From: a virus
Virus record (IMG/VR): IMGVR_UViG_3300014720_003043
Span: 1 to 35,802 of that record
Length of the DNA stretch: 35,802 nt
Direction: 5' to 3' (one strand)
The position numbers and the translations under genes are program-made. The notes beneath the pieces were generated by a model that was not told the origin of the DNA, ran no database searches, and was given only the letters and a program-made list of their open reading frames with translations. This document shows positions 1-35,802 of this stretch, one piece after another. Positions within the stretch are counted from its first letter, which is position 1; each line of letters begins with the position of its first letter.

Positions 1-208
1 ACACTAACCTCAACTCAAACCCCAACTCCCACTACTTCAGTCACCCCCACACTAACCTCAACTCAAACCCCAACTCCCACTACTTCAGTCACCCCCACAC
101 TAACCTCAACTCAAACCCCAACTACCACTACTTCAGTCACCCCCACACTAACCTCAACTCAAACCCCAACTCCCACCACTTCAGTCACCCCCACACTAAC
201 CTCAACTC
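1..208 (+). repeat. 48-bp tandem repeat, 4.3 copies
   Basis: Copies start at 1, 49, 97, 145 and 193 (the last is partial). Copies 1 and 2 are identical as read. Copy 3 changes one Pro codon to Thr (ctcccact to ctaccact). Copy 4 has a synonymous act-to-acc change. The unit is in frame and encodes 16 residues rich in Thr, Pro and Ser. The array continues past the left edge, so the real copy number is unknown. Confidence 0.95.
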
Positions 209-678
209 CAACTCCAACCCCTTCATCAACACAACCAATTCAGGGACTTTTCTTTACATTACAGGAAGTTGGTCCTGATGTCGTATTATCAGGAAGTGGA
301 GCGGTGAATCTTTCAAGTTTATCTAGTGGTGGATTTACTACCAGACTAATTACTATTATCGACCCTCTCAATGGGGAATATAACGTTGGTGACGTTGGTG
401 GAGCTGTAGAATTTTTCTCAGGTGTTACTTTGAGTCCATATCCTTCACTCGGAAGTGGTACGGGTGCTAATGCCGATTTGACTCACGGGGACCTTTTTGG
501 AGTAACTAATTTTGGTTTGATGGTTCCGTATCCATATACAGGTGGACTCCTTGATGGTACTGCCACGTTCACTAGTACAACCTTGTCAACTTTAGGGGTT
601 ACAGTACCTGGAGGTCCTTACCAAATTCAATGGGGAGCTTCAGGAGTGTCAGAAACAATTACTTTCGAGGTAATCTAA
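1..678 (+). CDS. Thr/Pro-repeat protein with beta-rich C-terminal domain, 3' part (possible fibre or adhesin)
   Basis: The reading frame is open from base 1, so the 5' end lies outside the window; at least 225 codons are visible. Residues 1-64 (window numbering) are four copies of a 16-residue unit, TLTSTQTPTPTTSVTP, followed by a partial fifth copy and a Thr/Pro/Ser/Gln linker. From about residue 80 (QGLFFTLQEVGPDVVLSG) to the end there is a Gly/Ser/Thr-rich, probably beta-sandwich domain with no cysteines. An internal GTG at 304 could be mistaken for a start, but the repeat is in frame upstream and shows it is not. The architecture (mucin-like stalk plus compact tip) fits a phage fibre or surface protein, but I do not recognise a named family. 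It lies immediately upstream of a glycosyltransferase operon, which makes the Thr/Pro repeat a plausible O-glycosylation substrate; that link is inference. Confidence 0.7.
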   Translation, partial: TLTSTQTPTPTTSVTPTLTSTQTPTPTTSVTPTLTSTQTPTTTTSVTPTLTSTQTPTPTTSVTPTLTSTPTPTPSSTQPIQGLFFTLQEVGPDVVLSGSGAVNLSSLSSGGFTTRLITIIDPLNGEYNVGDVGGAVEFFSGVTLSPYPSLGSGTGANADLTHGDLFGVTNFGLMVPYPYTGGLLDGTATFTSTTLSTLGVTVPGGPYQIQWGASGVSETITFEVI

Positions 679-709
679 AAGTTTTTTTGTTCTTTTTTGG
701 TATTCATAA

Positions 710-740
710 TTTTGAGAAAAATTCTATTTTTTTCTCAAAA
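710..740 (+). terminator. AT-rich perfect hairpin between repeat protein and glycan operon
   Basis: TTTTGAGAAAAA (710-721) and TTTTTCTCAAAA (729-740) are perfect 12-base inverted repeats around a 7-base loop. The stem is weak (mostly A-T) and is not followed by a separate T-run, but T-runs lie before it (682-688, 692-697). It ends 8 bases before the next start codon. It could be a weak terminator or attenuator, or a structure in the leader of the glycosyltransferase mRNA. Confidence 0.45.
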
Positions 741-748
741 CTATGTAA

Positions 749-1996
749 ATGAAGATATTCGTCCAAATCGCAGCTTATCGTGACCCCCAACTTATTCCAA
801 CAATTAAGAACATGTTGGAAAATGCTAAAAGACCAAAAAATTTAAGAGTTGGAATTGCTCGTCAGTTTAGTCCTGAAGATGGATTTGATGACCTCCAAGA
901 ATTCGAAAAAGACAAAAGATTTAGAATCCTAAACATTCCATACCAAGAGGCTGAGGGTGTTTGTTGGGCTCGTAATCTTGTGCAACAATTATATCAGGGT
1001 GAAGAATACACCCTTCAGATTGACTCTCACATGCGTTTTGCCCCTAATTGGGATGATGAGATGATTAAGATGATTAAACAACTTCAGAAAAAAGGACACA
1101 AGAAGCCACTCCTCACGGGTTACGTTTCTTCTTTTGACCCTGACAATGACCCTGCGGGTAGGGTACAAGAGCCATGGAGAATGGCATTCGACCGTTTCAT
1201 CCCTGAAGGCGCGGTGTTCTTTTTACCCGAAACCATTCCTGGTTGGCAAGACTTGAAAGAACCTGTACCCGCTCGTTTCTACTCAGCTCACTATTGTTTT
1301 ACCTTGGGACAATTTTCAACTGAGGTTCAACACAATCCTGAGTACTACTTCCACGGTGAAGAAATTTCAATTGCTGCGAGAGCATACACTTGTGGATACG
1401 ATTTGTTTCACCCACACAAAGTTTTGATTTGGCACGAATACACTCGTAAAGGTAGAACCAAACAATGGGACGACGACAAAAAATGGGTTGATAGAAACAA
1501 CAAGTCTCACCTCCTTAACCGCAAACTATTTGGTATGGATGGTTTAGAGCAAGAAGGTCACGACGGTCCTTATGGATTTGGTTCTGAAAGAAGTCTTCGT
1601 GATTATGAAAAGTACGCGGGTCTTTTGTTTGAAAAACGTGCCGTACAACAATACACACTCGAGAAACATTACCCACCAAATCCTTACAATCATGAAAGTG
1701 AAGAAGAATGGAAGAAACATTTCGCATCTGTATTCAAACATTGTATTGACATCAATTACGGTTCAGTACCCGAGAAAGATTATGATTTTTGGGTTGTTGC
1801 CTTCCATGGACCAAACGATGAGACATTGTTCAGAAAAGATGCCGATAAACACGAAATTGCTCGTATTATGAATGACCCTGATGGTTATGGTAAAGTATGG
1901 AGAGAATTCCAAACCGAAACCAAGCCAACTTATTGGGTTGTATGGCCCTTCTCTGAATCAAAGGGTTGGTGTGAGCGACTCACAGGTACATTGTAG
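749..1996 (+). CDS. GT60-like UDP-GlcNAc:polypeptide GlcNAc transferase
   Basis: The 415-residue protein resembles the Skp1/mucin-type polypeptide N-acetylglucosaminyltransferase family (GT60). The N-terminus MKIFVQIAAYRDPQLIPTI starts a GT-A Rossmann fold. EAEGVCWARN (about 67-76) and GEEYTLQIDSHMRF (84-97) are the family hallmarks, with D92-S-H94 as the metal/nucleotide-binding DxH variant of DXD. Further conserved-looking elements are the FHGEEISIAAR block near residue 200 and the HP/WHEY region that follows. Known members add GlcNAc to hydroxyproline or threonine in proteins. It is the first gene of a run of eight co-directional genes and directly follows a Thr/Pro-rich repeat protein, so a virion protein is a natural candidate acceptor (inference). 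There is no signal peptide or membrane segment, so it should act in the cytoplasm. Confidence 0.8.
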   Translation: MKIFVQIAAYRDPQLIPTIKNMLENAKRPKNLRVGIARQFSPEDGFDDLQEFEKDKRFRILNIPYQEAEGVCWARNLVQQLYQGEEYTLQIDSHMRFAPNWDDEMIKMIKQLQKKGHKKPLLTGYVSSFDPDNDPAGRVQEPWRMAFDRFIPEGAVFFLPETIPGWQDLKEPVPARFYSAHYCFTLGQFSTEVQHNPEYYFHGEEISIAARAYTCGYDLFHPHKVLIWHEYTRKGRTKQWDDDKKWVDRNNKSHLLNRKLFGMDGLEQEGHDGPYGFGSERSLRDYEKYAGLLFEKRAVQQYTLEKHYPPNPYNHESEEEWKKHFASVFKHCIDINYGSVPEKDYDFWVVAFHGPNDETLFRKDADKHEIARIMNDPDGYGKVWREFQTETKPTYWVVWPFSESKGWCERLTGTL

Positions 1997-2000
1997 TTAA

Positions 2001-2699
2001 ATGAATGTATTCAATTTTTTGTATATCAAAACACCAAAGACTGCTTCAGAACTCATAAAAAGGTATCTGAGGCAGTATGGTGAAGCCACGGGATTACAAA
2101 GAAACAGCAATCCTTTGAACCATTATTTTGAAAACAAAAATTTTGGATACTTTACAGAACACATAATGATGACTCCGAAGGTTCTTAAACATTTCTATAA
2201 TTCTAACGATAAAAATTATTCTTCGTTGATTTTGACTTCGATTAGAGAACCCTTACAAAGGATGGTTTCCCATTATTATTTTTCTAATTTGAACCGTCAT
2301 GAAATGGACTTCAATGAGTGGTATTACAATTATCATCATGGGACTTTAAAAAAAGTTAAATTTGGCTGGAAACCTTTTGAAACTTTGGGTGATAGGGAAC
2401 CGGTTCACTTTGACATTGATAATTACCAACTGAACTATATTGGAGTATACAATCCTTTAGATATTTTTTATTTGTATGACTACGTATTCGTTTCAGAAAA
2501 AGTCGAAGAGCACATTACCCTATTTGAAAAGACGTTGGATTTTAAAATTGAAAGATATCAAGGTGACAAACACATAAATCACAATAAAAATTACCCTGAC
2601 TCAATTGAAATTTCTGAGGAAACCGAAAATTTATTCAGGGAAAGAAATCAACGAGACTATGAACTCTATGATTTTGTTAACGAAACTTATTTTGGATAG
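2001..2699 (+). CDS. Sulfotransferase family protein
   Basis: The 232-residue protein has the two PAPS-binding signatures of the sulfotransferase fold. The N-terminal 5'-phosphosulfate loop is KTPKTAS (residues 10-16) after a beta strand, and the 3'-phosphate-binding segment is SIREPLQRMVSHYY (80-93). The closest style is the carbohydrate sulfotransferase family (Sulfotransfer_2-like), in which sulfate is moved from PAPS to a sugar hydroxyl. No membrane anchor is visible, unlike Golgi enzymes. It starts 4 bases after the GlcNAc transferase stop and its TAG overlaps the next GTG start by one base. PAPS would have to come from the host, as no APS kinase or ATP sulfurylase lies in the window. 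The acceptor cannot be told from sequence. Confidence 0.75.
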   Translation: MNVFNFLYIKTPKTASELIKRYLRQYGEATGLQRNSNPLNHYFENKNFGYFTEHIMMTPKVLKHFYNSNDKNYSSLILTSIREPLQRMVSHYYFSNLNRHEMDFNEWYYNYHHGTLKKVKFGWKPFETLGDREPVHFDIDNYQLNYIGVYNPLDIFYLYDYVFVSEKVEEHITLFEKTLDFKIERYQGDKHINHNKNYPDSIEISEETENLFRERNQRDYELYDFVNETYFG

Positions 2700-3637
2700 T
2701 GAAAAAAATAGCATTCCATTCAAATCAATTGGGTATACGTGGTACTGAAGTTGCTATGTACCAATATGCGAAATACAACGAAGAAATCTTAGGTAATAAA
2801 AGTGTTATCGTAAGTTTTCCAAACAGAGACCACGGAGCAATCGAAAAATTTAGAGACCGATTTGAAGTGGTATTAATGGAATGGTGGGAATACGAATCCT
2901 ACTTAACCCAAAACAATTTTGATTATTTGTATCTTATAAAGATGGGAACCAATGATGGATACTGTCTTCAGACAATACCATGTTTAATCCATGCCGTTTT
3001 CAGGTTCAATGACCCCCACGGACACAAATATTTCTACGTGTCTGATTGGTTGGCTAAGGACCAAGGATATGACCCCGAAACTCATTCGCTCCCACATATT
3101 TGTGAAAGATTACCTCAGTCGGAGTATAACTTCAAAGAAAAACATAACATACCTTCAACTGCTCGTGTATTCGGGTGTTATGGTGGTTCAACAGAGTTTA
3201 ACATCGAATCAACCAAGAGAGCCATTCGTAAGGCTGTAGAAGACCACGATGACATCTACTTTATCTTTATGAATATCCAAGAGTTTGCTGACCACCCACA
3301 AATTAAGTTCTTTCCAGGAAATTATGATTTAAAAGAAAAATCTGCGTTTGTGGATGCTTGTGATGCCATGATTCACGCTCGTAGTGGTGGAGAAACATTT
3401 GGTTTGGCTGTGTCTGAATTTGCCCTTTCGAATAAACCCGTCATTACTTATGAGTTGTCAGGGGAAAGAAGTCACTTAGATATTTTGGGTGAAAGAGCCA
3501 TTCTTTATAAAGGGTACGAAGATTTGTTGGACATTTTTAAAAATTTACCTTCTTTTATAAAATACACAGATTATGATTTACCGTATAAACAATTCAGTCC
3601 TGAATTGATTATGAAAAAATTTGAAAAATTACTATGA
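2699..3637 (+). CDS. GT-B fold glycosyltransferase (GT4-like)
   Basis: The 312-residue protein has a GT-B layout. The N-terminal segment KKIAFHSNQLGIRGTEVAMY has the glycine-rich first loop of GT4 enzymes. The C-terminal half contains VFGCYGGSTEFN (the start of the second Rossmann domain, about 157) and DACDAMIHARSGGETFGLAVSE (219-240), the nucleotide-sugar site, with E232 and E240 forming the EX7E pattern. Start is GTG at 2699, giving TAGTG one-base coupling to the sulfotransferase. The stop overlaps the next ATG by 4 bases. The donor and acceptor sugars cannot be assigned. Confidence 0.75.
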   Translation: MKKIAFHSNQLGIRGTEVAMYQYAKYNEEILGNKSVIVSFPNRDHGAIEKFRDRFEVVLMEWWEYESYLTQNNFDYLYLIKMGTNDGYCLQTIPCLIHAVFRFNDPHGHKYFYVSDWLAKDQGYDPETHSLPHICERLPQSEYNFKEKHNIPSTARVFGCYGGSTEFNIESTKRAIRKAVEDHDDIYFIFMNIQEFADHPQIKFFPGNYDLKEKSAFVDACDAMIHARSGGETFGLAVSEFALSNKPVITYELSGERSHLDILGERAILYKGYEDLLDIFKNLPSFIKYTDYDLPYKQFSPELIMKKFEKLL

Positions 3638-4416
3638 GAAAAATTTTAGTTTCAACAATTTCTTTCGTAAATGAAAGGAAACAAGGCTCCGAAATCTACA
3701 CAAGGTTCGCAAAAAGGCTTATTGATGACGTATTGAAAAAGACTCCATGGGATGTCATGGTTTCAACAAATCGTCCTGACCTTTTTGAAGATGTATCAAA
3801 CCCTAACGATAGAGTTTTTATTAAAGAGGATAGATTAGAAAATCACAAGACACATGTCGGGGCATTCAATCAACTTCTCAAGTTCTCGGCAATCAAGGAT
3901 ATTGATTCAAAATACGACTATGTCCTATACATGGACTGTGATGCTGGTTTTACAGAGGAAGTGAATATAGAAGATGTTGAACGTATGATTGACCATTGGG
4001 AAAGTTTGGGTTATGATATGGTTGCTTTAAGAACTGACGCAACATACGATTGGGCAGAAAAGGAGTTTAAAGAAACAACTGATTTTAACAGTTGGCCAAA
4101 ACCACTGTTCAATGCGAAATTTTTATTTTATGGAATCCACCCTGAGTGGAGTGGTGCGAAACTACCCTCCGAGCACGTATTCTTGGTTAAGAACAACGAA
4201 CGATTAGTTGAAATGGCAAGACACTTCGAAAATTTTTGTACTCAGTTTGAAACACAAGATGTGAACCATCCAATAACTTACGATATGGAAGCCTTCGAAA
4301 TTGGTGTATCAGCTCATATGGCGGGAATCAACATGGGTGAAATGGGTTGGGGAAATCAAATACAAATCCTCAAAGTTGGATTCAACGCGAACAATTGGGA
4401 AAAAGTTAAGATTTAA
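3634..4416 (+). CDS. GT-A-like glycosyltransferase with DCD motif
   Basis: The 260-residue protein has YVLYMDCDAGF with a DXD-type motif D101-C-D103 after a beta strand, as in GT-A enzymes. Further features are a WPKPLFNAKFLFYGIHPEWSG stretch, a SEHVFLVKNNERL segment and a late YDMEAFEIG motif that could hold the catalytic acid. The arrangement recalls retaining GT-A families such as GT6, but the resemblance is loose and I would not name the family. It overlaps the preceding gene by 4 bases and the next one by 1 base (TAATG), so translation is likely coupled within the operon. The product is predicted soluble. Confidence 0.6.
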   Translation: MRKILVSTISFVNERKQGSEIYTRFAKRLIDDVLKKTPWDVMVSTNRPDLFEDVSNPNDRVFIKEDRLENHKTHVGAFNQLLKFSAIKDIDSKYDYVLYMDCDAGFTEEVNIEDVERMIDHWESLGYDMVALRTDATYDWAEKEFKETTDFNSWPKPLFNAKFLFYGIHPEWSGAKLPSEHVFLVKNNERLVEMARHFENFCTQFETQDVNHPITYDMEAFEIGVSAHMAGINMGEMGWGNQIQILKVGFNANNWEKVKI

Positions 4417-5063
4417 TGTATCGTTCATTAGTTTACAATAGATTAAAAGAGTTTGGATTCAATCCAATCGTATCAATTGATGGTGGTGCTTGTCATGGTG
4501 AATGGAGCGCTTCAATACGAGGGACTTTCCCCACAACCACTATAATGGGTGTTGACGCCAATGATTGGAACAAAAATGGAAGTTTCCCACATGTAAACAT
4601 CGGTGAAGTTCAGGTCCTGTCCGACCAAGATGGTAAAGAAGTTATTTTCTATAAGAAAGTAGAGGGTCACTGTACTGGGGATTCTTTGTTCAGAGAAAAC
4701 ACCCTTCACTATGAAGGTGACCGATTAGTCGAGGAAAGAAGAGTGTCAGTCACTTTAAAAACGCTTTGCGGAAAACATGGAATCCAAAAAATTGATTTAT
4801 TAAAATTAGACACCCAAGGGTCGGAAATTATGATAATGAACGGATTGGGTGACATGTTGAACGATGTTGAATTTATTGAAATCGAATGTTCTTTGGTTGA
4901 ATGGAACATTGGTGGATGTATGATAGGGGATGTAATTGAGTACTTACGTGATAAGTTTGACATTTATGAAATCTTAGAGTTTCATAGACTCAACAATTTG
5001 GACTTGATTCAAGTTGATATCCTTTTCCAAAATAAAAAATCAAATATTAAAAAACCGATATGA
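4416..5063 (+). CDS. FkbM family SAM-dependent methyltransferase
   Basis: The 215-residue protein has the FkbM pattern. VSIDGGACHGEWS (19-31) is the SAM-binding motif I, GVDAND (45-50) holds the acidic residue for the ribose, and LLKLDTQGSE (128-137) is the characteristic FkbM segment, followed by IEIE. FkbM enzymes O-methylate hydroxyls in polyketides and very often in surface sugars. In this operon a sugar O-methyltransferase role is the likely one. The TGA stop overlaps the next ATG (ATGA). The low-complexity Lys/Ile C-terminus is probably not structured. Confidence 0.8.
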   Translation: MYRSLVYNRLKEFGFNPIVSIDGGACHGEWSASIRGTFPTTTIMGVDANDWNKNGSFPHVNIGEVQVLSDQDGKEVIFYKKVEGHCTGDSLFRENTLHYEGDRLVEERRVSVTLKTLCGKHGIQKIDLLKLDTQGSEIMIMNGLGDMLNDVEFIEIECSLVEWNIGGCMIGDVIEYLRDKFDIYEILEFHRLNNLDLIQVDILFQNKKSNIKKPI

Positions 5064-5962
5064 AAAAGGTAAGAATATCGGCGAATTGGGACACCTCTGA
5101 AAATCTCACCAAAAGACTGTTGTATCAATTCAAGACAGATGAAATGGATACATCCAACATAGAATTTGTTTTTGATGATTCATACGATGTGATAGTATTT
5201 TTTAATCACATTAACTTACCAATCAAACAGGGGTCTCGAGTTTTTGTTTTCCCACATGAACCTACTTGGGCGGGTTCTCATCAACTGAATTTTCCGTCGA
5301 ATCAAAACATCACAGTTTTAGGATTTGATAAGAAATTTTATAATCCATCTGATGTTTGTGTTGAATCTCCCGCACACACCTATTACGGAGGTAGAGGTCC
5401 TTGGATGGACAAGGAGGAGGATTGGAATTACAAGAGATTGATTGATATCACTCCCGTCAAAACAAAAAATATTTCTTCGGTAATAACTAAACTAAACTCA
5501 AACGATATTAATCCTGAAGGTTGTTCCTATAAAAGTCGTCACGACCTTAATGAATTTTTAATCAAGAACGCACCGTTTGTCGATTTTTATGCCGGTTGGG
5601 ATTTAAAGTTGGAACCCGAGAAAAAACATGCGGTTGAGTCTTATAGATTTAGTATCGCGTTAGAGAACCAATTCACCAAGAATTGGATTACCGAAAAGTT
5701 TTACGACTCAATCCTGTACAACACGGTGCCAATTTATTTTGGATGCAGTAATCTTGAAGAGTTGTATCCTGAGTGTGGGTATTTTGTTTTTGAAGATGTT
5801 ACAAACCACAAACAATGTTTGGAGTTAATTAACCATATTGAAACCAACGCCGAATCTCTATATGAAAAAATGTTACCTGAGGTAATAAAAATTAAACAAA
5901 AATATTTCAACAACTACAATTTGTTGAAAAAGATTAATAATTTATGTAATGATGGAATTTGA
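5060..5962 (+). CDS. GT10 alpha-1,3/1,4-fucosyltransferase-like protein
   Basis: The 300-residue protein has the donor-binding core of GT10 fucosyltransferases at about 195-229: YRFSIALENQ, then WITEKFYDS, then NTVPIYFG. The ENxx...TEKxxD...VPxYxG pattern is diagnostic for GDP-fucose binding. Upstream, VFVFPHEPTW (61-70) matches the acceptor-domain segment seen in bacterial GT10 proteins. GT10 enzymes move L-fucose from GDP-fucose to GlcNAc or glucose residues. A GlcNAc transferase opens the same operon, so a fucosylated GlcNAc-containing glycan is a coherent guess. No GDP-fucose synthesis genes are present, so the donor must come from the host or from elsewhere in the phage genome. Confidence 0.8.
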   Translation: MKKVRISANWDTSENLTKRLLYQFKTDEMDTSNIEFVFDDSYDVIVFFNHINLPIKQGSRVFVFPHEPTWAGSHQLNFPSNQNITVLGFDKKFYNPSDVCVESPAHTYYGGRGPWMDKEEDWNYKRLIDITPVKTKNISSVITKLNSNDINPEGCSYKSRHDLNEFLIKNAPFVDFYAGWDLKLEPEKKHAVESYRFSIALENQFTKNWITEKFYDSILYNTVPIYFGCSNLEELYPECGYFVFEDVTNHKQCLELINHIETNAESLYEKMLPEVIKIKQKYFNNYNLLKKINNLCNDGI

Positions 5963-6581
5963 AGATAAAGTTTACAAAAAATGTAACTTGGAACACAATG
6001 ATAGTATTTCAACTTACAACGGTTGGGCCGCCCAACAAAACTATAAAGCATTTGAAGTTTTTCATAACTTTATTCAAAGTGTAAAACCAAAAAGAATTTT
6101 GGAAATTGGGACTTCCATCGGTGGGTTTACGCAGTTTCTAAAATATACCTGTGATAATTTAGGTTTAGATACTCACATTATTTCTTTGGACATTCATGAA
6201 AAACATTGGTACTCGGACATAATTGAGATGGGTGTTGACCTCAGACTTGAAAACATTTTTCTTAACAATTTTGAAGACGTACCTCAGGAATATAAAGATT
6301 TTATTCAAGGTGACGGTGTTACAATTGTTCTTTGTGATGGTGGTGATAAAGTTAGAGAATTCAATCTTTTATCAAAATTTTTAAAAAGAGGTGACTATAT
6401 TTTGGGACATGATTACGCATTCAACAGACAAGTTTTCGAAGAATCTGTTTACCAAAAGGTTTGGAACTGGCACGAATTGTCTGAGTCAGATATTCTTAAC
6501 TGTTCCCAAGAAAATAATTTAGTGGATTACAATCGTGAGATTTTTGAGTCGGTTGTATGGGTTTGTAAAAAGAAATATTGA
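5949..6581 (+). CDS. Class I SAM methyltransferase (CmcI/cephalosporin-hydroxylase-like fold)
   Basis: The 210-residue protein has motif I as RILEIGTSIGGF (49-60), an acidic motif II as SLDIH (79-83), VLCDGGDK (127-134), and GDYILGHDYAFN (148-159). The last two resemble metal-dependent methyltransferases of the CmcI / Methyltransf_24 group. The first codons are ATGATG at 5949, so the start could be either one. It overlaps the fucosyltransferase by 14 bases. In context it probably methylates a sugar in the same glycan, but hydroxyl, amine or carboxyl targets cannot be told apart. Confidence 0.7.
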   Translation: MMEFEDKVYKKCNLEHNDSISTYNGWAAQQNYKAFEVFHNFIQSVKPKRILEIGTSIGGFTQFLKYTCDNLGLDTHIISLDIHEKHWYSDIIEMGVDLRLENIFLNNFEDVPQEYKDFIQGDGVTIVLCDGGDKVREFNLLSKFLKRGDYILGHDYAFNRQVFEESVYQKVWNWHELSESDILNCSQENNLVDYNREIFESVVWVCKKKY

Positions 6582-6582
6582 T

Positions 6583-8250
6583 ATGTCAGTTACATTAGTT
6601 ACAGGATTATGGAATATAAAAAGAGATTCACTCACTGAGGGTTGGTCCCGTAGTTTTAACCACTACTTAGAAAAGTTCGACCAACTTCTTAAGGTTGAAA
6701 ATAATATGATTATTTTTGGTGACCCTGAGTTAGAATCCTTCGTTTTTGAGAGAAGAAGCAGAGAAAATACTCAGTTTATACCTCGTTCTCAAGATTGGTT
6801 CAAAAACGATATCTACGATAAAATTCAAAAAATAAGAACCAACCCTTCATGGTATGGACAATCAGGTTGGTTACCTGAATCAACACAGGCTAAATTGGAG
6901 ATGTATAACCCTCTAGTTATGTCAAAAATGTTTTTGTTGAATGACGCTCGTATTATGGACCAATTTAATTCTCAATTTATGTATTGGATTGACGCGGGTA
7001 TAACTAATACGGTTCATTGGGGATATTTTACACATGACAAAATACAAAATAAGTTTGATAAACTTTTCTCCAAGTTTGGGTTTATTGCTTTCCCGTATAA
7101 AGCGGAAACTGAAATTCATGGTTTTACCTATCCTAAGATTAATCAGTTCGCGGGTTCTGATGTAAAATTAGTTTGTCGTGGAGGATTGTTTGGTGGTAGT
7201 AAAAATGTTATAGGTGACGTAAATGGAATTTATTATAACGTACTTCAATCTACATTGAATGAAGGATACATGGGAACTGAGGAATCTCTTTTTAGTATCA
7301 TGCTATACAGACATTCAGATATGTTCGATTACTATGAAATTGAGGGAAACGGTCTTATTGGAAAGTTTTGTGAAGATTTAAAAAATGACAAACACGTTCT
7401 CAAAAATGTTAATGGTGTTTCGAACTACAACAAGTTGAGTATTGATAACACGGCAATTTATGTAATTACCTTCAACAGTCCAAATCAGTTCGAAACCTTG
7501 TTGAAGTCCATGGAAATTTATGACCGTAACTTCATAGATAAACCAAAAAAGTTTTTATTAGATAATTCGTCGGATTTATCAACCACTGAGAAATACGCCG
7601 AGCTTTGTTTGCAATATGGATACAAACATATCAAAAAAGACAATCTCGGAATCTGTGGTGGGAGACAATGGATAGCAGAACATGCCCAAGAAAATGACTT
7701 TGATTTTTATTGGTTCTTTGAAGATGACATGTTCTTCTACAAAGGACAGGACCAAGTTTGTAAAAACGGTTTTAACAGACATGTTTCCGACATCTACACA
7801 AAATCTCTCGAAATTACCAAAAACAATTCTTTGGATTTTATTAAATTAAACTACACCGAATTCTACGGTGATAATGGAGTTCAATGGTCTTGGTATAACG
7901 TTCCTCAACACAAGAGAGAAGAGTATTGGCCCGAGAAACCAACACTACCCGTACAGGGACTTGACCCCAATGCTCCGAGAACAAAATTTAACCAAATGTT
8001 TTCATACAAAGGAATACCTTTCGCTATAGGAGAGGTATATTACTGTAACTGGCCTCAAGTGGTGTCCAAGTATGGTAATGAAAAAATGTTCCTAACCACA
8101 AAGTGGGAAAGACCTTTCGAGCAAACTTGGATGAGTTATATTTTTCAAGAAACTAAAGCGGGGACTATTAAACCTGGTTTAATGATGATTACACCCACTG
8201 AACATGACAGATTTGAGTTTTACGAAGCGGGGTTAAGAAAAGAGTCCTAA
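6583..8250 (+). CDS. HtrL/YibB-like domain fused to GT-A glycosyltransferase
   Basis: I chose ATG 6583, one base after the previous TGA and beginning MSVTLVTGLWNI; a longer frame from 6535 would add 16 residues overlapping the upstream gene. The N-terminal half (about 1-280) matches the HtrL/YibB/WlaTC family pattern: VTLVTGLWNI, WLPESTQAKLEMYNPLVMSK split by short gaps, MYWIDAGI, and an LFGG segment. This family is found in LPS and capsule loci. The C-terminal half (about 289-555) is a GT2-like GT-A domain starting AIYVITFNSPNQFETLLKSM, with FFEDDM placing the acidic motif at E380-D381-D382. With 555 residues it is about twice the size of a single-domain HtrL protein. It is the last gene of the glycan operon. 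Confidence 0.65.
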   Translation: MSVTLVTGLWNIKRDSLTEGWSRSFNHYLEKFDQLLKVENNMIIFGDPELESFVFERRSRENTQFIPRSQDWFKNDIYDKIQKIRTNPSWYGQSGWLPESTQAKLEMYNPLVMSKMFLLNDARIMDQFNSQFMYWIDAGITNTVHWGYFTHDKIQNKFDKLFSKFGFIAFPYKAETEIHGFTYPKINQFAGSDVKLVCRGGLFGGSKNVIGDVNGIYYNVLQSTLNEGYMGTEESLFSIMLYRHSDMFDYYEIEGNGLIGKFCEDLKNDKHVLKNVNGVSNYNKLSIDNTAIYVITFNSPNQFETLLKSMEIYDRNFIDKPKKFLLDNSSDLSTTEKYAELCLQYGYKHIKKDNLGICGGRQWIAEHAQENDFDFYWFFEDDMFFYKGQDQVCKNGFNRHVSDIYTKSLEITKNNSLDFIKLNYTEFYGDNGVQWSWYNVPQHKREEYWPEKPTLPVQGLDPNAPRTKFNQMFSYKGIPFAIGEVYYCNWPQVVSKYGNEKMFLTTKWERPFEQTWMSYIFQETKAGTIKPGLMMITPTEHDRFEFYEAGLRKES

Positions 8251-8255
8251 CAAAG

Positions 8256-8262
8256 TATTTAT
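8256..8262 (+). promoter_or_regulatory. TATTTAT motif, flanked by CAAAG/CTTTG
   Basis: TATTTAT lies only 6 bases before the ATG at 8269 and sits in a small palindrome, CAAAG-TATTTAT-CTTTG (8251-8267). The overlapping TATCTTTG (8260-8267) also fits the Bacteroidota -7 box TAnnTTTG. If either is a promoter for 8269, the mRNA would be nearly leaderless. Confidence 0.3.
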
Positions 8263-8268
8263 CTTTGT

Positions 8269-8646
8269 ATGGAATTTTTTATCAGAAAGAATGCTACACT
8301 ACCTGTTTTGAAAATGCAGGTTGTACAAGATGGTAGAACGGGTTACTTGAACTTGATGGAGTCTTTAGAGAGTGCCACCATCTATTTTTCTATGATTAAT
8401 ACCGCTACAGGTATTCCTAAAATTGTTTCCGCGCCCTGTTATATTGTTAGTTTAATACTTGCCGATGGTGCTCCCACAGAGTATTACATCTATTACAGAT
8501 TTACTTCAAGGGACACAAATACACCCGGACGATATACGGGACAATTCCTAATCAAAAACAATGACGGTAACCTTATTGTTCCCATACGAGAAGACCTCTA
8601 TATCAATGTTGAGGACAGTTTCATTTCAGAAACTGCTTGTTGTTAA
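8269..8646 (+). CDS. Small beta-rich protein, possible baseplate/fibre Ig-like domain
   Basis: The 125-residue protein is rich in predicted strands: ATIYFSMINTATGIPKI, YYIYYRFTSRDTN and GRYTGQFLIKN, followed by DGNLIVPIREDLYINVED. The G-x-Y-x-G-x-F ... DG ... P pattern recalls the N-terminal domain of phage upper-baseplate proteins (BppU-like), which joins receptor-binding parts to the baseplate. I give this only as a fold impression. It sits between the glycan operon and the DNA polymerase, with its own possible promoter just before the start. There is no signal peptide, and it ends in Cys-Cys. Confidence 0.5.
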   Translation: MEFFIRKNATLPVLKMQVVQDGRTGYLNLMESLESATIYFSMINTATGIPKIVSAPCYIVSLILADGAPTEYYIYYRFTSRDTNTPGRYTGQFLIKNNDGNLIVPIREDLYINVEDSFISETACC

Positions 8647-8677
8647 TTGACCAAAGAACAAATCTTTTTTATATTTA
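8647..8677 (+). promoter_or_regulatory. Bacteroidota-type promoter candidate before DNA polymerase
   Basis: TTG at 8647-8649 and TATATTTA at 8670-8677 are separated by 20 bases. This is close to the Bacteroidota primary sigma consensus (TTG near -33, TAnnTTTG near -7, 19-21 bases apart) with one mismatch in the last base. Transcription would begin near 8683, just upstream of the polymerase gene. It would fit an early gene read by host RNA polymerase. Confidence 0.4.
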
Positions 8678-8745
8678 CAGTTGAATGAGTAAGACAAATT
8701 CCACAAGGTGTGGAAGATAATGTGTCACTCGGAAAAAACTGTATT

Positions 8746-11547
8746 ATGACAACACCTGAGGATATCAAAGCATTCTTGGAGGGTAACGACCCTGAAGAGT
8801 TTATAGTGTCGTGTGAATTCGACTACGTATCAGACTCCATTTATAAAATCAAAGAGATTCCTGGTAAAGGAAAAGAAATTCGTAAAGATACGTTTACTCC
8901 ATTTTGTTGGGTTGGTGACCTTCGTGGTTTGAACTTCTATGGTAATTCCAAGGGGGCTCAGAAGGAGGCGATGAGTAAACATGGCATCGTAATTACCAAG
9001 TTAGAGACCCATGGCGATGAACGTATGGAGCAAGGACTTACCTTTATGGTAAAGTCACTCAAAGGTTATAGAAGTCTGATTCAGTTTTTCCGTGAGGGTG
9101 GTTGTGACCCGTGGGGTGAGAAGTCCCGAGATAAAATCCTTATTCTCCCCCCCGTTGAGCAGTACTTTATATCAAAAGAAAAACGATTGTTCAAAGGTTA
9201 TGAAGATTATGATGATGTAACCCGTTTGGTATTTGACTTGGAGACGACCTCACTTGAGCCCAAGGACGGTCGTATCTTCATGATTGGTATGAGAACCAAC
9301 AAAGGTTACAACCGAATAATTGAGTGTATTGATGAGAGTCAGGAAAAGGAGGGGATTTTAGAGTTCTTCAAAGTAATCAACGAACTCAAACCAAGTATCA
9401 TCGGTGGTTACAACTCAGCAAACTTTGACTGGTATTGGATTTTTGAACGTTGTCGTATTTTGGGTATGGACATCAGAAAGATTGTTCGTTCACTTCACCC
9501 TGAACATTCAATCTCACAGAAGAAGAATATCCTTAAATTGGCTAATGAGGTTGAGGATTTCATGCAGACATCCATTTGGGGATATAACGTAATTGACATT
9601 ATTCACGCCGTTAGACGAGCCCAAGCAATCAACTCGTCAATCAAGTCTGCGGGTCTCAAATACATTTCCGAGTTCATCAACGCCAAACAACCTGACCGAG
9701 TTTACATCAACCACGACAGTATTGGTAAGATGTATACTGAAAAACAAGAATATTGGTTGAACCTTAAAAACGGTGAATATCGTAAAAAGGGTGACTTTGT
9801 TGATTTGGACAAGAAGTTTCCTGACACGTACCTATTAACTAACGGTGCGGACATTGTTGAGAGATACCTTCAAGATGACTTGGATGAAACCCTCAAAGTT
9901 GACAAGGAATTCAATCAGGGTTCCTTCCTACTTGCCGCTATGATTCCAACCACATACGAAAGAGTATCAACGATGGGAACCGCCACTCTATGGAAGATGT
10001 TGATGCTTGCGTGGAGTTACAAACACAATCTCGCTATCCCAGCAAAACAAAGTAAAACTGACTTTGTCGGTGGTCTGTCCCGACTTCTCAAAGTGGGGTA
10101 CTCTAAAGATGTACTCAAACTTGACTTCTCATCTCTGTACCCCTCCATTCAGTTGGTACACGATGTGTTCCCTCAATGTGACGTGACAGGTGCGATGAAG
10201 GGTATGTTAAAGTACTTCCGTGACACTCGTATCCTGTACAAGCAACTTGCCGAACAGTACTACGAGAGTGACCCCAAACGAGCTGCGTCTTACAATAACA
10301 AACAACTCCCAATTAAAATCTTCATTAACTCAATGTTCGGAGCTTTGTCTGCTCCACAAGTTTATGCTTGGGGTGACATGTATATGGGAGAACAGATTAC
10401 CTGTACCGGTCGTCAGTATCTTCGTCAGATGATTAAATTCTTTATGGCTCGTGGATATACTCCGCTCGTTATGGACACGGACGGTGTAAACTTTTCACTC
10501 CCTGAAGGGGCAACAGAGAGAAAGTATGTAGGTCGTGGACTGAACTGGAAAGTAAAAGAAGGAAAGGTATATGAAGGTGAGGAAGCGGACGTTGCCGAAT
10601 ACAACGACATATTCATGAGAGGTGAAATGGCTTTGGACACAGATGGGGTTTGGCCCTCGTGTATCAACCTTGCCCGTAAGAACTATGCGGTTATGGATTA
10701 CAAGGGTAAGATTAAACTTACGGGTAACTCCATTAAGTCCAAGAAACTTCCTGGTTACATTGAGAAGTTTTTGGATAAGGGAATCAAGATGTTACTTGAG
10801 GGTAAAGGAAAAGAGTTTGTGGATTACTACTACGAATACTTGGAAAGAATTTACAACAACCAAATCCCACTTGCTCAGATTGCTCAAAAAGCGAAAGTTA
10901 AGCAAACCCTCGATGACTATAAGAAACGTTGTACACAGACCACCAAAGCGGGTTCTTTGATGTCTCGTCAAGCCCACATGGAACTTGCGATACACCACAA
11001 GATGAATGTGAACTTGGGGGATGTTATTATGTATGTAAACAATGGTGAAAAGGCGTCTCACGGGGACGTACAAAAAGTACCTGCCAAGAAATACAGTGAA
11101 TTACACAAGAAAAAACATTTTGAAAAAACCGGTGAAGTTCTTCAAGATGTAGATTCATACATCAAACTAAATTGTTACATATTAGAACCCGACGAGTTGG
11201 AAGCAAATCCTGATATGACGGGTGATTACAATGTAGCAAGAGCTGTCACAACTTTTAACAAAAGAATTGAACCCTTATTGGTTTGTTTCAAGGATGATGT
11301 GAGAAAAGGACTTATTGTCAATAACCCTGAGGATATGAGTATTTTTACGTCAGTTCAATGTGAACTTATTAATGGATATCCGATGGGACCTGGTGACCAA
11401 GACGAGTTAGATGAGGTTATGAATATGTCTGAAGGGGAGGTAAAGTATTGGGAAAAAAGAGGTCTTTCATCAAATTATATGTATGATTTGGCGGAAGAGG
11501 GCTGGGAGCAGTATATTTACCAATATGAAACTGAAACACATAGTTGA
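8746..11547 (+). CDS. Family-B replicative DNA polymerase (T4 gp43-like)
   Basis: The 933-residue protein (from ATG 8746) carries the exonuclease and polymerase motifs of family B. Exo I is FDLETTSLEP (D164, E166), Exo II is GGYNSANFDWYW (about 220-231), and Exo III is YLQDDLDE (374-381). Motif A is DFSSLYPSI (460-468), motif B is KIFINSMFGALSA (524-536), and motif C is MDTDG (576-580). A KKLPGY segment follows, as expected for the thumb/template-binding part. All catalytic acids are present, so both polymerization and 3'-5' proofreading should work. The size is near T4 gp43 (898 residues). GTG 8710 is an alternative start adding 12 residues; I prefer the ATG, which has GGAAAA 10-15 bases upstream. 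The gene overlaps the next one by 23 bases. Confidence 0.93.
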   Translation: MTTPEDIKAFLEGNDPEEFIVSCEFDYVSDSIYKIKEIPGKGKEIRKDTFTPFCWVGDLRGLNFYGNSKGAQKEAMSKHGIVITKLETHGDERMEQGLTFMVKSLKGYRSLIQFFREGGCDPWGEKSRDKILILPPVEQYFISKEKRLFKGYEDYDDVTRLVFDLETTSLEPKDGRIFMIGMRTNKGYNRIIECIDESQEKEGILEFFKVINELKPSIIGGYNSANFDWYWIFERCRILGMDIRKIVRSLHPEHSISQKKNILKLANEVEDFMQTSIWGYNVIDIIHAVRRAQAINSSIKSAGLKYISEFINAKQPDRVYINHDSIGKMYTEKQEYWLNLKNGEYRKKGDFVDLDKKFPDTYLLTNGADIVERYLQDDLDETLKVDKEFNQGSFLLAAMIPTTYERVSTMGTATLWKMLMLAWSYKHNLAIPAKQSKTDFVGGLSRLLKVGYSKDVLKLDFSSLYPSIQLVHDVFPQCDVTGAMKGMLKYFRDTRILYKQLAEQYYESDPKRAASYNNKQLPIKIFINSMFGALSAPQVYAWGDMYMGEQITCTGRQYLRQMIKFFMARGYTPLVMDTDGVNFSLPEGATERKYVGRGLNWKVKEGKVYEGEEADVAEYNDIFMRGEMALDTDGVWPSCINLARKNYAVMDYKGKIKLTGNSIKSKKLPGYIEKFLDKGIKMLLEGKGKEFVDYYYEYLERIYNNQIPLAQIAQKAKVKQTLDDYKKRCTQTTKAGSLMSRQAHMELAIHHKMNVNLGDVIMYVNNGEKASHGDVQKVPAKKYSELHKKKHFEKTGEVLQDVDSYIKLNCYILEPDELEANPDMTGDYNVARAVTTFNKRIEPLLVCFKDDVRKGLIVNNPEDMSIFTSVQCELINGYPMGPGDQDELDEVMNMSEGEVKYWEKRGLSSNYMYDLAEEGWEQYIYQYETETHS

Positions 11548-11812
11548 CCTAAGAGTCAATGACCCCGACGCCAATTTTTGGTTAATTCGTAAAGGAAGTG
11601 CTAATAGGGTTGGTCGTCCTACTCGTGAGTTTTCACCTGAACACATCGGTGTGACGGTTACTCGTCCTGACTTGGTAATTCCTGATTACTTGTTCTATGT
11701 GTTTGAACACTTGGCGAATCAAGGGGTGTTCGTAGCTATGGCACGAGGTACCACAAACTTACAGAGTATTAGTCTTGAAGAATTAAAGAATATCCCTCTC
11801 AGGACTGCTTAA
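11525..11812 (+). CDS. Solitary HsdS-like (type I restriction specificity) half-domain protein
   Basis: The 95-residue protein, started at ATG 11525, overlaps the polymerase end by 23 bases. It reads like the second half of a type I restriction S-subunit target-recognition domain. VTRPDLVIPDYLFYVFEHL corresponds to the 'LdpeYLyyyL' helix, GTTNLQSISLEELKNIPL corresponds to the 'Gs/tTq.nIs...L..ipi' end, and the fold would then normally run into the spacer coiled coil, which is absent. No HsdM or HsdR is nearby. Possible roles are a decoy or inhibitor of host type I systems, or a DNA-binding accessory protein. The 3' end overlaps the convergent gene by 14 bases. The family assignment rests on motif shape only. 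Confidence 0.55.
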   Translation: MKLKHIVDLRVNDPDANFWLIRKGSANRVGRPTREFSPEHIGVTVTRPDLVIPDYLFYVFEHLANQGVFVAMARGTTNLQSISLEELKNIPLRTA

Positions 11813-11824
11813 GTCCGTCAGAGG
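11795..11824. terminator. Hairpin at overlapping convergent gene ends
   Basis: CCTCT (11795-11799) pairs with AGAGG (11820-11824) and GGACT (11802-11806) with AGTCC (11812-11816) around loop GCTTA, with a small internal bulge. It covers both stop codons (TAA at 11810-11812 on +, TGA at 11799-11801 on -). No T-run follows on either side, so it could be a bidirectional pause or processing site rather than a classical terminator. Confidence 0.4.
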
Positions 11825-12134
11825 ATATAATATACCAAGTACCGGCACAGAAACGGAATTCTACACAAGCACCCTTGTCAATTAGAATTTCGTCGTATTC
11901 CTCGTCAATTTTTCCCAAGTCAGGAATAATCAGGACCTTGGTCATTGCTTTGATTACAGTATGGTCAGTGGAGATACTGTCCAGTCTGACTTTAGAACTG
12001 TCGATACCTCGGATAACAACACAGGCTTCTCCATGTGTTTCATAAAATGGTTCCGACACAACGGCAACTTCTGAAGTGTGAATTACTTTGTTGTTGAAAA
12101 TTCTTTGAGAGGGGACACTCTTAATAACAGCCAT
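11799..12134 (-). CDS. Hypothetical small beta-rich phage protein
   Basis: The 111-residue protein begins MAVIKSVPSQRIFNNKVIH and is largely predicted strands. It ends with GACVEFRFCAGTWYIISSDGLKQS (read as GACVEFRFCAGTW then YIISSDGLKQS), a pattern I associate with small virion-type proteins of marine myoviruses, without a firm family name. It begins 4 bases after the stop of the upstream minus-strand gene, so the two are probably co-transcribed. Its C-terminus overlaps the convergent HsdS-like gene. A structural role is suggested only by its neighbour and its beta-rich make-up. Confidence 0.55.
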   Translation of the reverse strand: MAVIKSVPSQRIFNNKVIHTSEVAVVSEPFYETHGEACVVIRGIDSSKVRLDSISTDHTVIKAMTKVLIIPDLGKIDEEYDEILIDKGACVEFRFCAGTWYIISSDGLKQS

Positions 12135-12138
12135 AAAA

Positions 12139-13257
12139 TTATATTACGTAAATCTGTCTTGGCATTGCTCTGTACTTCATTTGTTTATTGAGGTTTTCAG
12201 CAATTTCCGCTTCCTTCTTCATTTGATTTTCAGGACGGAGTCTTTCAAGACGTAGTTTTAGTTCTTCTTCTAACTTACTCTTTTCATCTTTTGCCTCAGT
12301 TTGAAGTACCTGATAATCCATGATAATTTCACTGTCAGGTGTTTTCAAGTTTCCACTGTATTTTCCACGAACACGAGCTAAAGTTTCTTTGGCGTAAGCC
12401 GTGAACCAACGTCTAACCCATTGTTGACCAGGAACATTCAAATCTTCCCAAGAAAGTTGTTCAATTGGAACATCTGAAGGTAACTTAATAATGTCCGGAT
12501 TGTCTTTTAGACATTGTGCTCTACTGTCTCCATCGACTTCGTAGTAGAAATACCATACGGCCTTTCCTGTATATTCAGAGTAGTTACTCCACGAGAAGTT
12601 ACTACCAGGGGCATTGTAGAGGGTAATCAACCTTTTACCATCAGGAAGACCTGTGATTTTGTATGTCAATTGACCACCTAAGATTCTGTTCAGGATGTTT
12701 GCCTCTTGATATCTCAAAAGGTAATCAAATCCACTTAACATAAAGTAAGAACCGGCAGTTCCAATCTGAGCATAACCCGCTTGGTTAGCCCCCAAACCAA
12801 CACCACCAAATCCATAGTCTGTGGTTCCCCAAAGAGCTAAGTTTTGAAAGGGTTGGTTTGAAAACCATAAAAGTTCGTTCACTTCTCTACCCGCAGGAAT
12901 TTCATAAGATTGAGTATCAGCACTTAAGACAAAATAGTCTTGTTTTAAAACCCAAGGTCCCACAGTCTGTAGACCCACAATCTTAGAATACGCATAAGTA
13001 AATTGGTCCTCAAAATTGAGTGTTCTTGTTATCAGAGCGTTCGCAACTGATTTCTCACTCATGTTAAGATTCACAAGGTTAGTCCATTGTGATTCAATCA
13101 ACCAATCGAGAACGTACTGTTCGTAATCTTCGATGGAAAGTTCCATCAAGGAATCTAACATTTCATCCTCTAATTCAACACTACGTAAAGGAGCACCGAG
13201 TTGGTGCTTGAGACGAGTATAAATTCTACTTCTTTCGGGTTCTGGAATTACTGCCAT
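12139..13257 (-). CDS. Probable virion structural protein (neck/connector-like, unassigned)
   Basis: The 372-residue protein has a helical N-terminus (about 1-90), a beta-rich Gly/Tyr/Trp-rich middle (about 95-245), and a helical, highly charged C-terminal third. The most distinctive part is LSWEDLNVPGQQWVRRWFTA followed by YAKETLARVRGKYSG and a long Lys/Glu helix ending with ...QMKYRAMPRQ. I have the impression of similar W-x-R-x-W...AKE-x-L-x-x-x-RGK segments in marine myovirus structural proteins near neck genes, but no named T4 equivalent is clear. The TATTTAT element on its sense strand ends only 4 bases before the ATG. A four-base gap separates it from the next minus-strand gene. Confidence 0.6.
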   Translation of the reverse strand: MAVIPEPERSRIYTRLKHQLGAPLRSVELEDEMLDSLMELSIEDYEQYVLDWLIESQWTNLVNLNMSEKSVANALITRTLNFEDQFTYAYSKIVGLQTVGPWVLKQDYFVLSADTQSYEIPAGREVNELLWFSNQPFQNLALWGTTDYGFGGVGLGANQAGYAQIGTAGSYFMLSGFDYLLRYQEANILNRILGGQLTYKITGLPDGKRLITLYNAPGSNFSWSNYSEYTGKAVWYFYYEVDGDSRAQCLKDNPDIIKLPSDVPIEQLSWEDLNVPGQQWVRRWFTAYAKETLARVRGKYSGNLKTPDSEIIMDYQVLQTEAKDEKSKLEEELKLRLERLRPENQMKKEAEIAENLNKQMKYRAMPRQIYVI

Positions 13258-13261
13258 ACTT

Positions 13262-13268
13262 ATAAATA
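13262..13268 (-). promoter_or_regulatory. TATTTAT motif before connector-like gene
   Basis: On the minus strand the sequence reads GAC-TATTTAT-AAGT-ATG. The spacing to the start codon (4 bases) is too short for an ordinary leader, so this copy may be coincidental or may produce a leaderless mRNA. Confidence 0.25.
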
Positions 13269-13275
13269 GTCGGTA

Positions 13276-14799
13276 CTATCTTAAGTTGTACAGAAGGTCA
13301 TTTTTGTCAAAAACATATTCTCCAAGAACAATTTCAGGGTTGTTTTTGAATATAACAACCCGTCCACCTTTTACAAAAACCATCCAATCAACTTTGTAAA
13401 TGTCAATTTCACCAGGTTTAGTAACAACAATTTTGTCACCCTCTTCTTTGAGTTCATCGAATCCTTTCACTTGTGCGGTTAAGTTCTGTCCTTGGAAGTG
13501 AATTTTCAAATCAATTTTTTGTACGTCATCAATCTCTTTACCAGCTCCCGCAGTACCAATAACCGCAGAACCTGGTAAATTTTTCAGAATCTTTTCCTTA
13601 GCGGTTGCCTCTCTACGTGCTCCGATTTTGTCTTTTTCGTTTAGAGTTGACATAATATTTCTGAATGTCACACTCTTGGGGTCAAAAATACGGTTTGAGT
13701 ATTTCTCGATAAAACGACACATGCGTTTCATTTCTACAACTTGTTCAGCCGGAGTTTTGTCGTTGAAATCAATCAAGGGTTCTCCCATGTTTCCCAAAAC
13801 TAAATTGAGGTCCCGAACCATAATACAAAACACGGAATAGTTTGTGTTCATGTAGTTAATAATGGAACGACCCTCTTTTTCCAAATTGTAGACACCGGGA
13901 ATTTCTCCATTGTCACGTTGGTGGTAGTATTTGTTGGCAAACTCTCTTTGGTGAACTTTGATGATGGTGTTCTTGTAGTTGTTTCGTGCGGTCTTGTTGA
14001 GGGTGAACAACATACGGTAGAATTCTACCTGTTCACGAGAACAAGGGTTTGATTTCCCTTCCATGAGTAACTGTCCCATTTGTTTGGTTTCTAATAGTTG
14101 TGTTTCAGTTTTCATTTTGTATAACCCCTCAACAAATTCCCAATTGACCACAGTCCAAAAGTTTTTGATGTACTCGTCTCTTTTGTTTCTGTATTTGAGG
14201 TAATACGCATGTTCCCACAAATCTAAGCCTAAAAGTGGATATCCGCCGCCTTCTATAACATTCATCAGCGGATTATCTTGGTTTGGGGTTGACATTATCT
14301 TAAGAGTGTCCTTGTTTGTTAGAACCAACCACACCCAACCTGAACCAAATCTTTCTTTCGCTATTTTTTCAAATTCCTGTTTGAACTTGATGAATGTCCC
14401 AAAGTCTTTTCTGATTTTGCGTTCTAACTCTCTACCAACTTTTTTTGGTGTTGGGGACAACATGTTCCAAAAAAGTGCGTGGTTGAAGGCACCCCCCGCG
14501 TTGTCTCTTACGGCTTTGGGATACTTGGAAATACTTTTAATAATTTTTTCCAAGTCATCACTTCCCTTTCGTTTTGCCAAAAGTCCGTTGAGTTTATCAA
14601 CGTAACCTTTGTAGTGTTTATTGTAGTGAACGTTCATTGTCTCGGGGTCAATGAATCGTTTCAAGGCTGAATAGGCGTACGGGAGTTTTTCTATCCCGAT
14701 TTTTTTCATTTCTTTGATAAGAACTTTTACCTCTTCTTTTTTCTGTTCGTGAATGATTCTTTTTTCAAGATTCTCCACGGATTCTTGTAGATGTTCCAT
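13276..14799 (-). CDS. Fe/Mn superoxide dismutase fused to a probable PD-(D/E)XK-like domain
   Basis: Residues about 35-230 of this 507-residue protein are a full Fe/Mn superoxide dismutase. The N-terminal helix carries VHYNKHYKGYVDKLN, and the four expected metal ligands are H58, H107 (FNHALFW), D193 and H197 (GLDLWEHAYYLKYRNKR). GSGWVWLVL and NQDNPLM are present; AGGAFNH plus NQD places it nearer the Mn-type. A helical region follows (about 250-395). The C-terminal 110 residues include QKIDLKIHFQGQNLTAQVKG: D430 and Q443-V-K445 give the D-x(12)-QxK spacing of PD-(D/E)XK nuclease cores, then KVDWMVFVKGGRVVIF supplies further strands. Enzymes of about 200 residues are normal for SODs, so more than half of this protein is extra. 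Enzymatic activity of either part is inferred from motifs. Confidence 0.85.
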   Translation of the reverse strand: MEHLQESVENLEKRIIHEQKKEEVKVLIKEMKKIGIEKLPYAYSALKRFIDPETMNVHYNKHYKGYVDKLNGLLAKRKGSDDLEKIIKSISKYPKAVRDNAGGAFNHALFWNMLSPTPKKVGRELERKIRKDFGTFIKFKQEFEKIAKERFGSGWVWLVLTNKDTLKIMSTPNQDNPLMNVIEGGGYPLLGLDLWEHAYYLKYRNKRDEYIKNFWTVVNWEFVEGLYKMKTETQLLETKQMGQLLMEGKSNPCSREQVEFYRMLFTLNKTARNNYKNTIIKVHQREFANKYYHQRDNGEIPGVYNLEKEGRSIINYMNTNYSVFCIMVRDLNLVLGNMGEPLIDFNDKTPAEQVVEMKRMCRFIEKYSNRIFDPKSVTFRNIMSTLNEKDKIGARREATAKEKILKNLPGSAVIGTAGAGKEIDDVQKIDLKIHFQGQNLTAQVKGFDELKEEGDKIVVTKPGEIDIYKVDWMVFVKGGRVVIFKNNPEIVLGEYVFDKNDLLYNLR

Positions 14800-14815
14800 G
14801 TTAGAAGATTTTTCT

Positions 14816-14822
14816 ATAAATA
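14816..14822 (-). promoter_or_regulatory. TATTTAT motif before SOD fusion gene
   Basis: On the minus strand it reads CTGT-TATTTAT-AG, 16 bases upstream of the ATG at 14799. It lies in the 38-base gap between the helicase stop and the SOD gene. The spacing suits a late promoter with a short leader. Confidence 0.4.
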
Positions 14823-14837
14823 ACAGGAAACTTGTGT

Positions 14838-16592
14838 TTATCTTCTTTGGTTGATGCTCTTTAAGATTTCTTCCACAACATTTGTCTCGTCTTGAATGTC
14901 CCCCATGACAGTTCCGATAATTCTCTTTTTCGCATTGAGAATGTCGTAGATGATTCCCTCGATGGTGTTATCGAAGATGGGGTAATATACCAAGACATTG
15001 TTTTTCTGTCCATATCGGTAGGCTCGGTCTTCACTTTGACTATGGTCAGAAGGAAGAAACGAAAGGTCATTCATAATAACGGCTTCAGCGGCGGTTAAGG
15101 TAATTCCAACACCTGCGGCTTTGATATTTCCAACAAACACCTTTACTTTGTCGTCTTCCTGAAACCTGTCTACCGAATCTTGTCTTTGTGTTTTGGACAT
15201 AGACCCGTCGAGTCTCACCGCAGATTTTCCGAAGTGTTCACAAATGGTTTCTAAAGATTTCGTAAAGTTACAAAAGATGATAACTTTTTTTCCTTGTTCT
15301 ATAATGTTTTCCGCAAGTTCGATGGTGTGTTGTGTTTTTTCGTTGGCAATAACCTGTCGAACTTCCGTGAGTTTAGTGAATTGAATTGATAAGTTTTTAC
15401 TTTCGTCGGGATTCTTGTCGTACCAATTGTAGTAATCTCCCATCACTTCTTCGTACATCTTGGACCTGAGTCTTAGATATACAGGGGTAATTATTTTTTC
15501 AGGTAAGTCCAAAACATCTTCTTTGAGTCGTCTCAAAACTGTTGATGAAGTTCTATCCCGAAGCTCTTCCAAGTTGGATGCCCCCATGACATTCCATACT
15601 TTTCTAATCCCAACCTTGAACTGATATCCCGAACAATATCTAATCACATAAGCCATCCAATTTTTTGCCACGGGTGAATCCACCAAGCTTAAAAGATTGA
15701 AATAGTTTATGGGACGTGAAGTCATCGGGGTGCCCGTCAACAACCACAATCTTTCAACATCTTTCACCAAATCGTTAATTAGTTTGGTTCTTTGGGCTTG
15801 AACATTTTGGATGTAGTGTGCCTCGTCGATGATTACCAAATCAAATTTGGATTGTAGAATGATTGAGTCTTTTCTGTTTTTCGTGTCATGGAAGTTTTTG
15901 ATAATGTCGTAATTCATTATCACAATCTCAGCCTCGGTGGAGTAATTCTTACCCTCACAGACATAAGATGACTTTTTTGAATACAGTTCATATTCCCTTT
16001 GCCAGTTAATCTTCAAAGTGGCGGGACATATGATGAGAATTTTTTTTGCCCCTGTTTCCAAAGATGCGATGATGGTTGAGGTTGTTTTTCCCAAACCCAT
16101 ATCGTCTGCCAAGATGTATTTTTTGTTTTCGAGTAATTTCTCGATGGCAATCTTTTGGTGTTCGAGTGGAGGACGGTGACTGTACTTCTCGTAATTGATT
16201 TCTCCGATTTCGACTTTGTTGTCTTTGATAAGTGCGACCTTAGGTACCCAAATATCAGACAAAGCATCACCCTCGAAGAACTTACCCCAAATATGATATG
16301 CTTTGTCTTTTTCCGCCAACAGCTTCTCAATCCAAAGTTTTTCGGGAACGTTGATTAAGAACTTGTCGTTGGCGATTTTGTTAGAAAAGTAAGCATCCAA
16401 CATTACCCACTTTTTGGCAACCTTGGGGGTATTGTTTTGGTTGGTGACAATGTACTCGGCTTGACTACGTGTGGGGTAGAACTTTTTATTATTCTGAAGT
16501 TTGTCTTTCAAACCCAAAATATAATTGTTAGCCCCCTCGTATGTTTCAAGAATTGAAATGGCTTTGGATTCTATGGTGAGGTCTATTCCCAT
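14838..16592 (-). CDS. SNF2-family DNA helicase/translocase (SMARCAL1-like)
   Basis: The 584-residue protein has a complete SNF2 motor. An HQ pair sits at 145-146, motif I is LADDMGLGKT (161-170), motif Ia is ICPATLKINW, motif II is IIDEAHY (254-260), and motif III is LLTGTP (284-289). In the second RecA domain are VIIFCNF (438-443), LDGSMS (461-466), GVGITLTAA (motif V, 494-502) and QSEDRAYRYGQ (motif VI, 519-529; RxxRxGQ-like). The compact size and the N-terminal region without other domains resemble phage SNF2 proteins and the SMARCAL1/HARP branch, which remodel forks by annealing strands. In T4 the related job is done by UvsW, which belongs to another branch. The ATG overlaps the stop of the SET gene by one base (TAATG). 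Confidence 0.88.
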   Translation of the reverse strand: MGIDLTIESKAISILETYEGANNYILGLKDKLQNNKKFYPTRSQAEYIVTNQNNTPKVAKKWVMLDAYFSNKIANDKFLINVPEKLWIEKLLAEKDKAYHIWGKFFEGDALSDIWVPKVALIKDNKVEIGEINYEKYSHRPPLEHQKIAIEKLLENKKYILADDMGLGKTTSTIIASLETGAKKILIICPATLKINWQREYELYSKKSSYVCEGKNYSTEAEIVIMNYDIIKNFHDTKNRKDSIILQSKFDLVIIDEAHYIQNVQAQRTKLINDLVKDVERLWLLTGTPMTSRPINYFNLLSLVDSPVAKNWMAYVIRYCSGYQFKVGIRKVWNVMGASNLEELRDRTSSTVLRRLKEDVLDLPEKIITPVYLRLRSKMYEEVMGDYYNWYDKNPDESKNLSIQFTKLTEVRQVIANEKTQHTIELAENIIEQGKKVIIFCNFTKSLETICEHFGKSAVRLDGSMSKTQRQDSVDRFQEDDKVKVFVGNIKAAGVGITLTAAEAVIMNDLSFLPSDHSQSEDRAYRYGQKNNVLVYYPIFDNTIEGIIYDILNAKKRIIGTVMGDIQDETNVVEEILKSINQRR

Positions 16593-16978
16593 TACTTAAT
16601 TTCTATAGATTGTCCTGTACTTGTCCAATAATTACTATCTCCATAATATACGGTAATCTCTTCTCCCACTTCAATATCTCTTAAAGCGTAAAAGTTGAAG
16701 CTTTCCTGACCAACAGTATTGTCCCACTCAGCATTTGGATTTTCTGAGTGGTTATAATAAGAAGAGTATCCCAAACCAATCACAAAATATTGGCGGTCCC
16801 CTCCTCTAGGATAAAAAAATCTGTAGTGAGACATCACGTTTGAGTCCAATTTCAAGACAGGAGCAACTTCAAATATTTCCCCTTTGATAATTTTTTGTGT
16901 GGCAAACACACCCAACCCATGTATTACACTGTCGGCGACTTGGATTTTATGTGGGGGATTGATGACCATTTTGCTCAT
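16592..16978 (-). CDS. SET-domain protein (putative lysine methyltransferase)
   Basis: I chose the ATG at 16978 (protein of 128 residues, MSKMVINPPHKIQV...). A longer frame to 17056 would run through the divergent gene's start and promoter region. SET motifs are clear: HGLGVFATQKIIKGE (20-34), YNHSENPNAEW (75-85, the SAM-binding NHS/C-xxPN motif), and GEEITVYYGD (105-114), which ends the pseudoknot with the catalytic tyrosine. There is no post-SET cysteine cluster. The size equals a minimal SET domain. SET enzymes methylate lysines; the target here is unknown and could be a host or virion protein. It lies one base from the SNF2 helicase gene in the same transcription unit. Confidence 0.8.
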   Translation of the reverse strand: MSKMVINPPHKIQVADSVIHGLGVFATQKIIKGEIFEVAPVLKLDSNVMSHYRFFYPRGGDRQYFVIGLGYSSYYNHSENPNAEWDNTVGQESFNFYALRDIEVGEEITVYYGDSNYWTSTGQSIEIK

Positions 16979-16998
16979 AATAATAACGATTGAAGATG

Positions 16999-17005
16999 TA
17001 TTTAT
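16999..17005 (+). promoter_or_regulatory. TATTTAT motif in the divergent intergenic region
   Basis: It reads GATG-TATTTAT-CAATATATCGG and lies 13 bases before the ATG at 17019. The gap between the divergent SET gene and this gene is only 40 bases, so control signals for both directions must share it. Confidence 0.4.
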
Positions 17006-17018
17006 CAATATATCGGTT

Positions 17019-17534
17019 ATGGCAAAGAAATTAGTACCAATTACTCGACTTGGCAAATTCTTCGGTGGTGAAGATTATGCGTTGGATGTTTCTATGGGTT
17101 CAGAATGGTTGGAGGGTGATATGAACTTTACCGTCGTTCTTTACCGTATTGATAGATACAAAACCAGAACTGATGATGTTTACGGTGAAACAACTGAAGG
17201 TGGTATTCAATTCTTGGCTCCTGTTGAATTAAAAGGTTATGTTCAAATATTAGCCCCAACAGGGATGAGACTTGGTAATTCTCGTATCGAACAAGATGAA
17301 CCGGGTAATATGAGATTCTCCATTTATCAGTCTTATCTTGATGAATTGGGGGTTGACATTGCTTATGGTGATTACTTGGGTTATTATGAAACTGAAAGTA
17401 AGGTTCGATATTACACCGTATCTGATGATGGAAGAGTTGTATCTGACAACCGACATACTTATGGAGGTTATAAACCATTCTACAGAACAATTGTAGCTGT
17501 GCCTACCAGTGAAAACGAATTTTACGGAACCTAA
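17019..17534 (+). CDS. Probable neck/head-tail connector protein
   Basis: The 171-residue protein starts at ATG 17019 (MAKKLVPITRLGKFFGGEDY); the frame is open further upstream to 16884, but that part overlaps the SET gene and has no phage-like character. The sequence alternates charged strands: MNFTVVLYRIDRYKTRTDD, VYGETTEGG, FLAPVELKGYVQI, RFSIYQSYLDELGVDI, GDYLGYYE. It ends in a YRTIVAV strand. No family is recognised with confidence. A neck role is suggested by position: it is translationally coupled (TAATG) to a gp15-like protein and precedes the tail sheath, as gp13/gp14 precede gp15 and gp18 in T4. Confidence 0.5.
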   Translation: MAKKLVPITRLGKFFGGEDYALDVSMGSEWLEGDMNFTVVLYRIDRYKTRTDDVYGETTEGGIQFLAPVELKGYVQILAPTGMRLGNSRIEQDEPGNMRFSIYQSYLDELGVDIAYGDYLGYYETESKVRYYTVSDDGRVVSDNRHTYGGYKPFYRTIVAVPTSENEFYGT

Positions 17535-18580
17535 TGCCATATCCAAAACAAATAAAACCAACCATTGATTTAGTTCCCCCGAAGACTTTGTCTGCTCGGA
17601 GAGAACAACTATTAGAGTATATCAACAAAGATGGAACTTACCTTCCAAAATCGGTTCTTCATGCTGATTTGGATTTAGGTATGTTGGAGTTTGTAAAAAC
17701 CTCTCTTCAGACAACTGTTTCAGGTAAGGATATTAGTGTGATTGATAAAATCATCACAAACCAAAGATGGTCTCAGTTTACTGAAACTTGGGATTTCGTT
17801 GATAACGATTTCAATGTACAACTGCCATTCATAACTGTGGTTAGAAAACCTGAAGTGAAATATGGCACCAACCCATCACTTCAATACACTATACCGGTAA
17901 GAAAACAATTCTATTATGCTACGGTTCCAACTTGGAATGGGAACCAAAAAGGGTATGATGTTTACACCATTCCTCAACCTGTTCCTGTAGACATTGACTA
18001 TAGTGTGAAAATTATGTGTAATAGAATGAGAGAGTTGAACACCTTCAACAAAAACGTTCTTCAGACTTTTTCATCTCGTCAGGCCTACACCTTTATTAAG
18101 GGTCAGTATGTTCCAATTATCATGACTAATGTTTCCGATGAATCGGTTATCGATGTTGACAGAAGAAATTATTACATCCAAAGTTACGACTTCACAATGT
18201 TGGGTTATCTTATTGATGAGGAAGAGTTCCAAGTCAAACCCGCAGTTGCTAGAGTCCTTCAAGTATATGAAGTTGATACCCAAGTACCAGTTGGAAAACG
18301 TAATCAAATTACTCCCCCTAATCCTGACAGATTTGAATATCCATTTTTCTATACATCAGGAAACACAAGTCTCACGGATTTTCCTGTCGATTATAGAATA
18401 GATGTTAAGTTTATTGAATCCTCAAACGTTGATTCTTACGATGTTTACATCAATGATGATTTTTATGGTACAGATATTTTTGATATTCAATTGAACCAAG
18501 GAGACAAGTTCCAAGTCGTAGTTACAAAAGAAACCGCAGGTGAAGAGGCGAATATTCTTTTTTCGGCAAAGTTGGTTTAA
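17534..18580 (+). CDS. Tail completion/sheath stabiliser-like protein (gp15-like)
   Basis: In this 348-residue protein the central part, PVDIDYSVKIMCNRMRELNT, FNKNVLQTFSSRQAYTF, YVPIIMTNVSDESVID, RRNYYIQSYDFTMLGYLIDEEEF, follows the strand-helix-strand order of T4 gp15 (a 'ydl.if...' strand, an 'il..F' helix, and 'rr.y..s....gyl'). That protein caps the tail and stabilises the contracted sheath. The C-terminal 70 residues form an additional beta domain (DVYINDDFYGTDIFD...). The T4 likeness is judged from pattern and gene order, not from an alignment. It converges on the small minus-strand gene, overlapping by 4 bases. Confidence 0.5.
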   Translation: MPYPKQIKPTIDLVPPKTLSARREQLLEYINKDGTYLPKSVLHADLDLGMLEFVKTSLQTTVSGKDISVIDKIITNQRWSQFTETWDFVDNDFNVQLPFITVVRKPEVKYGTNPSLQYTIPVRKQFYYATVPTWNGNQKGYDVYTIPQPVPVDIDYSVKIMCNRMRELNTFNKNVLQTFSSRQAYTFIKGQYVPIIMTNVSDESVIDVDRRNYYIQSYDFTMLGYLIDEEEFQVKPAVARVLQVYEVDTQVPVGKRNQITPPNPDRFEYPFFYTSGNTSLTDFPVDYRIDVKFIESSNVDSYDVYINDDFYGTDIFDIQLNQGDKFQVVVTKETAGEEANILFSAKLV

Positions 18581-18741
18581 TCCTCTCCGTAAATATCTTT
18601 TTTGTCCCCACACCTTTCATAAATGAGGTTTTCCAAAAACCTATACATTTTTACCCCGTGCTTGTCACAGTAGTTTTTTAGTACTTGGTGGGCCTGTTTT
18701 GATATTTTAAGGTTCTTAATATCTTGAGGGGGAGTTTTCAT
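18577..18741 (-). CDS. Small ribbon-helix-helix-like protein
   Basis: The 54-residue protein starts at ATG 18741 (MKTPPQDIKNLKISKQAHQ); the longer frame to 18819 has a hydrophobic, unlikely N-terminus that enters the promoter region. The arrangement NLKIS (strand), KQAHQVLKNYCDKHG (helix), VKMYRFLENLIYERC (helix) fits an Arc/MetJ-type ribbon-helix-helix DNA-binding protein, or a look-alike phage small protein. It is the only minus-strand gene inside the + strand tail module and is divergent from the tail sheath gene. A role as a local transcriptional regulator is possible but unproven. Confidence 0.6.
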   Translation of the reverse strand: MKTPPQDIKNLKISKQAHQVLKNYCDKHGVKMYRFLENLIYERCGDKKDIYGED

Positions 18742-18822
18742 AAAGGGAGAAAAAAGGCAGAATAAATTCTTACTGCTTATTAATACATATCCAAAAGTCA
18801 AGTTTTTTACTTTTAACACGAA

Positions 18823-18829
18823 TATTTAT
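18823..18829 (+). promoter_or_regulatory. TATTTAT motif before tail sheath gene
   Basis: It reads CGAA-TATTTAT-GTATAAAATAAATCC, 34 bases upstream of the sheath ATG at 18864. The leader is A-rich (AAGAAAAATTAAAAT) with no Shine-Dalgarno sequence. A late promoter is the likely role because the sheath is needed in high amount. Confidence 0.45.
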
Positions 18830-18863
18830 GTATAAAATAAATCCGAATAAGAAAAATTAAAAT

Positions 18864-21800
18864 ATGTTTTTTCAAGTAACAACACAAGCTAATCAGAAGG
18901 TTTTTGTATCACCTGGTGTCTATACATCCGAAACTGATTTGTCATTTGTAGCACAAAGCGTTGGTGTAACGACTTTGGGTTTGGTTGGTGAAACTCTATA
19001 CGGTCCGGCTTTCGAACCTATATTCATAACTAACTACGATGAATTTCAGAACTTTTTTGGTGGTGTCAGCCCTGAAAAATTTATAGGAACTCAGATTCCT
19101 AAATACGAAGCGGCATACATCGCAAAGGCCTACCTTCAGCAATCAAATCAGTTGTTTGTAACGAGAGTCTTGGGACTTTCAGGTTATGATGCAGGTCCTT
19201 CGTGGAGTATAACCGCCATCGCTAACGTCGATGGTGAGACTGTCGGTATTGATGCGGGTGTTGCCCAAACATTTTGGTCGGCAACTTTTACAGGTACTTC
19301 AACAGGTACTTCTGTGACTTTCACTTCGGCTCTACCTTCAGTGATTTCTAACTCACTCACCACACAATACACACTTTACGACGGTTCCACATCTTCTTAT
19401 TCGAGAGATATCCAAGCGTTCATGAACTCTATTTCGGGTAATACCGCATTGTCGGCAACAACCGCTCAGTTCTACGGAATGCCAACACAAGTAGGTTACG
19501 ACCAATTTAATGGACAATACTCTGTCTTGAGTAATAATTTTGGTGTTGATAGTCTTGACCCTCAGGCTAACGATTTAACTGACAGTGTTAATGACCCTTG
19601 GTATTACGCAACATTTAACGTAACAGGTAGTTCTTGTGATTATTCGGGTTATGCTTGGAACTACGTTGTTTCCAATTACTACACAGGGGCATCAAACTCG
19701 TTTTCGGGAACTGTATCAGGTAACGTATATTTTTATAGTGGTGAATCATTTACTGAGTACTGTAATTTAGTTGTTGGAACACTCCGTTCGAGAGGTGTCT
19801 CTGAATACACACCAAATGACCACGGTCCTTTGTATCAAGTTACAGGTTTAACAGATTTACAAATTGTATGTACAGGACCTTACTCAGGTATAAGTCAAAA
19901 TCCGTTCGCAACATTCCAAGTGAGTGGTGTTACTAAAACGGGAACAGACTTTGATTTTGATGTGTCTTTCGGAGCTAGTAACGCTAACTACATCACAAAA
20001 GTTCTTGGAATTACTAACTTTGGTAAGTCTCAATTCGAAGTACCTGTTTATGTTGAGGAATCTTACCCCGGTCTTTTGACTTACGGATATAATAAGGGTT
20101 ACATTAGAGGTTTGAATTGTGATTTCATCGCACTTCCAGAAGCTCGTGACACAACTTCAACAACATCAATAGCATGGAACCTCCAACAATACCAAAGTCC
20201 AAGAACACCATATGTTGTTTCTGAACTTCGAGGTAATAAGGTATACAAACTTTTCAGATTTGTATCAATTTCTGACGGTGATTTAGCTAACACACAAATA
20301 AAAATTTCAATTACTAACGTATCTTTTAGTAACCAAACATTTGATGTAATGGTTAGAGATTTCTTCGACACAGATGCTAACCCAATTGTTCTCGAAAAAT
20401 ACACTAACTGTACTTTAGACCCAGCTACTAATAGTTTCGTTGGGAAAAAGATTGGTTCATTTGATGGTGAATACCCATTGAACTCGGCATATGTAATGAT
20501 TGAAATGGCTGATGAAGCGCCATTTGACGCTCTTCCTTGTGGTTTTTACGGTCTCGATGAGAGAATTTATGAATCGGCAACTAACCCTTCTCCTTTCCCA
20601 ATCATCAAGAACAGATACTTCTACCCAGGAGAAACTCTTTACGACCCACCTTTCGGTACAACCGCCGGTGGTTCCAACGTTGTGACTGCTTCAGGGGATA
20701 ATGTTAGAAGAAGTTACTTAGGAATTTCATCATTTTTTGGTATCGACTCTGACCTTCTTCAATACAAGGGAAGAAAGAATCCCACAGTCAATTGGTATGA
20801 CGCTACAGATTCTGAACCATGGAATTACCAGACCCAAGGTTTCCACTTTGACTCGGGAGCTACAGTTGTTACTATTGGTAACGCATACGTTACAAGTGGT
20901 ACACCAGCATTTGTATGTGGTATCGCAGACTTCAGAGCAGAACCTCAGACACAAGCTAACCCTTACTACTTCTTGTATTCTCGTAAATTCACGTTCATGT
21001 TCCAAGGAGGATTTGACGGTTGGGACATATATCGTGAGTTCAGAACAAATACTGATAGGTTCCAATTGGGAGCATCAGGTTACCTTCAAGGGGCTTATGT
21101 TTCTCAAAGATACCCAACCGCTTCGGGGGATGGTACCTTCAAGAGAATCGTAGTTGCTGACAACACTCAGGATTTCGCTAACACTGACTACTACGCATAC
21201 CTTCTTGGTATCTTGTCTTTCAACAACCCTGAATCAACAAACATCAACGTGTTCGCAACAGGAAGTATTGATTATATCAATAACAACAACCTTTGTGAGG
21301 CGGCTATTGACATGGTGACAAATCAGAGAGCGGATTCGGTTTACATCGTTACAACTCCTGACTACAACATGTACACTCCTGATGGAAGTTCACAGTACGA
21401 AATCATCTACCCACAAGAGGCAGTTGACAATCTTGACGACACGGCAATTGATTCTTCGTACACCGCAACTTACTACCCATGGATTCTTGAAAGAGACACC
21501 GTAAACAACACCCAAATTTACTTACCACCAACAGGACAGGTTTGTAGAAACTTGGCACTCACTGACAACATTTCTTTCCCATGGTTCGCATCGGCGGGTT
21601 ACACAAGAGGTCTTGTTAATTCAGTAAAAGCAAGATTGAGACTTACTCAAGAAGATAGAGACATTCTTTACCAAGGAAGAATTAACCCAATCGCAACCTT
21701 CTCTGATGTTGGTACGGTAATTTGGGGTAACAAAACCCTTCAGGTCAGAGACACCGCTCTCAACAGATTGAACGTAAGAAGATTGTTGTTACAAGCTCGT

Positions 21801-22073
21801 AAGTTGATTTCAGCTGTCGCAGTTAGATTGTTGTTCGAACAGAACGATGAAATTGTGAGACAACAATTCTTGGATTCGGTTAATCCAATCCTCGACTCAA
21901 TCAGAAGAGACAGAGGTCTTTATGACTTCCGTGTAACTGTCGCTTCTACACCTGAAGATTTGGATAGAAACACATTAACAGGTAAAATCTACCTAAAACC
22001 AACGAAGGCACTAGAATTCATCGATATCGAATTCTTGATTACTCCAACAGGAGCTTCGTTTGAGAATATTTAA
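18864..22073 (+). CDS. Tail sheath protein (T4 gp18-like), enlarged
   Basis: The 1069-residue protein starts with the sheath N-terminal pattern VFVSPGVYTSETDLSFVAQS, then GLVGETLYGPAFEP and YDEFQNFFGG. It ends with the strongly conserved contractile-sheath domain: ATGSIDYINNNNLCEAAIDM, FPWFASAGYTRGLV, LRLTQEDRDILYQGRINPIA, VIWGNKTLQ, NVRRLLLQARKLI, and a final YDFRVTV ... GKIYLKPTKALEFIDIEF strand pair. T4 gp18 is 659 residues. The extra ~400 residues lie in the middle, rich in Ser/Thr/Gly/Tyr, and probably form protruding domains on the sheath surface. It is transcribed from its own promoter region and followed by a hairpin. Confidence 0.92.
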   Translation: MFFQVTTQANQKVFVSPGVYTSETDLSFVAQSVGVTTLGLVGETLYGPAFEPIFITNYDEFQNFFGGVSPEKFIGTQIPKYEAAYIAKAYLQQSNQLFVTRVLGLSGYDAGPSWSITAIANVDGETVGIDAGVAQTFWSATFTGTSTGTSVTFTSALPSVISNSLTTQYTLYDGSTSSYSRDIQAFMNSISGNTALSATTAQFYGMPTQVGYDQFNGQYSVLSNNFGVDSLDPQANDLTDSVNDPWYYATFNVTGSSCDYSGYAWNYVVSNYYTGASNSFSGTVSGNVYFYSGESFTEYCNLVVGTLRSRGVSEYTPNDHGPLYQVTGLTDLQIVCTGPYSGISQNPFATFQVSGVTKTGTDFDFDVSFGASNANYITKVLGITNFGKSQFEVPVYVEESYPGLLTYGYNKGYIRGLNCDFIALPEARDTTSTTSIAWNLQQYQSPRTPYVVSELRGNKVYKLFRFVSISDGDLANTQIKISITNVSFSNQTFDVMVRDFFDTDANPIVLEKYTNCTLDPATNSFVGKKIGSFDGEYPLNSAYVMIEMADEAPFDALPCGFYGLDERIYESATNPSPFPIIKNRYFYPGETLYDPPFGTTAGGSNVVTASGDNVRRSYLGISSFFGIDSDLLQYKGRKNPTVNWYDATDSEPWNYQTQGFHFDSGATVVTIGNAYVTSGTPAFVCGIADFRAEPQTQANPYYFLYSRKFTFMFQGGFDGWDIYREFRTNTDRFQLGASGYLQGAYVSQRYPTASGDGTFKRIVVADNTQDFANTDYYAYLLGILSFNNPESTNINVFATGSIDYINNNNLCEAAIDMVTNQRADSVYIVTTPDYNMYTPDGSSQYEIIYPQEAVDNLDDTAIDSSYTATYYPWILERDTVNNTQIYLPPTGQVCRNLALTDNISFPWFASAGYTRGLVNSVKARLRLTQEDRDILYQGRINPIATFSDVGTVIWGNKTLQVRDTALNRLNVRRLLLQARKLISAVAVRLLFEQNDEIVRQQFLDSVNPILDSIRRDRGLYDFRVTVASTPEDLDRNTLTGKIYLKPTKALEFIDIEFLITPTGASFENI

Positions 22074-22082
22074 TATCTTTGT

Positions 22083-22106
22083 GAAGGGGGGAATTATCCC
22101 CCCTTC
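22083..22106 (+). terminator. Strong GC hairpin after tail sheath
   Basis: GAAGGGGGG (22083-22091), loop AATTAT, CCCCCCTTC (22098-22106): a perfect 9-base-pair stem, unusually GC-rich for this sequence. It is not followed by a clear T-run (TTAGCC), so termination may be partial. It starts 9 bases after the sheath stop and ends 14 bases before the next ATG. Confidence 0.65.
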
Positions 22107-22120
22107 TTAGCCAAATACAG

Positions 22121-22933
22121 ATGAAAAAAATTTTATCCGAAAAAATAACCGAAGCAGGTCCTGATTTGAAATACTACGCTTTTGATTGGGACGACAACAT
22201 CGTCCACATGCCAACTAAGATTGTGGTCTTAGATGAAGATGGTGATGAGGTTATGATGTCAACTTCGGATTTTGCGGACCACAGAGAGAAAATCGGAAAA
22301 GAACCTTTCAATTATAAGGGTTCCACTGTGGTTGGTTTTGCGGAAGACCCATTCCGTTATTTCGGTGTAAAGGGGGATGCTCAATTTATGGATGACGCTT
22401 TAGAAGCTCAAACAGGTCCTGCGTGGGATGACTTCCGAGAAGCAATCAACAATGGGTCTATTTTTGCGATAATCACCGCAAGAGGTCACCACCCAAACAC
22501 CCTCAAAGAGGCGATTTACAATTACATCCAAAATAATTTTGGTGGGATTGACCGCGAAGAGTTGATTAAAAACCTAAAAAAGTATCGTGATTTTGTGGGT
22601 GAGGAAGATATGTCGGACGAAGAACTTATCCGTTCATACTTAGAACTCAATCGTTATAACCCTGTAAGTTTCGGACAAGAAAAGTCGGCGGCGAGTCCCG
22701 AAGAGCTGAAAGTCCAAGCGATGGAAGATTTTGTCCGTTATGTCAAATCCATGGCGGCACTCCTACAGAAAAAGGCCTATCTAAAAAAAGACATTGCTAA
22801 TAAATTTATTCCATCTATTGGCTTTTCAGATGATGATGAAAGGAATGTAGAAGCGATGAAAAAACATTTTAAAGGGATAAAAGAACCAATTAAAACATAT
22901 ACCACTAAAGGAGGTACTAAAAGAGAATACTAG
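22121..22933 (+). CDS. HAD-superfamily phosphatase-like protein
   Basis: The 270-residue protein has HAD motif I in YYAFDWDDNIVHM (nucleophile D22, acid/base D24), motif II in FAIITARGHH (T118), and motif IV in IGFSDDDERNV (D236-D238). A helical cap of about 90 residues containing several Lys lies between them. The catalytic set appears intact, so it should be a Mg-dependent phosphatase or phosphotransferase; the substrate is unknown. It sits between tail sheath and tail tube genes, after a GC hairpin and before a new promoter motif, so its expression may be lower than that of its neighbours. Confidence 0.75.
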   Translation: MKKILSEKITEAGPDLKYYAFDWDDNIVHMPTKIVVLDEDGDEVMMSTSDFADHREKIGKEPFNYKGSTVVGFAEDPFRYFGVKGDAQFMDDALEAQTGPAWDDFREAINNGSIFAIITARGHHPNTLKEAIYNYIQNNFGGIDREELIKNLKKYRDFVGEEDMSDEELIRSYLELNRYNPVSFGQEKSAASPEELKVQAMEDFVRYVKSMAALLQKKAYLKKDIANKFIPSIGFSDDDERNVEAMKKHFKGIKEPIKTYTTKGGTKREY

Positions 22934-23001
22934 TACTGGAATTTAGTAGAAGAGTAATTTTCGGGTTTGAGAAGTCAAGAGAAAAATTTACTAACAAGGT
23001 A

Positions 23002-23008
23002 TATTTAT
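23002..23008 (+). promoter_or_regulatory. TATTTAT motif before tail tube gene
   Basis: It reads GGTA-TATTTAT-AAACAAAG, 36 bases upstream of the tube ATG at 23045. The leader is purine-rich (AAAGAAAAAGAAATACC). The spacing is almost the same as for the sheath gene (34 bases). Confidence 0.45.
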
Positions 23009-23044
23009 AAACAAAGATAAAACGTCTAAAGAAAAAGAAATACC

Positions 23045-23533
23045 ATGGCAGATTTATTAATGAAAATGCCCATTCCCTACGAACCGAAACGTCAGAATCG
23101 TTTCATTCTTAGGTTTCCCTCAACTTTGGGGATTAACGAATGGTTTGTAGAATCAACAGCCAGACCGCACATTACTATCGGTTCTACTGAAATCCAATTT
23201 TTGAATACCTCTACTTACGTGGCGGGTCGATTTTACTGGCAGACTATTCCGGTTGTATTCCGTGACCCAATCGGCCCATCAGCAGCTCAAGCTCTTATGG
23301 AGTGGGTACGTCTTCACGCAGAATCAGTGACCGGTCGTATGGGTTACGCTGCAGGTTACAAAAAAGATATCGACCTCGAAATGTTGGACCCAACAGGGGT
23401 TGTTGTAGAAAAATGGATTCTTTATGGTACATTCCTAACAGACGTTAACTTTAATTCATTGTCTTACTCACAAGACGGACTGGCAACAATCAGTGCCACT
23501 TTGAGAATGGACCGTTGTGTATTGATTTACTAA
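23045..23533 (+). CDS. Tail tube protein (T4 gp19-like)
   Basis: The 162-residue protein is close to T4 gp19 in length (163). It has the tube-fold pattern: RQNRFILRFPSTLGINEWFV, ARPHITIGSTEIQFLNTSTY, the VVFRDPIGPSAAQALMEWV segment, and a last strand pair ending TISATLRMDRCVLIY. Tube subunits stack as hexamer rings inside the sheath to form the DNA channel. A strong terminator directly follows, so it appears to be a one-gene transcript from the promoter motif at 23002, in keeping with high dosage. Confidence 0.92.
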   Translation: MADLLMKMPIPYEPKRQNRFILRFPSTLGINEWFVESTARPHITIGSTEIQFLNTSTYVAGRFYWQTIPVVFRDPIGPSAAQALMEWVRLHAESVTGRMGYAAGYKKDIDLEMLDPTGVVVEKWILYGTFLTDVNFNSLSYSQDGLATISATLRMDRCVLIY

Positions 23534-23570
23534 TTTTACATTTACAATAATTCTTATCAAATTATTTTTA

Positions 23571-23599
23571 ACCGTGGAGCGAAACTCTACGGTTTTTTT
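23571..23599 (+). terminator. Rho-independent terminator after tail tube gene
   Basis: ACCGTGGAG (23571-23579), loop CGAAA, CTCTACGGT (23585-23593): a 9-base-pair stem with one G-T wobble, followed by a run of T to 23599. This is a textbook intrinsic terminator. The next start codon lies only 2 bases after the T-run, so the downstream gene relies on readthrough or another promoter. Confidence 0.85.
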
Positions 23600-23601
23600 A
23601 T

Positions 23602-24345
23602 ATGGCAACAGAAACACAAGAATACGGACAAATGAATTTTGACTTACCACACGATGTGGTAGGTCTACCATCACAAGGATGGTTTTATAAAGGAAAGAAG
23701 TCGTCAATCAAGGTAGGATACCTTACCGCTGCGGATGAAAACATTATTATGGCGGGAGGGACGGATATGGTTCTTAACCTACTTCGAAACAAAATCTATG
23801 AACCAGGTATGAGGGTTGAAGAGTTGTTGGAAGGGGACATCGAAGCAATTTTGATTTTTTTGAGAAACACCGCATTTGGTCCCGAAGTTGAACTTAAACT
23901 TACCGACCCCAAAACCAAAAGTCAATTTACCACCAACGTAAGGTTGGATGAATTGACCATTATTAATGGTCAACAACCCGGTGAGGACGGATTTTTTGAA
24001 ACAATGTTACCTGTGTCAGGAGCAAACGTAAAACTAAAACCCCTTACATACGGAGAGGTTAATGAAATACAAAGACAAGTCGACACCTATCCACAAGGTA
24101 GAGTGGCTCCAAGAAGAACGTGGAGACTACAAAAAGAAATTGTTGCGGTTGATGGGAACACAGACAAGGGAATGATTTCTCGTTTTATCGAGACAATGAT
24201 GATTGCCGACTCCAAACACATAAAAAAATTCATGGACAAAAACGAACCCCGTTTGGATATGTCCCGTATCATTATGACCCCGTCTGGAGAAAGACTCACC
24301 GTGAATGTGGGTTTTGGGGTCGAATTTTTTCGCCCTTTCTTCTGA
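23602..24345 (+). CDS. T4 gp26-like baseplate/tail assembly protein
   Basis: The 247-residue protein has the T4_baseplate (gp26) family pattern: LPHDVVGLPSQGWFYKGK, an IKVGYLTAADENII segment, LLEGDIEAILIFLRN, and a beta-rich middle ending in LDELTI. The C-terminal part holds LTYGEVNEIQRQVDTYP and a helical region. In T4, gene 26 lies next to gene 51 and before genes 27-29, and the same order appears here. Its last codons overlap a second ORF in the +1 frame, and a T6 run (24325-24330) near the end could allow frameshifting into it. It starts right after the tube terminator. Confidence 0.7.
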   Translation: MATETQEYGQMNFDLPHDVVGLPSQGWFYKGKKSSIKVGYLTAADENIIMAGGTDMVLNLLRNKIYEPGMRVEELLEGDIEAILIFLRNTAFGPEVELKLTDPKTKSQFTTNVRLDELTIINGQQPGEDGFFETMLPVSGANVKLKPLTYGEVNEIQRQVDTYPQGRVAPRRTWRLQKEIVAVDGNTDKGMISRFIETMMIADSKHIKKFMDKNEPRLDMSRIIMTPSGERLTVNVGFGVEFFRPFF

Positions 24346-24481
24346 GTATAGACAAACACAATTGTCGGAATTTTATTACTTGGCTTCGGTCCTACATATA
24401 TCGTGGACTGATTTTCTTAAAATGCCCGTCTTTACGAGGAAGTTTTTGTTAGATAAGTGGATTGAAGATAATAAAAAATAA
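24305..24481 (+). CDS. gp51-like small tail assembly ORF overlapping gp26-like gene (possible frameshift extension)
   Basis: The 58-codon frame starts at ATG 24305 inside the upstream gene, in the +1 frame relative to it, and overlaps its last 41 bases. The product has a conserved-looking helical core: LSEFYYLASVLHISWTDFL, then KMPVFTRKFLLDKWIEDN. The 'MPvy.Rr...ekwie' pattern is typical of the small protein encoded after gp26-like genes and of the frameshift parts of tail assembly chaperones. It may be made from its own ATG, or as an extension: at GAA-TTT-TTT-CGC (24322-24333) a +1 slip on TTT-C, or a -2 slip on T6, would give a 292-293-residue fusion. It is shorter than common ORF-length cutoffs and easily missed. 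Confidence 0.7.
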   Translation: MWVLGSNFFALSSEYRQTQLSEFYYLASVLHISWTDFLKMPVFTRKFLLDKWIEDNKK

Positions 24482-24499
24482 AAAAAATCTCACAAAATC

Positions 24500-24506
24500 T
24501 ATTTAT
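24500..24506 (+). promoter_or_regulatory. TATTTAT motif before tape measure gene
   Basis: It reads AATC-TATTTAT-TAGAAAAC, 15 bases upstream of ATG 24522. The preceding 20 bases are A-rich. Confidence 0.4.
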
Positions 24507-24521
24507 TAGAAAACATTCTCT

Positions 24522-26237
24522 ATGGCAGAAGAAGAAGATAAGAAAAGTCTTAATGATGGATTAAAAGAGTCCGTCAATCTTCTCGGTAATATTGGTAGGA
24601 TTCAAGATGGTATTGTTACTATCAACTCCGGTTTTGGAGAGAGTAGACAACGTGTCGTTGAATTCAACAATGTATTAGCCGACAGTGCGGGAGAAATCAA
24701 AAGACTTGGGGGTAATATCACAGATGTTGCCGCCACGGTTACGGAAATCGCACAAGGTGCTAGAAGAAACGTTGTTGCGACAACCGATGTTGTTACTGAC
24801 CTTTTTGCCGTTTCACAATTCTTAGGGAAAGAAACTTCGGGTATTGTTGATAGTTTTGCTGCCGCGGGGATTGAAATGACAACAATCGGGGACACTATAT
24901 TAGAGAGTGTTCAGTATGTACAAAGTGTTGGTCTTAACGCTAAGACTATCATGGGTACGGTAGTAGAACAAACAGACCTACTCAACAGATTCAATTTCGA
25001 GGGTGGAGTACAAGGATTTACTCGTATGGCTGCTCAGGCATCTATGGTCCGTTTGGACATGAGTAAGACAGCGGCATTTGCTGACAAGGTTATGAATCCA
25101 CAAGGGGCGTTAGAGACCGCTCAGGCGTTCCAAAGGTTGGGTGTTGCTGCCGGAACTTTGATTGACCCGTTTGCTTTGATGGACGCCTCAATTAATGACC
25201 CTGAAGGATTACAGGAGAGTTTGATTGATATGACCAAACAGTTTACTCAATTCAATGAGGAGACAGGAAGATTTGAAATAAATCCTGGAGGTGTTCGATT
25301 GATGCACGAACTTGCCGAAGCGGCTGGTATGACATATAAGGAATTCAGTCAGGTTGCCCTTTCAAGTGCTGATTTAGATAGAAGATTATCCCAAATAAGT
25401 TTCAACATTGATGCCCCTGAAGAAGACAAACTTCTCATTGCCAACATGGCTAAGATGGGAGAAGGTGGTCGTTACTTTGTTGAAATTGAAGATGTGGGTA
25501 AAGTAGATTTGGCTAACATCACTGAGGAACAAATGGGAATGCTCAGAAAACAATATGAGGATACTCCAAAAACAATGGAAGACATTCTAAGAAGTCAAAA
25601 GGGTACTTTTGAACTTATGAGGTTGGATATTCAAGCCCTCCCGTACCAAATTGGATATGCTGTGGCTGGTCAAACAGGGTTAGCTAAGGGTATAGAGGCA
25701 ATAAGAGCGGCTGCGGGTATGGGGGCTGAAAGTATTTATGCCGCGGCTCCATCTGGAGAAGAACTCAGAAGAAGTGTTGAAGGTTTGGGTGATGAATTCA
25801 AGGTTGTTGTTGGCAAAATTATGGAAGATAATACGGAAGAAAACAGACAGAATCTTTTGGATATGTTGACACAAAATGCCGAAATAATAAAAGATAGTAC
25901 GTTGAATACCGCCTTAGAGGCGTTGAATAATTTCAAAATGGAGAAAGAGGAGCGAGATAATTCTGTCTACAAAGCCGCCATGAGTTTGGTAAATAAAATT
26001 GATACTTCAAGTGTTGATGCTGCTAAACTTACCGAAAAGGGTTCGGTGGACAAAACAACCACTACAAATGTGATTTTCGATGGTGAAATTGATATAAATG
26101 TTAATGTACCACCAGGCACCGACGCACGTGAACTGTCACGATACGTTAACACACCTGAGTTTAAGGAATCGTTTTATCTTATGATGAAAGAACAAATGGA
26201 TAAAGCCGTCAAGCCCGTGCCCCAAAAAGGTGGGTAA
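24522..26237 (+). CDS. Probable tape measure protein (T4 gp29-like)
   Basis: The 571-residue protein is Ala/Gly/Thr-rich and mostly helical, with amphipathic stretches (VNLLGNIGRIQDGIVTI, GNITDVAATVTEIAQ, TKAFADK-type helices), charged linkers, and a C-terminal beta-like end (FDGEIDINVNVPPGTD) followed by a Lys-rich helix. No cysteine-rich or enzymatic motif is visible. Its length is close to T4 gp29 (590 residues), which sets the length of the ~100 nm tail, and its place after the gp26/gp51-like pair agrees. The identification is by position, length and composition, since tape measures are poorly conserved. Confidence 0.6.
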   Translation: MAEEEDKKSLNDGLKESVNLLGNIGRIQDGIVTINSGFGESRQRVVEFNNVLADSAGEIKRLGGNITDVAATVTEIAQGARRNVVATTDVVTDLFAVSQFLGKETSGIVDSFAAAGIEMTTIGDTILESVQYVQSVGLNAKTIMGTVVEQTDLLNRFNFEGGVQGFTRMAAQASMVRLDMSKTAAFADKVMNPQGALETAQAFQRLGVAAGTLIDPFALMDASINDPEGLQESLIDMTKQFTQFNEETGRFEINPGGVRLMHELAEAAGMTYKEFSQVALSSADLDRRLSQISFNIDAPEEDKLLIANMAKMGEGGRYFVEIEDVGKVDLANITEEQMGMLRKQYEDTPKTMEDILRSQKGTFELMRLDIQALPYQIGYAVAGQTGLAKGIEAIRAAAGMGAESIYAAAPSGEELRRSVEGLGDEFKVVVGKIMEDNTEENRQNLLDMLTQNAEIIKDSTLNTALEALNNFKMEKEERDNSVYKAAMSLVNKIDTSSVDAAKLTEKGSVDKTTTTNVIFDGEIDINVNVPPGTDARELSRYVNTPEFKESFYLMMKEQMDKAVKPVPQKGG

Positions 26238-26242
26238 TTCCT

Positions 26243-26249
26243 ATTTATT
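26243..26249 (+). promoter_or_regulatory. TATTTAT motif before giant baseplate gene
   Basis: It reads TTCC-TATTTAT-TATAAAAG, 15 bases upstream of ATG 26265, the same spacing as for the tape measure gene. It lies in the 27-base gap between the two genes. Confidence 0.4.
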
Positions 26250-26264
26250 ATAAAAGAATACTGA

Positions 26265-29200
26265 ATGCCGAGTCCATTAGATTTTCCTAGTTCAGAAGTT
26301 TTTAGAAAAAAACTTGTAGTTAGGAACTTGGTGCCATACAAAAAGTCACCGAGCGCAATCAGTCCGCCAATTAACTACGAAACAATACAAAGGGATTTAT
26401 CACCAACAGATAGTGATGATACCTTAATTGACAACCCGTTATTCGCCAACAGACTATATCCACTCAACCAATACGGTGCTGATGGTGGGTACATTCAAGT
26501 AAGAGACCCGAATACACTACAGAATACAAATTCCAACGAGGGTGAGTATGGCTACCAAGACGCTAATATAATTGACGAAGCGGCAGTTGCCGCACTCCAA
26601 GGAATCGGAACTCTTTCACCTGCGTGGAAACCACTCAACGCTTATGCGAATACCACCCAATTATTTGATGCTGGCGAGTTCATTGGTCAGTTGGAAATCC
26701 TTCAAACAAACAACGGAAGAGGGGCAAACGGACAACCATATCCAAACTTTAATCCTTCATCATACAGAGCTGTTAGTTTAGTTCTCAACCCCGACCCAAC
26801 AGGTTCAAACGGACCGTTATCCTCCGATTCTTACTTAGCCAAACTTGGAGCGACATTCTACAGAAAGTCCTTCGAATACAATGTTGCTCGTCAAATTACC
26901 CAAGAGACACGAGGAAGAGCAAACTTTCTCAACGTAAACGGAGGAGAAGATATTTTTAACCTCATCACGGGTAGAGTTCCTTTGTTGGAACCAAACTACA
27001 CAATTACGTCTCCTTCCACTCTTGTTGGTGCGGCAGCTTCAGCACTTAATAGACTTTCAGGGACCTATGCACCGTTTTCAACAATTCCAGGTTCTTATTT
27101 CGACCCTTCAATCAACAGCAGGAACCCAACAACAACGCAACAATTAGCGGCAGCTTTTGGGGTTCAAAATCTTTTTGCGGGAATAGGTAGATTCTTTGCG
27201 GGTATCGGTGGACAACCAAGAACGGGTTCACAATTATTTTTAGCTAACACTGGACCTGGACAGAAATCAGCCCTGTTCAATAATCTTGACTACAACGTAT
27301 ACAAACCAGGATACGATAGAGGTATTCTCGATAGAGTTGCGGGTGCTTTAGTTGGAACTTTCTCCAACAATAGTGATTACTATGTAGGTTCGGTTAAGTC
27401 TGAACCGAGTCAGGTTTTCTCACCCGTTGGAGACCTTCCTGTAGACCAATTCGGTCGGGAAATACAAGCACCTGTTTACGGTCCGTCTGAACTTGCCCAA
27501 CTTTATGAGGGACCCGGTAGAGCACTTAGATTGGGCGTTAACGGACCAACTTATAGTAGTGGAGGTGGAATCGAAGGTGGGTTCACATGGGTGTCTCCCA
27601 AGTTCAAAGGGAATGCGGGAAAGTACGTAGGACCTGGTGGTAAAGTAATTGCTGACGACCCTGACTTTGCACCTTCAGGTTATGGTCCAACAGAGTCTAC
27701 AAACTACGAATTCCGTGAGGGTTCAATCCTTGATGATACTCAACGTATAATTGATTCTCAACCAAGAAGTGGCGGAAGAAGACAGCAACACGCGGGTAAT
27801 GCTATAGACCAAGTATCCAAAGTATTCAACGACGGATACAAGGAAATCACCAAAGGTTCTAAAGTAATTCGTTACATTGGACAACCCGGTGCTGAAGTGG
27901 GTGCAGAATACTGTAGAATATTCACAAAAGACACTCCCTATCTTCAATATAACGACCTTCAGAAACAAGATGGTATGACCACCCAAAATAGGAGATTCTC
28001 CTATTCAGTTTTGGATAGTACCTACAACCTTAACATTTATCCAAATAGAAGAGAAGGTGGGCAAGATTCAACAAACATCATTAATGGAGTACCACCTGCG
28101 GGTGGTGACATTAACGGTTATGCCAAAAAGTACATGTTCTCACTTGAAAACTTGGCGTGGAGAACATCTACAAGACCTGGTCTTTCTTATGGTGATTTGG
28201 CAGTTTGTGAAAGAGGACCGAATGGAGGTAGAATTATGTGGTTCCCTCCTTACAACTTAAAGTTCAACGAAAGTACATCGGCATCCTTTCAACAAACCGA
28301 CTTCATTGGAAGACCCGAACCTGTGTTCACTTACAAAAACTCAAACCGTTCGGGAAGTTTGAATTGGAGTATTGTTGTTGACCACCCGTCAATTATGAAC
28401 ATGATTGTTAATAGGGTATTATCGAATGAGAACAATAAAAATAGAATTGATTCTATTATTGAATCCTTCTTTGCTGGATGTCGTAAGTATGACATCTACG
28501 AATTAGCTGCGAGGTACTACACAATTAATCCTGAAGACTTGTTTGAGATTCAACAAAGAATTCAAAATCAGGACATCACCACCGAGGAGATTCGTTACAT
28601 TAAAAACACCATCCAAGTTGGAGATGCTTCAACATCGAATGGTGGGACTCCAGGTGGTAGTAATACAAACACTTCATCTGATACTTCACAGACAAGTAAT
28701 CAGGACAACTTTGAAGAACTTATCAACTTGGGTTTGTATTTTGATAACGACATTCCCCTACCGAATCAGGCGGTTCAAAACTATGAGAATTACTACACAA
28801 CTTACGTAGGTTCTCAGAGTAAACAAATCTATGCCGATACGAGTTTAGAACCACAAAAAGTTTCTGTGTTTTTCACAAACATAGTTGAGGCAAACAAGGT
28901 AAAAATCCAACAAAAACTTTTATTGTTGAACGACAGACTCACACAATATCCACAGGCAACTGCGGAATTGGTGTTAAGAGGTACGGCATCAAGTCCGGCA
29001 TCGGCGGATTACAACCGTAGTTTAGGACAGAGACGTGTTGATGCTGCGGTACAATTTATTCGAAACATTGGAAACTTGGGAAGGTTCATTGACGAAAAAA
29101 AGTTAACAATTGTTTCTACAGCCCCGGGTGAAGTTGCGTTTGTTGACCCTGATGGAGACGGAGCAACATATGAAAGACAATTCTGTTCGACTTCGGCGGA

Positions 29201-31355
29201 CAGTAGTTCTCGACCCGTTGCGGTTTACTCAGTCAATGCCATGGCGTGTAGAAGAACCGCCATCGAAAACATTACGGTGAAGATTCCACCACCACCAAAA
29301 TTACCACCGACCATTGTTCCTTCTTCTTCTCGATACAAAGAAGAACTCACTTCGGTTGTTGATTCAAGAACGGTGACACAACAGGTAGTTACTCAAGAAA
29401 CCGTTTTTAGGGACAATATTACTAAAAGAGTTCTTAGAGGTTTGTTGTCTGAATGTGATTACTTTGAAGTCATCAAAGAAGAAACCCCAATGGTTTATGA
29501 CAACCTCAAAGAAAAGTTAAAGTTCTTCCATCCAGCATTTCACTCAATCACTCCTGAGGGATTGAACTCTCGTTTGACATTCCTACAACAATGTATGAGA
29601 CCAGGGGATACAATCCCAACAACAAAAGTAGACAAACAGGGGGTAAGTACCTTGGAATACAACAATGCCGTTAACACTTCGTTTGGGGCTCCACCCGTAT
29701 TGGTTCTTCGTGTTGGTGACTTCTACCATTCCAAAATTATTCCGACTAACCTGACTATCAACTACGAAGGATTGGATTTGAATCCTGAAGGGATAGGAGT
29801 ACAACCTATGGTTGCCAACGTAAGTTTGAGCTTCAACTTTGTTGGAGGTCAAGGACTTCAAAATGCTGTCGATAAACTTCAAAACGCACTTTCCTTCAAT
29901 TTCTATGCAAACACCGAAGTTTATGATGACAGAGCTGACGCTACAGATACAAGTTATAAAGTTGTTGACCAAGAATTCTTGAATGATTTGGATATTACTA
30001 TTCCTCCACCTACAGTTCAAGAAGTTCAAACAACTCAAAGTTCTTCTAACTTTGACACCATTGGAAACATTCTTACCACATTTACCACGTCTACAAGTCA
30101 AACAGGTACAACTGAGTACAGAACATTTATGAATCAGTTCAAAACTTCCACTCAAACTTATTTTAGTAATGTTGTGAGTAAGAACACCGATTTGACTCGT
30201 CAATACAACAACGCGGTAAGACAAGTATTCTCACTCAGTAGAAATTACATCAATGGACCGATTCTTGCCAATTCAAACCAAATTTCTCGTTTGTTTGGTA
30301 AACCCTCACAAATTGAGTTTACTGTTAATCAAATCTTCTCTTCTTACCTTAACGACATTCAGAGTGGCTCAGATGGATTTATAACCTTTATGAGTGGACA
30401 AAACTACAGTCCTAAAGTTATGAGGTTGATAAAGAAAAATATGGAAGATTATGTTCAGAGTAAAAAAGGGTCATTTGCCAATTCAATCACCACGGTAATA
30501 CAAGGACTGACAACCAGTCAAGAAAGTCTTATACAACAAATAACAAGGGCTAACACGGTACCATTCTTGGGTTCAGTACCGAACACAGGTACCGATGGTC
30601 AACAACAAGCAAACGGAAACGTTATAATCTTTGATGTAGCAGGTACGACAGAGGTACACCCATCATCAACGGCGATTAACACATTGTTGGAACTCAACGA
30701 TGATATTGTTAAAATCGCAACAGACCTCAACGCGTTTGATGAGGCGGTCTCAACTAATTTTAGTTTCACTCAAAACGGTCTTACTTACAAAGGACTTTTG
30801 GTTCAACAATCGACAACGAATTTGAATACTTTCATTGCCAATGTCTTTACACCATTCACCTCAGAAAACATTACGTTCACAAGACCTAATGATGGTGACC
30901 AATTCAAAGACAACATTTCGTTTTGGAACAACGTTGCTAACAAGAGACAATATTTCATTTTGTCCAAAGAGGCGACTGACCAACAAACTTTTGAAACTTT
31001 CAAAACGGCAATTATTGGAAACATCAAAGACATCAAAGAAGGAAATACAGATTTATCAGGACCGTTTGATGCTTATTGGACTCAAATCGCAAGACCAATA
31101 TTCAACAAAGAAAATGAGGTTACAAACGCATTTATCAACGCAATAAGTCAGGAGAAATTGAAAACCTTCTTGGTATACACTCCATTCTCAACCGAGAAAA
31201 AGAGAGTGTTTACTTATGAGAAAGTTGCTTCACCTTCTAGTTCGAGGAAAATCCTTATCAAAAACTTGGGACTCAAGAACAATACCAACACGGACGTAAC
31301 AACTTGGGCTTCAGAATCCGCTAACGTCATAACACCTAAGGTTCAATTGTTATAA
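26265..31355 (+). CDS. Giant baseplate protein with OmpA-like peptidoglycan-binding domain
   Basis: The 1696-residue protein has at least four parts. (a) Residues 1-540: Gly/Asn/Pro-rich, low in recognizable motifs. (b) About 640-780: RIMWFPPYNLKFNEST, FIGRPEPVFTYKNSNRSGSLNW and a helix-rich tail, a pattern I associate with tail/baseplate proteins that join the hub. (c) About 815-1005: an OmpA-like domain, with LGLYFDNDIPLPNQ at about 822, LVLRGTASSPASADYN at 902-917, and SLGQRRVDAAVQFI; in OmpA proteins the equivalent Asp/Arg residues bind peptidoglycan. (d) About 1010-1696: a Pro-rich linker (KIPPPPKLPPTIVP) and then long mixed alpha/beta segments. It likely helps anchor or guide the tail through the host cell wall. 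It is followed after one base by the gp53-like gene. Confidence 0.75.
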   Translation: MPSPLDFPSSEVFRKKLVVRNLVPYKKSPSAISPPINYETIQRDLSPTDSDDTLIDNPLFANRLYPLNQYGADGGYIQVRDPNTLQNTNSNEGEYGYQDANIIDEAAVAALQGIGTLSPAWKPLNAYANTTQLFDAGEFIGQLEILQTNNGRGANGQPYPNFNPSSYRAVSLVLNPDPTGSNGPLSSDSYLAKLGATFYRKSFEYNVARQITQETRGRANFLNVNGGEDIFNLITGRVPLLEPNYTITSPSTLVGAAASALNRLSGTYAPFSTIPGSYFDPSINSRNPTTTQQLAAAFGVQNLFAGIGRFFAGIGGQPRTGSQLFLANTGPGQKSALFNNLDYNVYKPGYDRGILDRVAGALVGTFSNNSDYYVGSVKSEPSQVFSPVGDLPVDQFGREIQAPVYGPSELAQLYEGPGRALRLGVNGPTYSSGGGIEGGFTWVSPKFKGNAGKYVGPGGKVIADDPDFAPSGYGPTESTNYEFREGSILDDTQRIIDSQPRSGGRRQQHAGNAIDQVSKVFNDGYKEITKGSKVIRYIGQPGAEVGAEYCRIFTKDTPYLQYNDLQKQDGMTTQNRRFSYSVLDSTYNLNIYPNRREGGQDSTNIINGVPPAGGDINGYAKKYMFSLENLAWRTSTRPGLSYGDLAVCERGPNGGRIMWFPPYNLKFNESTSASFQQTDFIGRPEPVFTYKNSNRSGSLNWSIVVDHPSIMNMIVNRVLSNENNKNRIDSIIESFFAGCRKYDIYELAARYYTINPEDLFEIQQRIQNQDITTEEIRYIKNTIQVGDASTSNGGTPGGSNTNTSSDTSQTSNQDNFEELINLGLYFDNDIPLPNQAVQNYENYYTTYVGSQSKQIYADTSLEPQKVSVFFTNIVEANKVKIQQKLLLLNDRLTQYPQATAELVLRGTASSPASADYNRSLGQRRVDAAVQFIRNIGNLGRFIDEKKLTIVSTAPGEVAFVDPDGDGATYERQFCSTSADSSSRPVAVYSVNAMACRRTAIENITVKIPPPPKLPPTIVPSSSRYKEELTSVVDSRTVTQQVVTQETVFRDNITKRVLRGLLSECDYFEVIKEETPMVYDNLKEKLKFFHPAFHSITPEGLNSRLTFLQQCMRPGDTIPTTKVDKQGVSTLEYNNAVNTSFGAPPVLVLRVGDFYHSKIIPTNLTINYEGLDLNPEGIGVQPMVANVSLSFNFVGGQGLQNAVDKLQNALSFNFYANTEVYDDRADATDTSYKVVDQEFLNDLDITIPPPTVQEVQTTQSSSNFDTIGNILTTFTTSTSQTGTTEYRTFMNQFKTSTQTYFSNVVSKNTDLTRQYNNAVRQVFSLSRNYINGPILANSNQISRLFGKPSQIEFTVNQIFSSYLNDIQSGSDGFITFMSGQNYSPKVMRLIKKNMEDYVQSKKGSFANSITTVIQGLTTSQESLIQQITRANTVPFLGSVPNTGTDGQQQANGNVIIFDVAGTTEVHPSSTAINTLLELNDDIVKIATDLNAFDEAVSTNFSFTQNGLTYKGLLVQQSTTNLNTFIANVFTPFTSENITFTRPNDGDQFKDNISFWNNVANKRQYFILSKEATDQQTFETFKTAIIGNIKDIKEGNTDLSGPFDAYWTQIARPIFNKENEVTNAFINAISQEKLKTFLVYTPFSTEKKRVFTYEKVASPSSSRKILIKNLGLKNNTNTDVTTWASESANVITPKVQLL

Positions 31356-31356
31356 G

Positions 31357-31680
31357 ATGCCGTTTCAGTATTACAACAGATACAACCAATTTTTAGTGAA
31401 TGGACAACAAACCGTTGTTCCATTTGTTAACATTGACCCCAAACCAACTGACAAAGTTTTTGTTTACAAAGTAGGTAGAAGTAGATTAGATAGAATATCA
31501 CAGGAATATTATGGTTCACCATTTTTCGGGTGGTTAATTCTACAAGCCAATCCACAATTCGGTGGACTTGAAAATAACATTTATGACGGAGCAATTTTGA
31601 CTGTTCCGTTTCCTTTGGTGGCTTCTCTACAAGATTATAAAGCGTCAATAGAAAACTACTTCTATTATTATGGCAGGTAA
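31357..31680 (+). CDS. Baseplate wedge protein (T4 gp53-like)
   Basis: The 107-residue protein has a LysM-like core: KVFVYKVGRSRLDRISQEYYG, then FGWLILQANPQFGG, then IYDGAILTVPFPL. The sRLD-iS-yYG...W-iil-aNp pattern is the one seen in gp53-like wedge proteins of T4-type phages. T4 gp53 joins wedges into the baseplate ring. It starts one base after the giant baseplate gene, and its end overlaps the next start by 11 bases, so the three are likely translated together. Confidence 0.75.
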   Translation: MPFQYYNRYNQFLVNGQQTVVPFVNIDPKPTDKVFVYKVGRSRLDRISQEYYGSPFFGWLILQANPQFGGLENNIYDGAILTVPFPLVASLQDYKASIENYFYYYGR

Positions 31681-34600
31681 TGGATTCTCGGATAATTCAG
31701 GAAATATATTCGTTGAAGAGGCTTACAATAACATTATTCTTGTAGACCCAAACAAGACTTCACGAACATCAACAAACGGTCAAAAAGTAATTGAAGAACG
31801 TTTGGTCGACCACGAGAATTTGGTAATGTTTGCCAACTTAGAGGTTGATTTGTTACCAAGAACAAAGCTTGCTATTGGTGGTACTCCACAAGATAACATT
31901 CGTACAATTTCTATTGCTAAGATTAACTTTTTGAAACCAAATGATGACCAATTTCTCAATACAGGTTATTATGATGATTTGACAGGTCTTGGAGCAATTA
32001 ACGGACAGGCAAGATTACAAAGGAATGAAACTATTGTTTCGAACCCTGACGGCACAACTTTTTACAAACAATCCATAACAACGGACGAAAGAGGGATGAC
32101 CATTGACCCGGGTCTATTGGGAATCACAAGTATAAATGTCAGGACAAGTTTAAACTTTATTCCTGAAGTCACAATTGAACTAGAGGATGTACAAGGACGG
32201 GCACTTTTCGAACAAGGTGACCAATCTCCATATGCTGCCTTTTTCCAACTACCTTATCCACAATTCTACCTCACCCTCAAAGGATGGTATGGACAAGCCA
32301 TTAGATATCAATTGAACCTTCATAAGTTCAATGCTCGTTTCAATACATTCAGTGGAAACTATCAAGTGACGTGTCAATTCTTTGGATACAAGTACAATAT
32401 TCTCAACGAAATTACTTTGGGACATTTGTCGGCCCTACCCAACATGTATACCTCTACGTTTAACATTAACCGTACACCAATCAACACCCAACAGAATGAT
32501 ACGACAACAAGCAACCAGCTCAATTCTCAATTAGCTAACTCTTCGGATGCCAACAATTCAGAATACACCACCAGCGAAACCGTGGTGAGTCAAAGAGGTT
32601 ATCAGAAAATCAGAGAGGTTTACGGGGAATACAAGAGTAAGGGGTTAATCCCGTTGGACTTTCCTGAACTCACCTTACCTGAGTTAGGGTATAGATTGAA
32701 AAACTTCCAAGAGAAAATTGTTGCCTCATACACGAAAGTTGATTTACAACCACTCACAGATGCTGAAACTTACAGAAAGACCCTCAAGGAATACTACAAC
32801 AAAGTAAGGGGTGCTTCCGATTCTTGGTTTACAAGATACTTGAATGACAAGCCTTATATCTTATCTAACACGGGACAAGAAGTTTATGCTTTCAAAACAG
32901 AGTTAGGTCCTGAAAGAAGGGTACAAGCTTTGAGTGAACTCACCGCGATAACTCAAACATACAACGCTCGTTTAGCCGATAATCCAACCTACGGGAAATC
33001 GGCTTCCAAAAACTTTAGAATTACGAATTCAATCAACAAAGATACTTTTTATCTCCAATTGGACCCCTCATTGATTGATTGGGTACAAACAACGAGTTTT
33101 CAGACGGGTATCGTTGGTCCGACACCGCAACAGGTTGCTGACTTTCTCAAGGTACAATATCAGAGACTATTCTTTATTACATTGGACATTACCCCCGACG
33201 GGTTAAAAGAAGTAAAACAACCTTTCTTCAGTTTCGTAGGACCTCAAAGGTTTGACAACCTAATACGTGCCATGGAGGGTGATTTAGATAAAATCGTCAA
33301 CCAAGAAGAAAATAGAATAACCGAGGAACTTTCAACCAAGATTGTAAGCACTGACACTGGTATTGGTTTCAGACCAACGGTTAGAAACATAACCGCGGTT
33401 ATCATGGCGTCTACCGAAGCGTTTATTCGTTTAATGGATGATGTTCATGAGAAAGCTTGGAGTGTAAAAACTGACCCCGTAAGAAAAGATTTCATATTCA
33501 GAAATGACACATCAGTTCCCAATAGTGATGGAGTCGATAGAGTTCAATATGCTGCGAACGCAGACGCAGCTGCGGTACAAAACTCCGAAGTCTTTGTATA
33601 CCCATGGCCTCAAGTATTTGTGGAAAATGACGACCCAAACAAAAACAAATATGAATTAGCATATCCGGGTGACCCGTCAATTGTGAACCTGACTAAGGGA
33701 TATCTTTACGACAAATGGCCTGAAGTTGAGTTCGTTGAAGAATACCTTAAAGGAACCGCCCAAAGGTTGACTGGTGTAAACCAAAGACCACCCCAACAAA
33801 ACGACGCTCAAGTCACCTCAAAATTGAATCTCAATGCGATTGAGTTTCCATTTGTAAATTTAGCCTATAGAAATACCGAGGAACTTCGTTTCTTCTATGA
33901 GATTTTTGAACGTCAGTTCATGTATTCATATTACACTGGCTTTGGAAGACTAATCAATAGTCCAATTAAAACGTCTTTGATTAGTACAATTGGTGTTCTT
34001 GAGGCGGGTAACATAATAAGTTCATTGGGTATCAGTAATCCCTACCTTATCAACAAACTCAAGAACATCGTTATTTCTTCGGCAAACTACCGAGCAAACT
34101 TAGAAAACTTCTCCAACCAAGGAACAGGGGCTTTTTGGCAAGAATTCATACGAGACATTTTTGTTACGGAATACCTCAGAAGAGAGGTTCAGAACAGCTT
34201 CAGTATTTTATCCACAGATTCACTTTCAAGTCTTGTTTTAGCCCCTGACACAAACTTACCTGGCGAAGATACGGTAAAAGAACTCTTGGCGTCTACCATA
34301 ACAAACCAAATTCAGTTTATTGATACCTACCCGTTTACTAACGAAGTTTGGAATGCCACCAACTTAAGTGGATATATTACCGTTGGAAACGTTGCCAGTG
34401 CGAACGATACCCGTAGAACTTACAAGATTTTTGAACCCAAAAACTTAATAGCCAACTTCACTGAAGTTAACAACGTAACAACTAACAGACCGGTAACAAG
34501 TTTCAATTACCTATCAACGACTACCCCCAACCCAATCGCAAATCTGTCAGCATTCTACGCCACAAGAACTGCGGATAATTTATTGCCTACCGAAGGATTT

Positions 34601-35802
34601 ATTCGCAGTAACACCGATAGTCTGCCATTTGAGAAAACCACCTCAATGTTGAATACCCCATATTTTGTAAACTCGATTTTGGTGGGGGTTCAAAACGAGA
34701 AAAACAAAGTTGAGAATCCATATGTTGCGGCTTCTTATTTGTTCATTAACTCACTCCCTTTGTCGACATTCAGAGAAAAATACAAGAGTTACGAGAACAA
34801 TGTTACAGTTTCTTTGGACTACATATTTGCCTCATTCAAAAAGTTTGGGGCAATTCACAAAGTCCCTTATGTATGGGTTCTTAAGTACGGTTCAATTTGG
34901 CACAGATACAAAACCTACATTGAAAGTGGTGTGAATCAAACTGATATTCTATCACCTGTTTGGACAAACTTTAATTACGTCAACAACTATGACCCTGTTA
35001 CCAACGACACACAAAAGACTTACAATCTTAGTGTCGGAAACATTCAGCTCCAAAGTCAGTTCAATCAGTTAGCTGTTCAATACACAAACTTAACTGTTGG
35101 TTTCTATCCTAAGGCTATCAACGATTTCAACTACTTCCTTAACGGGAACGACCTTTACACAAACTACACTGACTCGGAAATCAACCAATCTATCAGGGAT
35201 GGTTTGAAAATTCAAAACTTAGCCAACTCAAACATCCAAACAAATGCTTTCACAAACGCAGGTCAAGTAAGTGTCCTCAACATGACAACTTACAGTTGTA
35301 TAATACCCGATGGTATTCCAAGTACTGACCCGAACGTATTGGTTTGTAATGATACCCCCTCGACACCACAGGTAAACTACTACATACTTCCTTCTTTCGG
35401 AACTGAATTGAACGAGGTTAGGGAGTCATGTTTTACACCAACAGGTGTACAAACTCAAGACCTTTATAACAATAGTTCGGTGTTCAATGGCTCGGTAAGA
35501 TTGTTTTGGAAACTCCCTAACTATGGTTATTTTGATTCGAACGATATTGTGAGACCCGCTTACGATGAGTATTTGAACCTAATCCCTCTTTTGGGAACAG
35601 TTCCTCCTTTTGACTTAAAAAATACCGCTCAGGTTCTTACCTCACCTTATTCAAAAATCGACGACATGTTCTCGGTGTTTGAAAGAAGTGTACTCGACAA
35701 ATTGGAGGATGAGTTCTTGAAGTTCTCACAATCTGTATCGAATTACAAGAACGATACTGTTGTAGACCCGTTAGCCGTTTTAGACCCAACCGTCAACACT
35801 GC
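31670..35802 (+). CDS. Giant baseplate/tail structural protein, 5' part (incomplete)
   Basis: The frame runs from ATG 31670 (MAGNGFSDNSGNIFVEEAYN) to the right edge without a stop, giving at least 1377 residues. An early region has YPQFYLTLKGWYGQAIRYQL followed by FNTFSGNYQVTCQFFGYKYNIL, the alternating strands of a tube- or hub-like beta domain. Later parts contain long mixed helices and strands, many Asn/Thr/Gln residues, and few cysteines. No enzyme motif was found. The 11-base overlap with the gp53-like gene and the module context support a baseplate role (hub, wedge or tail-tip). It is too long to equate with a single T4 protein. Confidence 0.75.
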   Translation, partial: MAGNGFSDNSGNIFVEEAYNNIILVDPNKTSRTSTNGQKVIEERLVDHENLVMFANLEVDLLPRTKLAIGGTPQDNIRTISIAKINFLKPNDDQFLNTGYYDDLTGLGAINGQARLQRNETIVSNPDGTTFYKQSITTDERGMTIDPGLLGITSINVRTSLNFIPEVTIELEDVQGRALFEQGDQSPYAAFFQLPYPQFYLTLKGWYGQAIRYQLNLHKFNARFNTFSGNYQVTCQFFGYKYNILNEITLGHLSALPNMYTSTFNINRTPINTQQNDTTTSNQLNSQLANSSDANNSEYTTSETVVSQRGYQKIREVYGEYKSKGLIPLDFPELTLPELGYRLKNFQEKIVASYTKVDLQPLTDAETYRKTLKEYYNKVRGASDSWFTRYLNDKPYILSNTGQEVYAFKTELGPERRVQALSELTAITQTYNARLADNPTYGKSASKNFRITNSINKDTFYLQLDPSLIDWVQTTSFQTGIVGPTPQQVADFLKVQYQRLFFITLDITPDGLKEVKQPFFSFVGPQRFDNLIRAMEGDLDKIVNQEENRITEELSTKIVSTDTGIGFRPTVRNITAVIMASTEAFIRLMDDVHEKAWSVKTDPVRKDFIFRNDTSVPNSDGVDRVQYAANADAAAVQNSEVFVYPWPQVFVENDDPNKNKYELAYPGDPSIVNLTKGYLYDKWPEVEFVEEYLKGTAQRLTGVNQRPPQQNDAQVTSKLNLNAIEFPFVNLAYRNTEELRFFYEIFERQFMYSYYTGFGRLINSPIKTSLISTIGVLEAGNIISSLGISNPYLINKLKNIVISSANYRANLENFSNQGTGAFWQEFIRDIFVTEYLRREVQNSFSILSTDSLSSLVLAPDTNLPGEDTVKELLASTITNQIQFIDTYPFTNEVWNATNLSGYITVGNVASANDTRRTYKIFEPKNLIANFTEVNNVTTNRPVTSFNYLSTTTPNPIANLSAFYATRTADNLLPTEGFIRSNTDSLPFEKTTSMLNTPYFVNSILVGVQNEKNKVENPYVAASYLFINSLPLSTFREKYKSYENNVTVSLDYIFASFKKFGAIHKVPYVWVLKYGSIWHRYKTYIESGVNQTDILSPVWTNFNYVNNYDPVTNDTQKTYNLSVGNIQLQSQFNQLAVQYTNLTVGFYPKAINDFNYFLNGNDLYTNYTDSEINQSIRDGLKIQNLANSNIQTNAFTNAGQVSVLNMTTYSCIIPDGIPSTDPNVLVCNDTPSTPQVNYYILPSFGTELNEVRESCFTPTGVQTQDLYNNSSVFNGSVRLFWKLPNYGYFDSNDIVRPAYDEYLNLIPLLGTVPPFDLKNTAQVLTSPYSKIDDMFSVFERSVLDKLEDEFLKFSQSVSNYKNDTVVDPLAVLDPTVNT

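What the first reader, a model, noticed from the sequence alone, without database searches (positions are those of the whole stretch)
1..8250. Candidate virion glycosylation and sulfation locus next to a mucin-like repeat protein
Seen: a Thr/Pro repeat protein is followed by eight co-directional genes with overlaps or gaps of 1-14 bases: GT60-like GlcNAc transferase, sulfotransferase, two further glycosyltransferases, FkbM methyltransferase, GT10 fucosyltransferase, a second methyltransferase, and an HtrL-GT fusion. Known: GT60 enzymes add GlcNAc to protein hydroxyproline or threonine; GT10 enzymes fucosylate GlcNAc. Inference: the set could build a fucosylated, methylated and sulfated O-glycan on the Thr/Pro repeats of a virion fibre, perhaps to mask or tune host binding. 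The alternative is modification of host surface polysaccharide.
Basis: partly seen in the sequence, partly recalled or inferred. Interest (0 to 1): 0.8.

Follow-up and report, generated by a model that had tools for sequence, protein, structure and literature searches.

The report
Phage mucin-type glycosylation locus
A group of very large, mostly freshwater bacterial viruses appears to carry its own kit for coating its Thr/Pro-rich surface proteins with sugars; the enzyme thought to attach the first sugar stays the same while the decorating genes are swapped from virus to virus, which would give viruses changeable sugar coats much like the changeable coats of bacteria.

Summary
In detail: a Thr/Pro-rich ORF (truncated by the contig edge) and eight co-directional genes lie where stated. 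(1) GT60 and the double-GT HtrL protein are fixed ends of a locus whose interior is hypervariable: 40 non-redundant loci, 28 interior architectures. The closest relative (GT60 97% identical) has its sulfotransferase and FkbM genes replaced, at gene boundaries, by a sulfotransferase of another family and a different FkbM protein. (2) A Thr/Pro-rich gene neighbours the locus in 29/31 loci of this lineage and 23/31 of another viral lineage (expected 5-12%), but only 2/10 of the XacN1 lineage. (3) At genome level, 12/12 GT60-bearing large phage records encode TPTPTP motifs against 0/8 related jumbo phages without GT60. (4) The predicted GT60 fold matches mucin-type polypeptide GalNAc-transferases best. 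(5) Published work reports at least two glycoproteins in phage XacN1, which has this GT60-HtrL locus. Likely mechanism: GT60 puts a HexNAc on Thr in mucin-like stretches of virion adhesins; the cassette extends and caps it. Linkage, sugar identity and purpose are untested. Virion glycosylation is known in phages; a mucin-type system with swappable cassettes appears new.

The parts
1..678 (+). 3' part of a Thr/Pro-rich (mucin-like) protein; 16-residue repeats, then a ~148-aa domain; presumed acceptor, 5' end missing
   Evidence: ORF open at the contig edge; 48-bp tandem repeat at 1-218; up to 72% Thr+Pro in 60 residues
749..1996 (+). GT60-type polypeptide HexNAc transferase, presumed initiating enzyme
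   Evidence: PF11397 E 2.6e-68; DSH motif (D92 S93 H94) plus R96 F97 invariant in 25 relatives; predicted fold (pLDDT 90) matches ppGalNAc-transferases at ranks 1-31 of the PDB search
2001..2699 (+). sulfotransferase (variable slot)
   Evidence: Sulfotransfer_2 E 6e-6; slot holds a Sulfotransfer_3 protein in nearest relative L004
2699..3637 (+). glycosyltransferase, GT group 1-like (variable slot)
   Evidence: PF00534 E 3e-4, phrog_2170 glycosyltransferase 2e-7
3634..4416 (+). glycosyltransferase, GT2-like, weak (variable slot)
   Evidence: PF00535 E 0.012, phrog_3317 0.0017
4416..5063 (+). FkbM methyltransferase (variable slot)
   Evidence: PF05050 E 2e-9; replaced by a different FkbM protein in L004
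5060..5962 (+). GT10 fucosyltransferase-like (variable slot)
   Evidence: PF00852 E 1.3e-11
5949..6581 (+). second methyltransferase, FtsJ/CmcI rhamnosyl O-methyltransferase-like (variable slot)
   Evidence: PF01728 E 1e-6, PF04989 6e-5
6583..8250 (+). HtrL (YibB-like) + second GT-A domain; conserved distal end of the locus; start moved from the listed GTG 6535 to ATG 6583
   Evidence: PF09612 E 2e-17; predicted tandem GT-A enzyme, pLDDT 88, pTM 0.55, best PDB matches LH3, LARGE1, K4 chondroitin polymerase; present in 31/31 and 10/10 loci of two lineages
8269..8646 (+). 125-aa conserved small protein; relative in L073 is the N-terminus of a Thr/Pro-rich DUF285 protein; possible virion adaptor
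   Evidence: synteny; fusion in L073 14521-19239

Best explanation
The locus makes a mucin-type O-glycan on Thr/Pro-rich virion proteins of a large contractile-tailed phage. The GT60-type enzyme transfers a HexNAc from a host nucleotide sugar to Thr (less likely to hydroxyproline) in Thr-Pro stretches that separate the folded domains of surface adhesins. The interior genes (here two glycosyltransferases, a GT10 fucosyltransferase, two methyltransferases and a sulfotransferase) and the conserved double-domain HtrL glycosyltransferase extend and cap that sugar in the host cytoplasm before assembly. Because the interior is exchanged slot by slot, each phage displays its own glycotype, as O-antigen loci give serotypes. 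Shown here: gene content, conserved ends, hypervariable interior, association of GT60 with Thr/Pro-rich proteins, lack of predicted membrane proteins, predicted fold. Published: glycoproteins in XacN1. Inferred: acceptor residue, sugars, order of steps, biological purpose.
For: Neighbour test: Thr/Pro-rich ORF next to the locus in 29/31 and 23/31 deduplicated loci of two lineages against 5-12% expected within genomes; where the gene is not upstream it lies directly after HtrL (L037, L043, L048, L071). Genome level: TPTPTP-coding motif in 12/12 GT60+ records and 0/8 GT60- jumbo relatives; ORF-based 16, 13 and 7 Thr/Pro-rich genes against 0, 0, 0; third lineage 16/18. Third-lineage contigs lacking GT60 near the Thr/Pro gene have it elsewhere in 8/17, including 3/3 contigs over 150 kb. 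GT60 fold best matches ppGalNAc-transferases; DSH motif invariant. Thr/Pro stretches link LamG lectin domains and DUF285 repeats; in XacN1 they lie beside tail-sheath genes. Interior: 28 architectures in 40 loci; GT2/7/10/11/25/34, FkbM, sulfo-, carbamoyl- and pyruvyltransferases; clean slot swaps against L004; no clear membrane protein in 121 interior genes. XacN1, with the same GT60-HtrL locus, has at least two glycoproteins by proteomics (PMC5852040). Bacterial loci: Thr/Pro-rich ORFs cluster near GT60, 25 within 6 kb and none at 6-10 kb; Jiulongibacter has GT60, carbamoyltransferase, HtrL and a Thr/Pro-rich protein together.
Against: No direct evidence that any Thr/Pro protein is glycosylated or that GT60 uses a peptide; XacN1 glycoproteins were reported without identities in the text I could read. 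Adjacency fails in the XacN1 lineage (2/10, p 0.34). Loci within a lineage share ancestry, so the p-values overstate independence; the 12/12 against 0/8 contrast may reflect few gains. Overall TM-scores to ppGalNAc-transferases are only 0.45-0.52 for most hits and the C-terminal third does not seem to superpose. Several interior assignments are weak. Some Thr/Pro-bearing fragments show no GT60.
Confidence: 0.77

Rival explanations
1. The cassette remodels a host surface polysaccharide (receptor masking, superinfection exclusion), and the Thr/Pro proteins are simply flexible adhesin linkers that happen to be neighbours.
For: Interior enzymes are of the kinds found in O-antigen and capsule loci; the Thr/Pro proteins carry lectin-like domains that could bind surface sugars.
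Against: No clear membrane protein among 121 interior genes, so no flippase, polymerase, lipid-carrier transferase or anchor; the initiator has a polypeptide-transferase-like fold; GT60 presence tracks Thr/Pro proteins genome-wide; many third-lineage phages have GT60 and the Thr/Pro gene without any HtrL or cassette.
Confidence: 0.1
2. The enzymes hypermodify phage DNA bases (glucosyl-HMC or TET/JBP-associated glycosyltransferase type).
For: The C-terminal part of HtrL-GT weakly matches TAGT (E 0.001) and phrog_842 beta-glucosyl-HMC-alpha-glucosyltransferase (1e-5); a thymidylate-synthase family gene, the family that includes nucleotide hydroxymethylases, is in 9/11 records.
Against: The two such proteins inspected keep the Asn of the PFN motif typical of ordinary thymidylate synthase (sequences; the residue rule is from my own knowledge), though a dUMP hydroxymethylase is not excluded; no association with Thr/Pro proteins would be expected; GT60 does not match DNA glucosyltransferase folds best.
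Confidence: 0.05
3. Protein glycosylation is real but the acceptor is hydroxyproline, as for Dictyostelium Gnt1 on Skp1.
For: The GT60 family includes that activity (own knowledge); 2OG-Fe(II) oxygenases (PF13640) occur in 5 of 6 records of the window's lineage.
Against: No such oxygenase in 7 records of the other two lineages, which keep GT60 and Thr/Pro-rich proteins; these oxygenases are common in T4-like phages anyway (own knowledge).
Confidence: 0.08

Closest known systems
Mycobacteriophage virion glycosylation (Freeman et al. 2023, as summarised in PMC12619734)
   Same: phage-encoded glycosyltransferases glycosylate virion structural proteins
   Different: glycans there sit on C-termini of capsid and tail tube; here the candidates are Thr/Pro mucin-like stretches of adhesins, with a GT60 initiator and swappable decorating genes
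Xanthomonas phage XacN1 ORF334/ORF330 locus (PMC5852040)
   Same: same GT60 (48% identical) and HtrL (40%) pair around a variable interior; at least two glycoproteins detected; many Thr/Pro-rich proteins in the genome
   Different: interior has carbamoyltransferase instead of sulfotransferase/GT10; Thr/Pro genes not adjacent; authors did not link ORF334 to Thr/Pro proteins or describe the locus in the text read
Eukaryotic mucin-type initiation: GT60 pp-alpha-GlcNAc-transferases (Trypanosoma cruzi, Dictyostelium; own knowledge) and GT27 ppGalNAc-transferases
   Same: Thr/Pro-rich acceptors; DxH motif; predicted GT-A fold
   Different: those act in the secretory pathway (or, for Gnt1, on Skp1 in the cytoplasm); this would act in bacterial cytoplasm on virion proteins, with sulfate, methyl and other caps encoded in one viral operon
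Bacterial O-antigen / capsule loci
   Same: conserved ends, hypervariable interior of glycosyl-, methyl-, sulfo-, carbamoyl- and pyruvyltransferases
   Different: no membrane machinery; linked to a polypeptide initiator
Moraphages (PMC12619734)
   Same: large aquatic phages with several core glycosyltransferases
   Different: no lysyl-tRNA ligase found in six records of this lineage, a gene present in most moraphages; the paper's main text, as read, does not describe this locus

Membership tests
GT60 / PF11397 polypeptide HexNAc transferase | significant match to family profile | tested here: met
   231.5 bits against cut-off 21
GT60 / PF11397 polypeptide HexNAc transferase | GT-A fold with DxD/DxH metal motif, nearest to polypeptide transferases | tested here: met
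   DSH invariant in 25 sequences; PDB ranks 1-31 all ppGalNAc-transferases, modest TM-score
GT60 / PF11397 polypeptide HexNAc transferase | transfers GlcNAc to Thr or hydroxyproline of a peptide | not testable with these tools
   needs enzyme assay
Phage virion glycosylation | glycan shown on virion proteins | not testable with these tools
   only indirect: glycoproteins reported for XacN1 (PMC5852040)
Mucin-type O-glycosylation | Thr/Pro-rich acceptor associated with the initiating enzyme | tested here: met
   adjacency not met in the XacN1 lineage
O-antigen/capsule (Wzx/Wzy or ABC) locus | flippase/polymerase/transporter membrane genes | tested here: not met
   one marginal hydrophobic segment in 121 interior genes
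Phage DNA base hypermodification | nucleotide hydroxymethylase plus DNA glycosyltransferase | tested here: inconclusive
   thymidylate-synthase family genes look ordinary in the two inspected; TAGT match weak

The most novel reading that the evidence does not exclude
Large phages of several lineages display a viral glycocalyx: mucin-like stalks of their adhesins carry glycotypes that switch by exchange of decorating genes between a conserved peptide initiator (GT60) and a conserved double glycosyltransferase (HtrL), a phage counterpart of serotype switching, with the same module also in Bacteroidota chromosomes.
Probability: 0.55. Interest if true: 0.88.

Novelty: new variant of a known kind. 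Interest (0 to 1): 0.78.

Why it matters
Glycosylated virions are known for only a few phages. A cytoplasmic mucin-type pathway encoded in one viral operon, recurring in hundreds of environmental contigs and in culturable jumbo phages, would explain why these phages devote genes to sulfation, carbamoylation and fucosylation, would suggest that phage surfaces diversify like bacterial serotypes, and gives a compact soluble enzyme set for making mucin-like glycopeptides. It is directly testable with existing isolates.

Tried and rejected
Host-polysaccharide remodelling and DNA hypermodification were tested and demoted. Identity with the published moraphages was tested through lysyl-tRNA ligase: absent in six records. 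Hydroxyproline as the acceptor: the oxygenase is missing from two lineages. A Bacteroidota-type promoter (TAnnTTTG) seen upstream of GT60 in the window is not clearly enriched across relatives: 6 of 32 against 3.2 expected. A search of solved structures by sequence gave only chance hits. The DNA-polymerase-anchored control gave almost no locus lacking GT60 where enough upstream sequence was present, so it could not serve as a negative set. Attempts to collect GT60-negative environmental relatives with SCTP-2 and RaK2 polymerases found 0 and 2 loci. The XacN1 supplement (Fig. S4) could not be read. NCBIfam added nothing beyond FkbM, YibB and weak methyltransferase matches.
Full report
What is there. 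The window is a complete 35.8 kb virus contig with tail sheath, tail tube, baseplate, helicase and family-B DNA polymerase genes, so a contractile-tailed phage. The Thr/Pro ORF runs off the left end; its repeats are 16-residue units encoded by a 48-bp tandem repeat. Profile matches support seven of the eight enzyme assignments well to moderately, and the GT2-like gene only weakly. The HtrL gene probably starts at 6583, which removes a 47-base overlap and gives the usual family length.

A conserved frame with a changing interior. Searching environmental viral contigs with the GT60 protein found 375 relatives, of which 80 were kept. In this lineage the order is Thr/Pro gene(s), GT60, one to seven variable genes, HtrL, a 125-aa protein, DNA polymerase. 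An independent set anchored on the DNA polymerase shows the same frame wherever enough upstream sequence is present, with L105 and L127 as possible exceptions. GT60-[interior]-HtrL is kept in the XacN1 lineage at 43-49% and 37-42% identity. After removing loci whose GT60 is 93% or more identical, 40 loci have 121 interior genes in 44 similarity families and 28 different arrangements. Interior families include GT2, GT7, GT10, GT11, GT25, GT34 and PLOD-type glycosyltransferases, FkbM and other methyltransferases, two sulfotransferase families, carbamoyltransferases and a pyruvyltransferase. The nearest relative, L004 (GT60 97%, HtrL 95%, DNA polymerase 98% identical), aligns to the window except in two blocks that end at gene boundaries: the sulfotransferase and the FkbM gene, replaced by a Sulfotransfer_3 protein and a different FkbM protein. 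That is functional slot swapping.

Link to Thr/Pro-rich proteins. A 60-residue window with at least 40% Thr+Pro was used as a simple criterion. Within three genes upstream or downstream of GT60, or two genes after HtrL, such an ORF is present in 29 of 31 deduplicated loci of the window's lineage and 23 of 31 of a third viral lineage; random gene positions in three whole genomes give 5-6% for three genes and 10-12% for eight. Where rearrangement has removed the upstream gene, a Thr/Pro-rich ORF lies right after HtrL. The XacN1 lineage fails this neighbour test (2 of 10). At genome level the link holds: a TPTPTP-coding pattern occurs in 12 of 12 GT60-bearing records, including six of the XacN1 lineage, and in none of 8 related jumbo phages without PF11397; by ORFs, XacN1, G001 and G002 have 16, 13 and 7 Thr/Pro-rich genes and the GT60-negative XbC2, SCTP-2 and XaC1 have none (SCTP-2 scanned over 400 of 440 kb). 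In the third lineage 16 of 18 records have the pattern; the two without are 58 and 22 kb fragments. Contigs anchored on a neighbouring gene sometimes have the Thr/Pro gene but no GT60 close by; 8 of 17 such records have GT60 elsewhere, including all three over 150 kb. The counts are not phylogenetically independent.

What the Thr/Pro proteins are. Their Thr/Pro stretches separate folded domains: Laminin_G_3 lectin-like domains, DUF285 repeats, and in one case what looks by eye like a serine-protease domain. In L073 the conserved 125-aa protein is fused in front of a Thr/Pro-rich, DUF285-bearing protein of at least 1573 residues. In XacN1 several lie immediately beyond the tail sheath (ORF369, 370, 372) and six in tandem at 124-133 kb. 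This is the anatomy of surface adhesins on mucin-like stalks; virion location is inferred.

Enzymes. The predicted GT60 structure (pLDDT 90) gives polypeptide GalNAc-transferases as the first 31 PDB matches; overall TM-scores are about 0.45-0.52. The DSH motif and R96/F97 are invariant in 25 diverse relatives. HtrL is predicted to be a tandem GT-A enzyme (pLDDT 88, pTM 0.55) like LH3, LARGE1 and K4 chondroitin polymerase. Only one of 121 interior proteins has a marginally membrane-like segment, which fits cytoplasmic action on protein and speaks against polysaccharide export. A 2OG-Fe(II) oxygenase that could make hydroxyproline is found in the window's lineage but not in 7 records of the other two lineages, favouring Thr.

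Published support. The XacN1 paper reports at least two glycoproteins by proteomic analysis and suggests its two annotated glycosyltransferases, including the GT60 (ORF334), as the cause (PMC5852040). It does not, in the text read, describe the locus as such, the HtrL partner, or the Thr/Pro proteins. No paper found in the held library connects GT60 with phage mucin-like proteins.

Beyond phages. In bacterial contigs GT60 homologues also lie near Thr/Pro-rich genes: in 67 deduplicated loci, 25 such genes within 6 kb and none between 6 and 10 kb. Jiulongibacter sediminis (Bacteroidota) has GT60, carbamoyltransferase, FkbM-HtrL and a Thr/Pro-rich protein together, and Saprospiraceae contigs hold a GT60-HtrL pair about 70% and 62% identical to the window's, which hints at Bacteroidota hosts. 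Some such MAG contigs may themselves be phage.

Conclusion. The locus most likely makes variable mucin-type O-glycans on virion adhesins. Gene content, modular swapping and association are shown; chemistry and purpose are inferred.

Noticed in passing
window 13276-14799 (-): 507-aa protein with an iron/manganese superoxide dismutase domain (PF02777 E 2e-39, PF00081 6e-21; residues 36-224) plus a long extra C-terminal part, in a phage structural region; related proteins occur in most relatives.
   Followed up: no
window 679-748 and the same place in L128, L131, L112, L122 and others: Many relatives have a terminator-like GGAGGG/CCCTCC hairpin and an AT-rich leader (TATTTTTnnnnAAAA) between the Thr/Pro gene and GT60, so the glycosylation genes are probably a separate transcription unit.
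   Followed up: partly
L233 41049-50000 (XacN1 124-133 kb): Six tandem Thr/Pro-rich hypothetical proteins (ORF232-237) in a cultured phage; obvious glycoprotein candidates.
   Followed up: partly
L249 7945-15148: Jiulongibacter sediminis chromosome: two GT60 genes, a Thr/Pro-rich protein with a Tat-like N-terminus by eye, carbamoyltransferase and an FkbM-HtrL fusion side by side.
   Followed up: partly
L262, L268-L271, L278, L282, L290: Burkholderiaceae (Trinickia, Paraburkholderia, Cupriavidus): GT60 followed by an opposite-strand block that includes a protein with a Thr/Pro-rich stretch (up to 100% Thr+Pro in 60 residues).
   Followed up: no
L326-L347, L450-L505: Third viral lineage with GT60 usually one or two genes before a ~535-aa Thr/Pro and Cys-containing protein and mostly without HtrL or cassette: a minimal form of the system.
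   Followed up: partly
window 18864-22073: Unusually long (1069 aa) tail sheath; nearest isolates by this protein include a Microcystis phage and Flavobacterium phages.
   Followed up: no
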